The notes below the pieces were generated by a model. It saw only the letters and a program-made list of their open reading frames with translations, did no database searches and was not told the DNA's origin. From the NCBI GenBank assembly GCA_902786465.1, contig CADACQ010000002.1:99502-163501 (forward strand): a DNA stretch of 64,000 nucleotides, in the 5' to 3' direction. Positions 1 to 64,000 of this stretch are shown one piece after another. Made by a program: the position numbers and the translations under genes. The stretch is from an uncultured Eubacteriales bacterium (GTDB taxonomy: Bacteria; Bacillota; Clostridia; Christensenellales; CAG-138). Position 1 is the stretch's first letter. The number at the start of each line of letters is the position of its first letter.

Positions 1-763
1 GCCCCGCCTCTACGGTGAACTCGTGCCCCGAAAGGCCGTACGCTTCGTCCAGGGCGGACAGGACCCGGTCCAGCTCCGGGGCGGGCAGGACCGTGGGAGT
101 GCCGCCGCCAAAATAGAAGGTGCGCACCGAAAAGCCCGTTTCCTGGAGGAGCTCTGCCCCCTGGCGGATGTCCAGGATCAGGTGGTCGGCGTATTCGCTG
201 AGCACCCCCTCCTTCTTCGCCACCTCCGCTCCGAAGGAACAGTAGAGGCACCGGCTCCGGCAAAAGGGGATGTGCAGGTAAACGGAGGCGCTTTTGGGCG
301 CCACGGATTCGATATGGGGCCGCTGGACGGCGGTGATCTCCTCCACCAAAGCCTGCTTCTCGGGGGACACCGTGAACAGCTCCCGGAAGGAGCGCCTGGC
401 CTCCTCCTCCCCCTGCCGCTCCGCGATCTCCCGAAAGAGCTTGGTGGGCCGGATGCCTGTGAGGGACCCCCAGGGGGTGGCCACGGGATAGAGCTCCTGC
501 ATGACCTGGTAGACGCACAGCTTCAAGGCCCGCTTTTGCTGCCGCTTCACGTCCAGGGCGTCGACGCCCGGCTGGACCGGCACGATCCTCTCCGCGTGCT
601 GAGGCATAGCGAGGCACCTTGCTTCGCCGTCCTGAAGGATGACGAACAGCCTGAGCTCCGCCTCCGGGGCATAGGGCAAGATGTCCGTCTGCCCCAAAAA
701 CAGGCGGACCTCCTCGGTCATATCGTTGAAAAAGCCCTTGGCGTTGGTGATCAGCTGAACCAT
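1..763 (-). CDS. hemZ: Coproporphyrinogen dehydrogenase HemZ-like radical SAM protein, 3' part cut by the window edge
   Basis: An open frame runs from an ATG at 761-763 on the minus strand off the left edge, so only about the first 254 residues are present. The N-terminal part ends in a WGSLTGIRPTK motif typical of HemZ, the oxygen-independent coproporphyrinogen-III oxidase-like family. It is followed by HIPFCRSRCLYC, the CxxxCxxC cluster that binds the radical-SAM 4Fe-4S centre, and by the glycine-rich YFGGGTPT segment. The family is assigned to anaerobic haem biosynthesis, but many members have no proven substrate. The gene overlaps the end of the upstream MBL gene by 13 bases, so it is probably translationally coupled as the last visible gene of the recJ-apt-relA-dtd operon. 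Family assignment is secure, exact function less so. Confidence 0.88.
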   Translation of the reverse strand, partial: MVQLITNAKGFFNDMTEEVRLFLGQTDILPYAPEAELRLFVILQDGEARCLAMPQHAERIVPVQPGVDALDVKRQQKRALKLCVYQVMQELYPVATPWGSLTGIRPTKLFREIAERQGEEEARRSFRELFTVSPEKQALVEEITAVQRPHIESVAPKSASVYLHIPFCRSRCLYCSFGAEVAKKEGVLSEYADHLILDIRQGAELLQETGFSVRTFYFGGGTPTVLPAPELDRVLSALDEAYGLSGHEFTVEAG

Positions 764-1389
764 GGGTGATCCCGATAGACGTTCATAGGATTGAACTGCT
801 TCTCATGTTCGATGGTGGTGCTCTCCTCGTGGCCGGGGTAGACCGTGTACCCGTCCAGGGCGTACAGCTTGCGGAAGAGAGAATCCATCAGCTCCCGCAT
901 GTTGCCCCCCAGGTCCGTCCGGCCTACGCTCTCGCAGAAGAGGGTGTCACCGGAAAACACGGTCATTTCGCTGTCCACGATGTAACAGACCCCGCCCTTG
1001 GTGTGGCCGGGAGTCTCCAATACCCGGAAGGTGAGGCCGCCCGCTTCGATCCTGTCCCCCTCCCGGATCAGCACGTCCGCCGCGCAGGGCTTGAGACCAT
1101 AGCTCATGGCGGAAAGATAGGAGGCTTTGCCCGCGGCCATATCGGCGTCCGCTTTATGGATATACACCCTGGCGCCGGTCTTCTCTTTCAGATCCGCCGC
1201 GCCCCACACGTGATCGAAGTGGCCGTGGGTCAGCAAGATATGGGTGCAGGTCAGTCCCTCCTTTTGGAGGCGATCAAAAATCAGTTTAGCGTCCGCCGGG
1301 TCGATGACGGTACAGGTGGGGCTGCCCTCCCGGCGCACGATATAGGAATTGGCCATGACGGGACCGCAGGGGATGGCGATGATCTCCAT
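751..1389 (-). CDS. MBL-fold metallohydrolase (glyoxalase II-like)
   Basis: The 212-residue protein has the metallo-beta-lactamase fold signature THGHFDH (about residues 54-60), which supplies the metal ligands. Later ligands are the His of TPGHTKGG (about 128), the Asp of FSGDTLF (about 147) and the His of YPGHEEST near the end. This compact form is common in Firmicutes next to relA and dtd and resembles hydroxyacylglutathione hydrolase (GloB-like), but it lacks the C-terminal glutathione-binding domain of classical glyoxalase II. A cytosolic thioester or related hydrolase is likely and the substrate is unknown. It starts 3 bases after the dtd stop and overlaps hemZ, so it is in the middle of an operon. 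Confidence 0.9.
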   Translation of the reverse strand: MEIIAIPCGPVMANSYIVRREGSPTCTVIDPADAKLIFDRLQKEGLTCTHILLTHGHFDHVWGAADLKEKTGARVYIHKADADMAAGKASYLSAMSYGLKPCAADVLIREGDRIEAGGLTFRVLETPGHTKGGVCYIVDSEMTVFSGDTLFCESVGRTDLGGNMRELMDSLFRKLYALDGYTVYPGHEESTTIEHEKQFNPMNVYRDHPWFS

Positions 1390-1392
1390 GCC

Positions 1393-1842
1393 TCAAAACT
1401 CCTTTTTGCTGTTGAGCAGGATGGTGAAGGGACCGTCGTTGACGAGGGACACCTGCATGTCCGCCATGAAGGTGCCGCTCTCTACGGGCACGCCGCCCTC
1501 CCGCATATAAGCTTTGACGGTCTCGAACAGGGGCTTGGCCTTTTCGGGCCGTTCGGCGGTGATATAGCTGGGCCGGCGGCCATGCCGGGCGTCCCCCGCC
1601 AGCGTGAACTGGCTGACGGCCAGGATGCTGCCGCCCACGTCGCCTACGGACAGGTTGGGGACCCCGTTATCGTCGTCGAAGATCCGAAGGCCCACGCACT
1701 TGTCGGCGATATACCGGGCGTCCTTCTCCGTGTCCCCCACCTCCACGCCGATGAGGACCATGAGGCCCCTTTCAATGGATGCGGTGAGCTCCCCGCCGAT
1801 GGAGACGGAGGAGCGAAGGACCCGCTGTACCACGGCTCGCAT
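1393..1842 (-). CDS. dtd: D-aminoacyl-tRNA deacylase
   Basis: At 149 residues this is the usual length for Dtd, which hydrolyses D-amino acids (and mischarged glycine) from tRNA as chiral proofreading. Visible signatures are MRAVVQRV at the N-terminus, SQFTL at residues 77-81 with the following GDARHGRRPS, and NDGPFT at 135-140, whose Gly-Pro pair is the cross-subunit chiral selection motif. The protein acts as a cytosolic homodimer. The gene lies directly downstream of relA with a 2-base gap, a conserved Firmicutes neighbourhood, and just upstream of the MBL gene. Confidence 0.96.
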   Translation of the reverse strand: MRAVVQRVLRSSVSIGGELTASIERGLMVLIGVEVGDTEKDARYIADKCVGLRIFDDDNGVPNLSVGDVGGSILAVSQFTLAGDARHGRRPSYITAERPEKAKPLFETVKAYMREGGVPVESGTFMADMQVSLVNDGPFTILLNSKKEF

Positions 1843-1844
1843 AT

Positions 1845-4049
1845 TTACCTCCCGTTGACCCGTCGCACTTCGATGACGGATTTAAGCTTTCTAAGATTGG
1901 ACATGATGTGGTTCAGCTGGTCCGTGTCCGAGACCACGAAGGTCACCAGCATGGTGGCCACGCCGTCGGCGGTGGTCTGAGCCTTCATGTCCGAAATATA
2001 CACGTTCATGGTGGTGAGCAGCCGGCTGATCTCCAGCAGGGAGCCTGTCTTATCCACCACATGGATGAACACCGTGGCGGAGAACTCCTCCGTGGAGGAA
2101 GCGGCCCATTCCACGGGCACGAACCGTTCCGGCTCCAGGGAGAGCCGCGGCATGTTCCGGCAGTCCGCCCGATGGATGGACACGCCCCGGCCCCGGGTGA
2201 TGTAGCCCACGATCTTGTCCCCGGGCAGGGGGTTGCAGCAGTTGCTGAAGTGGACGGACATGCCCGGGTCCCCAGCCACGATGATGCCGTTGGTGGGCTT
2301 TGGCTTAGCCTGGGAGGCGGGCTTGTGGGGCGTGGGGGCGCCGGCGGCAGCGTTCTGCAGCCGCTCCTGCATCTCCTCCAGCTTGTCCTCCTTGCGCTTC
2401 ATCTCCATGAGCTTGTGGAGCACCTGCCCTGCTGAGATGCCGCCGTAGCCGATGGAGGAATAGAGCTCATCTAAGGAAGGTAAGGTGAGCCGCTTGAGGA
2501 TCTCGTTGTAAAACTCCGGCTTCATCAGGGTGGAGATGTCCATGGCCTGTCGCTTGGCGGCGTCCTCCAGCATCTCCCGGCCCTTCTGGATGTTCTCCTC
2601 CCGATTCGCCTTCTTGAACCACTGCTTGATGCGGTTTTTGGCGGACTGGGTCTTGACGATATTGAGCCAGTCGCGACTGGGACCGGCCTGGGTGTTGGAG
2701 GTGATGATCTCCACCACGTCGTTGGTCTTCAGGGTATAATCGAGGCGCACCATATTCCCATTGACACGAGCGTGCTGGGTATGGTGGCCCACATTGGTGT
2801 GGATACGGTACGCAAAGTCCAGAGGCGTGCTGCCGATGGGCAGGTCAAGAATCTCCCCCTTGGGCGTGAGCACGTAGACGTACTCGCCCAGATAATCCTT
2901 CACCACGTTCTCGGCGAACTCGGAGCTGTCCTCGCTGTTGTCCCGGGCCTCGTCCACAACCTGCCGGAGCCAGCTGGTGCGCTTGTCCATCTCCGTCTGG
3001 ACGGTCCGCCCCTCCTTGTACATCCAGTGGGCGGCCACGCCGTATTCCGCGGTCTCGTGCATCTCATGGGTCCGGATCTGGACTTCGAAGGGGATGCCGT
3101 TCTTGTTCATGAGGGTGGTGTGCAAGGAACGGTACAGGTTTGGCTTGGGCATGGCAATGTAGTCCTTGAACCGGCCCGGCAGGGGCTTCCACTCCGCGTG
3201 GATGATGCCCAAGGCGGCGTAGCAGTCGTTCACCGTATTCACGATGACCCGAATGGCGATGAGATCGTAGATCTCGCCTATGCCCACGTTGTTGCGCTGC
3301 ATCTTGCGATAGGTGGAATATAGATGCTTGGGCCGGCCGGAAAGATCGGCGTCGATCCCCGCCTCCTTCATGAGCTCCTTCATCCGCTCCATGGCAGTGC
3401 CCAGGAGCTTCAATCGCTCCTCCTGCTGCCGGGAAACCAGACTCCGGATGCGCTCATACTCCTCAGGCATGAGATACTTGAAGGACAGGTCCTCCAGCTC
3501 GCTTCTTAGGACGCCGATGCCGAACCGGTGAGCTAGCGGCGTATAGACCTCCAAGGTCTCCTTGGCCTTGCGTATCTGCTTCTCCCGGGTGCAGTATTCC
3601 AGGGTGTGCATGTTGTGCAGCCGGTCTGCGAGCTTGATGATGACCACTCGCACGTCGTCTGCAATGGCCAGGAAGAGCTTGGTCAGGTTTTCGTTCTGCT
3701 CCTGTTTCTTGGTGACGTATTCCTTCTGGCCGGACCGGGTCAGCTTGGTCACGCCGTCCACCAGATGGGCCACCTCGGGGGAAAAGCGCTTGGATATTTC
3801 GTCCAGAGAGATGTTCCTGCCATCCTCCACCGTATCGTGGAGCACGCCGGCGATGACCGTGGCGGCGTCCATGCCCATGTCCAGCAGATACTCTGCCACC
3901 GCGATGGGATGGATGATATAGGGCTCGCCGGACTCTCGCTTCTGCCCCTCGTGGACAGCGGTAGCGAAGGCCACGGCTTCCTCCATGGTCTTTCCCTTCT
4001 CCGGGCCGAATTTGGCGCTGAATTTTTGAAGCAGTTCTTCCCTTGCCAT
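1845..4049 (-). CDS. relA: Bifunctional (p)ppGpp synthetase/hydrolase (Rel)
   Basis: The 734-residue protein has full Rel architecture. The N-terminal HD hydrolase domain carries His33, His47 and the HD pair at 71-72, followed by KLADRLHNM near 139-147. The synthetase domain contains GRPKHLYSTYRKM, DLIAIRVIV and PKPNLYRSLHTTL. A TGS domain begins near YVLTPKGEILDLP, a zinc-finger-like segment includes HFSNCCNPLPGD, and an ACT domain closes the protein. Both hydrolase and synthetase motifs look intact, so it should make and degrade the stringent-response alarmone on the ribosome. It follows apt with a 58-base gap in the recJ-apt-relA-dtd operon. No strong Shine-Dalgarno is seen before the ATG at 4049. 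Confidence 0.97.
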   Translation of the reverse strand: MAREELLQKFSAKFGPEKGKTMEEAVAFATAVHEGQKRESGEPYIIHPIAVAEYLLDMGMDAATVIAGVLHDTVEDGRNISLDEISKRFSPEVAHLVDGVTKLTRSGQKEYVTKKQEQNENLTKLFLAIADDVRVVIIKLADRLHNMHTLEYCTREKQIRKAKETLEVYTPLAHRFGIGVLRSELEDLSFKYLMPEEYERIRSLVSRQQEERLKLLGTAMERMKELMKEAGIDADLSGRPKHLYSTYRKMQRNNVGIGEIYDLIAIRVIVNTVNDCYAALGIIHAEWKPLPGRFKDYIAMPKPNLYRSLHTTLMNKNGIPFEVQIRTHEMHETAEYGVAAHWMYKEGRTVQTEMDKRTSWLRQVVDEARDNSEDSSEFAENVVKDYLGEYVYVLTPKGEILDLPIGSTPLDFAYRIHTNVGHHTQHARVNGNMVRLDYTLKTNDVVEIITSNTQAGPSRDWLNIVKTQSAKNRIKQWFKKANREENIQKGREMLEDAAKRQAMDISTLMKPEFYNEILKRLTLPSLDELYSSIGYGGISAGQVLHKLMEMKRKEDKLEEMQERLQNAAAGAPTPHKPASQAKPKPTNGIIVAGDPGMSVHFSNCCNPLPGDKIVGYITRGRGVSIHRADCRNMPRLSLEPERFVPVEWAASSTEEFSATVFIHVVDKTGSLLEISRLLTTMNVYISDMKAQTTADGVATMLVTFVVSDTDQLNHIMSNLRKLKSVIEVRRVNGR

Positions 4050-4107
4050 TTTTTGCCGAAAAGGGGATCAACGCTGCCGCTGATCCCTGGGTAGACTTTC
4101 TATTCGA

Positions 4108-4620
4108 TTAGTACTTGAGAATGGTGTCGACTTCGTAATCCTTCAGCGCTTCCCGTCCGGGCAGATCGGTGAGCTCAATGGCGAAGCAGCAGGCTGCCAC
4201 GACGCCGCCGGCCTTCTCACAGAGCTTGGCGCAGGCGAGGGCCGTGCCGCCGGTAGCGAGAAGATCGTCCACCACAGCCACCCGCTGGCCGGGCTTGACG
4301 GAATCGATATGCATATGGAGCTCGTCCGTCCCGTACTCAAGGCCGTACTGATAGCTGACGGTAGTGTAGGGGAGCTTGCCCGGCTTGCGGGCCAGCACCA
4401 TGCCCACGTTCAAGGCATAGGCCACAGAGGCGCTGAAGATGAATCCGCGGGCTTCCGGCGCGATGATAAGATCGATGTTCTTGTCCCGCAGGAAATCCGC
4501 CATCCGGTTCACCATCTCCTGAAAGGCGTCCTTGTTGCCCAGCAGGGGCGTGATGTCGCGGAAAAGGATGCCCTTCTTGGGGAAATCGGGGATCGACCGT
4601 ACATAGTCCTTGAGTTCCAT
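4108..4620 (-). CDS. apt: Adenine phosphoribosyltransferase
   Basis: This 170-residue enzyme joins adenine to PRPP to give AMP in purine salvage. The start MELKDYVRSIPDFPKKG with FRDITPLL is diagnostic of bacterial Apt, and the PRPP-binding loop is VAVVDDLLATGGT near residues 114-126. The length matches the family. The ATG is preceded on the minus strand by an AAGGAGG-type ribosome-binding site. It sits between recJ and relA, a common Clostridia arrangement linking purine nucleotide supply and stringent response. Confidence 0.96.
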   Translation of the reverse strand: MELKDYVRSIPDFPKKGILFRDITPLLGNKDAFQEMVNRMADFLRDKNIDLIIAPEARGFIFSASVAYALNVGMVLARKPGKLPYTTVSYQYGLEYGTDELHMHIDSVKPGQRVAVVDDLLATGGTALACAKLCEKAGGVVAACCFAIELTDLPGREALKDYEVDTILKY

Positions 4621-4641
4621 ATGTATCCTCCTTAACAGCCG

Positions 4642-6648
4642 CTATCTCGTGGACAGCGCCATAAATAACTTGCTTTCCATGCAGCTGCGCCGCTTGACCT
4701 TGGAAACAGGCTCAAGGCCCGTTACCGGCTCGAAGAAGCCCAGCTCCTTGAAGATGAGGGCAGCGGCCCGTTCATCGTCCCGCTCGGGCAGCCGGCCGTC
4801 CCGGGCGTATTGGACCAGCGTCACGTACAGAGGGCGTAGCGCTTCCTCCGGCAAGCGGAAGGGGAAGAACCGAATGAGCTTCTGAGCACAGCGTCCCAGT
4901 GCTTGCCCGTCCGCCTCCTTCACCGCCCGCAAAAAAGCAGTTTCAATTATAGTATATTCCTGGCACGATTGCAAGCTTTTCCGCGGAGAAAGGCCCAAAC
5001 AAATCAGCTCGCAGGTCGATCGGCCGCGGAACGTGTTCTTCTGCAGGGTGCAGACGGTCTCCGCCCGTTCCGCATGGAGCCAGCGATCATAGTCTCCTCC
5101 CTGGGAAAAGCCAACCAACCGCAGCCGAGCGTCCCCATCGCTCAGGTAGCCGGCCACATGCTTCTTCCCCTGCCCCAGGTAACAGACGCCGGTCAGGTCC
5201 CCCTGCGTCAAGAACTGAGGCTCCGGGTTGCCCTGGCCGAAGGGGGCGAAAGCCTTGAGCTCCTCCCACAGCGCCACGGTGCAATCTTCCAGCGACAGCG
5301 CTTCTTCGAACCGAAGACTCTTCTGGGGCGGTCCCTCCGGCCGCTGATGCCCATAGGCTTCCTGCAGCAGGGCCCGGACCTGCTCCACCTCCTGCTCCCG
5401 CAGGGTCAGACCCGCCGCCCCGGCGTGGCCGCCGAACCGAATAAAGTGGTCCCTGGCTTCAAAGAGGAGAACGAACAAATCGATCTCCGGGATGCTCCGA
5501 GCCGAGCCGGTGAGCACCCCCGGCTCCACCTCGGTGAGCAGGATCACCGGCTTATAGTACATCTCCGTAAGACGCGCCGCCACGATGCCAATGACGCCTA
5601 CGTTCCAGCCCTTCCCTGAAATCAGGAGAAAGCTGTCCCGGCCGCCCTCCGGCTCCATAGCGAGGCATTCCGTCAGGATGCGCTGCTCCTCGTTCCGCCG
5701 GGCTTGATTGTTCTCGTTCAGTTCCAAAGCCAAGACCGAAGCCCGGTCCGGATCATCTTCCACCAGCAGCTGGAACGCCGTATCGGCTTTCCCCATGCGG
5801 CCCGCCGCATTGAGCCGAGGCGCGATCAGAAAGCTCAACGTGTTTTCCGTCACAGGGCCGTCCCCTGCTGCTGCCGCCTCCAGTAGGGCGGAAAGGCCCA
5901 CCTGATCTCGGACGAGAGGCAGACCTCGGGTCACCAAGACCCGGTTGCAGCCCATGAGCGACACCACGTCCGCCACCGTAGCTACGGCCACGAAGGGTAA
6001 ATACGCCTCTCCCCCGCTGTCCTCTAATGCGCAGGCCAGGAGCCAGGCCACCCCCGCCCCGCACAGGTCGCCCACCCGGTCCCTAAAATCTCCCTCAGAC
6101 ACGGACACCAGGGCGTCTGCTGCGGGCAGGTCGTCGCCGCTGCGATGGTGGTCCGTCACCACCACGGTCATGCCCAGCGAACGGGCGAGAGCCGTCTCCC
6201 GGATGGCGGAGATGCCGTTGTCCACGGTGATCAGCATGTCCGTCCCCGCCTGGGCCAGCTGCCGGATGGCGGTCTCGTTTAGGCCGTAGCCCTCCGTATG
6301 CCGGGAGGGGATGTAGCAGCTCACGTCCGCCCCCAGCTTTTTCAGACACCGGTACAGGATGGCGGAGGCGCTGACCCCGTCGGCGTCGTAGTCGCCGTAG
6401 ACGCAGATGCGCTTACCGTCCCGGATCGCCTGCCGAATACACGCCGCAGCCTCGGCCATTCCCCGCATCTCTCGCCAGTCGGGCAGAGGCTGCCGCTCCG
6501 GGTGCAGAAAGGCGTCGATCCGCTCCGGTGTATCCATCCCCCGGCGCAGCAGGGCGCGGACGGCCACGGGCGACAAGCCGAAGCGCCCGGACAGCCCCTC
6601 CACCAGCTGGGGATCGTATAGGGTTGGATCGCTGCAAATGAACTCCAT
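4642..6648 (-). CDS. recJ: Single-stranded-DNA-specific 5'-3' exonuclease RecJ
   Basis: The 668-residue protein shows the DHH phosphoesterase motifs: YGDYDADGVSA near residues 84-94, ITVDNG, and VVTDHH, followed by the DHHA1 signature GSARS and FGGHAGAAGL. RecJ degrades single-stranded DNA 5' to 3' in mismatch repair and recombination. The C-terminal extension beyond the OB-like region is clostridial in type. The ATG at 6648 has no Shine-Dalgarno; instead a -10-like box ends 6 bases before it (see promoter entry), suggesting a leaderless mRNA. It heads the apt-relA-dtd-MBL-hemZ operon and follows the ackA terminator. Confidence 0.95.
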   Translation of the reverse strand: MEFICSDPTLYDPQLVEGLSGRFGLSPVAVRALLRRGMDTPERIDAFLHPERQPLPDWREMRGMAEAAACIRQAIRDGKRICVYGDYDADGVSASAILYRCLKKLGADVSCYIPSRHTEGYGLNETAIRQLAQAGTDMLITVDNGISAIRETALARSLGMTVVVTDHHRSGDDLPAADALVSVSEGDFRDRVGDLCGAGVAWLLACALEDSGGEAYLPFVAVATVADVVSLMGCNRVLVTRGLPLVRDQVGLSALLEAAAAGDGPVTENTLSFLIAPRLNAAGRMGKADTAFQLLVEDDPDRASVLALELNENNQARRNEEQRILTECLAMEPEGGRDSFLLISGKGWNVGVIGIVAARLTEMYYKPVILLTEVEPGVLTGSARSIPEIDLFVLLFEARDHFIRFGGHAGAAGLTLREQEVEQVRALLQEAYGHQRPEGPPQKSLRFEEALSLEDCTVALWEELKAFAPFGQGNPEPQFLTQGDLTGVCYLGQGKKHVAGYLSDGDARLRLVGFSQGGDYDRWLHAERAETVCTLQKNTFRGRSTCELICLGLSPRKSLQSCQEYTIIETAFLRAVKEADGQALGRCAQKLIRFFPFRLPEEALRPLYVTLVQYARDGRLPERDDERAAALIFKELGFFEPVTGLEPVSKVKRRSCMESKLFMALSTR

Positions 6649-6654
6649 GGGCTT

Positions 6655-6683
6655 ATTCTACTGGAAAAGGGCTTCTTCCGCAA
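6655..6683 (-). promoter_or_regulatory. Candidate sigma-A promoter for a leaderless recJ transcript
   Basis: On the minus strand TTGCGG (6683-6678) and TAGAAT (6660-6655) are separated by exactly 17 bases. The -10 box ends 6 bases before the recJ ATG, so the expected start site falls on or next to the A of the start codon. The -35 box lies inside the ackA terminator hairpin. There is no ribosome-binding site in the gap. Confidence 0.55.
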
Positions 6684-6696
6684 GAGGAAGAAGCCC
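6664..6696 (-). terminator. Rho-independent terminator after ackA
   Basis: A perfect 11-bp stem (6669-6679 with 6686-6696, GGGCTTCTTCC paired to GGAAGAAGCCC) with a 6-base loop is followed on the minus strand by TTTTCC. It lies 19 bases after the ackA stop. Confidence 0.9.
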
Positions 6697-6714
6697 TCAA
6701 AGATAGACCGTTCT

Positions 6715-7896
6715 TTAGCAGGCCAGCTCGGCGGTGTCCCGGGCGATAGCCATCTCTTCGTCCGTGGGGATGACGAAGACCTTGACCTTGCTCTCAGGCT
6801 TGCTGATGCAGATCTCCTCGCCACGAGGACCGTTCCGGTTGTACTCCACGTCGGGGATGACGCCCAGGAACTCCATGTTGCTGAGGACCTTCTCGCGGAC
6901 GCCCTTGTCGTTCTCGCCCACGCCGGCGGTGAACACGATGGCGTCCACTCCGCCCATGGCGGCGGCATAGGCGCCGATGTACTTCTTCACGGCGTACACG
7001 AACATATCGAGGGCCAGCTGCGCCCGCTCGTTGCCTTCCGCCGCGGCGGCGCCCAGATCACGGAAGTCGGAGGACACGCCGGAAATGCCCAGCATGCCGC
7101 TCTTCTTGTTCATGATGTTGTCCATCTCGGCGGCGGTGATGTTCATCCGCTTCATAAGATAGGGCAGGATGGCCGGATCGATGCTGCCGCAGCGGGTGCC
7201 CATGGGCAGGCCTTCCAGGGGCGTGAGGCCCATGGAGGTGTCCACGCATTTGCCAGCCACGGAGCAAGAGATGGAGGAACCGTTGCCCAGATGGCAGGTG
7301 ATGACCTTGGCGTTGGGGTTGCCCAGGAGCTTCAGAGCGCGGCCCGTCACGTACTTGTGGGAGGTGCCGTGGAAGCCGTAGCGGCGGACGCCGTACTGCT
7401 TATAGAGCTCGTAGGGCAGGGCGTACATGAAGTGGGAGGGCTCCATGCCCTGGCCCCAGGCGGTGTCGAACACGCCCACCATGGGGGTGTCGGGCAGGGC
7501 AGCCTGGCAACCGGCGATGCCCATCAGGTTGGCGGGATTGTGCAGGGGCCCCAGGGGGATGCACTCCTTCATGGCCTCAATGACGTCGTCGTTGATGATG
7601 ACGGAACCGGAGAACTTCTCTCCGCCATGGACCATACGGTGGCCCACCGCGGCGATCTCGGACATATCCTTGATGACGCCCACCTTGGCGTCGGTCAGGA
7701 TTTCCAGCACCATCTTGATGGCCACTTCGTGGTTGGGCATGTCCTTCTGGATCTCCACTTTGTCGCCGTTGGAGGGCTTGTAGGTGAGCATGCTGCCGTC
7801 GATGCCGATGCGCTCGCAAAGGCCCTTGGCGATGACGGTCTCGGTGTCGATGTCGATGAGCTGATACTTGAGGGAGGAGCTGCCGGCGTTGATAAC
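6715..7896 (-). CDS. ackA: Acetate kinase, start codon and first residues missing
   Basis: The frame encodes an essentially complete acetate kinase (acetyl phosphate plus ADP to acetate plus ATP). It begins at [13 protein letters not shown], where normal enzymes start with M plus three or four residues before this phosphate-binding motif. Conserved [42 protein letters not shown] and the C-terminal GVGEN motif are all present, giving 393 residues against about 398 expected. No ATG, GTG or TTG lies in frame at the correct position; the frame simply stays open upstream through the end of pta. The pta stop, the intergenic spacer, the ribosome-binding site and the ackA start appear to have been deleted together. 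As written the gene would need a -1 frameshift from pta or a distant start. Confidence 0.85.
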
Positions 7897-8891
7897 TGAG
7901 CCTGGACGGCGGTGATGGCCACCAGGGACACGATGTCCTCGATGGAGCAGCCGCGGCTCAGGTCGTTGATGGGGGCGGCGAAGCCCTGGCTGACGGGGCC
8001 GATGGCCTCCGCGCCGCCCAGCCGCTGGACCAGCTTGTAGCCGATGTTGCCGGACTGCAGATCGGGGAAGATCAGGATGTTCGCCTTGCCGGCCACGGGG
8101 CTGCCGGGGCACTTGAGGTTGCCCACCTTGGAAACCAGGGCGGCGTCGGCCTGCATCTCGCCGTCCACCATGAGATCGGGATTGAGTTCCTTCACCTTGG
8201 CGGTGGCGGCGGCTACCTTGTCCACGTTCTCGTGCTTGGCGGAGCCCTTGGTGGAAAAGCTCAGCATGGCCACGCGGGGCTCCTTGAAGTCCAGCAGGAC
8301 CTTGGCGTTCTCCGCAGTGCAGAGGGCGATCTCGGCCAGCTGATCGGCGTCGGGGTTGATATTGATGGCGCAGTCGCCGAAGAGAATGGTGCCGTCCTCC
8401 CCGTAGGACTTGTCCTTCACCTGCATGATGAAGAAGCTGGAGATGGTCTTGATGCCGGGGCGCATCTTCACGATCTGGAGGCCCGGACGGAGGGTGTTGC
8501 CGGTGGTGTTGATGGCGCCGGAAACGAAGCCGTCGGCCTTCTTGTCCTTCACCATCATGGCGGCGAAGAACAGGGGGTCCTTCATGGTGACGGCGGCCTT
8601 CTCGGGGGTCACGCCCTTCAGCTTGCGCATCTCGTAGAACTTCTCCACGTAGGCGGGATAGAGCTCATGGTTCTCAGGATCGATGATGTCGATGCCGGCG
8701 ATATCCGCGTTGTACTGGGCGGCGATGGCGGCGATCTTTTCGGGCTTGCCAAACAGAGTGACATCAGCAAGGCCCTGCTCCTTGATGATGGCGGCGGCCT
8801 GGACGGTGCGCTCCTCCTCTCCCTCGGGGAGAAGGATGTGCTGCTTGTTGGCTTTGGCTTTGGCTTTGATGCCTTCGATCAATGATGACAT
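7695..8891 (-). CDS. pta: Phosphate acetyltransferase with stop lost, reading out of frame into ackA
   Basis: Residues 1-332 are a normal-length Pta, which converts acetyl-CoA and phosphate to acetyl phosphate. They start at [17 protein letters not shown], contain [16 protein letters not shown] and [19 protein letters not shown], and end at ITAVQAQ, the usual C-terminus. A stop should follow position 7896, but the frame continues for 66 residues of low-complexity Ser/Thr/Pro/Arg-rich sequence translated from ackA in the wrong frame, ending at 7695. The start has a good GGAGGG ribosome-binding site 12 bases upstream. Pta and AckA together give the ATP-yielding acetate branch of fermentation. 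The tail is almost certainly not native. Confidence 0.9.
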
Positions 8892-9013
8892 GTCGTTTTA
8901 ACCCTCCAAAATAAATTTCTATTCGATTCTACCACAAACGAAAGAATAATGGTATACTTATTTCAGAAAATTTCACCGCATATTTCTTTTGGCGGCAAAG
9001 GAGCGTATATACC

Positions 9014-10216
9014 ATGCGTGTCGTAGGCGTTATCGCGGAATACAACCCCCTGCACAACGGGCACATCTACCATCTCGAACAGGCGAAGCGGAAGACTGGC
9101 GCTTCCTATTGCATCGTCATTATGTCGGGCAACTTCGTCCAGCGGGGCGAACCCGCCTGCACGGACAAGTTCACCCGGGCCCAGTGGGCGCTGGAGGCCG
9201 GGGCGGATCTGGTGATCGAGCTCCCCACCGTGTTCGCCAACGCTTCGGCGGAGCGGTTCGCCGAGGGCGGCGTGCGGCTGCTGCACGCCATGGGCCTGGT
9301 GACGGACCTGGCCTTCGGGGCGGAGCAGGGGGATATCGCCAAGCTCAGCCAGCTGGCGGATTATCTTGCCGAGGAGCCGCCCGAATTCAAATCCTATCTC
9401 CAATACCATCTGAAGATGGGCGAAAGCTTCCCCCGGGCCCGGTACGAAGCCCTGCAGGACATGGGCGCCGATCCGGAGCTTCTCTCAGAGCTGGTGAAGC
9501 CCAACAATATCCTGGCCATGGAGTATCTTCGGTCCATCCATAAGTACGCCCCGGAGATCTGCCCGGTGCCCATTGAGCGCATCGGCGGCGGGTACAACGA
9601 CGACTATCTCACGGGCGAATACTCCTCCGCCACCGCCATCCGCGCTGCCATCCGGGAGGGCAACACCCAGGTGCTGTCCACCATGCCTCTGTTCGTGTCC
9701 GGGGCCATGCAGTTCGATCCCCAGTTCCCCCTGACCGTCAACGACGTGGGGGACATGATGCTCTACAAGTTCCGGCTCATGGGGCCAGAGGACGTGCAGC
9801 GGCTCCCCGACGTGCGGGAGGGGTTCGAACAGAACCTGCTGAAGGCGGCCCGCACCGCCGTGGACGCGGAGAGCTTCTTCGAGGCGGTGAAGACCAAGCG
9901 GTACACCATGGCCCGGGTCAAGCGCATCGGCATGAGCGCCCTGCTGGATGTGAGCGAAGAGCTGGTGGAAGATATGTCCAGCGACGATGCCAACCTATAC
10001 TTCCGGGTTCTGGGCCTCAGGCGTGACGCCCGGTCCCTCCTCTCCGCCATCGCCACCATCAGCAAGACGCCCCTCATCATGCGCAACGCCGACATCAGCA
10101 AGTGCACGGACGTGGCTCGGGAATCCCTCAAGGTGGATGCCCTCAGCACGGACATCCTCTCCTATGCACTAAGAAAGCCGCTCCACCGGGACAGCGAAGC
10201 GGCCATACTCGTGTAA
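9014..10216 (+). CDS. tmcAL: tRNA(Met) cytidine acetate ligase TmcAL (YlbM family)
   Basis: The 400-residue protein starts MRVVGVIAEYNPLHNGHIYH, where the HNGH (HxGH) motif is the nucleotidyltransferase-like ATP-binding signature of TmcAL. SGNFVQRGEPA, DLVIELPTVF and GGGYND are further family motifs. In Bacillus the family makes N4-acetylcytidine at the wobble base of elongator tRNA-Met, using acetate and ATP through an acetyl-AMP intermediate. Its position divergent from pta-ackA, the acetate-producing pathway, is suggestive but may be coincidence. An AAAGGAG site precedes the ATG, and a -10-like TATACT at 8953-8958 lies upstream without a convincing -35 box. Confidence 0.93.
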   Translation: MRVVGVIAEYNPLHNGHIYHLEQAKRKTGASYCIVIMSGNFVQRGEPACTDKFTRAQWALEAGADLVIELPTVFANASAERFAEGGVRLLHAMGLVTDLAFGAEQGDIAKLSQLADYLAEEPPEFKSYLQYHLKMGESFPRARYEALQDMGADPELLSELVKPNNILAMEYLRSIHKYAPEICPVPIERIGGGYNDDYLTGEYSSATAIRAAIREGNTQVLSTMPLFVSGAMQFDPQFPLTVNDVGDMMLYKFRLMGPEDVQRLPDVREGFEQNLLKAARTAVDAESFFEAVKTKRYTMARVKRIGMSALLDVSEELVEDMSSDDANLYFRVLGLRRDARSLLSAIATISKTPLIMRNADISKCTDVARESLKVDALSTDILSYALRKPLHRDSEAAILV

Positions 10217-10221
10217 TGAAA

Positions 10222-11061
10222 TCAAGCCAATTCCTGGCCTCCCGCGGGGAGGCCTTCTTGTTGTATCAACTCGGGCATGTCCAGGCCCAGCAGCTCCCGG
10301 ATCCGGGGCAAAGCCTCCAGGGTCTTCTGCCGACCGGCCGAAACGCTCTCCTCGTAACCATTTATCTTCAAGAGGCCCATGAAGGAAGCGTCGGGGCGGA
10401 TGACCACGTCCCCCTTGTCCACCTGCTGGCGAGTGAGCCTGGCCTGCATGATGTCCGTGGACCGGCGCAGGATATCCACCGGCGAGGGGTGCTCGGGATC
10501 GAAGAAGTTCCGCTTGATGCCTAAATCGGAGGTGATGACCACGTCCACGCCCTGCGCCCGCAGCACGTCCACGGGCAGCTCCTCGATGACGCCCCCGTCC
10601 ACATAGTAGTGGCCGTCGATCAGGGCCGGGGTGAACACGCCCGGCACCGCCATGCTGGCCCGGACGGCCTTATGGAGCTTGCCCTCCTCGAACACCTTCA
10701 TCTCCCCGGAAACGAGATCGGTGGCGATGCAGAGGAAGGGTATCCGGGTCTCCCCGAAGGACAGATCGTGGGTCAGGGTCATGACCACCTCCTCGATCTT
10801 GTCGCCGCTCAAAAAGCCGCCCTGGATGGGGATGCCCAAGTCGATGATGGTCTTGGCGTCCACCGTGCCCAGATACTTTTCCAGCAGGTACAGGTTGGTC
10901 CCGGCGGCGTAGATGGCGCCGAAGATGGCCCCGGCGCTGCAGCCGGATATGACGTCGGGCACGATGCCGTTCTCCTCCAGCACCTGCAGCACCCCCACGT
11001 GAGCGAGGCCCCTGGCCCCGCCGGACCCCAGGCAGAGGCCCACTTTCTTTCCGTTTATCAT
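10222..11061 (-). CDS. Patatin-like phospholipase family protein (RssA-like)
   Basis: This 279-residue alpha/beta/alpha hydrolase has the patatin features in order: the oxyanion-hole motif GSGGARG at 12-18, the nucleophile elbow GCSAG at 40-44 with Ser42, and the catalytic Asp in DGG at 155-157. Bacterial proteins of this size (RssA/YchK type) are predicted cytosolic lipid acyl hydrolases with mostly unknown substrates. No signal peptide is seen. The gene is divergent from the YlbJ-like gene with a 34-base gap and convergent with tmcAL. Confidence 0.9.
   Translation of the reverse strand: MINGKKVGLCLGSGGARGLAHVGVLQVLEENGIVPDVISGCSAGAIFGAIYAAGTNLYLLEKYLGTVDAKTIIDLGIPIQGGFLSGDKIEEVVMTLTHDLSFGETRIPFLCIATDLVSGEMKVFEEGKLHKAVRASMAVPGVFTPALIDGHYYVDGGVIEELPVDVLRAQGVDVVITSDLGIKRNFFDPEHPSPVDILRRSTDIMQARLTRQQVDKGDVVIRPDASFMGLLKINGYEESVSAGRQKTLEALPRIRELLGLDMPELIQQEGLPAGGQELA
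10236..10260 (+). terminator. Possible tmcAL terminator embedded in the 3' end of the patatin gene
   Basis: GGCCTCCC (10236-10243) and GGGAGGCC (10247-10254) can form a stem 20 bases after the tmcAL stop, followed by a moderately T-rich TTCTTGTTGT. It overlaps the last codons of the convergent patatin gene, so pairing may be coincidental. Confidence 0.4.
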
Positions 11062-11095
11062 GAATCCTTACGCTCCTTCGTCCATACAGTGAACC

Positions 11096-12118
11096 ATGAA
11101 CCACCTGCTGCCCATCGCGCCCATCCTGCTGCTGCTTGCGCTGCTGCTCTCGCCCGCGGCCGCTTTAGCCGGAGCCAAGCAGGGCCTTTCCCTGTGGTGG
11201 GGCAGCGTGTTCCCTTCCCTGTTGCCCAGCTTCATCTGTCTGAAGCTGGCCCAGAAGCTGGGGCTGCTTCGGCTTTGTGGCCGCCACCCAAGGGGCCAGC
11301 TGGCCGCCGTCATAGGCTTTTCCCTCCTGTCCGGCGCGCCCAACGGGGCTAATCTCCTCCATGCTCTCGTGGAGGACGGCAGCCTTTCTTCCCGGGACGG
11401 GGCCAGGCTCCTGCCCGTCGTCAACGGCGTGGGCCCGGTGTTTCTGCTCTCCATCATAGCATCGGAACTGCTGAAAAACAAGGCCCTGTTCCTGCCTATG
11501 GCCGCCGCCTTCTACGGGTGCGCCATGCTCCTGTCTTTCCCCTTTTTTCTGCGGCGGAATAGATCGGATCGTGTCCGCGACAGGGTGCCGTCCATGCCCT
11601 TCGCGGACGCCCTCGCAACCGCCATCGAGGAGAGCATGCTGGACATGCTGCGCATCGGCGGCTGCATCCTGTTCGCCTGCACCCTGCTGTCCGTGATGCG
11701 GCCTTTTTTGACCAGCGCGGCAGCCTCCGCCGCTGCAGCTGGGGCCATGGAGATCAGCGCCGGCGCGTCGGCCATGGCAGCCCTGTCCCTGCCCCTGCGT
11801 GTGAAGGCCAGCCTGTTGATCGGGGCCGCGGCCTTCGGGGGCCTGTCCCTGGGGCTCCAGACCCTGTGTTGTTTTCCTGGTTTGAAGCTGATCCCATACC
11901 TGCTCAAAAAGCTGCTCTACGGGGCGCTGGTGGGCCTAGTCTGCTATGCGCTCTTCCCCCTGTTCCCCGGAGTGGCCGCCGCCTTCGCCAGCCGTCAGGA
12001 TGTGCTGCAGCGGGGCCTGTCCCTCAGCGCCCTCATCCTCTCCTCCGCCCTCTCCGCAGCGTTCATAGGGGTCCTCTCCCTCATGATCGGCCCGCGAAAC
12101 ACAAATCACCTGAAATAA
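11096..12118 (+). CDS. YlbJ-like / nucleoside-recognition-type integral membrane protein
   Basis: The 340-residue polytopic protein has about eight hydrophobic segments. The pattern WWGSVFPSLLPSF, then LLSGAPNGANLLHALVEDG, a basic cytoplasmic-type stretch and NGVGPVFLLSII resembles the sporulation integral membrane protein YlbJ and the related Gate/nucleoside-recognition domain. In spore formers YlbJ is a sigma-E-controlled protein needed for spore cortex or heat resistance, which would fit the SASP gene elsewhere in the window. No good Shine-Dalgarno is visible before the ATG, and the 34-base gap to the divergent patatin gene leaves little promoter room. Assignment rests on motif pattern only. 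Confidence 0.6.
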   Translation: MNHLLPIAPILLLLALLLSPAAALAGAKQGLSLWWGSVFPSLLPSFICLKLAQKLGLLRLCGRHPRGQLAAVIGFSLLSGAPNGANLLHALVEDGSLSSRDGARLLPVVNGVGPVFLLSIIASELLKNKALFLPMAAAFYGCAMLLSFPFFLRRNRSDRVRDRVPSMPFADALATAIEESMLDMLRIGGCILFACTLLSVMRPFLTSAAASAAAAGAMEISAGASAMAALSLPLRVKASLLIGAAAFGGLSLGLQTLCCFPGLKLIPYLLKKLLYGALVGLVCYALFPLFPGVAAAFASRQDVLQRGLSLSALILSSALSAAFIGVLSLMIGPRNTNHLK

Positions 12119-12133
12119 TCTTGCAAATGACGG

Positions 12134-12162
12134 TTGCCTTTTTCGTGTATTTTGGGTATACT
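12134..12162 (+). promoter_or_regulatory. Sigma-A promoter of guaB
   Basis: TTGCCT (12134-12139) and TATACT (12157-12162) are 17 bases apart, 27 bases before the guaB ATG, which has a GAGGAGGG ribosome-binding site. Confidence 0.7.
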
Positions 12163-12189
12163 TAGTCAAATCATTTTGAGGAGGGCATC

Positions 12190-13695
12190 ATGGCATACTA
12201 TTTCAGCGAACCGTCCCACACCTTCTCCGAGTATCTTCTCGTTCCCGGCTATTCTTCCTCCGCCTGCACCCCGCAGAACGTGTCCCTGGTGACCCCGATC
12301 TGCAAGTTCCGGGTGGGCGAGACCCCTGCCCTGTCCATGAACATCCCCCTGGTGTCCGCCGTGATGCAGTCCGTGTCCGGTGAGAAGCTGGCGGCGGCCC
12401 TGGCCCGGGAAGGCGGCGTGTCCTTCATCTTCGTGTCCCAGCCTATCGAGAGCCAGGCGGCCATGGTCCGGGCGGTGAAGAAGTGCAAGTCCGGCTTCGT
12501 CCGCAGCGATTCCAATGTGACCCCCGATTCCACCCTTGGGGACGTGATCGCCCTGAAGGAGCGCACGGGCCACTCCACCATTGCCGTCACCGACGACGGC
12601 AGCCCCGACGGGAAGCTGGTAGGCATGGTCACCAGCCGGGATTACCGGGTGAGCCGCATGGGCCTCGACACCCCCGTCAGGGAGTTCATGACCCCCTTCT
12701 CCTCCCTGGTCTACGCCTACGAGGGCGTGAGCCTGAAGGAGGCCAACGACATCATCTGGGAGCACAAGCTCAACACCCTCCCCATCATTACCAAGGACGG
12801 CAACATGTCCGCCTTCGTGTTCCGCAAGGACTACGACGCCCACAAGGACAACCCCCTGGAGCTGCTGGACGACCATAAGCGGTACGTGGTAGGCGCGGGC
12901 GTCAACACCCGGGACTACGAGCAGCGGATCCCCGCCCTCATTGAAGCCGGGGCGGACGTGCTCTGCATCGACTCCTCCGAAGGCTTCACCGAGTGGCAGC
13001 AGCGGACCATCGACTTCGTCCGCCGGAACTACGGCGACTCCGTGAAGATCGGCGCGGGCAACGTGGTGGACGGGGACGGGTTCCGCTTCCTGGCCGAGGC
13101 GGGCGCCGATTTCGTGAAGGTGGGCATCGGCGGCGGCAGCATCTGCATCACCAGAGAGACCAAGGGCATCGGCCGGGGCCAGGCCACCGCCGTGCAGGAC
13201 GTGGCGGCCGCCCGGGACGAGTATCTGAAAAAGACCGGCATCTACGTGCCCGTGTGCGCCGACGGCGGCATCGTCCAGGATTATCACGTGACGCTGGCTC
13301 TCGCCATGGGCGCGGACTTCTGCATGCTGGGCCGGTACTTCGCCCGGTTCGACGAGAGCCCCACCAACAAGGTGCTCATCAACGGCAGCTACATGAAGGA
13401 ATACTGGGGCGAGGGCAGCGCCCGGGCCCGGAACTGGCAGCGGTACGACAACGGCGGCGACAAGAAGCTGACCTTCGAAGAGGGCGTAGACTCCTACGTG
13501 CCCTACGCCGGTCCCCTCCACAACAACGTGGAGACTACCCTCCACAAGGTCCGGTCCACCATGTGCAACTGCGGCGCCACCACCATCGCCGAGCTTCGCG
13601 AAAAGGCTCGCCTGACGCTGGTCTCCCCCGCCTCCATGGTGGAAGGCGGCGCCCACGACGTGCTCCAGAAGGACAGCCGGTACTTCGCGAACTAA
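12190..13695 (+). CDS. guaB: IMP dehydrogenase, Tritrichomonas-foetus-like type
   Basis: The 501-residue enzyme oxidises IMP to XMP, the committed step of GMP synthesis. An N-terminal barrel half is followed by a CBS pair (about residues 100-215) and the catalytic half. The active-site loop [12 protein letters not shown] places the nucleophile at Cys319. Asp261, Asp358, Arg382 and the flap Arg418-Tyr419 fall at exactly the positions I recall for the IMP dehydrogenase of the protist Tritrichomonas foetus. The sequence resembles that protein far more than ordinary bacterial GuaB, whose loop is usually GSICTTR. It is monocistronic with its own promoter and precedes a tRNA gene. Function is secure; the subgroup call rests on memory of the protist sequence. 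Confidence 0.94.
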
Positions 13696-13722
13696 GCACC
13701 TGTTTTTTCTCTGAAAAAGTTC

Positions 13723-13750
13723 TTGCTTTTTTCTCTCGGATGTGTATAAT
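13723..13750 (+). promoter_or_regulatory. Sigma-A promoter of tRNA-Ala
   Basis: TTGCTT (13723-13728) and a consensus TATAAT (13745-13750) are 16 bases apart and end 19 bases before the tRNA 5' end. Confidence 0.75.
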
Positions 13751-13769
13751 ACTTTATGCGTTCATTCGA

Positions 13770-13845
13770 GGGGCATTAGCACAGTTGGTAGCGCGCAACG
13801 TTCGCAATGTTGAGGTCAGGGGTTCGAATCCCCTATGCTCCACCA
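13770..13845 (+). tRNA. tRNA-Ala (anticodon CGC)
   Basis: The 76 bases fold into a full cloverleaf: acceptor GGGGCAT paired to ATGCTCC, a D arm, anticodon stem CAACG/TGTTG with loop TTCGCAA (anticodon CGC, reading GCG), and a T arm AGGGG-TTCGAAT-CCCCT. The acceptor contains the G3-U70 wobble pair that identifies alanine tRNA. CCA is encoded. It has its own promoter and terminator. Confidence 0.95.
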
Positions 13846-13882
13846 ATCAAAAAGGACACCCTGTTGGGTGTCCTTTTTGATT
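13845..13882 (+). terminator. Rho-independent terminator of tRNA-Ala
   Basis: A perfect 17-bp inverted repeat (13845-13861 with 13866-13882) with a TGTT loop contains a T5 run in its right arm. It starts at the last base of the CCA end. Confidence 0.92.
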
Positions 13883-13892
13883 AAATGAAATA

Positions 13893-13998
13893 AGGGGGAT
13901 TCGAACGGGTGCGGTAGTGAATGAAGCCCCAGTGGGGCTTCAGAGCCGCACCCCGACCAAGCCCGCAGGCGCGAATTCGAATCCCCTATGCTCCACCA
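13893..13998. repeat. Palindromic element ending in a duplicated tRNA 3' end
   Basis: The left boundary GGGGATTCGAA (13895-13905) is the exact inverse of TTCGAATCCCC (13976-13986). The right boundary, 13976-13998, is an exact 23-base copy of the T-loop-to-CCA end of the neighbouring tRNA-Ala (13823-13845). Inside, GGGTGCGG (13907-13914) pairs with CCGCACCC (13946-13953), enclosing a 9-bp hairpin TGAAGCCCC-AGT-GGGGCTTCA (13922-13942). It encodes no protein. The arrangement looks like an attL/attR duplication around a very small non-autonomous element, or a tRNA-end-mimicking palindromic repeat. The rest of the tRNA is not duplicated, so this is not a second tRNA gene. Confidence 0.75.
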
Positions 13999-14079
13999 GC
14001 CATCAATACAGAATCACAAATGCATTTGAGAATCGCTCGGTATTTCGTTATTTTTTCAACATTTCATCCTTTGACTCTA

Positions 14080-14108
14080 TTGTCAAGCCTTCTCTTTTTT
14101 GATATAGT
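14080..14108 (+). promoter_or_regulatory. Sigma-A promoter of the DUF4364-pcrA-ligA cluster
   Basis: TTGTCA (14080-14085) and TATAGT (14103-14108) are 17 bases apart, upstream of an AGGGGG ribosome-binding site. Confidence 0.7.
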
Positions 14109-14135
14109 ATTAAAGAATAGGGGGTAATGACGAGT

Positions 14136-14666
14136 ATGCCGAATTTTCTGGAGGGACTTCCCAAGGAAAAGGTACAGCTGCTGTACATCCTGGGCGCCGC
14201 CAAAGCGGAGCTGACGGAGCAGCAGTTCTATCAGTGCGCCTATGAATCCACGGGCATGAACTGGTTCTCCTTCCACGACGTGGTGGGCGACCTGGAGGAA
14301 AACGGGGACATCGTCTCCGCGCGCCGCCCCTTCGGTGCCTGCTTCTCCTTGACGGACCAGGGCAGGATGACCCTCGGCATGTTCGAAAAAGGCCTCACCT
14401 ACTCCCTCCGGACCAGCATCGACGAGTATCTCAAGCGCTACGCGCCCCAGTTCCGGCAGGAACGGGAGCTGGTCTCCTCCGAGGAGCCCTTGCCCGGCGG
14501 CGGCATGTTGGTGCGGCTCAAAGCCTTGGAGGGGGAGCGTACGCTCCTGGAGATCGACCTTACGGTAGCCTCCTTAGAGGAATCCCTGGCCCTTCGCAAG
14601 CACTGGCAGCAGCGCAGCGCGCGGCTGTTCGACATCATATACGACACGCTGACGGAAGAAGAATAG
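14136..14666 (+). CDS. DUF4364 family protein
   Basis: This small cytosolic protein of unknown function matches the clostridial DUF4364 family. The start MPNFLEGLPKEKVQLLYIL is followed by a winged-helix-like N-terminal half (about residues 10-75) and a mixed alpha/beta C-terminal half. Two starts are possible. The ATG at 14127 is only 2 bases from the AGGGGG site, while the ATG at 14136 is 11 bases away and gives the usual MPN start, so I chose the latter (176 residues). It is followed 8 bases later by pcrA and may be a regulator or partner of that operon, which is inference from position. Confidence 0.82.
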   Translation: MPNFLEGLPKEKVQLLYILGAAKAELTEQQFYQCAYESTGMNWFSFHDVVGDLEENGDIVSARRPFGACFSLTDQGRMTLGMFEKGLTYSLRTSIDEYLKRYAPQFRQERELVSSEEPLPGGGMLVRLKALEGERTLLEIDLTVASLEESLALRKHWQQRSARLFDIIYDTLTEEE

Positions 14667-14674
14667 GGAGCAAT

Positions 14675-16897
<2,223 letters not shown>

Positions 16898-16900
16898 TAG

Positions 16901-19836
<2,936 letters not shown>

Positions 19837-19844
19837 ATCGGGAC

Positions 19845-19874
19845 TTGCACACAGCGGATATGCTGTGCTATAAT
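19845..19874 (+). promoter_or_regulatory. Sigma-A promoter of the yicC-gmk-rpoZ operon
   Basis: TTGCAC (19845-19850) and consensus TATAAT (19869-19874) are 18 bases apart, with an extended -10 TGC directly before. A GGGAGG ribosome-binding site follows. Confidence 0.75.
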
Positions 19875-19897
19875 GTAATAGTTTTGGGAGGTAGCCT

Positions 19898-20773
19898 ATG
19901 TACAGCATGACCGGATACGGACGGGGCACGGCGTCTTTGGACGGCCGTGAGCTCACCATCGAGCTCAAGAGCGTCAACAACCGGTTTTTGGACATCGGCA
20001 TGAAGCTGCCCCGCCAGCTGTCCTTTTTGGAGGACAGTCTGCGCAAGCTCCTCAACGACGCCCTGAGCCGGGGCCACGTGGACGTGTTCGTCAACTACCG
20101 GAACCTCAGGAGCGACGCCAAAACCGTCCGGGTGGACGAAGCCCTGCTGAAAGCCTACCTCGCTTCCGCCCGGGAAAGCGCCAAGGAGCTGGACCTGGTG
20201 GACGATCTCACCCTGTCCCGCGCCCTGGCCCTGCCCGACGTGACCACCATCCTGCCCGCCGACGAGGACCAGGAGGCCCTTGCCAAGCTCGGTGAAGCGG
20301 CCATGACCATGGCCATCGAGGGGCTCAAGGCCATGCGGCACAAGGAGGGCGAACGGCTGAAGCTGGATCTGGCCGCCCGCATGGATACCATGACCGGCTA
20401 CGCTGATGCTATCGAGGAGCGGGCGCCCGCCGTGGCGGAGGAGTATCGGACGAAGCTCACCGCTCGGATCGAGGAGCTGTTGGGCGAGACCGAGGTGGAC
20501 CGGGCGCGGCTCGCCACGGAGGTGGCCATCTTCGCGGATCGGGCCGCCATCGACGAGGAGATCGTGCGGCTCAACACCCACCTCGTCCACTTTCGGGAGC
20601 TCCTGGAAGCGGAGGAGCCGGTGGGGCGAAAGATGGATTTCCTGGTCCAGGAGATGAACCGGGAGTGCAACACCATCGGTTCTAAAGCCAACGACGCTGC
20701 CCTGACCAGCATCGTTCTGCTCTCCAAGGCAGAGATCGAAAAGCTGCGGGAGCAGATACAAAATATCGAATAA
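19898..20773 (+). CDS. YicC/YloC family endoribonuclease
   Basis: The 291-residue protein starts MYSMTGYGRG and ends with the family signature EVAIFADRAAIDEEIVRL, GRKMDFLVQEMNRE, NTIGSKAND and a terminal EKLREQIQNIE (YicC_N followed by DUF1732). YicC of E. coli and YloC of Bacillus form hexameric endoribonucleases acting on RNA including small regulators. The yicC-gmk-rpoZ-priA order is conserved in Firmicutes. It starts an operon with its own promoter, and gmk follows after 14 bases. Confidence 0.95.
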   Translation: MYSMTGYGRGTASLDGRELTIELKSVNNRFLDIGMKLPRQLSFLEDSLRKLLNDALSRGHVDVFVNYRNLRSDAKTVRVDEALLKAYLASARESAKELDLVDDLTLSRALALPDVTTILPADEDQEALAKLGEAAMTMAIEGLKAMRHKEGERLKLDLAARMDTMTGYADAIEERAPAVAEEYRTKLTARIEELLGETEVDRARLATEVAIFADRAAIDEEIVRLNTHLVHFRELLEAEEPVGRKMDFLVQEMNRECNTIGSKANDAALTSIVLLSKAEIEKLREQIQNIE

Positions 20774-20787
20774 AAGAGGGATATCTC

Positions 20788-21375
20788 ATGAAAGAACAAA
20801 GAAACGGGCTGCTTTTGGTGATCTCCGGGCCCTCCGGCGTGGGCAAAGGAACGCTGGTTAAAGCCCTGATGGAGCGCAACCAAAGGATCAAGATGTCCGT
20901 GTCCGCCACCACCCGCGCCCCCCGTCCCGGGGAGATCGAAGGGGTCCACTACTTCTTCAAGACGGAGGAGGAGTTCAAGGCCATGGTGGACCGGGGCGAG
21001 TTCCTGGAATACATCCACGTGTTCGGCAGCAAATACTACGACGGCTACGACGTGATCCTGGAGATCGACGTGCAGGGCGCCATGAAGGTGAAGCAAGCCT
21101 TCCCGGACGCGGTGCTGATGTTCATCACCGCCCCCAGCATGAGCGAAATCAAATCCCGCCTCATCGGCCGGGGCACGGAGACCATGGAACAGGTGGAGAA
21201 GCGCTTTGCCACTGCCTTCGAGGAGATCAAGATGATCCCGCAGTACGATTACGTGATCATCAACGACGTGGTGGACGTGGCCGTGCACCACATGGAAGCC
21301 ATTTTGGAAGCGGAGCGGTGCCGTACCAGCCGCAGCAACTATTTATCGGAATCTATCGAGGATACAGGGAGGTAA
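20788..21375 (+). CDS. gmk: Guanylate kinase lacking the YGT GMP-binding segment
   Basis: This enzyme should phosphorylate GMP to GDP. The P-loop GPSGVGKGT is at 14-22, TTRAPRPGE at 41-49 and EGVHYFF follow. The lid and C-terminal parts are normal (LEIDVQGA near 91-98, RGTET). However FGSKYY (80-84) is followed directly by DGYDVILEID. Family members have about 12 more residues here, beginning Gly-Thr-Pro, and that segment helps bind the GMP phosphate and forms a helix. The total of 195 residues fits a 12-residue loss in frame. An 8-base repeat CTACGACG at 21036-21043 and 21045-21052 marks the site. Confidence 0.93.
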   Translation: MKEQRNGLLLVISGPSGVGKGTLVKALMERNQRIKMSVSATTRAPRPGEIEGVHYFFKTEEEFKAMVDRGEFLEYIHVFGSKYYDGYDVILEIDVQGAMKVKQAFPDAVLMFITAPSMSEIKSRLIGRGTETMEQVEKRFATAFEEIKMIPQYDYVIINDVVDVAVHHMEAILEAERCRTSRSNYLSESIEDTGR

Positions 21376-21381
21376 ACCACT

Positions 21382-21576
21382 ATGATGAATCGTCCACCGG
21401 TCAACGAACTCGCTCAGAAAGCCGGTTCCCGTTATCTGTTGGTGACTGCGGTCGCCAATCGGGCCCGTCAGCTGCAGGATGATCCCGATGCCCTGGGGAA
21501 CAACAAGCCCCTGTCCATGGCTGTGGAAGAGATGTATGAGGACAAGCTCATCGTCATTCCCTCCAAGGAGGCATAA
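21382..21576 (+). CDS. rpoZ: RNA polymerase omega subunit
   Basis: The 64-residue protein has the omega pattern: MNRPPVNELAQKAGSRYLLV, then VANRARQL, and KPLSMAVEEMYEDKL, the fold that clamps the beta-prime C-terminus. The length is typical of Clostridia. It starts 6 bases after the gmk stop with an AGGGAGG site, matching the conserved gmk-rpoZ pair. Confidence 0.94.
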   Translation: MMNRPPVNELAQKAGSRYLLVTAVANRARQLQDDPDALGNNKPLSMAVEEMYEDKLIVIPSKEA

Positions 21577-21597
21577 GGAACAGACCCGTTGACACGG

Positions 21598-21634
21598 CCC
21601 GCTTCGCACTCGGCTACGAAGCGGGCATTCTTTA
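21598..21634 (+). terminator. Hairpin between rpoZ and priA (terminator or attenuator)
   Basis: A 9-bp stem CCCGCTTCG (21598-21606) with CGAAGCGGG (21617-21625) and a 10-base loop is followed by a weak T-rich CATTCTTTAC. It lies between the rpoZ stop and the priA ribosome-binding site, so it may partially attenuate read-through into priA. Confidence 0.6.
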
Positions 21635-21675
21635 CACTAAGCGAAACGAATCAGACAGGAAAGGAGGGGACGAAT

Positions 21676-23895
21676 GTGTTTGCCAAGGTGATCGTGGATA
21701 TCGCCCATGCGGCGGTGGACAGGGCCTTTACCTACCGCATACCCGAGGGGCTGGACGTTCGCCCCGGCCAGCACGTGCTGCTGCCCTTCGGGCAGGGGGA
21801 TCACGTGAAGGAGGGCTTCGTCCTGTCCGTGTCGGAGGAAAGCGATCTTCTGGACGGGGTGACGGTCAAGGACATCCTGTCCTGCGTGGAGCCCTACACG
21901 GTGCTCCTTCCCGATCAGATCGCTCTGGCGGAATGGATGCAGGAGGCGTATCACTGTTTGCTGGTGGACGCCCTCCGGCTCATGATCCCCGCCCAGCTCA
22001 GGGGCAGCCGCATCCACGAGAAGCGGGAAAGGATCGTGTATCTTGCGGACCCCGCAGCAGACTTCGTTTCGAAATCCCACATCCAGACGGAAGTGGTGAC
22101 GCTGCTGAAGCAGACCGGTCAGCCCATGGCCGTCACGGACATCAAAGCCTTTTTGCCTGGGGCCGTCCCGGCCATTGCCGCCCTGCTGAAGAAGCGGGTG
22201 CTGTCGGAGAGCAGCTTCACGGTGTTCCGCCGACCGGAGTACGGCTCTCGAGTGGAAAACGTACCGGAGCTTACAGAGGAACAGGCGGCCGCCCTGCAAG
22301 AGGTAGAGACCCTCTCCCCCGGCCAAACGGCCTTGTTGTACGGAGTCACGGGCAGCGGCAAGACGGAGGTGTACCTCAGGTGCATCGAAGCCTGCCTCCA
22401 ACAGGGGAAGGGCGCCATCGTGCTGGTGCCGGAGATCGCCCTGACGCCCCAGACCGTGGGTCGGTTCGCCGCCCGCTTCGGGGACAGGATCGCGGTGCTC
22501 CACAGCCGCCTCTCCGCCGGGGAACGGTTCGACGAGTGGCGGCGCATCCGCCTGGGCAAGGCGCCCATCGTCATCGGCGCCCGCAGCGCGGTGTTCGCGC
22601 CGGTGGAGGATTTGGGGCTCGTCATCATCGACGAGGAGCACGAATCCAGCTACCAAAGCGAGATCACGCCCCGGTATCACGCCCTGGACATCGCCCGCCG
22701 CCGGGTGAAGGCGAGCGGCGGAAAGCTGCTGCTGGGCAGCGCCACGCCGTCGCTGTTGAGCTACTATCGGGCCTTGAGCGGCAGCTATCGGCTCATCGAG
22801 CTTCGGCACCGGGTGGGGGGACGGCCCCTGCCCACGGTGTCCGTGGCGGACATGCGGGCCGAGTTTTTAAGCGGCAACAACGGCATCTTCTCCTCCCTGC
22901 TGCTTTCGAAGCTGGGGGATTGTTTGAAGCAGGGGCACCAGGCCATGCTGTTTTTGAACCGGCGGGGGTACTCCACCTTCGTCTCCTGCCGGGGCTGCGG
23001 GTATGTGCTGACCTGCGACAACTGCGATATCGCCATGACCTACCACAAGGCCCAGAACGCGGTCCGCTGCCACTACTGCGGGGCGCGAAAGCCCCTGCCG
23101 GCGGTCTGCCCCAACTGCGGCAAGCCCTTCATCAAGTACTTCGGCGTAGGCACAGAACAGGTGGAGGAGCAGATACAGAAGTGCTTCCCCGGCACGACGA
23201 CGGTGCGCATGGACGCAGACACGGTTGCTCATCGGGATGCCTACGAGCAGATCCTCTCCGCCTTCGGACGGGGCGAAGCCCAGATCCTCATCGGTACCCA
23301 GATGATCGCCAAGGGCCACGACTTCCCCAACGTGACGCTGGTGGGGGTCATCGCCGCGGATACCACGCTGAACTTCCCCGACTATAGGAGCGGCGAGCGG
23401 ACCTTCCAGCTGCTGACCCAGGTATCTGGCCGGGCGGGACGGGACAAGGACCCTGGGGAGGTGGTCATGCAGACCTACGTCCCCGACCATCCGGTGCTCA
23501 GGTTCGCCAGGGTCCAGGACTACCCGGGCTTCTACCAATACGAGATCGCCCAGCGGAAGAAGTGCCTCTACCCTCCCTTCTCCCTGTTCATCCGGCTGCT
23601 GCTCTCCGGCGAAAACGAGGAATCGCTGATCGAGCGGGGGAAGGAATACGCCAGGGCCCTGGAAACGGACCTGCGGCAGGCCCTGGGCGCGGAGGGGCAA
23701 AGCGATCTGCTGCTTTTGCTGGCGGCCCCGGCCCCCATCGTCCGGATCGCCGGATTGAGCCGGTACCAGATCCTGGTGAAGCTCCTTCGGACCAAGCGGC
23801 TCCCCCAGGCGCTCCACGCCGTGTACGACTTTGAGACCTCCCATCGGGAGGATGGATTTTTGAAAATCGAGATCAACCCACAGGACATGTTTTGA
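21676..23895 (+). CDS. priA: Primosomal protein N' (PriA helicase)
   Basis: I placed the start at GTG 21676 because an AAAGGAGGGG site lies just before it and the protein then begins VFAKVIVDIAHAAVDRAFTY, the normal PriA N-terminus (739 residues); the open frame extends further upstream without homology. The 3'-DNA-binding domain is followed by the helicase core with Walker A GVTGSGKTEVY, DEEH, GSATPS and the eight-cysteine zinc module (CRGCGYVLTCDNC, CHYCG, CPNCG). QVSGRAGRD and the C-terminal domain follow. PriA restarts stalled replication forks by loading the primosome. Confidence 0.95.
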   Translation: MFAKVIVDIAHAAVDRAFTYRIPEGLDVRPGQHVLLPFGQGDHVKEGFVLSVSEESDLLDGVTVKDILSCVEPYTVLLPDQIALAEWMQEAYHCLLVDALRLMIPAQLRGSRIHEKRERIVYLADPAADFVSKSHIQTEVVTLLKQTGQPMAVTDIKAFLPGAVPAIAALLKKRVLSESSFTVFRRPEYGSRVENVPELTEEQAAALQEVETLSPGQTALLYGVTGSGKTEVYLRCIEACLQQGKGAIVLVPEIALTPQTVGRFAARFGDRIAVLHSRLSAGERFDEWRRIRLGKAPIVIGARSAVFAPVEDLGLVIIDEEHESSYQSEITPRYHALDIARRRVKASGGKLLLGSATPSLLSYYRALSGSYRLIELRHRVGGRPLPTVSVADMRAEFLSGNNGIFSSLLLSKLGDCLKQGHQAMLFLNRRGYSTFVSCRGCGYVLTCDNCDIAMTYHKAQNAVRCHYCGARKPLPAVCPNCGKPFIKYFGVGTEQVEEQIQKCFPGTTTVRMDADTVAHRDAYEQILSAFGRGEAQILIGTQMIAKGHDFPNVTLVGVIAADTTLNFPDYRSGERTFQLLTQVSGRAGRDKDPGEVVMQTYVPDHPVLRFARVQDYPGFYQYEIAQRKKCLYPPFSLFIRLLLSGENEESLIERGKEYARALETDLRQALGAEGQSDLLLLLAAPAPIVRIAGLSRYQILVKLLRTKRLPQALHAVYDFETSHREDGFLKIEINPQDMF

Positions 23896-23904
23896 GGTGT
23901 CTGT

Positions 23905-25722
23905 ATGACGAATAGTAAACGAAAACGATCCCCATGGCGGCTGTTCTTTCAGGTGATGAAGCCCTACTGGGGACATCTGATCCTGGCTGCCCTGTTCGTG
24001 CTGCTGGCGGCCATCTGTGTATACCTGGCCCCCTTCGTGACCAGCTTCACCCTGGACTACGTGATCCGGGGCGTGGATCCCCATATCCCGGAGCCCATCT
24101 TCGACCTGGTGAAGGGGCTGGGCGGACGGGAGTTCTTCGCCGAGCATCTGATCCTCTGTGGCGCGGCCTACCTGCTGTTCACGGTGCTGAACGGTCTCTT
24201 TACCTATCTTCGGCGCCGATCCACAGCCTACGCCTCCGAGGGCATGGCCAAGGACCTGCGGGATGCGCTCTACGCCCATATCAACGCCGTGCCTTACGAC
24301 TACCACAAGCACGTGTCCACCGGCGATCTGGTCCAGCGGTGCACCTCGGACGTGGAGACCGTCCGGCGGTTCTTGAGCGTGCAGATGATGGACATCCTGC
24401 GGACCGCGGTCATGTTCTTCACGGCGTTGGTGATCCTGCTGCGGATCCATGTGCCCATGGCCCTCATCTCCATGGTGACGCTGCCGCTGCTGGCCGTGTC
24501 CTCCTTCGTCTACTTCCGCTACGTGCAGCGGTACTTCAAAGACGCGGACGAGGCGGAGGGCCAGCTCTCCGCCGCCCTGCAGGAGAACATGACGGGCGTG
24601 CGCATCGTCCGGGCCTTCGGACAGGAGCGGGCGGAGTACGAGAAGTTGACCCGGCTGAACGCCAAGACCCGGGATACCAATATCCGGCTGAACAAGCTCC
24701 TTGGCTACTACTGGGGCCTGTCCGACGCGGTGGGCTTCTCCCAGATCGGCATCTCTCTGGCCGCGGGCATCTACTTCTGCGCCAAGGGCACCATGACGCT
24801 GGGCCTGGTCACCCTGTTCTCCACCTACACCGCTATGCTCACCTGGCCCGTGCGGCAGCTGGGCCGGATCCTCGCTGACATGGGCAAGGCCTCCATCTCC
24901 CTGCAGCGTCTAACAGAGATCATGGACGCGGAGCCGGAGAAGGAGCCGGGCAAGGCGCTGACCGTGGACATGACCGGGGATATCTGCTTCGATCACGTGT
25001 GCTTCGGCTACAACGCCCCGGACGACGTGCTGAAGGACATCTCCTTCACGGTGCACCCCGGCGAGACCGTGGCTATTTTGGGCTCCACCGGCTCCGGCAA
25101 GAGCAGCTTGGTGCAGATGCTGCAGCGGCTCTACACCTGCACCCGGGGCAGGATCACCATCGGCGGCGTGGACATCAACGACATCGACCACGCCTGCTTG
25201 CGGCGGAACATCGGCATCGTGCTGCAGGAGCCCTTCCTGTACTCCCGGACCATCAAGGAGAATATCCGCATCGTGAACCCCACCGCCTCCGACAAGGAAG
25301 TGGAGGACGCAGCCAAGCTGGCTGCCGTCCACGACGTGATCATGGGCTTTGAAAAGGGGTACGACACCCTGGTGGGCGAGCGGGGCGTGACATTGTCCGG
25401 CGGCCAGCTCCAGCGGGTGGCCATCGCCCGGACCCTGATGCAGAAGGCGCCCATCCTGATCTTCGACGACTCCATGAGCGCCGTAGATACGGAGACCGAC
25501 GCAAAGATACGAGACGCCCTCTACGGCATGAAGCGGGACGGCATCCTGTTCATCATCTCTCACCGGATCACCACCCTCTGCGAGGCGGACAAGATCCTGG
25601 TGCTGGAGGGCGGCAAACTGGTGGAGATGGGCACCCATCAGGAGCTTATCCAAAAGCCCGGCCTGTACCGGCGCATCGCCGAGATACAGGACGCCCTGCC
25701 GAAAGGAGGTGACGCGGCGTGA
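23905..25722 (+). CDS. ABC exporter half-transporter, degenerate catalytic site subunit
   Basis: The 605-residue protein has a six-helix exporter membrane domain (about residues 20-320) fused to an ATPase domain. Walker A is GSTGSGKSS, the signature is LSGGQLQRVAIA, and the H-loop is IISHR. The residue after Walker B is Asp, not the catalytic Glu (LIFDDSMSAVD), typical of the non-hydrolysing site of heterodimeric exporters such as BmrCD or TM287/288. Its partner follows with a 4-base overlap. The substrate, probably a drug, lipid or peptide, cannot be told. It begins 9 bases after priA. Confidence 0.93.
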   Translation: MTNSKRKRSPWRLFFQVMKPYWGHLILAALFVLLAAICVYLAPFVTSFTLDYVIRGVDPHIPEPIFDLVKGLGGREFFAEHLILCGAAYLLFTVLNGLFTYLRRRSTAYASEGMAKDLRDALYAHINAVPYDYHKHVSTGDLVQRCTSDVETVRRFLSVQMMDILRTAVMFFTALVILLRIHVPMALISMVTLPLLAVSSFVYFRYVQRYFKDADEAEGQLSAALQENMTGVRIVRAFGQERAEYEKLTRLNAKTRDTNIRLNKLLGYYWGLSDAVGFSQIGISLAAGIYFCAKGTMTLGLVTLFSTYTAMLTWPVRQLGRILADMGKASISLQRLTEIMDAEPEKEPGKALTVDMTGDICFDHVCFGYNAPDDVLKDISFTVHPGETVAILGSTGSGKSSLVQMLQRLYTCTRGRITIGGVDINDIDHACLRRNIGIVLQEPFLYSRTIKENIRIVNPTASDKEVEDAAKLAAVHDVIMGFEKGYDTLVGERGVTLSGGQLQRVAIARTLMQKAPILIFDDSMSAVDTETDAKIRDALYGMKRDGILFIISHRITTLCEADKILVLEGGKLVEMGTHQELIQKPGLYRRIAEIQDALPKGGDAA

Positions 25723-27578
25723 GTTATCAGAACGAACAGGATTATACCAACGAAAAGGTGGACCCGAAGCTGTGGAAGCGGCTGTACAGCTACGCCTGGC
25801 GGAATAAAAGAATATTTATCACGACCATCGCCTGCCTGCTGTTCGTGGCGCTGGCGGACTCCCTCTATCCCCTGCTTACCAACTACGCCGTGGACCAGTT
25901 CATCGTCCCCGGCAAGAGCAAGGGTGTGTGGCTGTTCCTGCTGGTGTATATCGTGCTGGCGTTCAGCCAGGGCTTCGGCACCCTTGGGTTTATCACCCGC
26001 TGCGGCAAGATGGAGATGACCATCTCCTACGACATCCGGCAGGACGGATTTTTGAAGCTGCAAAACCAGTCCTTCGCCTTCTATGACAAGACGGCCGTGG
26101 GGTATCTCATGGCCCGGATGATCAGCGACGTGAGCCGTCTCTCCGAGATGGTGGCCTGGAGCATGGTGGACCTCTTGTGGTCCTCTTGCTACGCCGTGAT
26201 CTGCCTTATCATCATGCTGGTGAAGAACTGGAAGCTGGCGCTGCTGGTGCTGTTGGTGGTGCCGCCCCTAGCCGTAGCGGCCCTGTTCCTGGAACGGGCG
26301 ATCCTCAAGTATCAGCGGGAGGCCCGCAAGCACAACAGCCGCATCACCGGCGCTTTCAACGAGGGCATCATGGGCGCCATGACCACCAAGACCCTGGTTT
26401 ACGAGGAGGAGAACGCCCGGGAGTTTAGGGAGATCACCCAGAGCATGCGCAAGGCCTCCATCAAGGCGGCCCTGATCAACGCCATCTTCTTCCCCCTGGT
26501 CATCTCCCTGGGCGCCGTCGGCACCAGCCTGGCCCTGTTCCTGGGAGGCAAGGGCGTCCTCGACCCGGCCCACGCCTTCATCGGCGAGATATCCGCGGGC
26601 ACCCTGGTGGCCTTCGTCACCTACGCGGCCAGCCTCTTCGACCCCATCCAGCAGATCGCCTCCATCTTCGCAGACTTCCAGAGCGCCCAGGCCTCGGCGG
26701 AACGGGTCATCGGCCTCATCGATGCCCCCATCGAGGTCCAGGACAAGCCGGAAGTGGTGGAGAAATACGGCGACGTGATCCATCCCAAGCGGGAGAACTG
26801 GGAGCCCATCACAGGAAACATCCGCTTCGAGCATGTGAACTTCGCCTATAACCCGGAGGAGCCCGTGTTGACGGACTTCAATCTGGACATTGAGGCAGGC
26901 CAGACCATCGCCCTGGTGGGCGAGACCGGTGCGGGCAAGAGCACCATCGTCAACCTGGTCTGCCGGTTCTACGAGCCCACGGCGGGCACCATCTACATCG
27001 ACGGGAAGGACTATCGGACCCGGTCCCAGCTGTGGCTCCAAAGCAGCCTCGGGTACGTGCTTCAGTCCCCCCACCTGTTCTCCGGCACTATCGCCGACAA
27101 CATCCGCTACGGCCGCCCCGACGCCACCATGGAGGAGGTGCGGCACGCGGCCCAGCTGGTCCACGCGGAGCCCTTCATCCTGGAGCAGGCCAAGGGCTAC
27201 GACACGGAGGTGGGCGAAGGCGGCATCCGCCTGTCCACGGGTCAGAAGCAGCTCATCTGCTTCGCCCGGGTCATCCTGGCCGACCCCCGCATCTTCGTGC
27301 TGGACGAGGCCACCAGCTCCATCGACGCGGAGACGGAGCAGCTCATCCAGGAGGCCATCACCACGGTCCTCCAGGGGCGCACCAGCCTGGTGGTGGCCCA
27401 CCGGCTCTCCACCATCCGCAACGCGGACCGGATCCTGGTCATCCGCGGCGGCAAGATCCAGGAGAGCGGCACCCACGAGGAGCTCCTGGCCCTGGGCGGC
27501 TACTACCACGACCTATACGAGCACCAGTTCAGGGAGGAACGGCTCCACAGCGCCATGAAGGACGCGGGGATGGAGTAA
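25719..27578 (+). CDS. ABC exporter half-transporter, catalytic subunit
   Basis: A GTG start overlaps the previous stop (GTGA), so the two halves are translationally coupled. The 619-residue protein has six membrane helices and an ATPase domain with Walker A GETGAGKST, a consensus Walker B plus Glu (VLDEATSSID) and H-loop VVAHR. Its signature is the divergent LSTGQKQL rather than LSGGQ. Complementary degeneracy in the pair is the hallmark of heterodimeric multidrug-type exporters with one hydrolytic site. An extra insertion around residues 330-370 precedes the ATPase domain. A bidirectional terminator follows. Confidence 0.93.
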   Translation: MSYQNEQDYTNEKVDPKLWKRLYSYAWRNKRIFITTIACLLFVALADSLYPLLTNYAVDQFIVPGKSKGVWLFLLVYIVLAFSQGFGTLGFITRCGKMEMTISYDIRQDGFLKLQNQSFAFYDKTAVGYLMARMISDVSRLSEMVAWSMVDLLWSSCYAVICLIIMLVKNWKLALLVLLVVPPLAVAALFLERAILKYQREARKHNSRITGAFNEGIMGAMTTKTLVYEEENAREFREITQSMRKASIKAALINAIFFPLVISLGAVGTSLALFLGGKGVLDPAHAFIGEISAGTLVAFVTYAASLFDPIQQIASIFADFQSAQASAERVIGLIDAPIEVQDKPEVVEKYGDVIHPKRENWEPITGNIRFEHVNFAYNPEEPVLTDFNLDIEAGQTIALVGETGAGKSTIVNLVCRFYEPTAGTIYIDGKDYRTRSQLWLQSSLGYVLQSPHLFSGTIADNIRYGRPDATMEEVRHAAQLVHAEPFILEQAKGYDTEVGEGGIRLSTGQKQLICFARVILADPRIFVLDEATSSIDAETEQLIQEAITTVLQGRTSLVVAHRLSTIRNADRILVIRGGKIQESGTHEELLALGGYYHDLYEHQFREERLHSAMKDAGME

Positions 27579-27590
27579 CGAAAGTACACA

Positions 27591-27619
27591 AAAAGGAGCG
27601 AGGAAAACTCGCTCCTTTT
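27591..27619. terminator. Bidirectional terminator between the ABC pair and the XRE gene
   Basis: AAAAGGAGCGAG (27591-27602) pairs perfectly with CTCGCTCCTTTT (27608-27619) around a GAAAA loop, giving T-runs on both strands between convergent genes. Confidence 0.92.
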
Positions 27620-27632
27620 GCTATTTTAGGCG

Positions 27633-28643
27633 TCAGACGTATTCCACTTCGATCTTGCCGAAGGACACGTCGCCCTTCAGATTGATACGGATGGCTGCAT
27701 TGGGGTCCCCTGCGGGGCAGTTGACGCCGCCGAAAGCCGCAGAGCTCTCCGACTTCACTCCTACGAAGGCGGGCAGCCGCAGGACGAGGGAGCCGAAGCT
27801 CACGTCGGCGTCGATGGTGGCCCCGTTCTCGATATTGGCTTCCGTCAGATCGAAGGTAAGGCTCCCGAAGGACATGTCGATGTTGGCCCCCTTGAAAGGT
27901 TCATCGCCGATAACCTTCTTGGTTTGGTTGGAAAAAGCCGCTTCTACGCTGACGAAACCGCCTTCCTCCTCGCACTCGAACACCGGGTCACCCTTTTCCA
28001 CGTGGAAGAAGCCTTCGCCGTTCTCCTTCCGCTTTGGGAACAGGTAGCCTAAGAGCACAGTAAGACCGATAAGGATAAGCGCTGCCGGCCAGATCATGGA
28101 CCAGGTCAACTTATACTGCGCTGGAATGATGCCTACATTATAGAGAAGCATATAGAGGCCGAACAGTGCGATGCCAAGGCTCACTGGGCTTAGATCGGAC
28201 TTGCAGAGCATTACGCCCATGAAGATAAGGCAGAAGGGCCAGAGAACGCTCCAGAAGGTGATGCCCGAGCCCAGCTGGATCACGCGCAGGGCATTCAACA
28301 GAAACACGATGCCTAACCCCATCACCAACAGGGAGAAGATCACCTTTTCCCATGTATTCATATTCAGCCTGACGTTGACGGTGTGTTTCCGTTTCTCCTG
28401 TTTTTCCGTGTCTTCTACAGCCAGAGACCGCAGCTGCACCTTGCCCAGCAGCTCGTCCGTGGTGACGCCCAGGGCTTCCGCCAACTGGGCCAGGATGGAG
28501 ATGTCGGGGCAGGAGAGATCGTTCTCCCACTTGCTTACCGCCTGGGCTGTGACGCCCACCTGCTGTGCCAGCTGCTCCTGGGTCATGCCCTTTCTCTTGC
28601 GCAGATCGCTGATCCGCTTGCCCATGGTCTCCTTGTATTCCAT
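27633..28643 (-). CDS. Membrane-anchored XRE-family regulator with LiaF-like C-terminal domain
   Basis: The start MEYKETMGKRI at 28643 was chosen because an AGGAGG site lies 6 bases upstream; the open frame extends 39 codons further without support. Residues about 5-60 are an XRE helix-turn-helix (LRKRKGMTQEQLAQQVGV, AVSKWENDLSCPDI). A linker leads to four hydrophobic segments (roughly 102-210), and the last 110 residues form a beta-rich domain with repeated SFGSL/SFGKIEV motifs like the C-terminus of LiaF and DUF4097 proteins. This suggests a one-component membrane sensor-regulator of envelope stress. It converges on the ABC exporter but is not co-transcribed with it. Candidate operator half-sites lie upstream. 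Confidence 0.85.
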   Translation of the reverse strand: MEYKETMGKRISDLRKRKGMTQEQLAQQVGVTAQAVSKWENDLSCPDISILAQLAEALGVTTDELLGKVQLRSLAVEDTEKQEKRKHTVNVRLNMNTWEKVIFSLLVMGLGIVFLLNALRVIQLGSGITFWSVLWPFCLIFMGVMLCKSDLSPVSLGIALFGLYMLLYNVGIIPAQYKLTWSMIWPAALILIGLTVLLGYLFPKRKENGEGFFHVEKGDPVFECEEEGGFVSVEAAFSNQTKKVIGDEPFKGANIDMSFGSLTFDLTEANIENGATIDADVSFGSLVLRLPAFVGVKSESSAAFGGVNCPAGDPNAAIRINLKGDVSFGKIEVEYV

Positions 28644-28735
28644 AGCGACCTCCTGTTGTTTTTTGTTGGGCACATCATACCACAGATCCTGCAGTTGCGG
28701 TATCATCCGGAGAGAGATTTTCCAAAAAAGTGTAT

Positions 28736-28763
28736 CAACCGACGGTTGAGTGCCGCTCAACCG
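28736..28763. promoter_or_regulatory. CAACCG half-site array, candidate operator
   Basis: CAACCG occurs at 28736-28741 and 28758-28763 on the plus strand and inverted as CGGTTG at 28743-28748. This makes two overlapping palindromes (CAACCG-A-CGGTTG and ACGGTTGAG-TGCCG-CTCAACCGT). It sits between the divergent promoters of def and the XRE gene, a likely site for autoregulation by the XRE protein. A minus-strand extended -10 TATGAT (28679-28674) serves the XRE gene. Confidence 0.5.
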
Positions 28764-28783
28764 TGTAAAAATAGCAGGATTTC

Positions 28784-28812
28784 TTTACAAACGCCCTGGA
28801 GCAGGGTATAAT
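28784..28812 (+). promoter_or_regulatory. Sigma-A promoter of the def operon
   Basis: TTTACA (28784-28789) and consensus TATAAT (28807-28812) are 17 bases apart, followed by an AAAAAGGAGG ribosome-binding site and the def ATG at 28841. Confidence 0.82.
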
Positions 28813-28840
28813 AACATGATATAAAAAGGAGGAATATGCA

Positions 28841-29323
28841 ATGGCCATCCGAACGATCCGCAAAGAGAAGGACCCGTGTCTGTATAAGAAGTGCCGGGAG
28901 GTCACCGTTTTCGACGAACGGCTCTCCCAGCTCATCGACGATATGTTCGACACCATGTACGATGCGGACGGCGTGGGCCTGGCCGGCCCCCAGGTAGGGG
29001 TGTTGCGCCGGGTGGTGGTCATCGACGTAGGCGGTCCCGAGGGCGAGAACGCTCCCTTGGAGCTGGTGAACCCCAAGATCCTGGAGTCCTCCGGGCTTCA
29101 GGGCGGCATGGAGGGCTGCCTCTCCTTCCCCGGTCAAAGCGGCTATGTGGAGCGCCCCAACTACGTGAAAGTGGAGGCCTACGACCGGCACGGGGACCTG
29201 TACGAATACGAAGGCGAGGGGCTCTTCGCCCGGGCGGTCTTCCATGAGTGCGACCATCTGGACGGGAAGGTGTATCTGCCCCTTGTAAAGGAGCCGCCCG
29301 CCGACTTCAAAGCAGAGGAGTAG
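28841..29323 (+). CDS. def: Peptide deformylase
   Basis: The 160-residue metalloenzyme removes the formyl group from nascent proteins. All three motifs are present: GVGLAGPQ at 44-51, EGCLS at 91-95 with the metal ligand Cys93, and HECDH at 135-139 with two His ligands and the catalytic Glu. It leads the def-fmt-rsmB-rlmN-stp-prkC-rsgA-rpe operon, with fmt 3 bases downstream. Confidence 0.97.
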   Translation: MAIRTIRKEKDPCLYKKCREVTVFDERLSQLIDDMFDTMYDADGVGLAGPQVGVLRRVVVIDVGGPEGENAPLELVNPKILESSGLQGGMEGCLSFPGQSGYVERPNYVKVEAYDRHGDLYEYEGEGLFARAVFHECDHLDGKVYLPLVKEPPADFKAEE

Positions 29324-29326
29324 ATC

Positions 29327-30256
29327 ATGCGCATCGCTTTTTTCGGCACGCCGGAATTCGCCGTCCCCACCCTGCGGGCCCTGGCCGCCACCGACCACAC
29401 CCTGGCGGTGTTCACCCAGCCGGATCGACCCGTGGGGCGCAAGGCCATCCTGACCCCGCCGCCCGTAAAGGCTGCAGCTTTGGAGCTGGGGCTGCCGGTC
29501 TATCAATTCGAAAAGATCCGCAGCCGGGAGGGCTGCGACGCCATCCGCGCCTTCGGGCCGGACCTGTACGCCGTGGTGGCCTTCGGGCAGCTGTTCAGCG
29601 AGGAGAACCTGTCCATCCCGCCCCTGGGCGCCATCAACGTCCACGGCTCCCTCCTGCCCCTCTATCGGGGCGCCTCCCCCATGCAGCAGACCGTCATCGA
29701 CGGGCAGGCCGTGGCGGGTGTATCCACCATGATGCTGGTGAAGCGCATGGACGCGGGGGACGTGCTGATGCGGGCCGAAACGCCCTTGGGGGAGAACGAG
29801 ACCTATGGGGAGCTAGCAGAACGTCTGGCGGTGCTGGGCGCGGAGCTGTTCATGCAGACCCTGGACGCTCTGGAGCGCGGCGAACTGAAGCCCGAACCTC
29901 AGGAGGAGGATAAGGCCACCTATTGCAAGATGCTCACCCGGGACAGCGGCAGGATCGACCTGGCCGCCCCCCGCAAGGTCATCCACGATCTGATCCGGGG
30001 CACCAACCCCTGGCCCGGGGCCTACGCCCTGCTGGGGGACGAGAAGCTGAAGCTATGGCGCACCCTGCTCTCAGACGCGGAAGCGCCGGAAGGGCTGCCC
30101 GTGGGCGGCCTGTTCGGAGATCAGAAGCGGGGTCTGTTCCTGCGCTGTCTGGACGGTGCTCTTGAGATCACGGAGCTCCAGGCCCCCGGCGGCAAGAAGC
30201 TGGACGGGAAAGCCTTTTTGCGGGGCCGGAACATCGTGGGGAGCGTGCTTGCATGA
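29327..30256 (+). CDS. fmt: Methionyl-tRNA formyltransferase
   Basis: The 309-residue protein begins MRIAFFGTPEFAVPTLRAL and contains the formyl-transfer core INVHGSLLPLYRGASPMQQ, with catalytic Asn and His, and MDAGDVL. The C-terminal OB-type domain contacts tRNA. It formylates initiator Met-tRNA, the modification later removed by Def encoded just upstream. The stop overlaps the rsmB start (ATGA). Confidence 0.97.
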   Translation: MRIAFFGTPEFAVPTLRALAATDHTLAVFTQPDRPVGRKAILTPPPVKAAALELGLPVYQFEKIRSREGCDAIRAFGPDLYAVVAFGQLFSEENLSIPPLGAINVHGSLLPLYRGASPMQQTVIDGQAVAGVSTMMLVKRMDAGDVLMRAETPLGENETYGELAERLAVLGAELFMQTLDALERGELKPEPQEEDKATYCKMLTRDSGRIDLAAPRKVIHDLIRGTNPWPGAYALLGDEKLKLWRTLLSDAEAPEGLPVGGLFGDQKRGLFLRCLDGALEITELQAPGGKKLDGKAFLRGRNIVGSVLA

Positions 30257-31494
30257 ACAGCCCCCGCCGAGACGCCCTGCAGGTCTTCATGGACGTGGTG
30301 GAGGACGGCGCCTATGCCAACCTTCGGCTGAAGGAGGTCCGGCGGACGCCTTCGGAGCAGGCTTACGTGAGCTCCCTGGTGTACACCGCTTTAGAGCACG
30401 TGAAGTGGGCGGACTACATGCTGTCCTTCTACGTGAAGCCCCAGAAGAAGGTGGTCCGCAACATCCTGCGCCTGGCCGTTGCGGAGCTGTTCTTTATGGA
30501 CACGCCGGACCACGCCGCCGTGAACGGTGCCGTGGAGCTGACGCGAGAATGCGGCAAAGGCACCCTGTCCGGACTGGTAAACGGGGTCCTGCGGCGGATG
30601 CTGCGGGAAAGGGACAGCCTCCCGCCCCTGCCAGCGGAGCCGGTCGCCCGGCTGTCCATCCAGTTCGGGTGCCCGGAGTGGGTCGTGAAGCAATGGCTGG
30701 ACCGGTTCGGGGAAGCGGAGACAGAAAAACTCCTGTCCTTCGAGCCGCCCGCCATGGAAATACGGGCCCAGTGGCCCTTCACCGGCGAATCGCTGGCGGC
30801 TGAACTGAAGGTGCCCTATGCCCGGGGCCAGGTGGACGAGAACTGCTTTAAGCTGAGCGAGAGCATCCCCGTCTCCTCCCTGTCCCTGTTCCGGGAGGGG
30901 AAGATCGCCATCCAGAGCGAGGGGGCCATGGCCATCTGCCGGTTCCTGGGCGACATGCGGGGCAAGAAGGTGTTGGACGCCTGCGCCGCCCCCGGCGGCA
31001 AGTCCGCCTACCTTTGGTCCTTGACGGAGGGCCACATCGACCTCACCTGCTGGGAGCTTCATCCCCATCGGGTGGAGCTCATGGAACGGACCTTCGCCCG
31101 GCTCCACGTGCAGGCAAAGTGTGAAGCAAAGGACGCTTCCCAAGCTCCCCAGGACGGGGCTCCCTGCTTCGACGCGGTGCTTCTGGACGTGCCCTGTTCC
31201 GGTTTAGGACTGCTCCGGGAAAAGCCGGACGTAGCCTTGCACCGGCAGGAAAAGGACCTTGACGAGCTGTGCCGGACCCAGGCAGCGCTGCTTGAAAGCT
31301 GCGCTCGGCTGGTGCGCCCCGGCGGGACCCTGTGCTACAGCACCTGCACCATATCCCTGCGGGAGAACGAGCAGCAGGTGGAAGCCTTTTTGAAGGCTCA
31401 CGGGGAGTATGCTTTGGAGGAACAACGCCAGCTCCTGCCCCAGCGGGACGGGACCGGCGGATTCTATATGGCAAGGATGAAGAAATGTATTTGA
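30253..31494 (+). CDS. rsmB: 16S rRNA (cytosine967-C5)-methyltransferase RsmB
   Basis: The 413-residue protein has an N-terminal NusB-like RNA-binding domain (about 1-135) and a SAM-dependent Rossmann domain. Visible motifs are DACAAPGGKSAYL (motif I), LDVPCSGLGLLREKPDV, which carries the catalytic Pro-Cys, and CYSTCTI with the second cysteine. It methylates C5 of a cytosine in 16S rRNA. Its last codons overlap an ATG at 31485 that looks like the original start of rlmN. Confidence 0.95.
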   Translation: MNSPRRDALQVFMDVVEDGAYANLRLKEVRRTPSEQAYVSSLVYTALEHVKWADYMLSFYVKPQKKVVRNILRLAVAELFFMDTPDHAAVNGAVELTRECGKGTLSGLVNGVLRRMLRERDSLPPLPAEPVARLSIQFGCPEWVVKQWLDRFGEAETEKLLSFEPPAMEIRAQWPFTGESLAAELKVPYARGQVDENCFKLSESIPVSSLSLFREGKIAIQSEGAMAICRFLGDMRGKKVLDACAAPGGKSAYLWSLTEGHIDLTCWELHPHRVELMERTFARLHVQAKCEAKDASQAPQDGAPCFDAVLLDVPCSGLGLLREKPDVALHRQEKDLDELCRTQAALLESCARLVRPGGTLCYSTCTISLRENEQQVEAFLKAHGEYALEEQRQLLPQRDGTGGFYMARMKKCI

Positions 31495-32455
31495 CGGACC
31501 TCAGCAAAACCGGCATCGTGCCCGGCCGGAGGAGATGACCAACCTGCCCAAAGCCCTGCGGGAAAAGCTGGCCGCCCTGCCCTACGGCGGCAGCGTCATC
31601 GAGCGGAAGCTGGTCTCCCCCAAGGACGGCACGATCAAATACCTGTTTTTGCTGGAGGACGGGAACCTGGTGGAGGGGGTGCTGATGCACTACTCCTATG
31701 GGAACACCGCCTGCATCTCCACCCAGGTGGGCTGCCGCATGGGCTGCAAGTTCTGCGCCTCCACGTTGGAGGGCTGCGTGCGGGACCTGCGCCCCGGCGA
31801 GATGCTGAGCTTTCTCAAGCTCATGGAGCAGGACGAGCCGCCCCGGGAGGGCTGGAGCCGGTCCGTGACCAACATCGTGCTCATGGGCAGCGGCGAGCCC
31901 CTGGACAACTACGACAACGTGGTGACCTTCCTCAAGCGGGTGACCAGCCCGGAGGAGCTGAACATCAGCCCCCGGAACATCTCTCTGTCCACCTGCGGGT
32001 TGGTGCCCAAGATCTACCGGTTCATGGAGGACGCGCCCCACGTGACCTTATCCATCTCCCTCCACGCCCATTCCGACGAGGTCAGGAAGACCATGATGCC
32101 CATCGCCAACGTGTACCCCATCGCGGACCTCATCGAGGCGGCCAGGGCCTACGCGGAGAAGACGGGCCGCCGGGTGGTGTTCGAATACGCCCTGGTGGAG
32201 GGCGTCAACGATTCGAGGCAGGATGCAACAGCCCTAGCGAAGCTCCTGCGGGGCATGCTCTGCCACGTGAATCTGATCCCTCTGAACAGCGTGAAGGAGC
32301 GTTCCTTGATGGGCGTTACCCGAGCCCACGCGGAGGAGTTTGCCGGGTGGCTGGAGAAGGAACATATCTCCGCCACGGTGCGGCGAGAGATGGGCGCTGA
32401 CATCGACGGCGCCTGCGGACAGCTGAGAAGGAGGGTGATCCATGAGATACAGTAG
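31485..32455 (+). CDS. rlmN: 23S rRNA/tRNA adenine-C2 methyltransferase RlmN with deleted N-terminal segment
   Basis: The usable frame starts at ATG 31535 and gives 306 residues from MTNLPKALREKL. The radical-SAM cluster C67-C71-C74 is intact, as are Cys60 (equivalent to E. coli Cys118) and the methyl-carrying Cys294 near the end. Family members have 40 or more residues before MTNL, forming a small helical RNA-binding domain with an FRAKQI-type motif, and these are missing. An ATG at 31485 overlapping the rsmB stop starts MYLTDLS, a plausible native N-terminus, but it is in another frame and stops at 31538. A deletion of very roughly 80-100 bases with frame loss between about 31505 and 31532 explains this. 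Confidence 0.88.
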
Positions 32456-33170
32456 CCTTTCCGAGAAGGGCCGCCGCCCCAACAACGAGGACGTGGTGTT
32501 CACCCGCTTCGATCCCCGCTATCCTCTGATCGCCGCCGTTTCCGACGGCATGGGTGGTCACGCTGCAGGCGAGGTGGCCAGCCGCATCTCCATAGAAGCC
32601 CTGGACATGTGGACCAGGGAGCTGGTCGACGCGCCCCAGAACGTGTTGGTGGACGCCTTTTTCAATGCCAACGCCCAGGTGATCTCCGCTGCCGAGGAGG
32701 ATCGAAAGCTCCGGGGCATGGGCGCTACCCTGGTAGCGGCTATCTTTTATCACGATCATTTCATCACTGCCAATATCGGGGATTCCCGGCTGTATCTGGT
32801 GTCCTCCGGCGAGATCCGCCAGGTCACCTTTGATCATTCCTACGTGCAGGAGCTGGTGCGCCGCGGCTTCCTTACGGCGGAGGAAGCCCGGAACCATCCC
32901 CGCAAGAACGTGATCACCCGCTGTATCGGTTCCGAAGCCTCCTTCGAGCCGGACGTGTTCTATACTCGCTGGAACCCCAAGGACCTGGTGATCCTGTGTT
33001 CTGACGGCCTCTGCGACGTGCTGCGAGAGGAAGACATGCTCGCCCTCGTACAGCAGAAAAACGATCTCGACGCCCTCTGCAAGGCGCTGGTAAAAGCCGC
33101 CTACGATAAGGGCAGCACCGACAACATCTCCCTGGTACTGGTCCGTAACGAAGGGGGTGTGGAGCTGTGA
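32442..33170 (+). CDS. stp: PP2C-family Ser/Thr protein phosphatase (PrpC/Stp)
   Basis: The 242-residue phosphatase carries PP2C metal-binding motifs: NNEDVVF near residue 14, VSDGMGGHAAGEVAS near 33-47, MGATLVAA, ANIGDSRLYLV, CSDGLCD and the terminal GSTDNISLVLV with its metal Asp. It dephosphorylates targets of the adjacent PrkC kinase. Its start overlaps the rlmN end by 14 bases and its stop overlaps prkC as GTGA, so the phosphatase and kinase are made together. Confidence 0.95.
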   Translation: MRYSSLSEKGRRPNNEDVVFTRFDPRYPLIAAVSDGMGGHAAGEVASRISIEALDMWTRELVDAPQNVLVDAFFNANAQVISAAEEDRKLRGMGATLVAAIFYHDHFITANIGDSRLYLVSSGEIRQVTFDHSYVQELVRRGFLTAEEARNHPRKNVITRCIGSEASFEPDVFYTRWNPKDLVILCSDGLCDVLREEDMLALVQQKNDLDALCKALVKAAYDKGSTDNISLVLVRNEGGVEL

Positions 33171-34675
33171 CGCCGGATATCATCGACGGCAAGTATCGCG
33201 TCATCCGCGAGGTAGGCAGCGGCGGTATGGCCCATGTCTATCGCGCCATCAACATGTCCTCTCGCAAGGTCGTAGCCGTGAAGATGCTGAAGGAGGAATA
33301 CCTGAACGATCGGGAGTTCCTGCGCCGCTTCGAGCGGGAAGCCAAAGCGAGCCTGGCCCTGTCCCATGAGAACATCGTCCGCGCCTTCGGCGTGGGGGAT
33401 GACAACGGTGTGCCCTACATCGTCTTGGAGTACGTGGAGGGCAAGACCCTGAAGGAGCTGATCCAGGAGAGCCCCGGGGGCCATCTGTCTGTGCAGCAGG
33501 CCATCGGTATCTGCAGCCAGATCCTGGACGCCCTTTCCTACGCCCACGCCCATGGGATCATCCACCGGGACGTGAAGCCCCAGAACGTGATCGTCACCAA
33601 CCGGGGCAAGGCCAAGCTGGCCGACTTCGGCATCGCCCGGGAGGTCACCGCCTCCGTACACTATATATCCCCCGAACAGGCCAAGGGCCTGCCCGTGACG
33701 GAGGAAAGCGATATTTACTCCACCGGCATCTCCCTCTACGAGATGCTCACCGGCACCGTGCCCTTCATCGGCGACACCACGGTGGCTACGGCGCTGATGC
33801 ACCTTTCCGAGACGCCTACGCCGCCTCAGGATCTGAACCCCGCCGTTCCCCCGGCTCTCAACGATATCGTGCTTCGGGCCATCGAAAAGGACCCGAAGAT
33901 GCGCTATTCCAGCGCCAAGCTCATGCGCTCCGATCTCATTCGATCCCTGTCCCATCCCAACGGCACCTTTGCCCGGGACAGGGAATCCAAGGAGTCGAAG
34001 CTGCCGGGACGGCGCATGTCCCTGTCGGTATACGCCTGGATATCCATCTCCGTGTTCACGCCCATCCTGGTGATCTTCCTGGCGTATCTTGGCTATGCGA
34101 ACCACTGGTGTGCCGGCAAGGAAGCCACAGAGAGCGAAGCCGTCCTGCCTGCGGCCTCCTCCAGCACCAACGTGGCCAGCGTCACCGTGGCTACACAGCC
34201 GGTGCATACGCCTGCGGATCAGTCCATGCCGCTGGTGACGGGGCTGCGGCTGGACGACGCCCTCAAGGCGCTCCACGATTCAGGTTTTACAGATATCTTC
34301 GTATCCACAGAATACGCCACCGACGATCCACGGATCGGCACCATCGTCCAGCAGAGCCAGCCTGGAAACACCGTCCCCAACAGGTCGGAACCCGTCTATA
34401 TCACGCTCCTGTTGGAAAAGCGCGGCAAATATAAGGCGGACGTGGCCTTTATGCTGGATATCCCCGAGAACGATTCCCGGGTCCAGATGGTGTATCGGAC
34501 CAGCAACACGGACAACATCGATTACTCCGTCATCCTGTACGACACAGTGCGCACCAAGGAGACCATGGTATCCATCAGCGCCACGGTCTACAGCAACGAC
34601 CCGGCCACCCGGACTTTGTATCTGCTGGTGAACGGAGAGGAAGTCAGGACCCAGGACGTGAAGTTTTCGGAGTAA
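33167..34675 (+). CDS. prkC: PrkC-type membrane Ser/Thr kinase with one visible PASTA domain and a shortened activation loop
   Basis: The 502-residue kinase (GTG start) has the Hanks domain: glycine loop GSGGMAHVY, VAVKML, catalytic HRDVKPQN, and DFG followed by SPEQAKG. A single membrane segment lies near 285-310 (YAWISISVFTPILVIFLAYLGYA, given in part), then a Ser/Thr-rich linker and one PASTA-like repeat (MPLVTGLRLDDALKAL). The activation loop is abnormal. DFGIAREVTA runs straight into SVHYISPEQ, while PrkC homologues have about 11-14 more residues here, including the autophosphorylated threonines and an MG before SVHY. Without them, regulation by autophosphorylation should be lost. In spore formers PrkC senses muropeptides. 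Confidence 0.93.
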   Translation: MTPDIIDGKYRVIREVGSGGMAHVYRAINMSSRKVVAVKMLKEEYLNDREFLRRFEREAKASLALSHENIVRAFGVGDDNGVPYIVLEYVEGKTLKELIQESPGGHLSVQQAIGICSQILDALSYAHAHGIIHRDVKPQNVIVTNRGKAKLADFGIAREVTASVHYISPEQAKGLPVTEESDIYSTGISLYEMLTGTVPFIGDTTVATALMHLSETPTPPQDLNPAVPPALNDIVLRAIEKDPKMRYSSAKLMRSDLIRSLSHPNGTFARDRESKESKLPGRRMSLSVYAWISISVFTPILVIFLAYLGYANHWCAGKEATESEAVLPAASSSTNVASVTVATQPVHTPADQSMPLVTGLRLDDALKALHDSGFTDIFVSTEYATDDPRIGTIVQQSQPGNTVPNRSEPVYITLLLEKRGKYKADVAFMLDIPENDSRVQMVYRTSNTDNIDYSVILYDTVRTKETMVSISATVYSNDPATRTLYLLVNGEEVRTQDVKFSE

Positions 34676-34681
34676 AAGGCG

Positions 34682-35548
34682 ATGGAAGGGTCTATCATTA
34701 AGGGTGTGGGCGGGTTCTACTACGTTTCTACCGCTCATGGCGTGATCACCTGCAAGGCCAAGGGCTCCTTCCGCCGAGAGGGTATCACCCCGGTGGTGGG
34801 GGATCGGGTGCGCATCACCCTCCATGCTTCCGGGTATGCTCAGATCGAAGAGATCCTGCCCCGCCGGAACCTGCTGATCCGCCCGGCTGTGGCGAACATC
34901 GACCGGCTCCTCATCGTCCTGTCCGGGCATCTGCCCGAACCCGATTGGCTTTTAGCCGACAAGCTGATCGTCCAGGCCACGCTGAACCGGATCGAGCCCG
35001 TGATGGTCCTCAACAAGGCGGACGAAGCAGAGGACGGCATTTTAAAAGCGTTCGAAGAGGACTATCGCCTCTTCCCCCGAGTGGTGGTCTCCGCCCTGTC
35101 GGGAGAAGGGCTGCAAGGGTTGAAGGACGCCATCGCGGGGAAGGTATGCTGCTTCGCGGGGCAGTCCGCTGTAGGGAAATCCTCCCTGATGAACGCCCTG
35201 CTCCCCGAGCTTGACCTGCCCGTGGGGGAGCTGACCCGCAAGACGGATCGGGGCAAGCACACCACCCGGCATGCCCAGCTGTGGCCCTGCTTCGGCGGCG
35301 CTCTGCTGGACACCCCCGGCTTCTCCCTCTACGAGCCGGAGAGCTTCGACGAGCTGCTGCTGCAGGGCTGCTACCCGGAGTTCAGGGAGGCCGAGCCCTG
35401 CCGGTTCCCGGGATGCATGCACATCAGCGAGCCGGGCTGCGGCGTGAAGGCCCTGCTGTCCACCGGCCAGCTGTCCCCCGCCCGCTATGAGCGATATGTC
35501 CAGATCGCCAAAGATTTTACTTTCAGGAGGAAACACCAATATGATTAA
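34682..35548 (+). CDS. rsgA: Ribosome small-subunit-dependent GTPase A
   Basis: The 288-residue circularly permuted GTPase assists late 30S maturation. It has an N-terminal OB domain, then the G4-like VMVLNKAD, G1 GQSAVGKSSLMNAL, RKTDRGKHTT and DTPGFS, and a C-terminal zinc finger with CRFPGCMH and CGVKAL. It lies in its usual position between prkC and rpe, and the ATG follows prkC by 6 bases. Confidence 0.96.
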   Translation: MEGSIIKGVGGFYYVSTAHGVITCKAKGSFRREGITPVVGDRVRITLHASGYAQIEEILPRRNLLIRPAVANIDRLLIVLSGHLPEPDWLLADKLIVQATLNRIEPVMVLNKADEAEDGILKAFEEDYRLFPRVVVSALSGEGLQGLKDAIAGKVCCFAGQSAVGKSSLMNALLPELDLPVGELTRKTDRGKHTTRHAQLWPCFGGALLDTPGFSLYEPESFDELLLQGCYPEFREAEPCRFPGCMHISEPGCGVKALLSTGQLSPARYERYVQIAKDFTFRRKHQYD

Positions 35549-36185
35549 GATCGCCCCCTCCATTCTGTCCGCTGACTTCGCCCGCATGGGCGAGGACGTT
35601 CGGATGCTGGAAGCAAACGGCGCGGATTGGATCCACTTCGACGTGATGGACGGTCACTTCGTGCCCAACATCACCTTCGGCCCCGCCATGTGCAAGGCCG
35701 TGCGGCCCCATACGAAGCTCCCCCTGGACGTACATCTCATGGTGGACCGGCCCAGCGAGTGGGTCGCGCCCTTCCGGGACGCGGGGGCAAACATCCTGAC
35801 CTTCCACGTGGAGGCGGAGCGGCACATCCACCGGACGCTGCAGGCCATCCACGGCGCGGGCATGCAGGCGGGCGTGGTGCTGAACCCTGCGACGCCCCTT
35901 GCCCTCTGCGAGGAGGTGTTGGAAGACTGCAACATGGTCCTGCTCATGAGCGTGAACCCCGGATTCGGCGGGCAGAAGTTCATCCCCCAGGTCCTGCGCA
36001 AGATCGAAGCCTTGAGCGCCCTCAAGGCGGCGCGAGGCCTGTCCTTCGAGATCGAGGTGGACGGTGGCGTCAACGACAAAACGGCGCCTCTCTGCCGACA
36101 GGCCGGGGCCACCGTGCTGGTGGCGGGCAGCGCTGTGTTCACCGCTGAAGACCCCAAGGATATGATCCGGCGGCTGCGTGGCTGA
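35541..36185 (+). CDS. rpe: Ribulose-phosphate 3-epimerase
   Basis: The start at 35541 is set by an AGGAGG site and the family N-terminus MIKIAPSILSADFARMGED (214 residues). The TIM barrel shows HFDVMDGHFVPNITFGP with metal-binding His and Asp, HLMVDRP, MSVNPGFGGQKFI and the Asp of EVDGGVND. It interconverts ribulose-5-phosphate and xylulose-5-phosphate. It overlaps the rsgA end by 8 bases and the next gene by 8 bases. Confidence 0.97.
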   Translation: MIKIAPSILSADFARMGEDVRMLEANGADWIHFDVMDGHFVPNITFGPAMCKAVRPHTKLPLDVHLMVDRPSEWVAPFRDAGANILTFHVEAERHIHRTLQAIHGAGMQAGVVLNPATPLALCEEVLEDCNMVLLMSVNPGFGGQKFIPQVLRKIEALSALKAARGLSFEIEVDGGVNDKTAPLCRQAGATVLVAGSAVFTAEDPKDMIRRLRG

Positions 36186-37020
36186 GCTTCGTTCCCTGTT
36201 CAATCGAGCCAGGGGGTTCGCCCGCGAGCTGAACGACCGAGGGCTGGTGACCTATGCCGCCTCCTGCGCCTTCTATTCCTTCCTGTCCCTGTTTCCCATG
36301 GCCGCGTTAGCCGCCTCCCTGGTGCCCTGCATCGGCGTCTCAGAGGCGGCTTTGCTGCGCTTTTTGGGCTCCGTGGCCCCGATGGGTGTGGCCGCCCTGC
36401 TGCAGGCGATCCTGTCCAACGTCTATGAGAACGTCTTCCCCGCCCTGCCCCTCTCCCTTCTGGCCCTCCTTTGGTCCGCCGCACAAGCCTTTTCGGAGCT
36501 GTTGAAGGGGATGGCGGCCATGACCGACCCTGCCCGACAGGCCGGCTTCCTCAAGCGGCGGCTCCGGGCCATCCTCCTCACCATGGCGCTGCTGACGACG
36601 CTGCTGCTGTCCCTGTCGGTGCTGATCTTCGGCGCCAGACTCGCCCTGTTTATCGGGTACCTGTTTCCCCGGGCCAACGGCTTGCTGGCGCTGTTTCTTC
36701 GCCTCAGACACCTGTTCATGGGGGTGCTGCTGTGGCTTTTGTTCGTCTTTCTCTATCGATCCATTCCCGGCCAGCGCTTCTCCTTCCGAGAGGTCCGGAC
36801 CGGGGCTGCCCTGTCCACCGTGGCCTGGATCGCCTTCTCGGGTATGTTTTCCCTGTACGCCGGCCGATTCTTCGACCTGACCCTGTACGGGGGCATGGCG
36901 ACCATGGCCCTCACCATGCTGTGGCTCTTCTACTGCCAATACATCGTGCTCGTGGGCGCCGGCCTCTGCGCTCGCCAGCGCAGCAAAAAGGAAGCCGCGC
37001 GCTTGGCGACAGCTTCCTGA
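36178..37020 (+). CDS. YihY/BrkB-family membrane protein
   Basis: A GTG start overlapping the rpe stop gives 280 residues with about six membrane helices. The N-terminal AASCAFYSFLSLFPM and C-terminal LSTVAWIAFSGMFSLYAGRF with LTMLWLFYCQYIVLVGAGL match the YihY/virulence-factor BrkB family, once mis-called RNase BN. The function is unknown, with a possible transporter or envelope role. It ends the def operon; mutS2 converges 13 bases away without a visible terminator. Confidence 0.88.
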   Translation: MAELRSLFNRARGFARELNDRGLVTYAASCAFYSFLSLFPMAALAASLVPCIGVSEAALLRFLGSVAPMGVAALLQAILSNVYENVFPALPLSLLALLWSAAQAFSELLKGMAAMTDPARQAGFLKRRLRAILLTMALLTTLLLSLSVLIFGARLALFIGYLFPRANGLLALFLRLRHLFMGVLLWLLFVFLYRSIPGQRFSFREVRTGAALSTVAWIAFSGMFSLYAGRFFDLTLYGGMATMALTMLWLFYCQYIVLVGAGLCARQRSKKEAARLATAS

Positions 37021-37033
37021 ACAGATCTCCTCT

Positions 37034-39397
37034 TTATTTCAACGTGACCACCGTGACCCCGGCGTCTCCCTCCCCGTAGGCCCCGATCCGATAGGATTTG
37101 ACCCGGGGATGGGTCTTCAGGTACGCCTGGATGCCTGCCCGCAGGGCGCCGGTGCCCTTGCCGTGGATGATGTTGAACTCCTTTCGGCCGTTCCGGGCGC
37201 ACAGGTCGATATACCGGTCCACCTCCAGCATGCCGTCGTCCACGGTCATGCCCCGCAAGTCCAGGTCCATCTTGACCTCCTGGATGTCCTGCAGGATGGG
37301 TTTCCCCGCCACAGGGGCCCGCTTCTTCTGAGCCTTGGGCAGGGGCCTCAGGTCCGAAAGGGGCACGTTCATCTTGATGACCCCGGCCTGGATCTGGACC
37401 ATGCCCCGGGCATCGGGCGCCTTGAGCACGGTGGCGGTGTTGTGGATGCTGATCACATGGTAGCTCTCCCCCGCCTTCACCGTCTTGGGCGCTTCGCCCA
37501 TATCCTCCTCCGGCAGGGCCGTGTCCACGAGATCGTTCTCCGAGGCGCGCATGCCGTCCCTGGCCTGCTGGATGGCCCGCTCAAGAGCCTTGTAGTCGAT
37601 ATTCTTGACGTTCCTCAGCTCCGTGATGATCCGTTCCATCTCCCGCCGGGTCTGGCGCACGATGTCCCGGGCGTCCTCCCGAGCTCGATTGCGCAGGGTG
37701 GTTCGTTCCTCGTCCAGCTTGCGCTTCTCCTTCTCGTAGTCGTTCCGAAGCTTCTCCGCCTCCCACAAGGCGAGCTGCGCGTCGTGGCGGGCCTTTTCAG
37801 CGATGCGCCGCTGCTCCTCCGCGCCGCTCAGCACGTCCTCGAAAGCTACGTCCTCCTTCTTCAAGAACTGCCGTGCCCTATCGATGACCTCCGCGGAGAG
37901 GCCCAGACGGCGGCTGATCTCGAAGGCGTTGGACTTGCCGGGGATGCCGATATAGAGCCGGTAGGTGGGACAGAGCCGATCCACATCGAATTCCATGGAG
38001 GCGTTCTGCATCCTATCCCTGGACAGGGCGAAGGCCTTGATCTCGCTGTAGTGGGTGGTGGCCATGGTCCGGCAGCCCTGGGCCTGGAGCCGCTCCAGGA
38101 TGGCCTGGGCGAGAGCCGCGCCCTCCAGGGGGTCCGTGCCCGCGCCCAGCTCGTCAAGAAGGACCAGCGTGTGCTCGTCCGCCTGCTCGATGATGGACAC
38201 CAGGTTGGTCATATGGGCGCTGAAGGTGGACAGGCTCTGCTCGATGGACTGCTCGTCACCGATGTCCGCAAAGACCTGATCGAAGATGGATACCTCGCTC
38301 CCTTCCTCCGCCGGCAGGAACAGGCCGCACATGGCCATGAGGGTAAAGAGACCCACGGTCTTCAGTGTCACCGTCTTGCCGCCGGTATTGGGGCCGGTGA
38401 TGATGAGGGTGTCGAAGTCCTCCCCGAGCCACAAGGTGACGGGCACCACCTTCTCCCTGTCGATCAGGGGATGACGGGCGTTCACCAGTTTCAGACGGCC
38501 CTCCTCGTTGAGCTTGGGCCGGACGCCGCCCTGCTCTCGAGCCAGGACGGCCTTGGCGAAGATGCAGTCGAGACGCCCCAGCAGCAGGAGGCTGTCGTAC
38601 AGCTCGTCCGCATAGGGCTGCAGCAGGGCGGTCAACCCCGCCAAAATGCGCTCGATCTCCTTCTGCTCGTCCAGCAAAAGCTTCTTATACTCGTTCCCCA
38701 GCTCCACCACCGCCGCCGGCTCGATGAACAGGGTCTGGCCCGTGCCGCTCTGGTCATGGATGAGGCCCGGGATCTGCCGCCGATGCTCCGCCTTCACCGG
38801 GATGGTGTAGCGGCCGTTGCGCATGGTGATGATGGAATCCTGCAGATACTTCTGATCCCCGGCGCTGCGGATGATGCTGTTGAGCTTGTCCCGCACCTTC
38901 TCCGTGGTGATCTTCATCTGCCGCCGGATGCGGGCCAGCTCCGGGGAGGCGCTGTCCGCCATCTCCTCCTCGGAGAGGATGCAGCGGGCGATCTCGTTCT
39001 CGATGGAAGGCTGAGCCGTGAGCCGGTTGGCCATCAGGCACAGCAGCCCGTCGCCTCCCTGTTCCTTGCCGCCCAGGATCGCTTCCCTGGCCCGGCGGGA
39101 CACCTTTAGGCACCGTTCCGCCCCCAGCAGCTCCCCCATGGACAGGGCCAGCACTGCACTCATGCGGCGAAGGGAGGGGCGGATGTCGGGGAACACGTCG
39201 ATGGGCGTGTGACCCAGCCGCCAGAACACAGATTCCGCCTCCATGGTCTCCTGCAGGAGCCGCTCCGCTTCAGGCAGGGACGCGGCCGGAGACAGAGCGT
39301 CCACCGCAGCCTTCCCTAAGTCGGAAACGGCGTACCCCCGCAGCATGGCCTGGATCTTATTGAGTTCAAGAGTGTGTATGGTTCTTTCCGAGATCAT
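37034..39397 (-). CDS. mutS2: MutS2 endonuclease / ribosome-collision ATPase
   Basis: The protein of 787 residues from ATG 39397 (a TTG at 39403 overlapping the htrA stop is the alternative) has the MutS core and ATPase motifs: Walker A TGPNTGGKT, Walker B LVLLDELGAGTDP and TTHYSEIKAF. A long charged coiled coil (about 510-620) leads to a C-terminal Smr nuclease domain with LDLRGMTVDDGMLEVDRY and IIHGKGTGALR. It lacks the N-terminal mismatch-recognition domain of MutS. MutS2 suppresses recombination and, in Bacillus, splits collided ribosomes. It is last in the DUF523-RR-HK-htrA operon. Confidence 0.95.
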   Translation of the reverse strand: MISERTIHTLELNKIQAMLRGYAVSDLGKAAVDALSPAASLPEAERLLQETMEAESVFWRLGHTPIDVFPDIRPSLRRMSAVLALSMGELLGAERCLKVSRRAREAILGGKEQGGDGLLCLMANRLTAQPSIENEIARCILSEEEMADSASPELARIRRQMKITTEKVRDKLNSIIRSAGDQKYLQDSIITMRNGRYTIPVKAEHRRQIPGLIHDQSGTGQTLFIEPAAVVELGNEYKKLLLDEQKEIERILAGLTALLQPYADELYDSLLLLGRLDCIFAKAVLAREQGGVRPKLNEEGRLKLVNARHPLIDREKVVPVTLWLGEDFDTLIITGPNTGGKTVTLKTVGLFTLMAMCGLFLPAEEGSEVSIFDQVFADIGDEQSIEQSLSTFSAHMTNLVSIIEQADEHTLVLLDELGAGTDPLEGAALAQAILERLQAQGCRTMATTHYSEIKAFALSRDRMQNASMEFDVDRLCPTYRLYIGIPGKSNAFEISRRLGLSAEVIDRARQFLKKEDVAFEDVLSGAEEQRRIAEKARHDAQLALWEAEKLRNDYEKEKRKLDEERTTLRNRAREDARDIVRQTRREMERIITELRNVKNIDYKALERAIQQARDGMRASENDLVDTALPEEDMGEAPKTVKAGESYHVISIHNTATVLKAPDARGMVQIQAGVIKMNVPLSDLRPLPKAQKKRAPVAGKPILQDIQEVKMDLDLRGMTVDDGMLEVDRYIDLCARNGRKEFNIIHGKGTGALRAGIQAYLKTHPRVKSYRIGAYGEGDAGVTVVTLK

Positions 39398-39399
39398 CG

Positions 39400-40698
39400 T
39401 CAATCGCTGAATTTGTTCATGTCGCCCACGATCACCGTGATCGTCAGGTATTCCCCGTCCCGATACACGGTGAAGTCGATCGTGTCGCCCACCTTCAGGG
39501 AGCGCACGTACCCCACCACGTCGTCGTTGACGGTCACGATCACGTCGTCGACCTTGGTGATGATGTCGCCCACCTTCAGCCCGGCCTGGTCCGCCGGAGC
39601 GCCCTCGGTGAGCTCCTCGATGCGGCAGCCCACAGGCACGCCGTTCTCTGCCGCTGTCTCCTGATCCACCGCACGGATCTGGACGCCGATCCCGGGTCGG
39701 ACCATGCCGCCCTCCTGCAGGATCACGTTGGCGATCTCGATCACGTTCTGGATGGGCAAGGCAAAGCCGATGCCCTCCGCGGAAATGGCGTTGCCCCGAG
39801 AGTCGTATCCCGCGGTGACGGACTTGGCGCTGTTCATGCCGATGACCTGACCGGCCATGTTGATGAGAGGGCCGCCGCTGTTGCCAAAGTTGATGGCGGC
39901 GTCTGTCTGGAGATACGTGTTGACGAAGCCGTCGATATTGATCTCCCGGGCCGTGGCGCTGATGATGCCGAAGGTGACCGTGCCGTAGAGCTCATAGGCG
40001 CTGAGAGGGTTGCCAATGGCGATCACGTATTCGCCTACCCGGAGGGCGTTGGAATCGCCGATGGGCAGGGCGAGGTATCCCTCTCCCTCCACCTTCAGCA
40101 CGGCGATATCGGTGGTCACGTCCGCGCCCACCACCAAAGCAGGCTTTTTCTCCCCATCGCTGAAAAGCACGTCCACCGCCGCCGCGCCGCTGACCACATG
40201 GGCGTTAGTCAGCACATACCCGTTTTCCGAAACGATGAACCCGGAGCCGCTGGCGTACTCCTCCAGCTTTCCAGTGCGCAGATTGGGCTGATAGTGGATG
40301 ATGCCTACCACGGAATCGGAGGCCGCTTCCACCACATCGGGAATGGAGGCGAACACCTGCATCTCGCTGGGTTCCTGCACGTTCAGCTCCATCTTGGGCA
40401 GGTTTTCCAAGGTGCTGGGGTCCATGGTCGGCATGGGCGTCATGTCGATCCTCTCAGATGGTACGGGATCGATCCCCGGCGTGGGCGGGGCCGGCGTAGC
40501 GGGAGCAGCGCTGGCGTTCCGTTGAGACTGCATCGTCTCGCTTGGCTGGGCAAGGGCCGACTGTGCCCGCCGAATGCGGAAAAAGCCCGCGCCTACCACC
40601 ATGCACGCGATGAACGTGACACATAAAAGGATGGACAAACACCAGATCAGCGCAGATACGCCCTTATCCTGTTTGGTACGAAATTGTTCAGGTTCCAT
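39400..40698 (-). CDS. HtrA/DegP-like membrane-anchored serine protease
   Basis: The 432-residue protein has one N-terminal membrane anchor (about 16-38), a Pro/Ser-rich linker to about residue 85, a trypsin-like domain with the triad His in NAHVV, Asp in TTDIAVLK and Ser in GNSGGPL, then a C-terminal PDZ domain (GADQAGLKVGDII-like). It degrades misfolded proteins outside the membrane. Its start overlaps the histidine kinase stop by 11 bases, so the protease is probably coupled to two-component control of envelope stress. Confidence 0.94.
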   Translation of the reverse strand: MEPEQFRTKQDKGVSALIWCLSILLCVTFIACMVVGAGFFRIRRAQSALAQPSETMQSQRNASAAPATPAPPTPGIDPVPSERIDMTPMPTMDPSTLENLPKMELNVQEPSEMQVFASIPDVVEAASDSVVGIIHYQPNLRTGKLEEYASGSGFIVSENGYVLTNAHVVSGAAAVDVLFSDGEKKPALVVGADVTTDIAVLKVEGEGYLALPIGDSNALRVGEYVIAIGNPLSAYELYGTVTFGIISATAREINIDGFVNTYLQTDAAINFGNSGGPLINMAGQVIGMNSAKSVTAGYDSRGNAISAEGIGFALPIQNVIEIANVILQEGGMVRPGIGVQIRAVDQETAAENGVPVGCRIEELTEGAPADQAGLKVGDIITKVDDVIVTVNDDVVGYVRSLKVGDTIDFTVYRDGEYLTITVIVGDMNKFSD

Positions 40699-42136
40699 TT
40701 TTCCTGCCTCCGTCTGTCACACGCTTGAGCGTGTTGGCTTTTTCCAATGTAAAGGTGAACTGGGTCCCTTTGCCCCGGGCGCTCTTCACCGTGATGGACT
40801 GGCCATGGGCCTCGATGATCTTCTTCACGATGGCCAGGCCCAGCCCGGAGCCCACCTGCGGAGAGGGCGTGTGAGCCTTCTCCACCTTGTAGAACCGGTC
40901 GAAGATGTGGGGCACGTCCTCCGCCGGGATACCCACGCCCGTGTCACGGATGGTGACGTAGACCTCCTTGCGCAGAGCGTAGGTGGATACCCCCAGCGTC
41001 CGGCCCTCAGGGGAATACTTGATGGCGTTGTCGATCAGGTTCCGAAGGACCTGGGAGATCTGATTGCTGTCGGCGTAGACGTAGGCCTGCTCCGTGGAGA
41101 AACGCACGTCCAGCTCCATCCGCTTTTCGGAGATCCGGGCTTCGAAGGTGATGAGGGTGCGGCGGATGAGCTCGTTGATATCGAACACCTCGTAGTTGAC
41201 GGTGATGATCCCGCTTTCGATCCGAGCGAGGTCCAGAAGGTCGTTGACCATGGCCGTCATGCGCCGGGTCTCGGACAGCACGATGCCGATGTAGTTCTCA
41301 TGCTCCTCAGGCGGTATGGTCCCGTCCATCATGGCTTCCAGGAAGCCCTTCATGCTGGTCAGGGGGGACCTTAGCTCGTGGGACACGTTGGCCACGAAGC
41401 TTTGACGGGTGACCTCCAGGTTCTTCAGCTGGTCCGCCATCTCGTTGAAACTCTTGCCCAGCTGGGAGGCCTCGTCCCTGCCCTGAACGGGGATGCGTTG
41501 GGAGAAATCGCCCTTGGAGTAGCACTGGACGATATGGTTCATGTCCACGAAGGGGTTGATGATCCGCTTGGCAGTATAGTACGAGGAGAACAACACCACG
41601 AAAGCTGCCACCACACAGATGGCCAGCGTCCACAGCGCCACCTGACGAAAGGCTGTGTTCCAACGGGTGATATCGCTGTGGACCAGCAGCACGCCCTCCC
41701 GGCTCCCCTCGCCTACGCGAACGTAGACGGTGTATACGGGGAATTTTGCGCCGGAGAAGTATCGCTCCATGGCTTCGGGAAGGTTGCTGCTGCGGCGCAG
41801 CACGTCCGCCGCCCGGGTCTTTTCTGTAGGCAGGTCCACCAGGGACGCCCACTTTTCGTCGGTGTACGCGGATACGGTCTCCTGCGGATAGATCACCTGG
41901 ATAAGGAGTTTGCGCTCCTCGGTGAGCGGTTTCAGTTCCAGGGAAGAACCGCTGGTTTCCAGCAGGCGCGCCGCCTGCTGACCCTTTTCGACCAGGATAT
42001 CCTTCTCCATGCCAAGGCTCTGCATGCGGGAAACATATCCTATCCCCAGCCCCAAAATAAGCAACAGAGAAAGGACCGTCACACATTGCAGAAACAGCAT
42101 GCGGTCGAATATAGATTTGAAACGGATCTTCGCCAT
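40688..42136 (-). CDS. Two-component sensor histidine kinase
   Basis: The 482-residue kinase has a membrane segment near 12-33, an extracytoplasmic sensor of about 130 residues, a second segment near 165-187, a HAMP domain, then HisKA with the phospho-accepting His in FVANVSHELRSPLTS and HATPase motifs (NLIDNAIKYSPEG, DTGVGIP, GSGLGLAIVKKI). It resembles the PhoR/ResE/WalK class. It is 15 bases from the response regulator and overlaps htrA. The signal is unknown, but the protease neighbour suggests envelope stress. Confidence 0.94.
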   Translation of the reverse strand: MAKIRFKSIFDRMLFLQCVTVLSLLLILGLGIGYVSRMQSLGMEKDILVEKGQQAARLLETSGSSLELKPLTEERKLLIQVIYPQETVSAYTDEKWASLVDLPTEKTRAADVLRRSSNLPEAMERYFSGAKFPVYTVYVRVGEGSREGVLLVHSDITRWNTAFRQVALWTLAICVVAAFVVLFSSYYTAKRIINPFVDMNHIVQCYSKGDFSQRIPVQGRDEASQLGKSFNEMADQLKNLEVTRQSFVANVSHELRSPLTSMKGFLEAMMDGTIPPEEHENYIGIVLSETRRMTAMVNDLLDLARIESGIITVNYEVFDINELIRRTLITFEARISEKRMELDVRFSTEQAYVYADSNQISQVLRNLIDNAIKYSPEGRTLGVSTYALRKEVYVTIRDTGVGIPAEDVPHIFDRFYKVEKAHTPSPQVGSGLGLAIVKKIIEAHGQSITVKSARGKGTQFTFTLEKANTLKRVTDGGRKNGT

Positions 42137-42151
42137 GAAGGGGAAAAAACG

Positions 42152-42835
42152 TCAGGCGTGAATCTCGAACTTATATCCCACGCCCCAAACGGTCTTCAGC
42201 TGCCAGCTCTGACGCTCGCCCAGCTTTTCACGAATACGCTTCACATGCACATCCACCGTGCGGGAATCGCCGAAGAAATCGAAGCCCCAGACCTGCTCCA
42301 GCAGCTGCTCCCGGGTGAAGACCTTCCCCGCGTGGGAGGCCAGGAAGTACAAAAGCTCGATCTCCTTGGGGGGCATCTCCAGCTGGATGCCGTCCAGGAT
42401 CACGGAATAATTTTCCAGGGAGATGGACAGATCCGGCAGCACGATGGCCTTCTCCTGATCAGCGGCAGGGGCGCTGCGGCGGAGAACCGCCTTGATCCGG
42501 GCGATGAGCTCGTTGCTGTCGAATGGTTTGGCGATATAGTCGTCCGCGCCAAGCTCCAGGCCCCGGACCCGTTCGCCCGTATCGCCCTTGGCCGTCAGCA
42601 TGATGACCGGCGTGGGGGATTCCTGACGGATATCGTTGAGAATGGACCACCCGTCCCGACCGGGCAGCATCACGTCCAGCACCACCAGCGTGGGCTTCAC
42701 GCTGCGGAAAGTGGCCAGGGCGTCATAGCCGGTGGCACAGGTCGCCACGTTGAACCCGGCCTTCTTCAAATATAGCTCAATGATGGAAAGGATGTTCCGG
42801 TCATCATCGATCACGAGAATGGTGTTGTTATCCAT
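42152..42835 (-). CDS. OmpR/PhoB-type response regulator
   Basis: The 227-residue protein has a receiver domain with acidic DDD near 10-12, phospho-acceptor Asp in LVVLDVMLPG (about 54), MLTAKG and the Lys of AKPFDSNE, and a C-terminal winged helix with VFTREQLLEQVWG and RTVDVHVKRIREKLG. It partners the histidine kinase encoded immediately downstream and probably controls this operon and envelope genes. Confidence 0.95.
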   Translation of the reverse strand: MDNNTILVIDDDRNILSIIELYLKKAGFNVATCATGYDALATFRSVKPTLVVLDVMLPGRDGWSILNDIRQESPTPVIMLTAKGDTGERVRGLELGADDYIAKPFDSNELIARIKAVLRRSAPAADQEKAIVLPDLSISLENYSVILDGIQLEMPPKEIELLYFLASHAGKVFTREQLLEQVWGFDFFGDSRTVDVHVKRIREKLGERQSWQLKTVWGVGYKFEIHA

Positions 42836-42846
42836 AGGACCTCCTG

Positions 42847-43254
42847 TTACTCTATGCCGATCACCTGTATACCGTTCTCCTGCAGCAGCCGGGCTGTGAT
42901 CCCGTCTCCCGCGATCAGCGTTTTGGAGAACGTGCCGTCATATATCCACCCCGTTCCGCAGGATGGGCTTCTGTTTTGGAGCAGTGCTTGCGTCGCTCCG
43001 TAGGTCTGTGCCAGGGCCAGGACCGCCTGTGCGCCTTTTTGAAAGCATTCCGTTCGGTCCGTCCCGTTTCGGTCGACGACCTGCCCCGAAAGGATCTCGC
43101 AGGGCGGCCGGGGCGTGAGCAAACCGCCCAACTGCTCGGGGCAGACGGGGATGGCTTTCCCCGCCTTGACCAGCTCAACCACCTCAGCGCAGGGCCTGGA
43201 TTTCCCGTCGTATCGACAGGGAAAGCCGGCCAGACAGGCACTGACGATCATCAT
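42847..43254 (-). CDS. DUF523 family protein
   Basis: The 135-residue protein has the family pattern: MIVSACLAGFPCRYDGK at the start, VCPEQLGGLLTPRPPCE, and a cysteine in NRSPSCGTGWIYDGTFS. The conserved cysteines suggest a metal or cluster site. The family function is unsettled, and fusions elsewhere link it to DUF1722 and 2-thiouracil or tRNA sulfur chemistry. It starts the operon, 11 bases before the response regulator, with its own promoter. Confidence 0.9.
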   Translation of the reverse strand: MMIVSACLAGFPCRYDGKSRPCAEVVELVKAGKAIPVCPEQLGGLLTPRPPCEILSGQVVDRNGTDRTECFQKGAQAVLALAQTYGATQALLQNRSPSCGTGWIYDGTFSKTLIAGDGITARLLQENGIQVIGIE

Positions 43255-43284
43255 GGCATACTACCACCTATTTATAGTCATTGC

Positions 43285-43313
43285 ATTGTATCACATAAAC
43301 CGATATTTGTCCA
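43285..43313 (-). promoter_or_regulatory. Sigma-A promoter of the DUF523-two-component-htrA-mutS2 operon
   Basis: On the minus strand TGGACA (43313-43308) and TACAAT (43290-43285) are 17 bases apart with an extended -10 TGA. An AGGTGG site precedes the DUF523 start. Confidence 0.75.
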
Positions 43314-43447
43314 GTATGTGAACAGCTTGCTTTGAAATATTACATTTCGTGCTCCTTCGCCGGGCGATTGCAGTTTTTTCCTGTAATAAATCTGCGCAGC
43401 CAGGGAAAAGTAATCGCGAAAAGCAAAGCAAAGGAGGTGAAACGTAA

Positions 43448-43639
43448 ATGGCACGCAACAGCTCTATGGTTCCTGAAAACCAGGATAAGCTCGGCAACTT
43501 CAAGTCCGAGGTGGCTTCTTCCCTGAACATCAATCTGAAGCAGGGGTACAACGGCGATCTGACCTCCCGTGAGGCGGGCAGCATCGGCGGCGAGATGGTG
43601 AAGCGCATGATCGAGTACGCTGAGAAGAACATGCACTAA
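43448..43639 (+). CDS. Alpha/beta-type small acid-soluble spore protein
   Basis: The 63-residue protein has the SASP core: FKSEVASSLNINLKQGYNGDLTS and REAGSIGGEMVKRMIEYAEKN, the clostridial variant with the germination-protease and DNA-binding segments. SASPs coat spore DNA and protect it from UV and heat. A strong AAAGGAGG site precedes the ATG. I do not see a convincing sigma-G promoter with normal spacing. This is the best direct evidence in the window that the organism sporulates. Confidence 0.95.
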   Translation: MARNSSMVPENQDKLGNFKSEVASSLNINLKQGYNGDLTSREAGSIGGEMVKRMIEYAEKNMH

Positions 43640-43726
43640 CGAAACGGATTCGACCCGCGTATGGAAGCATACGCAAGCAACAACATGGCTGCTCGACCGG
43701 CGCTATGATAAGGATACAGGCAAGAG

Positions 43727-43756
43727 AAAAGCCCTCCCGTCAAGGAAGGGCTTTTT
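43727..43756. terminator. Bidirectional terminator between SASP and recG
   Basis: AAAAGCCCT-CCC (43727-43738) pairs with GG-A-AGGGCTTTT (43744-43754) with one mismatch. T-runs lie on both sides between the convergent genes. Confidence 0.85.
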
Positions 43757-45754
43757 TCAATTCATGGTGATGTTTTCCATGTGCCGGTAGCGATGCCGGG
43801 CCGCTTCGATGAGCTGATCGTTCTCGTAGGTGGGCAGGCTGTAGACTTCCGCCGCGTCCACCGACGCCGCCTCCAAAAGGGACACGGGACAGTCCTTCAG
43901 GAAGCCGTCCTCCCGTTCCTCCCCCGCCTGGCGGATGCCCATCAGGTCCCCGGCGCCCCGAAGCTCCAGGTCTCGCTCGGCGATCCTAAACCCGTCGTTG
44001 GTGTCCAGCATGGCCTGGAGCCGTTCCATGGCGGTCTTCTTCTGCTCGTAAACCACCAGATAGCAGTGGGCCTGCTGCGTCCCTCGGCCCACTCGGCCCC
44101 GGAGCTGGTGCATGGCGGACAGGCCGAAGCGCTCCGCCCCCTCGATGACCATATGGGCGGCCTGGGGCACGTGGACCCCCACCTCTATGACCGTAGTGGA
44201 GACGAGGATGGGGACTTCGCCGGCGTGGAACCTGGCCATGACGGCCTGCTTCTCCGCCTCGGACATGCGGCCGTGGAGCTTAGCCAGGGGCACGTCCCCC
44301 ACCAGTTCCTTCACCTCGTCGTAAACCTCGTCCACGGACAGGCCTTCCAGACCCTCGGTTTTTTCGATGAGGGGACAGACCACGTAGCTCTGCTCCCCTT
44401 CCCTGGCCCGGGCGGCCAGGTACCGATACATGTCCTTGCGCTTGGCCGGGCCCACCAGATGGGTCTTGATGGGCTTTCTGCCGGCGGGCAGCTCATCGAT
44501 GACGGACAGATCCAGGTCCCCGTACAGAATCAGCGCCAGGGTCCGGGGGATGGGCGTGGCGCTCATGACCAGCACGTCGGGCCGGACGCCCTTCTGCTCC
44601 ATGGCGGAGCGCTGGGCGACGCCGAAGCGGTGCTGCTCGTCGCAGATTACCACCCCCAGGCTATGGAAGCGGACGTTCTCGGAGAACAAGGCATGGGTGC
44701 CGGTGACGGCCTGCCATGCTCCGCTTTCCAGCTTTTGCAGGGTCTCCCGCCTCTCTTTGGCGGTTTCGCTGCCCAGCAGGAGCCCGCATCGGTCCCCAAA
44801 AAGGCTCTTCAGCGCCTCGTAGTGTTGACGAGCCAATATCTCCGTCGGGGCCAGCAGCGCTCCCTGACGGCCGTCTCGGGCGGCGGCGTACAGGGCGAAC
44901 AGGGCGATGCTGGTCTTGCCGGAGCCTACGTCGCCCTCGATCATCCGGTTCATAGGCACGGGCAGGGACATGTCCCGAGCTACCTCGAACAGCACCCGTT
45001 GCTGGGCGTGGGTGGGTTCGAAGGGCAGAGTCTTCAAGTATTCCGGCAGCGCCTCCTGGGCGGAGAAAGCTATGCCGTTCCGGCGCTTTCGCTCTGCCTT
45101 CAGCTCCTGAGAGGCCAGGAAATAGTAGAGAGCGTCCTCGTAGGCCCGGCGGCAGCGGGCGGCGTCCAGCTTCTGCCGATCTGTGGGAAAATGCAGGGCC
45201 CACAGGGCTTCCTGCCGGCCAGGCAGGTCCCGCTTCTCCCGCAGGGCCGGCGGCAGGGTCTCCTCAATGACGGCGCCTTCCAGGGCAGCCCGGATGCCGT
45301 CACGAAGGTTGGTCTGGGTCAGGCCCTTGAGGGTGTCGTACACGGGCACGATGCCCCGAAGCTCCCTGGCCAGCAGCGGGTTCAGCAAAGCCGGCGCGCC
45401 CTTCTCCCCCATATGGACCCGGCCCGATGCGATGTAAGTCTGACCCGGTTCCAGGCCCTTGCCGCGATAGGGCTGGTTGAAATAGCGAAGGGCCAGGCGC
45501 TTCCCCGCCGGATCCCGGCCATAGACGGTGACGGTGGTCAGCCCCTTGCGGGAATACCAGGAGGGGCCGGAGGTCAGCGTGACGCGCACGGAAGCCATCA
45601 TCCCGTCCTCCAGCTCCTCCACCGGGGTGCAGGTGGAGAAGTCCAGGTAGCTGCTGGGATAGTACGCCAATAAATCGCTGAGACTTTCGATCCCCAGCTG
45701 ACGCAGCAGCTCTATGCGCTTTGGTCCGATGCCCTTGATGTCCGCAAGCTCCAT
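43757..45754 (-). CDS. recG: ATP-dependent DNA helicase RecG
   Basis: The 665-residue helicase remodels stalled forks and Holliday junctions. The N-terminal wedge domain begins LADIKGIGPKRIELLRQLGI. The helicase core has Walker A GDVGSGKT, CDEQHRFGV, SATPIPRTLAL and QLRGRVGRG. The length is normal. The ATG at 45754 has no Shine-Dalgarno, and a terminator T-run ends only a few bases before it. It is downstream of the DAK2 gene, as in many Firmicutes. Confidence 0.95.
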   Translation of the reverse strand: MELADIKGIGPKRIELLRQLGIESLSDLLAYYPSSYLDFSTCTPVEELEDGMMASVRVTLTSGPSWYSRKGLTTVTVYGRDPAGKRLALRYFNQPYRGKGLEPGQTYIASGRVHMGEKGAPALLNPLLARELRGIVPVYDTLKGLTQTNLRDGIRAALEGAVIEETLPPALREKRDLPGRQEALWALHFPTDRQKLDAARCRRAYEDALYYFLASQELKAERKRRNGIAFSAQEALPEYLKTLPFEPTHAQQRVLFEVARDMSLPVPMNRMIEGDVGSGKTSIALFALYAAARDGRQGALLAPTEILARQHYEALKSLFGDRCGLLLGSETAKERRETLQKLESGAWQAVTGTHALFSENVRFHSLGVVICDEQHRFGVAQRSAMEQKGVRPDVLVMSATPIPRTLALILYGDLDLSVIDELPAGRKPIKTHLVGPAKRKDMYRYLAARAREGEQSYVVCPLIEKTEGLEGLSVDEVYDEVKELVGDVPLAKLHGRMSEAEKQAVMARFHAGEVPILVSTTVIEVGVHVPQAAHMVIEGAERFGLSAMHQLRGRVGRGTQQAHCYLVVYEQKKTAMERLQAMLDTNDGFRIAERDLELRGAGDLMGIRQAGEEREDGFLKDCPVSLLEAASVDAAEVYSLPTYENDQLIEAARHRYRHMENITMN

Positions 45755-45758
45755 GGTT

Positions 45759-45784
45759 TGAAAAAAGCCGCCGATGGGCGGCTT
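45759..45784 (-). terminator. Terminator abutting the recG start
   Basis: AAGCCGCC (45784-45777 on the minus strand) and GGCGGCTT (45772-45765) form an 8-bp stem with a 4-base loop, followed by a T-run. It ends about 5 bases before the recG ATG and 14 bases after the DAK2 stop. Confidence 0.82.
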
Positions 45785-45797
45785 GGAAAGTCTTTTC

Positions 45798-47453
45798 TTA
45801 GATCACCGAGAAATAGTAGCTGTAGAGGGGCTGTCCCCCGTTGCGGCTCATGAACTCGGACTCGGGGTACTTCTCCTCCAACCGGGCGATGAGGGCGTCG
45901 GCCCGCTCCTCGTCCACGTCCGCGCCGTAATACACGGTGACGGAGCATTCCTCGTCCCCCAGCTTCTCGATCATGTGCTCCACCAGCTCGAAGGCGGCTT
46001 CGTCCGCATCGGGGCTCACCGTGTTCAAATCCCCGTCCAGCATACCGATGAAGTCCCCCTGGTGGATGACCTTGCCATTGAGCTGGGTCTCCCGGACCGC
46101 GAAGGTCACGGAGCCGGAGATTACCTCCTGGAAGGCCTCGGTCATGTTGCTCACGTTGGTCTCCAAGGACTCGTCCGGATTGAAGGCCATGGCAGCGGCA
46201 ATGCCCTGGGGGATGGTCTTGGTGGGCAGCACCACCACGCGACAGCTGCAGAGGGCCGAAGCCTGGGTGGCCGCCAGGATGATGTTGCTGTTGTTGGGCA
46301 GGATGAACACGTTCCTGGCGTTCACCTGATGGACCGCGTTCACGATGCTGTCGATGCTGGGATTCATGGTTTGTCCACCGGAGATGATATGGTCCGTGGA
46401 CAGAGCCTTGAACACCTCGTCCACCCCCGCGCCGGAGCTGACGGAGATGAGAGCAAACTCCTTCTCGTTCCGCTTGCGCTGGGCGGCCAGCTGCCGGTTC
46501 TGCTCCCGCATGTTCTCGATCTTGATGCGGTCCAGCTCGCCGTAGCGCATAGCCATCTGCAGCACCTTGCCGGGGCAGTTGGAATGGACGTGGATCTTCA
46601 CCGTATCGTTGTCGCAGGCGCATACCACGGAATCGCCCACCCGCTCCAGATGCTTGCGGAACTGGTCCAGATCCTTTTCCTCGAAACCCTCGTAGAGATG
46701 GACGATGAAAAACTCGGTGCAATAGCCGAACTGGATGTCCTCCGCGCTGAACTCAGCGAAGTTGGCCGCTTCGGAGGTCTCCTTCTCCGCGGGCTTCTCC
46801 TCCGCGGGCAGCTCCTCGATATCCATCTCCCCGTTCATGGCCATAAGGAAGCCATGGTAGATGAACAGCAGGCCCTTGCCGCCGGAGTCCACCACCCCCG
46901 CCTCCTTGAGCACGGGCAGCAGATCGGGCGTCAGCCGAAGGGCTTCCTCACCCTTTTGGATGCAGGTGATCATCAGCGCTTCGCAGCCCAGCTGAGCATC
47001 CTCCTCCACCGCCTTCTGGACCTCGTCGGAGATCATGCGGGACACGGTGAGGATGGTCCCCTCCTTGGGCTTCATGACGGCCTTGTAGGCTGCCTTGGTG
47101 CCCTCCGCCATGGCGGCGGCAAAGCTGATGCCGTCCAGCTCCTCGTGGCCCTTGGCGGCCTTATAGAAGCCTCTGAACAGCTGGGAGAGGATGACGCCGG
47201 AGTTGCCTCGAGCGCTCCTGAGGGCGCCGGAGGAGACCTTGGCCATGACCTCTTCTACGGTGGCCGTCTCGGGCAGGTTTCGGAGGTCCTTGACGGCCCC
47301 CTGCATGGTCATGGACATGTTGGTGCCCGTGTCCCCGTCGGGAACGGGGAACACGTTCAACGAGTCCACCAAAGCCCGGTTCTTCTCAAGCAGCGCCGCG
47401 CCGGCCAGGAACATATCCCTGAGCAGGGCGCCGTCTATTCTATCAGTAATCAA
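45798..47453 (-). CDS. DAK2-domain/YloV-type fatty acid kinase-like protein (FakA-like)
   Basis: The 551-residue protein has an N-terminal DhaL/DAK2 domain with NVFPVPDGDTGTNMSMTM, GARGNSGVILSQLFRG-like motif (RSARGNSGVILSQ), and DSGGKGLLFIYHG. A central linker and a C-terminal DegV-like (DUF1949/FakA C) half with the NNSNIILAA segment follow. In Staphylococcus the FakA homologue phosphorylates fatty acids bound by FakB; no FakB/DegV gene is in the window. It is 21 bases after the Asp23 gene, the standard asp23-yloV pair. Confidence 0.9.
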   Translation of the reverse strand: MITDRIDGALLRDMFLAGAALLEKNRALVDSLNVFPVPDGDTGTNMSMTMQGAVKDLRNLPETATVEEVMAKVSSGALRSARGNSGVILSQLFRGFYKAAKGHEELDGISFAAAMAEGTKAAYKAVMKPKEGTILTVSRMISDEVQKAVEEDAQLGCEALMITCIQKGEEALRLTPDLLPVLKEAGVVDSGGKGLLFIYHGFLMAMNGEMDIEELPAEEKPAEKETSEAANFAEFSAEDIQFGYCTEFFIVHLYEGFEEKDLDQFRKHLERVGDSVVCACDNDTVKIHVHSNCPGKVLQMAMRYGELDRIKIENMREQNRQLAAQRKRNEKEFALISVSSGAGVDEVFKALSTDHIISGGQTMNPSIDSIVNAVHQVNARNVFILPNNSNIILAATQASALCSCRVVVLPTKTIPQGIAAAMAFNPDESLETNVSNMTEAFQEVISGSVTFAVRETQLNGKVIHQGDFIGMLDGDLNTVSPDADEAAFELVEHMIEKLGDEECSVTVYYGADVDEERADALIARLEEKYPESEFMSRNGGQPLYSYYFSVI

Positions 47454-47474
47454 GTTCGTATCCTCCCGCGCTGC

Positions 47475-47831
47475 TTAAACCACGCGGATCCCTTCTACAT
47501 GAATGTTCACGCTGTTCACGTTGACGCCGGTGACTTCCTCCACCCGATACTTCACGTTGCTCTTGCAGTTGGAAGCAACGGCGGGCAGAGAAACGCCGTA
47601 CTGCAGGATGACATACAGATCGATGTCCACCAGATTATCACCCACGGTGGTCACCTTGATCCCCTTCTTCAGGCTGTCCCTGCCCAGCAGCTCCGCCAGC
47701 GTATCGCCTGTGCGCTTCGAGCACATGCCGACGATCCCATAATTTTCCACAGCGGCATAGCCAGCCACCACGGAGACCAGGTCCTCCTGTACGGAGATCC
47801 TGCCGTATTCGTTTTTGACCTCAATCGTCAT
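47475..47831 (-). CDS. Asp23/Gls24 family envelope stress protein (YloU-like)
   Basis: The 118-residue protein starts with EVKNEYGRISVQEDLVSVVAGYAAVENYG and contains VDIDLYVILQYGVSLPAVA, the Asp23/Gls24 pattern. Such small proteins sit on the inner membrane face or in the cytosol and respond to alkaline or envelope stress. The asp23-DAK2-recG order is conserved. An AAAGGAGACG-type ribosome-binding site is present upstream. Confidence 0.92.
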   Translation of the reverse strand: MTIEVKNEYGRISVQEDLVSVVAGYAAVENYGIVGMCSKRTGDTLAELLGRDSLKKGIKVTTVGDNLVDIDLYVILQYGVSLPAVASNCKSNVKYRVEEVTGVNVNSVNIHVEGIRVV

Positions 47832-47898
47832 GCTGCGTCTCCTTTCCTTATTCCCTATACTGTGAGCTTACGCATGCCGGATGACCGGTTATGCCTGC

Positions 47899-48642
47899 TT
47901 ACTCCTCTTCGTCGGGCAGGTTGCCGTTGTGGTAGACCTCCTGCACGTCGTCGTTGTCCTCCAGATTGTCCAGGAACCGGTACACCTTCTCCACCGTCTC
48001 GGGATCGTTGATGTCCACGGTGTTCTGGGGGATCATGACCACCTCCGCCTTCAGGAAGGTATAGCCCTTCCCCTCTAGGGCCTCCCGGACCACCGAGAAA
48101 TCGGAGGGCGCGGTGTAGACCTCGAAGACGTCGTCCTGCGGCACGAAATCCTCGGCACCGGCGTCCAGGGCTTCCATCATGACCTCGTCCTCGTCCATGA
48201 GGGCGGTGCGCTCAATGATGATCTGGCCCTTCTTGTCGAACATCCAGGCCACGGAACCGGTGGCGCCCAGGTTGCCGCCGGCCTTGGAGAAGATGTGACG
48301 CATCTCCGCTGCGATGCGGTTCCGGTTATCGGTGACGATCTCCACATATACGGCCAGGTTGCCAGGACCGTAGCCCTCGTAGGTGATCTCCTCGTAGTTG
48401 ACGGAGCCCGCCTCACCGGCCGCCTTCTTGATGGAACGGTTGATGTTGTCGTTGGGCATATTGGCCGCCTTGGCCTTGGCGATCACGTCGCGCAGCTTGC
48501 TGTTGTTGGCGGGATCGGGGCCGCCGCCTTCCTTGACGGCGATGACGATCTCACGACCGATCTTGGTAAAAATCTTGCCGCGGGCGGCGTCGGTCTTTTC
48601 CTTCTTGTTCTTGATGTTTGCCCATTTGGAATGTCCGGACAT
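47899..48642 (-). CDS. YebC/PmpR family transcriptional regulator / translation factor
   Basis: The 247-residue protein begins [25 protein letters not shown] and contains [42 protein letters not shown] and [12 protein letters not shown], all YebC hallmarks. Members were described as transcription regulators, and recent work links them to resolving ribosome pausing at proline stretches. Its own AGGAGG site is present. It lies 67 bases upstream of the Asp23 gene on the same strand. Confidence 0.95.
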
Positions 48643-48660
48643 AGTAACCTCCTGAAAGTT

Positions 48661-49337
48661 TTATCCCAATAAAGATGCGGCTTCCTCGTCCAAAAGGAAG
48701 GTGGCAGCCGCATGCAATTGCAGCATACTGGCGGGCAGGTTGGAATTCACCGCCCCCCCCCCTTGATGACGCTCCGTGCCGTTTCGGCCATCTCCTGGCC
48801 GGTCATGAGCACGATGAGCTTCTTGGCGGACATGAGCGTGCAGAGCCCCGCCGTTACGATCTTATCCCCCTGATACAGCTCCACATGGGTGGTGGGCGCG
48901 ATTTCCCCCTCCGGCGCGTTGAACAGCAAGGACCCGTCCGGCCCCACCGTCATCAGCACCACGTCCATGCCGCCCGCCTGCAGGATGGCGTCCTCGAAAC
49001 CGTGACAGCTGTCCGCCCAGTTGTCGGAAGCGTCGTCCGGAGCCAGCACCTGTCCGGGTGCCAGAGAGAGCTCTCCGAACAGGGTTTCGTCCATATAGGC
49101 GCGCAAAGATCCCTTGCCCTCCTCCCGGACCCGCTCGGAAAGCTGGAAGACGGTGGCCTTGCCCCAACTCAAGAGCCCGTTGGCCGTCATGGCGCTGAGG
49201 GAATGGAAGGCCGAGGCCAGCGCCGGCGCGCTGTCCACGCCCAGCACCAGGGACGGCTTTTCGATCAGCTGTCCGGCCAGGAGCGTGGCCGCTGCAGCGG
49301 CCGCTGTCTGGGCGTCTGAAAAAACCAGGACGCTCAT
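48661..49337 (-). pseudogene. NagB-like (glucosamine-6-phosphate deaminase family) gene, frameshifted at a G10 tract and lacking catalytic residues
   Basis: The readable frame from 49337 stops at 48747 (196 residues) just after a run of ten G (48753-48762 on the complement). One extra G or two fewer would restore NSNLPASMLQLHAAATFLLDEEAASLLG, the normal NagB C-terminus, ending at 48661. The family fold is clear, but the active site is not. The loop is GPDGSLLFNAP where NagB has GNDGHIAFNEP, so catalytic His143 and Glu148 are Ser and Ala. The NMDEY motif is QLSER, so catalytic Asp72 is Ser. It looks like a non-catalytic paralogue, perhaps sugar-phosphate binding, and may also be phase-variable or mis-sequenced. 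Its start overlaps the hydrolase stop (ATGA). Confidence 0.75.
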
Positions 49338-50275
49338 TGCCGTTCGCCTCCCGCTGCCACAGCCTCCAGGAACAGAAGCACGTCCCCGTAGACCTCGTTC
49401 CGGCAGATGCCGTTGAGGATCTCATGGCGAGCGCCGGGATAGAGCTTGAAGGTCATGTGAGTGTGCCCGGTGTTGACCAGGTACTTGTTCACCTTCTTCA
49501 CGCCCTTGCCCATGCCGCCCACCGGGTCCTTATCACCGGAGATGAGCAGGATCGGCATGTTGGGCACCTTGGCAGCCCATTTGGAACTGGCTATATGACC
49601 GATGCCGGTCATCAAATCCAAATATCCATAGGGTGTAAAGGGAAATCCGCACAGGGAATCCTCAATATACAGCTTGACGCCTTCCTCGTCCCGATTCAGC
49701 CAGTCAAAGCTGCTCTTGGCGTGGGGTACCCGCTTGGCAAAGCTGCCGAAGCAGAGCTTGTCCAGCTTGGGGCTGGGTTCCATGCCTCGCCCGGCCTTGA
49801 TCTCCCGATTGGCCAGGAATTTTCCCACTACGGCCGCCGGATTGGGGCCGGAGGTGCCGCAGAGCACTACGGCGTCGAAATCGTTGGTGTAGCGAGAAAC
49901 ATAGTCGGCGGAGAGGAGCGAGCCCATGGAGTGTCCGAACAGGGTGACGGACACCTGGGGATTCTCCCGACGCACGATGGCGCAGAGGGCACGGATGTCC
50001 AGCAGGATCTTGCCCCAGCCATCCTCGGTGCCGAAGAAGCCGCGAGGCATGCCCTCCTTCCAGCTCTTGCCGTGGGAGGGCAGGTCCATGCCCGATACCA
50101 GGAAGCCGTTCTCCGCCAGGAACTTGGCGAAGATGTCATACCGGGCGATATGCTCCGACATGCCGTGGACCAGCACCACCGCGCCACGGATCTCTTCGGG
50201 GATCCACTGCCGATAGACGATATCGCACAGACCCGTAGCCGAAGAAAACTTGCGTTCTTTTTGCGTGATGCTCAT
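49334..50275 (-). CDS. Alpha/beta hydrolase, monoacylglycerol lipase-like
   Basis: The protein of about 313 residues has the serine-hydrolase (Hydrolase_4) pattern: VLVHGMSEHIARYD, MDLPSHGKS, nucleophile elbow GHSMGS, the Asp in ILLISGDKDPVGG and the His of GARHEILN. Lysophospholipase or monoglyceride lipase activity is likely in the cytosol. Two ATGs are possible (50281 and 50275); the second is better spaced from the GGAGG site. It is co-transcribed with the NagB-like gene. Confidence 0.88.
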   Translation of the reverse strand: MSITQKERKFSSATGLCDIVYRQWIPEEIRGAVVLVHGMSEHIARYDIFAKFLAENGFLVSGMDLPSHGKSWKEGMPRGFFGTEDGWGKILLDIRALCAIVRRENPQVSVTLFGHSMGSLLSADYVSRYTNDFDAVVLCGTSGPNPAAVVGKFLANREIKAGRGMEPSPKLDKLCFGSFAKRVPHAKSSFDWLNRDEEGVKLYIEDSLCGFPFTPYGYLDLMTGIGHIASSKWAAKVPNMPILLISGDKDPVGGMGKGVKKVNKYLVNTGHTHMTFKLYPGARHEILNGICRNEVYGDVLLFLEAVAAGGERQ

Positions 50276-50308
50276 CCCCATGAACCTCCACGATACATAA
50301 GATAAAGT

Positions 50309-50337
50309 ATTTTAGCACATCGTCACAGAAATTTCAA
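50309..50337 (-). promoter_or_regulatory. Sigma-A promoter of the alpha/beta hydrolase gene
   Basis: On the minus strand TTGAAA (50337-50332) and TAAAAT (50314-50309) are 17 bases apart, with an extended -10 TGC. Confidence 0.75.
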
Positions 50338-50351
50338 GAGATTGCAGGCAT

Positions 50352-50540
50352 TCATTCGGACAGCAGCAGGATAATATCATGATCCTGCAAGATCCGACCC
50401 TCTCCGTTCAGTGCGTACAGCAGCGCGGCCAGCTTCCCCACGCTGATGCCCAGCTCCGCGGCCAAAGCCTTTCTATCCTCTATGCGGCATGCGCCCCGAT
50501 AGGCCCGAGCCCGCAGCGCCGCCAACAGCTTTTCCTCCAT
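50352..50540 (-). CDS. Small winged-helix-like protein
   Basis: The start at 50540 (MEEKLLAALRARAYRG) is set by a GGAGGGAG site; the open frame extends upstream without support. The 62 residues look like one helix-turn-helix: LAAELGISVGKLAALLYALNGEGRILQ reads as a helix, turn, recognition helix and wing. No family is recognised with confidence. It could bind DNA and regulate its own promoter and the divergent xth, with which it shares a -35 region. That role is inference from position. Confidence 0.7.
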   Translation of the reverse strand: MEEKLLAALRARAYRGACRIEDRKALAAELGISVGKLAALLYALNGEGRILQDHDIILLLSE

Positions 50541-50559
50541 AGCTCCCTCCGTTTTTTGT

Positions 50560-50610
50560 ATCTTATTGCTTTTGTCCATTCTTGTCAACCAAGGGGGCAG
50601 ATGGTATAAT
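50560..50610. promoter_or_regulatory. Divergent sigma-A promoters sharing one -35 region
   Basis: Plus strand (xth): TTGTCA 50582-50587, 17-base spacer, TATAAT 50605-50610, ending 6 bases before the xth ATG. Minus strand (62-residue gene): TTGACA 50588-50583, 17-base spacer, TAAGAT 50565-50560. The two -35 boxes overlap by five bases in TTGTCAA, so polymerases cannot bind both at once. Confidence 0.75.
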
Positions 50611-50616
50611 GGACCC

Positions 50617-51375
50617 ATGAAACTGATCTCATGGAACGTAAACGGCCTCAGGGCCTGCCTCGGCAAGGGGTTTTTGGAGTTCGTCCAGGCGGAACAGCCG
50701 GACATCCTGGCCCTGCAGGAGACCAAGATGCAGCCCGAGCAGGTTACTTTCGACCTGCCCGGCTATTCGATGTGGTTCAACAGCGCGGAGAAGAAGGGCT
50801 ATTCCGGCACCGCCGTCTTCGTGAAGGAGCCGCCCCTCGCGGTGACCTTCGGCATGGGCATCGAGGAGCACGACCACGAGGGTCGGGTGATCACCCTGGA
50901 ATACCCTGGGTTTTACTTCGTGACCGTGTACACGCCCAACTCCCAGGACGGGCTCCGGCGCCTCGGCTACCGCATGACCTGGGAGGATGCCTTTTTGGCG
51001 TATCTCAAGGGGCTGGACGAGAAGAAGCCCGTGATCGTCTGCGGTGATCTGAACGTGGCCCATGAGGAGATCGACATCAAGAACCCCAAGACCAACCGGA
51101 TGAACGCCGGGTTCACCGACGAGGAGCGAGCCAAGATGACCGTGCTCCTCAACAACGGCTTCGTCGACACCTTCCGTCGCCTGTACCCCGATGCCCGGGA
51201 CAGGTATTCCTGGTGGAGCTATCGTTTCCACGCCCGGGAGAACAACGCGGGCTGGCGCATCGACTACTTCCTGGTCAGCGAACGGCTCATGGAAAAGGTC
51301 ACCGACAGCCTCATTCTTAGCGACGTATACGGCAGCGACCACTGCCCCGTGGCCTTGCTTATGGAGGCCCTATGA
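50617..51375 (+). CDS. xth: Exodeoxyribonuclease III (AP endonuclease)
   Basis: The ATG at 50617 gives the family start MKLISWNVNGLRACLGKGF (252 residues). ALQETKM with the metal-binding Glu, PNSQ, CGDLNVAHEEID and the terminal GSDHCPV with catalytic His are present, as in ExoA/XthA. It cuts DNA at abasic sites in base excision repair. There is no Shine-Dalgarno and the TATAAT box ends 6 bases before the ATG, so the mRNA is probably leaderless. The stop overlaps maf (ATGA), giving an xth-maf-uvrC-trpS operon rich in repair functions. Confidence 0.95.
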   Translation: MKLISWNVNGLRACLGKGFLEFVQAEQPDILALQETKMQPEQVTFDLPGYSMWFNSAEKKGYSGTAVFVKEPPLAVTFGMGIEEHDHEGRVITLEYPGFYFVTVYTPNSQDGLRRLGYRMTWEDAFLAYLKGLDEKKPVIVCGDLNVAHEEIDIKNPKTNRMNAGFTDEERAKMTVLLNNGFVDTFRRLYPDARDRYSWWSYRFHARENNAGWRIDYFLVSERLMEKVTDSLILSDVYGSDHCPVALLMEAL

Positions 51376-51953
51376 AGATCATCCTCGCCTCCCAATCCCC
51401 CCGGCGACGGGAGATATTGCAGCTCATGGAGATCCCCTTTGAGGTGATCGAAAGCCATGTGGAAGAGGTCCCGCCGGTGGGCGCCACGCCGGAGGAGCTG
51501 GTGAAGGCCCTTGCGGAGCAGAAGGCCCGGGCGGTGTTCGCCCTCCATCCGGAGGACTGCGTCATCGGCGCGGACACGGTGGTGGATCTGGACGGCCGGG
51601 TGCTGGGCAAGCCCCACACGCCGGAGCGGGCCAAGGAGTATCTGCACCTCTTGCAGGGCAGGAGCCATATCGTGTACACCGGCATCTGCGTGCTGACCCC
51701 GGGCCATGAGGACATCCGCTCCGCCCGGACGGACGTGACCTTCCGGCCCATGAGCGACGAGGAGATCGACTGGTACGTGGGCACCGGGGACCCCTTGGAC
51801 AAGGCGGGCTCCTACGGGGTCCAGGGACCGGCCAGCCTGTTCGTAGACCATCTGGAGGGGAACTATTTCAATATCATCGGCATGCCCGCCCCCACCCTCT
51901 ACGAGATGCTGCTGGACGCCCATGTGATCGATCAGCGGCACCGGGTCCTATGA
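51372..51953 (+). CDS. maf: Maf/YhdE-type nucleoside triphosphate pyrophosphatase
   Basis: The 193-residue protein starts MKIILASQSPRRREILQLM and contains GADTVVDLDGRVLGKP and GDPLDKAGSYGVQGPA, the Maf signatures. It hydrolyses dTTP, UTP or modified nucleotides as a house-cleaning enzyme and affects septum formation. It overlaps both xth and uvrC by four bases. Confidence 0.95.
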   Translation: MKIILASQSPRRREILQLMEIPFEVIESHVEEVPPVGATPEELVKALAEQKARAVFALHPEDCVIGADTVVDLDGRVLGKPHTPERAKEYLHLLQGRSHIVYTGICVLTPGHEDIRSARTDVTFRPMSDEEIDWYVGTGDPLDKAGSYGVQGPASLFVDHLEGNYFNIIGMPAPTLYEMLLDAHVIDQRHRVL

Positions 51954-53800
51954 ACCAGGTCATCGCCGACAAACTAAAGCTCCTGCCTGACACCCCCGGC
52001 GTCTACAAGATGCTGGACGATACGGGGACGGTGATCTACGTGGGCAAGGCCGTGAGCCTGAAGAACCGGGTCAGCCAGTACTTCCAGGCAGGCAAGGACC
52101 ATACGCCCAAGGTCCGGGCCATGGTCAGCCATATCGCGGACTTCGAGACCATCGGCGTGACCAACGAGATGGAGGCCCTCTCCCTGGAGAGCAACCTCAT
52201 CAAGGAGTTCATGCCCAAGTATAACATCCTCTTGAAGGACGACAAGCACTTCCCCTACGTGCGGATCGACCTCAAGCAGGACTTCCCCCGGGTGGAGGTG
52301 GTGCGCCGCATACGCCAGGACGGGGCCACCTATCTCGGGCCCTATCTCTCGGCCATCGTCCTGCGGGAGCAGGTGGCCATCATCCGGGCCCACTTTCCCA
52401 TCCGCCCCTGCCGCAAGGACATGGCCCGGGCCATCGCCCGCCGGGAGCGCCCCTGCCTCATGTACCACATCGGCAAGTGCTGCGCCCCCTGCTCCGGCCA
52501 GGTGAGCCGGGAGACCTATCACGGGTATGTGAAGGAGGTCGTCGCCTTTTTGGAGGGACGCACGGAGAAGGTGCTATCGGAGCTGAAAGGCCAGATGGCG
52601 GAAGCGGCCGAGAACCTGGAGTTTGAGCGGGCCGCCCGGCTCCGGGACCAGATCCGGTCCATCGAGGGGCTGAACGAGAAGCAGGTGGCCATCTTCCCCA
52701 AGGAGACCGAGGCGGACGTGTTCGCCCCGGCGAAGCTGGAGGATCAGGCCATGGTGTTCGCCCTGTTCCTGCGACAAGGGAAGATCGTGGGGACGGAGCA
52801 CTTCTCCCTGACCGCCGTCAGCGAGGACGACCCGGCGGACATCCTCTCCGCCTTCCTCACCCAGTTCTACGATCGGGACGGGATCCTGCCCCCCAAGGAG
52901 GTGCTGCTCTCCTGCCCCGTGCCCAACGCTGACGCCATCGGGGAAATGCTATCTACCCGAGCGGGGCGAAAGGTAAAGCTGGCCGTGCCCCAGCGGGGCG
53001 ATAAAAAGAAGCTCACGGAGCTGGCCGAAAAGAACGGCCGGGAGCTCTTGGAGAAGGAGAAGGCCTTGCGGGAGAAAGCCTGGGATCGGGACGAAGGGGC
53101 CGCGGTGCAGCTTGCGGGGCTCCTGGGCCTCGACGAATTCCCCAGCCGCATGGAGTGCTTCGACAACTCCCACATCATGGGCACGGACACCGTGTCCTCC
53201 ATGGTGGTGTTCACCGACGGGAAGCCGGACAAGGACGCCTATCGGCGCTTCCGCATCCGGGCCGAAGCGGGGGGCGACGATCTTGTCGCCATGGAGGAGG
53301 TGCTGACCCGGCGGTTCAAGAAGGGCCCACCCTGGCCGGACCTCATCATCATCGACGGCGGCAAGACCCAGCTTGCCGTGGCGGAGAAGGTGCTGAACGA
53401 GGCGGGGCTCCCCTACCTGAACGTGATCGCCCTGGCGGAAAGCCAGGAGCTGATCTACACGCCGGACAGCGACGAGCCCATCGTGCTGCCGAGGAGCAGC
53501 CCCGTGCTGCACCTGCTGCAGCGGATCCGGGATGAGGCGCACCGATTCGCCATCTCCTACCACCGTTCGCTCCACCAGCGCAACGCGCTCCTTTCGGTGC
53601 TGGACGGCATCGAGGGTATCGGCGACACCCGCAAGCGCGCCCTGTTCGACGCCTTCATCACCCGGGACGCCATCGCGGGGGCGACGATAGAAGAATTGAC
53701 CAAGGTCAAGGGCATGAGCCGACCGGCGGCGGAAGCGGTGTACCGCTTCTTCCACCCGGCAAACGATATACACGAGACTGAAACGAAAAAGGAAGGGTAA
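51950..53800 (+). CDS. uvrC: Excinuclease ABC subunit C
   Basis: The 616-residue nuclease makes both cuts in nucleotide excision repair. The N-terminal GIY-YIG domain shows PGVYKM and VIYVGKA. A cysteine-rich CLMYHIGKCCAPCSG and a UVR segment follow, then the RNase H-like nuclease with ECFDNSHIMGTDTVSSMVVF and IIIDGGKTQL, and C-terminal helix-hairpin-helix motifs. Length and motifs are normal. It overlaps maf. Confidence 0.96.
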   Translation: MNQVIADKLKLLPDTPGVYKMLDDTGTVIYVGKAVSLKNRVSQYFQAGKDHTPKVRAMVSHIADFETIGVTNEMEALSLESNLIKEFMPKYNILLKDDKHFPYVRIDLKQDFPRVEVVRRIRQDGATYLGPYLSAIVLREQVAIIRAHFPIRPCRKDMARAIARRERPCLMYHIGKCCAPCSGQVSRETYHGYVKEVVAFLEGRTEKVLSELKGQMAEAAENLEFERAARLRDQIRSIEGLNEKQVAIFPKETEADVFAPAKLEDQAMVFALFLRQGKIVGTEHFSLTAVSEDDPADILSAFLTQFYDRDGILPPKEVLLSCPVPNADAIGEMLSTRAGRKVKLAVPQRGDKKKLTELAEKNGRELLEKEKALREKAWDRDEGAAVQLAGLLGLDEFPSRMECFDNSHIMGTDTVSSMVVFTDGKPDKDAYRRFRIRAEAGGDDLVAMEEVLTRRFKKGPPWPDLIIIDGGKTQLAVAEKVLNEAGLPYLNVIALAESQELIYTPDSDEPIVLPRSSPVLHLLQRIRDEAHRFAISYHRSLHQRNALLSVLDGIEGIGDTRKRALFDAFITRDAIAGATIEELTKVKGMSRPAAEAVYRFFHPANDIHETETKKEG

Positions 53801-53803
53801 ACC

Positions 53804-54919
53804 ATGGAAAACAAGGAACAGAAACGGATCATCCTCACCGGCGACCGGCCCACGGGGCGGCTGCATCTCGGTCACTACGTGGGCTCCCTCAAGCGGCGGG
53901 TGGAGCTGCAGAACTCCGGCCAGTTCGACGCCATCAATATCCTCATCGCCGACGATCAGGCTCTGACGGACAATGCAGACAATCCCGACAAGATCCGGGA
54001 GAACATCGTCAATGTGGCGCTGGACTACCTCTCCTCAGGCCTGGACCCGGAGAAGTGCACCATCTGCATCCAGTCCCATCTGCCGGCTCTCCACGCGCTG
54101 ACCTTCTACTATATGAATCTGGTCACCACCGCCCGGCTCTCCCGGAACCCCACCGTGAAGGCGGAGATGCAGATGCGGGGCTTTGCCGATGAAGGGCTTC
54201 CCGCCGGATTCTTCTGCTACCCCGTGTCCCAGGCGGCGGACATCACCGCCTTCGACGCCACGGTGGTGCCCGTGGGCGAGGATCAGCTGCCCATGATCGA
54301 GCAGACAAGGGAGATCGTGGAGAAGTTCAACCGAACCTATGGAGAAACGCTGGTCATGCCCCGGGCTATGATCCCCGAGAACGAGACCCAGCGCCGACTC
54401 CCCGGCGTGGACGGCAAGGCCAAAATGAGCAAGTCCCTGGGCAACTGTATCTATCTTTCCGACGACAGCAAGACCGTGAAGAAGCAGGTAAACGGAAAGA
54501 TGTTCACAGATCCCCAGCACCTTCGGATCGAGGATCCGGGCCACATCGAGGGGAACGTGGTGTTCACGTATCTGGACGCATTCTCCACGGACGATCACTT
54601 TAGGGAGTTCCTGCCTCAGTACGCCAATCTGGAGGAGATGAAGGAACACTACCAGCGGGGCGGCCTAGGCGACGGAACCTGCAAAAAGTTCCTGATCCAG
54701 GTCTTGGAGGAAACCCTATCCCCCATCCGGGCGGAGCGAGCCAAGTGGGAAGCCGATCTCGATACCGTATACGATATCCTGCAGGCGGGCACCGCTAAGG
54801 CTCAGGCGGTTACCAATGCCACCCTGGCCCGAGTCGAGAAGGCCATGCGTATCGACTACTTTGCCGACCGCCGCATCGTGAAGGAATGGACCAAGCAGCT
54901 CAAAGCGGCGAAGCTGTAA
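53804..54919 (+). CDS. trpS: Tryptophanyl-tRNA synthetase
   Basis: The 371-residue class I synthetase begins with TGDRPTGRLHLGHYVGSL, where HLGH (21-24) is the HIGH motif. It contains the specificity segment PVGEDQLPMIEQTREI and KMSKS at 207-211. It charges tRNA-Trp. The form is the longer clostridial type. It follows uvrC by 3 bases with a GGAAGG site, and no T-box leader is visible because it is internal to the operon. Confidence 0.94.
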   Translation: MENKEQKRIILTGDRPTGRLHLGHYVGSLKRRVELQNSGQFDAINILIADDQALTDNADNPDKIRENIVNVALDYLSSGLDPEKCTICIQSHLPALHALTFYYMNLVTTARLSRNPTVKAEMQMRGFADEGLPAGFFCYPVSQAADITAFDATVVPVGEDQLPMIEQTREIVEKFNRTYGETLVMPRAMIPENETQRRLPGVDGKAKMSKSLGNCIYLSDDSKTVKKQVNGKMFTDPQHLRIEDPGHIEGNVVFTYLDAFSTDDHFREFLPQYANLEEMKEHYQRGGLGDGTCKKFLIQVLEETLSPIRAERAKWEADLDTVYDILQAGTAKAQAVTNATLARVEKAMRIDYFADRRIVKEWTKQLKAAKL

Positions 54920-54941
54920 ACAAGCGATTAAACATAGAGAA

Positions 54942-54970
54942 AAGGCAGCGGAGATCCGCTGCCTTCTTTG
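54942..54970. terminator. Bidirectional terminator between trpS and the glycerate kinase gene
   Basis: GGCAGCGGA (54944-54952) pairs with TCCGCTGCC (54955-54963), followed by TTCTTTGT on the plus strand and TTTTCTCT on the minus strand. It lies between convergent genes. Confidence 0.9.
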
Positions 54971-54987
54971 TATGCGCAGGAATAGCT

Positions 54988-56223
54988 TTACCGCCGCAGC
55001 AGGGCCACAGCCACGTCGTTGACGTTGGTTCCGGTGGGGCCGGTCATGATGAGACCGCCCACCTTCTGGAGGGCATGGTAGGCGTCGTTGTTCTGCAGCA
55101 CGTCGTCGATGACCACGCCCTGGGTGAGGAGCTCTGCGCAGGTGTCGCCGTCGCAGTAGCCGCCCGCCGCGTCCGTGGGACCGTCGGTGCCGTCGCTGCC
55201 CACGGAGAAGACCGCCGCGCCGGGCATGCCCGCGATGCCAGCCCCCGCGGAGAGGGCCAGCTCCTGGTTCCGGCCGCCCAGGCCCTTGCCGATGAGCTTC
55301 ACCACGGTCTCGCCGCCGGCGATGAAGGCCAGGGACAGGCCGTCGTCCCGATGGGTCTTCAGGATGGACGCCATGAAGCTGCCCGCCTCCCGGGCCTGGC
55401 AGCAGAGCTGATCCGTCAGCAGGATGGGCGTATAGCCCAGGTCTTCACAGGTCTTGGCCGCCGCGGCGCACAGCTCCCGAACGCTGCCGTTGATCTGGGA
55501 GCGCACGTTGGTCAGGGACTTGGGGGTCTCTACGCTGAGCAGGTTCCTGGCGGCGTCGCTCATCTTCAGATCGTACTTCTTGGCGATCCGCTGGGCGTCC
55601 TCCGCCGTGGAGGAGTCGGGACAGGCGGGGCCGGAGGCGATCATATCCAGGGGGTCGCCCAGGATATCGGACAGGATCACGGCCTCCACCCGGGCCGGCC
55701 AGCACAGCTGGGCGAACCGGCCGCCCTTCACCTGGGAGAGGCGCTTGCGGATGGTGTTGATCTCGGTGATGTCCGCTCCACAGGCCAAAAGCTGACCCGT
55801 AATATCCTGCAATTCAGCCGGTTCCACCAGGGGCTTCTCGAACAGGGCGCTGCCGCCGCCGGACAGGAGGAAGAGCACCGTGTCCTTTTCGCTGAGGTCG
55901 CTGACCAGATCCAGCGCGGCCTGGGTGCCCTTGAAGGAGTTCTCGTCGGGGACGGGGTGGCCCGCCTCAAAGCAGTCGAAGTTGGCGATGGGGCCCATGA
56001 CGTGGCCGTACTTGGTCACTACCACGCCCTTCTCGATGCGGCTGCCCATCACGTCGGACGCGGCCTTGGCCATCTGCCAGGCAGCCTTGCCCGCCGCCAC
56101 CAGCAGCACCCGGCCGGGGAAGGTCATCTGCTTCAGAGCCCGCTGGACGGCGGCGTCCGGCTGAACGGCGGCGATGGCTTCCTTCACGATCAGGTCGGCA
56201 TGGGAACGCAGTTGCTGATTCAT
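54988..56223 (-). CDS. Glycerate 2-kinase (MOFRL/DUF4147 family)
   Basis: The 411-residue protein has the DUF4147 N-terminal half (VAAGKAAWQMAKAA, EAGHPVPDENS, FLLSGGGSALFEKP, SQVKGGRFAQLC, DILGDPLDMIASGP) and the C-terminal MOFRL domain (AGGETVVKLIGKGLGGRNQELAL, GSDGTDGPTDAAGG). It phosphorylates glycerate to 2-phosphoglycerate, feeding lower glycolysis. It is downstream of the GntP permease and the CdaR-like activator, which supports a glycerate or sugar-acid role. A GAGGAGG site precedes the ATG. Confidence 0.92.
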   Translation of the reverse strand: MNQQLRSHADLIVKEAIAAVQPDAAVQRALKQMTFPGRVLLVAAGKAAWQMAKAASDVMGSRIEKGVVVTKYGHVMGPIANFDCFEAGHPVPDENSFKGTQAALDLVSDLSEKDTVLFLLSGGGSALFEKPLVEPAELQDITGQLLACGADITEINTIRKRLSQVKGGRFAQLCWPARVEAVILSDILGDPLDMIASGPACPDSSTAEDAQRIAKKYDLKMSDAARNLLSVETPKSLTNVRSQINGSVRELCAAAAKTCEDLGYTPILLTDQLCCQAREAGSFMASILKTHRDDGLSLAFIAGGETVVKLIGKGLGGRNQELALSAGAGIAGMPGAAVFSVGSDGTDGPTDAAGGYCDGDTCAELLTQGVVIDDVLQNNDAYHALQKVGGLIMTGPTGTNVNDVAVALLRR

Positions 56224-56245
56224 GGTTTACCTCCTCACGCAAGAG

Positions 56246-56272
56246 GGGCTGCGCCCCATAGGAGCGCAGCCC
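56246..56272 (-). promoter_or_regulatory. Intergenic hairpin between gntP and the glycerate kinase gene
   Basis: GGGCTGCGC (56272-56264, minus strand) pairs with GCGCAGCCC (56254-56246) around an 8-9-base loop. No T-run follows, so it is better seen as an mRNA-processing or stability hairpin between co-transcribed genes than a terminator. Confidence 0.5.
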
Positions 56273-56287
56273 GCAGGTCCAATTTGG

Positions 56288-57643
56288 TTAGATGAACAGG
56301 GAGATCACGAAGAGGACGATGATGACCGTGATGCCCATGACGGCGGTCATGCCGGTCTGGCAGCGGTACGCTTCCTCGGTCTTCATGTCGGAGAACTGGG
56401 ACACCACCCAGAAGTAGGAGTCGTTGGCGTGGGAGGCGACCATGGAGCCGGCGCCGATGGCCAACACGACCAGGACTCTGGCCAGCGGAGAAGTGTAGCC
56501 CATGCTCTCCATGAGGGGCGCCATCATGCTGGCAGTGGTGATCATGGCAACGGTGGAAGCGCCCATGGCCAGCTTCAGGATCATGGCGATGATGAAGGGG
56601 ATGAGCACGCCCAGGCCGGAGGAAACGAGACCGCCCACGGAGTCAGCGATAGGCAGGAGCTTGAGGATGGCGCCGAAGGAGCCGCCGGCACCGGTGATAG
56701 CCAGAATGGCAGCGGAATCGGTGACGCCCTGGGTGACCCACTTGAGAGTGTTCTTCTTCTCGGAAGCGGGGATCAGCGTCATGGCCAGGAACACGCCCAG
56801 CAGCAAAGCTACCACAGGATTACCAATGAAGTTGATGAGGGTGGCAAAGAAGCCTTCGCCGAAGGGCTTGGTGGGGAAGGACGCCACAGAGGACAGAGCG
56901 ATCAGCACGATGGGGAGCAGGATGGGAGAGAAGCTGTGGAACGAGCCGGGGAGCTTGCCGTACTTCTCTTTCAGCTCTTCCAGAGTGTACTCGGAGTTGG
57001 CCGGGATGTTGATCTTGGAAGATACCTTCTTGGCGTAGAGGATGGCCACAAAAGTGGCGGGGATGGAGATGAGCAGACCTACCAGGATGGTGAGACCCAG
57101 ATCAGCTTCCAGGGTGCCAGCCATGGCGATGGGGCCGGGGGTCGGGGGCACCAGGCAGTGGGTGGCGTACAGACCGCCGGAAAGGGCCGTGGCCATCACC
57201 GCGAGGGAGGTGTTGGACTGCTGCGCCAGAGCGCGGCTGATGGGAGAAAGGACCACGAAGCCGGAATCGCAGAACACGGGGATACCGGTCACATAGCCCA
57301 TGGCGCCCATGGCGACCACGCTGTTCTTCTTGCCGACCAGCTTCAAAATGGAGTTGGCCATGGTCAGCGCGGCGCCGGTCTTCTCAAGAATCGTACCGAT
57401 GATCGTGCCGCAAAGGATCACGATACCGATGCTGGTCATGATGCTGCCGAAACCGCTCTTGACGGTATCGACCACCTTGGCCGGCGTGAGGCCGGAATCG
57501 GGGTACAGGAAGCCCCAGATAAGGCCCACCAGCAGAGCGATCAACGTCATGACGATGAAGGGGTGCATCTTGAGCTTGGAGATCGCGATGACCATCAACA
57601 CCACCGATGCAATGATCAAAGCAAAGAGCAGGAATGTTTGCAT
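56288..57643 (-). CDS. GntP-family gluconate/glycerate permease
   Basis: The 451-residue protein has about 12-14 membrane helices. The GntP features KMHPFIVMTLIALLVGLIWG, GTIIGTILEKTGAA, AMGYVTGIPVFCDSGFVVL, VPPTPGPIAMAGTL and ASHANDSYFWVVSQFSDM are clear. The family takes up gluconate, glycerate and related hydroxy acids with protons. It sits between the CdaR-like regulator and the glycerate 2-kinase, so D-glycerate is the most economical substrate. An AAGGAGG-type site is upstream. Confidence 0.94.
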   Translation of the reverse strand: MQTFLLFALIIASVVLMVIAISKLKMHPFIVMTLIALLVGLIWGFLYPDSGLTPAKVVDTVKSGFGSIMTSIGIVILCGTIIGTILEKTGAALTMANSILKLVGKKNSVVAMGAMGYVTGIPVFCDSGFVVLSPISRALAQQSNTSLAVMATALSGGLYATHCLVPPTPGPIAMAGTLEADLGLTILVGLLISIPATFVAILYAKKVSSKINIPANSEYTLEELKEKYGKLPGSFHSFSPILLPIVLIALSSVASFPTKPFGEGFFATLINFIGNPVVALLLGVFLAMTLIPASEKKNTLKWVTQGVTDSAAILAITGAGGSFGAILKLLPIADSVGGLVSSGLGVLIPFIIAMILKLAMGASTVAMITTASMMAPLMESMGYTSPLARVLVVLAIGAGSMVASHANDSYFWVVSQFSDMKTEEAYRCQTGMTAVMGITVIIVLFVISLFI

Positions 57644-57662
57644 AGGTTTATTACCCTCCTTT

Positions 57663-58787
57663 TTATTTCAAGGTCTGAAGACCTTGCTTCCGTTTACCGT
57701 GGATGAACAGCAGGCGCATGACGTATTCCTGTTGGAACTCCCCACACTCCAGCAGCCCCAGACATTTGAGCACCCGCTTCACGCGATACTGCAGGGTGTT
57801 CTTGTGCAGGAACAACTGTTCCGCCGCCCGGCTGGCGCTGCGTCCGCAGGCGTAGTACGTCTGCACAGTCTGGAGCAGCGATCGCACCTCGTCGGCCCGA
57901 AAGGTCTCGTACAGCCTCGCTTCCAGGCTGTCGAGGAAGACGCTCTCCGCCGCCGCCCGATAGAGCTGACAGGCGCATCGATCCTCTGTGTCTTCCATGG
58001 TGCTGAAAGCCTTGAGGGAGACGAGCTCCAAAGCCATCGCCTCCTCGTAGGAGCGCCGCAGCTCACCGATGTTTTCACAGCCTCTGCCCAAAGAAAAGCG
58101 CAGCTGTCCGCCGCTTTGCTCCGCCTGTCGGCCCAGCTCCCGCAGGACATCCATGCTTTCGATCAGGACCACCTTTTCTCGCTCCATACCGACTACGCCG
58201 TGATCGTCTGAGAGACAGCCCCGGTCCTGGAGCAGGCGCATGGCCTTTTCCGGGAAATCCGGGGACTCAGCCCCCTCCGCCGCGGAAAACAGCCCAACGC
58301 CAAAGGGCGGCTGTAGTTCCAGTCGGAGGGATTCCAGCAGCACCTGGGCATGGCTCAATGATCGCTCGTCTCCGATCAGCAGATCATGGAGCAATCGACT
58401 GCGCATCTCTCCCTCCGCCAGACGGGGGATCATCATGGCCTCCAGCTGATAGCTTTTGGTCACATAGGCTTCCACCAGCTTGGCCAGGTTCTCTACCTCC
58501 GGCGGATCGCCGAAGATGCCCACCACACCGATCACTGCCCCGTTCACCCGAAGGGGCATATTGTATCCCTGCTTGGCGCCGGGATACTGGGCCAGCTGAT
58601 CCGCCCGGATCGCAACAGGCCTCCCTGTCCGAACGGCTTCCAGCGCTCCCTGGTGAAAGGAGCCGATGCGATGCTTTTCCGTGGACGCGACGATGATCCC
58701 ATCCGTGTTCATCACGTTGATGGTCCGTCCCCCCACCAGCTCGGAGGTGAAGGACACGATCTCGTTGGCCATATCCTCCAGAAGCAT
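57663..58787 (-). CDS. CdaR-like transcriptional activator of sugar-acid metabolism
   Basis: The 374-residue regulator begins with a diacid-recognition domain (about 1-135; INVMNTDGIIVASTEKHRIGSFH, GYNMPLRVNGAVIGVVGI) and ends in a PucR/CdaR-type helix-turn-helix (TYYACGRSASRAAEQLFLHKNTLQYRVKRV). E. coli CdaR activates glucarate, galactarate and glycerate genes. Here it is in the same operon as the permease and kinase it probably controls. Its start lies 9 bases after the MBL stop. Confidence 0.92.
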   Translation of the reverse strand: MLLEDMANEIVSFTSELVGGRTINVMNTDGIIVASTEKHRIGSFHQGALEAVRTGRPVAIRADQLAQYPGAKQGYNMPLRVNGAVIGVVGIFGDPPEVENLAKLVEAYVTKSYQLEAMMIPRLAEGEMRSRLLHDLLIGDERSLSHAQVLLESLRLELQPPFGVGLFSAAEGAESPDFPEKAMRLLQDRGCLSDDHGVVGMEREKVVLIESMDVLRELGRQAEQSGGQLRFSLGRGCENIGELRRSYEEAMALELVSLKAFSTMEDTEDRCACQLYRAAAESVFLDSLEARLYETFRADEVRSLLQTVQTYYACGRSASRAAEQLFLHKNTLQYRVKRVLKCLGLLECGEFQQEYVMRLLFIHGKRKQGLQTLK

Positions 58788-58796
58788 CCCAGTCTC

Positions 58797-59630
58797 CTAT
58801 TCCTCGATGAAAACGCAGTCTCCGGCCCCCAAATGACAGCCTCGGGCGCCCTCCGTTCCCTTCAGCAGCTGGTCTGTCCGTTCGCCGGAACAGTGGCTCA
58901 GGCCCAACGTTTCGAGGCCGTCCGCGCAAAGCTCCTGAATGGTGGCCAGTATCCGCGCATCGTCCGCTTCCATGAGATGGGTGCCGCCGTATACGGCCGC
59001 CACCGGCTTGCGGAAGAGCGCGTGGACGCGAGAGATCATGTTCAGGATGCCGGGATGGGAACAGCCGCACAGCACGTACAGCTTGTCCTTCACATCCAGC
59101 GTCAGGCAGATCTCATCGGAAAAATCGTCAGCGACGAAACCGTCCGCCGTCTGCCGCACAAAGCGGCGCGGGATGGTCTCCATGGGATGGATCCGAGGGA
59201 AGTCACCCACCAGATACGTATGGGGGAAGATCTCCTTGCATCCATCGACCACAGTATGACATATATCGTTTTCCTGTAGAAAAGCAGGGGTAAAGCCAGC
59301 GGAAAGATCGGTCCACCGGACCCCGTTGAAGGCAAATTTCGGTTCGAAAAAGTGAGGGCCTGTGTACAGGGTTTTGCAGGCGCAGCCGCCCTCGATCAAA
59401 TCCCTGTACCCCGCGGCGTGATCATAATGGCTGTGGCTCAATGCCACTGCATCCACGTGCCGCACATCCAGCCCCAGCCGATGGGCGTTTGCCCAGGGAT
59501 GAGCGCCGGAACCGCAATCGAACAGCATCCTGAAGGCGGAGCTCTCCACCAAGAACGACAGCCCGTGCTCTGCGACGAGCGCTTTGTGTTCCGACGGGTT
59601 ATTGTCCATCAGCGCCGTGATGCGTATCAT
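58797..59630 (-). CDS. MBL-fold metallohydrolase (AF/pterin phosphate synthase-like subgroup)
   Basis: The 277-residue protein has the metal motif SHSHYDHAAGY (about 65-75) and later CGCSHPGILNMI and GGTHLMEADD. The LFDCGSGAHPWANAHRLG lead-in is typical of the MBL subgroup named after dihydropteridine ribofuranosylaminobenzene phosphate synthase, most of whose bacterial members have unknown substrates. It heads the cdaR-like, gntP and kinase operon; a minus-strand -10-like TATACT at 59691-59686 lies upstream. A role in hydroxy-acid ester or lactone cleavage is conceivable but only inferred. Confidence 0.86.
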   Translation of the reverse strand: MIRITALMDNNPSEHKALVAEHGLSFLVESSAFRMLFDCGSGAHPWANAHRLGLDVRHVDAVALSHSHYDHAAGYRDLIEGGCACKTLYTGPHFFEPKFAFNGVRWTDLSAGFTPAFLQENDICHTVVDGCKEIFPHTYLVGDFPRIHPMETIPRRFVRQTADGFVADDFSDEICLTLDVKDKLYVLCGCSHPGILNMISRVHALFRKPVAAVYGGTHLMEADDARILATIQELCADGLETLGLSHCSGERTDQLLKGTEGARGCHLGAGDCVFIEE

Positions 59631-59701
59631 GCCTGGGCCCTTCCTTTCCGGGATGCTCCTTGCGTCCGATGCTTTCTATATTGGTAGTATACTCCATCTT
59701 T

Positions 59702-59790
59702 GTTTGAAAAGAAATCACTTTTCTTTGTTTTTTCGAACAAATATGATCCGTTTTTTTGCGTTGTTTTTTGTTAAACGGACAAATTGCTTT
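59702..59790. promoter_or_regulatory. AT-rich divergent intergenic region with inverted repeats
   Basis: AAAGAAA-TCACT-TTTCTTT (59708-59726) is nested in a longer imperfect palindrome GTTTGAA...TTCGAAC (59702-59738). Further on, TCCGTTT and AAACGGA form another inverted pair (about 59747-59779). The region divides the MBL/CdaR operon from the divergent TPR gene, and its base composition contrasts sharply with the GC-rich surroundings. It may hold CdaR or other operators. Confidence 0.45.
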
Positions 59791-59864
59791 GTTTTATGAC
59801 ACGCTGTGCTATACACTGTCGCCCAACAGGTATACAATAGATTTGACTGACAGGAGGTACATGT

Positions 59865-60668
59865 ATGGCTAAAGGATTTCGTAAAAGCAAGCTTGCCTTT
59901 TGGGGCATCATGTGTCTGGGTGTGCTGCTCAGTGTGCTGCTGTGGATTCGCGACAGGAACTATCCCGTCTATATTCCCATCATCGCCTCCACGTTGTCGT
60001 TGCTGATCGGCTATTTCGCCGCCTGCGTCGTCCGTAATCTGATAGCCAACTCCCTCACCACCCAGTATCTGGGATATCTGCACATGGAGCTGGATCCGGA
60101 CAAATTCATCGCCGCCTATGGCTCTGTGCCCGGCCGCCTGACCGAAGGCAGCCGGGATCGCGCCGTGGCCCACGCCTATCTGGCCGACGGCTATGGAGCG
60201 AAGGGGGATTTTACCGAGGCCCTCTCCCTGTTGGAGAAGGGCTTTGACAAAGCCGATCTCAGTGACGCTGCCCTCCGGGGCCTGTATTTGTCCAACAAGG
60301 GTACGTATCAGAGCGCTTTGGGCGATCTTGTCCAGGCCAAGGAATCGGCCGCCTCTCTGCGTCAGCTCATCGACGGCTGCTGGCGCAGCAAAAACGCCCT
60401 GGCCCGCAATCTGCAGGACAGTTTAGTGCTGCTGGACGCGGATATTGCGCTGCAGGAGGGCCAGCTCCCTGACAAAAAGGCGTTAGAAGAGCTGTATGGT
60501 CGCTGCGCCTTTCATCTGCGTCGATTCGAGATAGACCGGCTGTTGACGCTTCGAGCCTTGGCGGTCGGCGACAAAGCGGAGGCGAAAAAGCATTTGGAGC
60601 TGCTGAAAGAACACAGCGGAAAAACCCGGTATACCGCTTGGGCGGAAGAACAGCTCAAAGCGTGCTGA
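59865..60668 (+). CDS. Membrane-anchored TPR-like protein of unknown function
   Basis: The 267-residue protein has two N-terminal membrane segments (about residues 9-27 and 35-56) with a short loop, then a soluble alpha-helical domain. The pattern of AHAYLADGYGAKGDFTEALSLLEKG, and a later RALAVGDKAEAKKHLELLKEHSGKT, reads as tetratricopeptide-like helical pairs. No catalytic motif is seen. A strong ACAGGAGG site precedes the ATG. It is flanked by divergent and convergent genes, so it is probably monocistronic. It may be a scaffold for protein contacts at the membrane. Confidence 0.75.
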   Translation: MAKGFRKSKLAFWGIMCLGVLLSVLLWIRDRNYPVYIPIIASTLSLLIGYFAACVVRNLIANSLTTQYLGYLHMELDPDKFIAAYGSVPGRLTEGSRDRAVAHAYLADGYGAKGDFTEALSLLEKGFDKADLSDAALRGLYLSNKGTYQSALGDLVQAKESAASLRQLIDGCWRSKNALARNLQDSLVLLDADIALQEGQLPDKKALEELYGRCAFHLRRFEIDRLLTLRALAVGDKAEAKKHLELLKEHSGKTRYTAWAEEQLKAC

Positions 60669-60730
60669 CGAACCAACAAGCCAGGGCGCCGTGGGCAGTT
60701 CCCAAAAGAACAACTTGCGTTTATCCATAC

Positions 60731-62543
60731 CTATTTGTACTCGTGCATCAGCCAGACGAAGTCACCCGGTTTTAAGAGTACAGCCCCGGCGTCCCGAGGT
60801 TCGCCTGTCATAAGATCCACATATGCCTCGGTCTCCTTGAGCCAGGCTGTCTGCTTTTGTCGGGAAAAATTGAATACAGCCAGGAGTTTCTGACCACGGT
60901 AATACCGTCCGATGCCCAAGACGGCGTCGTTACCCGTGTCCAGGAGCCAGGTGTCCGCCTCGTCGTCGAAAACAGGATGCTGGGCCCGCAGCCCCTCCAT
61001 CCGCTGCAGGGCGGTGAAGAGCCGACCCGCTACGGTGGTCTCGTCCTTGCGCTGATCCGCCAGGGTCCAGTCCATGTCGCCCCGATGGAGATACCTGCTG
61101 TCCTCCCGCTTGAAGGGGTCCCGATGATAGCTGTAGTCGTTCTCCCGACCCACCTCGTCGCCGCTGTAGAGGACGGGCACGCCGCTCAGGGTGAACATGA
61201 AAGCATGGAGCATCTCGTCGAGGCGCACCGCCTTTTCGAGGGCAGCGTCGTCCTCCCGCTGGCGGGCCGCCTCGATGCCGCAAAGGCTGGCGGTGGTGCC
61301 GCAGAGCCGGGCGTCCATGAGCCGGGGATCGTCGTTGTAGAGCTCGCCCCGGGCCGTACTGCCGGGGAAATAGCCCGTGAGAGCCGAACTGGCGGAGAAA
61401 AGCGTAGTCCAGCCCCCAGCCGATGTCGTCGTGGCATCGGAGGTAGTTGAGGAAGGTATACTCCTTGGGCAGGGCGAAGACCTGGCCCATCTGATGCCGA
61501 AGGAGCCGCACGTCGCCGGTGGCCACGGTATGCCAGAGGGTGGCCATGGTGGTCACGTTGTAAAGCATGTGGCACTCGGGCCGATCCACGGTGCCGAAGT
61601 AAGGCACCACCTTGCTGGGCTCCATGACCACTTCACCGAGAAGGAGCGTGCCCGGGCAGACGATCTCACACACCATCCGCATCATCCGCACCAGGGTATG
61701 GACCTGGGGCAGGTTTCGGCAGTTGGTCCCAAGCGCCTTCCAGATGTAGGGCACCGCGTCCAGCCGGACCACGTCCACGCCGTGATTGCACAGGTTCAGC
61801 ATGTTGTCCGTCATGTCCTGGAACACGGCGGGGTTAGCATAGTTGAGATCCCACTGATAGGGATAGAAAGTGGTCATGACTACCTTGCGGGCCTCCTCGC
61901 ACCAGGTGAAGTTGCCGGGGGCCGTGGTGGGGAACACCTGGGGCACGGTCTGCTCGTAGGCGTTGGGGATATCCCAGCCTTCGTAGAAGAAGTACCGATC
62001 CTGATAGTCCCTCTCCCCCGCCCTGGCTCGTTTGGCCCATTCGTGGTCTTCACTGGTGTGGTTCATAACGAAATCGAGGCACAGGTTGATGCCCCGCTCG
62101 TGACAGTCCATAGCGAGGGCGTATAGATCCTCCATGGTGCCCAGCTCAGGCTGGACCTTCCGAAAATCGCTGACGGCGTACCCCCCGTCGCTGCGGCCCT
62201 TGGGGCTCTCCAGCAGGGGCATGAGATGCAGGTAGTTGACGCCGCAGTCCTCGATGTAGCCGAGCTTCTCCCGGACCCCATGCAGCGTCCCGGCGAATGC
62301 GTTCACGTACATGAGCATGCCCACGAGATCGTGGCCCTTGTACCAGTCGGAATGGGCTTCCCGGGCCCGGTCCATGAGCTTCAGACCTTCGGGGCGGGCC
62401 GTGTAGGCGTGGTAGAGCATGTCCGTGAACCGGTCGAAGGCGGCCATGTCGTTGTGGTACAGCTCTCGATAAAGCTGTGTGAGCTCCGCCTCGTGGCGGC
62501 AGAACCGATCATAGAACTCCAGCTTCCATTGCATCTTGTTCAT
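60731..62543 (-). pseudogene. GH13 amylosucrase/sucrose-hydrolase-like gene with internal deletion and frameshift
   Basis: The first frame (62543 down to about 61385) encodes the N-terminal helical domain and most of the barrel: GGYAVSDFRKVQPELG, FVMNHTSEDHEWA, the nucleophile in GVDVVRLDAVPYIWK, the acid/base Glu in LLLGEVVMEP and RCHDDIGWGLDYAFLRQF. The second frame (to 60731) continues TGYFPGSTARGELYNDDPR, CGTTASL, SGVPVLYSGDEVGREND and the C-terminal beta domain. About a dozen residues that should join the two are missing near 61375-61395 and the frame changes. Intact family members (GH13_4) split sucrose into glucose polymer or glucose plus fructose. As written the product would end in an unrelated tail at 60930. 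Confidence 0.85.
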
Positions 62544-62679
62544 GGGGCATCCCTCCTTGGTAGAGTATCTGGCATAAGAGATAGTACTGAAGGCGGCTTG
62601 GACGATCTGCTCTTGGAAAAAGAAAAGGAACCTGCCCTGTCCTGCTTGCCGGGCAACGAGTCGGGATGGGATTTGACTG

Positions 62680-63120
62680 TCAGTCCCACTTTTCGGAGGG
62701 TTCGTCGGAAACGAAGCCCAAGAGGACGAGCGTCTCCGAATCCGTGGTGAGCTTCAGCGCCGTCAGCGGTGTCTTTTGGGTCATGGGCACGTGGATCATC
62801 TCCGCTTTCTCGATGCTGTCTGCCGGGATGTCAAAATCCCTGCCCCTGCGGAGCTTTTCATCCGCGGCATAGCCCTTGGCTCTGCCGTTCTCCAACTCGA
62901 ACCGTGCGCCCTTCCACAGCCGATAGAGATGGATAAAGCGCAGCGTGCGCAAGATCATGTAGACCGTACAGACGCCCAGCACCGCGGCCACCAGGTACCG
63001 AGGCGGCGTCTCCCGAAGCACCTTGGCGAAAAGGAAAGCGGTCACCAATATGAACAGCCCGTGGGAGATGATATTGCCTTGCAGGATCATGCCTGCCGTC
63101 TTGTCTTTCGTATAGCTCAT
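62680..63120 (-). CDS. Small membrane protein with PH-like C-terminal region, unknown function
   Basis: The 146-residue protein has two hydrophobic segments (about 12-34 and 42-60) followed by a soluble beta-rich region (WKGARFELENG, DIPADSIEKAEMIHVPM, LTALKLTTDSETLVLLG) resembling bacterial PH-like domains. I do not recognise a specific family. The start lies just after the EF-G-like gene terminator and lacks a clear Shine-Dalgarno; a later ATG at residue 11 is an alternative. It is probably transcribed separately from its neighbours. Confidence 0.65.
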   Translation of the reverse strand: MSYTKDKTAGMILQGNIISHGLFILVTAFLFAKVLRETPPRYLVAAVLGVCTVYMILRTLRFIHLYRLWKGARFELENGRAKGYAADEKLRRGRDFDIPADSIEKAEMIHVPMTQKTPLTALKLTTDSETLVLLGFVSDEPSEKWD

Positions 63121-63129
63121 ACTAAAATG

Positions 63130-63162
63130 AAAAAAACAGGAGGGAGCTTGATCTCCCTCCTG
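63130..63162 (-). terminator. Rho-independent terminator of the EF-G-like gene
   Basis: CAGGAGGGAG (63137-63146) pairs with CTCCCTCCTG (63153-63162) around a 6-base loop. On the minus strand it is followed by a run of seven T. Confidence 0.92.
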
Positions 63163-63175
63163 ACAGGTCCAATGA

Positions 63176-64000
63176 TTATTCGTCCTCTTCCTCTTCGATC
63201 TTGGCCGCCTCGATGATCTTCTTGGCCTTGTCGCCCGGCACGTCCTCGTAGCGAACGAACTCGCTCTTGAAGGAACCGCGGGCCTGGGTCATGGCCAGCA
63301 GGTCGGTGGCGTACTTGGTCATTTCAGCGAGAGGCGCTTCGGCTACCACCTCGGTGAGGCCGCCGTCCACGGGGTTCATGCCCAGCATCCGGCCCCGGCG
63401 ACGGTTGAGATCGCCGATGATGTCGCCCACGTTGTCGTTGGGCACCAGGATGTCGTACCGGTAGATGGGCTCGATGAGAGCGGGAGACGCCTGGACGCAG
63501 GCCGCCTTGTAAGCGAGGCGGGCGGCGGACTTGAAGGCGACTTCCTTGGAGTCCACGGGATGGTACTTGCCGAAGAACAGGGTGGCCTTGACGCCGATCA
63601 TGGGATAGCCGGCCAGGACGCCGTGCTTCATGGCCTCGCGGAGGCCCTTATCGACCGCGGGGATGAACTCGCGGGGGACCACGCCGCCCACGATGGCATC
63701 CACGAACTCGTAGTCCACGCCCTCGTCGGCGGGCTCGAACTTGATGTTGACCACGCCGAACTGGCCGCTGCCGCCGGTCTGCTTCTTATGCTTACCTTCG
63801 GCCTCCGCGGTGGAGCGGATGGTCTCCCGATAGGGGATGCGCTGCTCGTTCAAGGTGGCTTCCACGTTGAACTTGTTCTTCAGCTTGCTGCACACCACGT
63901 CGATATGCTTCTCGCCCAGGCCGCAGAGGAGCACGTCACCGGTCTCGATGTTCTTCTCGATGGTGATGGTGGGATCCTCCTCACGGATACGGTTGAGGCC
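63176..64000 (-). CDS. Elongation factor G-like GTPase, C-terminal part (5' end outside the window)
   Basis: The frame enters from the right edge (GLNRIREEDPTITIEKN) and runs to a stop at 63176. Domain III/IV/V motifs are present: LLCGLGEKHIDVV, GKHKKQTGGSGQFG, GGVVPREFIPAVDKGLREAM, YHPVDSKEVAF and the domain V GRMLGM with EVVAEAPLAEM. The GKHKKQTGGSGQFG loop and the long acidic tail EEEEDE suggest the EF-G paralogue found in many Clostridia and Actinobacteria rather than the canonical str-operon FusA. No str-operon genes are nearby. It would act on ribosome translocation or recycling; the G domain is not in the window. Confidence 0.88.
   Translation of the reverse strand, partial: GLNRIREEDPTITIEKNIETGDVLLCGLGEKHIDVVCSKLKNKFNVEATLNEQRIPYRETIRSTAEAEGKHKKQTGGSGQFGVVNIKFEPADEGVDYEFVDAIVGGVVPREFIPAVDKGLREAMKHGVLAGYPMIGVKATLFFGKYHPVDSKEVAFKSAARLAYKAACVQASPALIEPIYRYDILVPNDNVGDIIGDLNRRRGRMLGMNPVDGGLTEVVAEAPLAEMTKYATDLLAMTQARGSFKSEFVRYEDVPGDKAKKIIEAAKIEEEEDE

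What the first reader, a model, noticed from the sequence alone, without database searches (positions are those of the whole stretch)
13823..13998. tRNA-Ala 3' end duplicated around a highly palindromic 130-bp insert
A 23-base exact copy of the tRNA T-loop-to-CCA end (13823-13845) recurs at 13976-13998. Between the copies are the tRNA terminator and a structured element whose left border (13895-13905) is the inverse of the T-arm sequence and whose core folds into nested stems (13907-13914 with 13946-13953, and 13922-13930 with 13934-13942). This is the geometry of attL/attR left by site-specific insertion into a tRNA 3' end, but the cargo codes for nothing. It may be a minimal non-autonomous element moved by an integrase in trans, or a class of tRNA-tail-mimicking palindromic repeats.
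Basis: partly seen in the sequence, partly recalled or inferred. Interest (0 to 1): 0.7.

Follow-up and report, generated by a model that had tools for sequence, protein, structure and literature searches.

The report
tRNA-tail hairpin cassettes after tRNA genes
In a group of uncultured clostridia, many tRNA genes are followed by short hairpin-forming DNA blocks that end in a copy of that same tRNA's own tail; they resemble a little-understood repeat known beside tRNA genes of E. coli.

Summary
In detail: the 23-nt tRNA-Ala tail recurs exactly at 13976-13998 around a 130-bp palindromic insert. It is not a one-off. The core recurs in 12 of 12 genomes of the window's genus, 6-21 hits each. In two of them, 11 of 16 and 18 of 23 unit-terminal tRNAs examined carry such a unit, as a rule with the tail of their own tRNA. 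The layout is tail (T1), terminator, inverted T-arm (T1'), hairpin core, tail again. T1-bounded units are gained, lost and reordered. Mispairs in the stems are strand-symmetric (GT 70, AC 57), unlike tRNA stems (112, 13), so pairing looks kept as DNA rather than RNA. Hairpins are shared more within a tRNA locus than within a genome, which argues against recent transposition. RAYT is found in 2 of 12 genus genomes. The closest known kind is E. coli RtT at tyrTV and lys, where I found the same own-tail rule, though Rfam's RtT model has no match in three genomes tested. The mechanism is unproven; local recombination plus template switching fits best.

The parts
13770..13845 (+). tRNA-Ala(CGC) gene
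   Evidence: ARAGORN; Rfam RF00005 62.5 bits
13823..13845 (+). T1: T-loop to CCA end of the tRNA, first direct copy
   Evidence: exact 23-nt repeat
13846..13881 (+). tRNA terminator-like hairpin with paired A and T tracts; first part of the cassette
   Evidence: sequence; other terminator hairpins stand here at the orthologous locus of most related species
13895..13906 (-). T1': reverse complement of T-loop plus 3' T-stem of the same tRNA
13907..13914 (+). outer stem, 5' arm (pairs with 13946-13953)
   Evidence: covariation
13915..13922 (+). conserved internal loop TAGTGAAT, mark of the core family
   Evidence: of 100 parsed genus units 74 have TAGTGAAT, 25 GAGTGAAT or AAGTGAAT, 1 TAGTGACT
13923..13941 (+). 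inner hairpin GAAGCCCC-AGT-GGGGCTTC
13942..13945 (+). AGAG, other side of the internal loop
13946..13953 (+). outer stem, 3' arm
13954..13975 (+). P3 segment CGACCAAGCCCGCAGGCGCGAA with a small stem
13976..13998 (+). T1(2): second direct copy of the tRNA tail, closes the cassette
12190..13695 (+). upstream neighbour, IMP dehydrogenase (not part of the element)
   Evidence: PF00478 E 9.5e-111
14127..14666 (+). downstream neighbour, DUF4364 protein, used to find orthologous loci (not part of the element)
   Evidence: PF14277 E 1.1e-30

Best explanation
The feature is one unit of a locus-resident, tail-bounded repeat class behind tRNA and tmRNA genes. Each unit is: terminator, inverted T-arm (T1'), REP-like palindromic core, direct copy of that gene's own tail (T1). 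Shown: the layout, the own-tail rule, unit-wise differences between species (number, filling, order), strand-symmetric pairing. Inferred: units are duplicated, deleted and exchanged locally by recombination or replication slippage between the T1 direct repeats, and stems and tail copies stay good because replication template switching between inverted copies (T1, T1', T1) rewrites one arm from another, with the tRNA itself as the copy held fixed by selection. Integrative islands use the same tail as attachment site and may add exchange. Any benefit to the host (topological or termination boundary, spare attachment site) is open.
For: Own tail: in 35 of 35 genes with both copies the own tail beats every clearly different tail (about 76) for the direct copy, and in 26 of 35 for the inverse copy; foreign tails pass both tests in 7 of 3411 trials. 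Orthologous Ala loci: identical tRNA in 9 of 9, a unit in 8 of 8 readable, mostly with different terminator and hairpins. tmRNA arrays A-B in G001, B-A-insert-B-like in G006, before a homologous flank; five units in tandem at Ser(GCT) in G008. GT 70 and AC 57 in stems, tRNA control 112 and 13, Fisher p 6e-10. 52 distinct inner hairpins in 100 units, 91 fully paired with GT allowed. Identical inner hairpins: same tRNA in different genomes 10.8% of 259 pairs, different tRNA in the same genome 1.0% of 293, both different 1.9% of 3082. tRNA-Trp T-arm and T1(2) changed alike in G004. E. coli tyrTV and lys carry own-tail units; so do tRNA-Ala(GGC) of G058 and tmRNA of G012. Template switching as maker and keeper of stems: PMC8794818 (abstract).
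Against: T1' and T1(2) deviate from the tRNA nearly independently (11 shared deviations, 7 expected, and 3 of the 11 are the G003 Arg case), whereas arm-to-arm copying should give more shared ones. G003 tRNA-Arg has a new tail while its T1(2) copies keep the old one, which looks more like tail replacement by an integrating element. Template switching does not explain why the same core family sits at so many tRNAs, nor the conserved TAGTGAAT/AGAG loop. The sequences are related, so pair counts are not independent.
Confidence: 0.42

Rival explanations
1. Minimal non-autonomous integrative cassettes (CIME- or MITE-like): T1 and T1(2) are attL and attR, and a tyrosine recombinase in trans inserts and excises T1-bounded units.
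For: The direct repeat runs from the T-loop to CCA; T1-bounded units stand in tandem next to the tRNA; one G006 tmRNA array has a 352-nt insert with a 47-aa ORF between units; two Met units lie about 60 kb (G000) and 35 kb (G006) from their tRNA with a PF00589 gene between, as if islands had entered the tail; G003 Arg tail replacement.
Against: No sign of recent spread between tRNAs of a genome. Tail-specific att sites would need many recombinases, but PF00589 has 2 hits over the cut-off plus 1 fragment in G000 (70.8% complete) and 7 hits at 4 places in G006; other recombinase families and other genomes were not searched. T1' is not a normal att part (established knowledge).
Confidence: 0.25
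2. Host-kept DNA boundary elements, REP/BIME-like, placed after highly transcribed tRNA units to absorb supercoils, block read-through or act as decoy attachment sites.
For: Present at most unit ends in the two genomes examined (18 of 23, 11 of 16); stems stay paired while their sequences turn over.
Against: No tail copy at 13 of 18 unit ends of G012, 9 of 9 of G025 and 10 of 10 of G058 that were sampled, although G058 has units at tRNA-Ala(GGC), one of them between two tRNA genes; islands seem still to enter the tRNA's own tail; no functional evidence.
Confidence: 0.17
3. RtT-like functional RNA processed from tRNA transcripts.
For: E. coli RtT has a like layout and is described as an RNA product of tRNA operons (PMC4986893, passages); strong fold; strong covariation.
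Against: Here the unit lies behind the tRNA terminator; the GT:AC ratio is 1.2 against 8.6 in tRNA stems; the RtT model has no match in G000, G006 or G012.
Confidence: 0.11
4. Chance or assembly artefact.
For: The genomes are draft assemblies, some incomplete, with runs of N at some repeats.
Against: Core hits in 12 of 12 genus genomes; shuffles and foreign tails rarely reproduce it.
Confidence: 0.01

Closest known systems
RtT RNA / E. coli tyrTV-tpr and lys tail repeats (Rfam RF00391)
   Same: A hairpin block behind a tRNA that ends in a copy of that tRNA's own tail, at Tyr (19/20) and Lys (18/20); tandem units; a terminator inside the unit behind lysQ; at tyrTV also an inverse tail copy that pairs with the next tail.
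   Different: Other core sequence; the RtT model has no match in three genomes. The inverse copy is clear only at tyrTV (12/15; 11/15 in the tyrT-tyrV spacer); at lys it is 9-10/15, no better than background. I looked at two E. coli loci only.
REP / GTAG-tagged palindromic repeats with RAYT
   Same: Short intergenic palindrome with GTAG before a hairpin and compensated stems (PMC3733652, passages).
   Different: GTAG lies inside a larger stem; Y1 transposase found in only 2 of 12 genus genomes; tied to tRNA tails in this genus.
tRNA-flanked integrative elements, CIMEs and islands
   Same: Direct repeat of the tRNA 3' end on both sides.
   Different: About 130 bp without an evident gene in the window, an inverted T-arm inside, own-tail versions at many different tRNAs.
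Integron attC cassettes
   Same: Tandem units bounded by a shared site, each with a folded palindrome.
   Different: No attC boxes seen by eye; integron integrase not searched for as such. The comparison is from recall.

Membership tests
RtT (RF00391) | match to the Rfam covariance model | tested here: not met
   0 of 3 genomes (G000, G006, G012) at E<=1; of 14 controls only E. coli rings. No RtT in the window stretch at E<=10
RtT (RF00391) | unit sits behind a tRNA and ends in that tRNA's tail (feature derived here, not from Rfam) | tested here: met
   in E. coli Tyr and Lys
RtT (RF00391) | stable RNA released from the tRNA transcript | not testable with these tools
   no RNA data
REP with RAYT | Y1 transposase (PF01797) in the genomes that hold the repeat | tested here: not met
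   2 of 12 genus genomes at E<=0.001; several of the 12 are incomplete
REP with RAYT | GTAG directly at the foot of the hairpin | tested here: inconclusive
   GTAG present but followed by TGAAT and enclosed in an outer stem
tRNA-integrated CIME/MITE | direct repeat of the tRNA 3' end at both borders | tested here: met
tRNA-integrated CIME/MITE | empty site in close relatives | tested here: inconclusive
   8 of 8 readable genus Ala loci carry a unit; G012, another genus, has no tail copy at 13 of 18 unit ends, Ala(CGC) among them
tRNA-integrated CIME/MITE | recombinase acting in trans | not tested
   PF00589 located in two genomes only; activity needs an experiment
Integron attC | IntI-type integrase and R/L boxes | not tested
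   only judged by eye on the core sequences

The most novel reading that the evidence does not exclude
A tRNA-based, integron-like system: the tRNA tail serves as the insertion site and a folded T1'-core-T1 hairpin as an attC-like recombination site, so that terminator-bearing cassettes (one array with a 47-aa ORF between units) are inserted, lost and reordered at tRNA and tmRNA 3' ends, with E. coli RtT as a distant case of the same device.
Probability: 0.12. Interest if true: 0.9.

Novelty: new variant of a known kind. Interest (0 to 1): 0.63.

Why it matters
tRNA 3' ends are common doors for islands and phages (established knowledge). A repeat class that copies each tRNA's own tail, at most tRNA unit ends of two genomes examined and with another core in E. 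coli, means that the odd tyrT repeats may be part of a wider phenomenon. It offers over 100 natural units (123) in which to test how tail copies arise (recombinase, template switching or selection) and whether they change where islands insert.

Tried and rejected
RAYT in trans: PF01797 in only 2 of 12 genus genomes. Rfam: at gathering scores only tRNA in 10 loci of the own genome and in 10 other loci. RNA-level structure as the main reading: covariation is strong, but GT and AC are nearly equal. Compensation inside T1'/T1(2): hardly above chance. Recent transposition inside genomes: not seen. My first core pattern had wrong spacing and gave four matches of no use. For the E. coli inverse copy, the 15-nt test is good (12/15; 12 of 5000 shuffles), but a 12-nt test on T-stem and acceptor alone gave 8/12, reached by 1476 of 5000. 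Literature: the listings of searches showed no title or abstract that describes tail-bounded hairpin units in clostridia; only open-licence papers are held and few were opened, so this is no proof of absence. That tyrT repeats are long known is partly recalled; what I saw is the passages of PMC4986893, the annotation and Rfam.

Rows dropped: searches gave 148 hits (106 and 42); 124 were entered by hand, 123 left after removing a duplicate. The 24 left out were second reads of the same place, partial hits and weak hits. One search parsed 100 of 123; the rest lacked the loop landmarks. One search used the 148 rows (134 distinct). One search compared 95 of 105 units with an upstream tRNA or tmRNA (10 weak). 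Unit ends: G006 23 of 23; G000 16 of 17 (one at a contig end); G012 20 of 28 fetched, 18 analysed; G025 10 of 21, 9 analysed; G058 10 of 27, 10 analysed. The model hits counted were typed in.

Mended on checking: G058 is not free of units. My ten sampled unit ends had none, but two stretches fetched show own-tail units at tRNA-Ala(GGC); the G006 insert is 352 nt, not 450; G000 has two integrase hits over the cut-off, not three.

Full report
Observation. All stated features are in the window at the stated places. The 23-nt tail 13823-13845 recurs exactly at 13976-13998; 13895-13905 is the exact inverse of the T-arm; both stems are perfect. Folding z-scores are -5.74 as RNA and -6.45 as DNA. Shuffles do not reproduce the direct copy (0 of 5000) and rarely the inverse copy (2 of 5000).

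Copies in the own genome. A DNA search with 13815-14010 found copies after tRNA-Ser(GGA), Ser(GCT), Ser(CGA), Leu(TAA), Trp, Arg(ACG) and Glu(CTC). A covariance model R1 built from ten copies finds 16 matches at E<=1 in the own genome, one of them the reverse strand of the window's own copy. It finds 6-21 matches at E<=0.01 in each of 12 of 12 genus genomes, and matches in 3 of 25 other genomes of the family (G012, G019, G035) and 2 of 24 others of the order (G046, G058).

Names. These records are titled uncultured Clostridiales bacteria. That RUG assemblies come from the rumen is recalled.

The own-tail rule. Of 146 distinct tRNA/tmRNA genes with at least 60 nt before the next tRNA, 75 have a direct tail copy of at least 13/15, 48 an inverse copy of at least 12/15, and 35 both. 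In those 35 the own tail is strictly better than every tail with 3 or more differences (about 76 alternatives) in 35 for the direct and 26 for the inverse copy. Foreign tails pass both tests in 7 of 3411 trials. This set is enriched for loci fetched because of the core, so fairer rates come from unit ends found through the tRNA model alone: in G006 16 of 23 pass either test and in G000 10 of 16; adding R1 matches gives 18 of 23 and 11 of 16. A few units, such as those at Cys and Ser(GCT) of G006, match the core but miss the tail thresholds. In G012, another genus of the family, 4 of 18 pass the direct test and one more the inverse test only, with other hairpin cores; in G025 0 of 9 and in G058 0 of 10 sampled unit ends pass.

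Outside the genus. R1 matches in G058 (another family) do lie behind tRNA-Ala(GGC) in two stretches, each with a 15/15 own-tail copy; in one of them the unit sits between tRNA-Ala and tRNA-Lys, so it is not always at a unit end. In G012 they lie behind tmRNA with its own tail, 15/15. G019, G035 and G046 matches were not examined further.

Exceptions. Unit ends without a unit are Gly(CCC), two Met and Leu(CAA) in both genomes, plus Arg(CCT) in G006 and Cys in G000. G000 Leu(CAA) is followed by a tyrosine integrase; G006 Leu(CAA) by an ORF that looks like a large serine recombinase (by eye). For one Met tRNA in each genome a unit with the Met tail lies 60,414 bases (G000) or 35,188 bases (G006) away on the same contig and strand, with a PF00589 gene in between. 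I read this as islands that integrated in the tRNA's own tail and pushed the unit away. That is inference from position.

Orthologous locus. The DUF4364 neighbour was found in 11 of 12 genus genomes. Nine of these stretches contain the tRNA-Ala, identical in all; one is cut just after the terminator. In the 8 others a unit follows directly, but the blocks differ; only G000 and G007 share the same whole block; five show a second unit or a remnant of one; one is partly N. So the place is fixed and the filling changes.

Units as the currency of change. In the tmRNA arrays G001 has units A-B and G006 has B-A, then a 352-nt insert with a 47-aa ORF, then a B-like unit, both before a homologous flank. 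G008 has five hairpin units in tandem behind Ser(GCT), with three different stem sets. Such rearrangements can come from recombination between the T1 repeats; they do not by themselves show a recombinase.

DNA or RNA. Over 134 distinct elements, stems hold 70 G-T and 57 A-C mispairs (outer and inner 26 and 17; P1 38 and 37). The acceptor and T stems of 153 tRNA genes from the same loci hold 112 and 13 (Fisher p = 6e-10), and 67 terminators of these tRNAs 16 and 3. An RNA under selection should keep G-U and lose A-C. Near-equality suggests that pairing is kept at the DNA level, on both strands. The weak point is that related sequences are counted.

Turnover. In 100 of 123 units that could be parsed there are 52 different inner hairpins and 31 outer stems; 91 inner hairpins are fully paired, G-T allowed. 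Two units at the same tRNA in different genomes share the inner hairpin in 10.8% of 259 pairs; at the same tRNA of one genome in 33% of 21; at different tRNAs of one genome in 1.0% of 293; with both different in 1.9% of 3082. So units belong to loci, with no sign of recent copying from tRNA to tRNA within a genome. Of the 123 units, 105 have a same-strand tRNA or tmRNA upstream in the fetched stretch; the other 18 have tRNA- or tmRNA-like tail sequence as judged by eye.

Tail copies. T1' copies the T-loop and the 3' T-stem and then decays; T1(2) starts near C56 and runs on into the acceptor. Their deviations from the tRNA are hardly more shared than expected (11 against 7). In G004 the Trp T-arm changed on both strands of its stem; T1(2) shows both tail changes and T1' one of them. 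In G003 the Arg(ACG) tail changed while the T1(2) copies kept the old sequence. The first favours local homogenisation, the second tail replacement; I cannot decide between them.

Wider occurrence. A strict pattern (T1, T1', T1 with fixed gap ranges) matches 7 of 396 genomes of the order: 5 of 5 genus members drawn, 1 of 29 other family members, 1 of 362 others; the reversed control has no match. The pattern is insensitive: it misses G012 and G058. So the core also exists as a dispersed palindrome.

Known relatives. E. coli K-12 tyrTV-tpr has three direct tail copies (19/20) 178 bp apart, each with an inverse copy (12/15; 12 of 5000 shuffles as good, but a shorter test on T-stem and acceptor alone is not significant); the first unit folds with inverse and direct copy paired. 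Rfam calls these RtT, four times with the tyrT-tyrV spacer. At the lys operon K-12 has Lys tail copies (18/20) in the five spacers examined, and isolate LP26-E1-261 has two tandem 156-bp units annotated RtT that include a terminator and end in the Lys tail, 18/20 against 13/20 for the Tyr tail; a clear inverse copy is lacking at lys (9-10/15). So RtT units too end in the tail of their own tRNA at both loci. The RtT model finds nothing in G000, G006 or G012. I therefore call the window's unit RtT-like in architecture, not RtT. [quoted passage not shown] coli, with an effect on the stringent response (PMC4986893, passages).

Mechanism. I rate local recombination plus template switching highest (0.42), then trans-acting integration (0.25), host-kept boundary DNA (0.17) and RNA (0.11). 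Shown: layout, own-tail rule, unit-wise differences, strand symmetry, locus lineages. Inferred: the process. Template switching as a source of perfect stems is from PMC8794818 (abstract).

Noticed in passing
G000:C3:30703-91353 (L287, L310, L217) and G006:C2:492688-528046 (L207, L272): tRNA-Met units displaced about 60 kb and 35 kb from their tRNA, with a phage-type integrase between: probable integrated islands that mark the tail as their attachment site.
   Followed up: partly
L203 (G006 tmRNA array): A 352-nt insert with a 47-aa ORF lies between two tail-bounded units, a possible gene-carrying cassette.
   Followed up: partly
L213 (G058:C1:1-1600): An own-tail unit sits between tRNA-Ala(GGC) and tRNA-Lys(CTT), inside a tRNA cluster rather than at its end.
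   Followed up: partly
L262, L273, L279, L283: A second core type (GAAGCCGCGTTAAGAAAA and similar) uses the same T1'/T1 frame.
   Followed up: partly
L074, L092, L127 and others: The same core occurs away from tRNAs inside a larger dispersed repeat; 53 of 127 public cores have a GCGAAGCG-type left arm.
   Followed up: partly
L426, L428, L429 (G046:C7:5584-5923): An array of alternating inverted tail-like copies around terminator-like hairpins in another family of the order.
   Followed up: no
L361, L388, L263, L309 (tRNA-Cys): At tRNA-Cys the core seems to sit inside the second tail copy, between T-stem and acceptor, rather than between T1' and T1.
   Followed up: no
L007/L218 and L008/L290 (G000): Two nearly identical Trp units on two contigs, one without a tail before it: duplication around an insert, or an assembly fault.
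   Followed up: partly
L430, L432 (E. coli lys operon): Own-tail hairpin units after tRNA-Lys genes, annotated as RtT in one isolate but without RtT annotation in K-12.
   Followed up: yes
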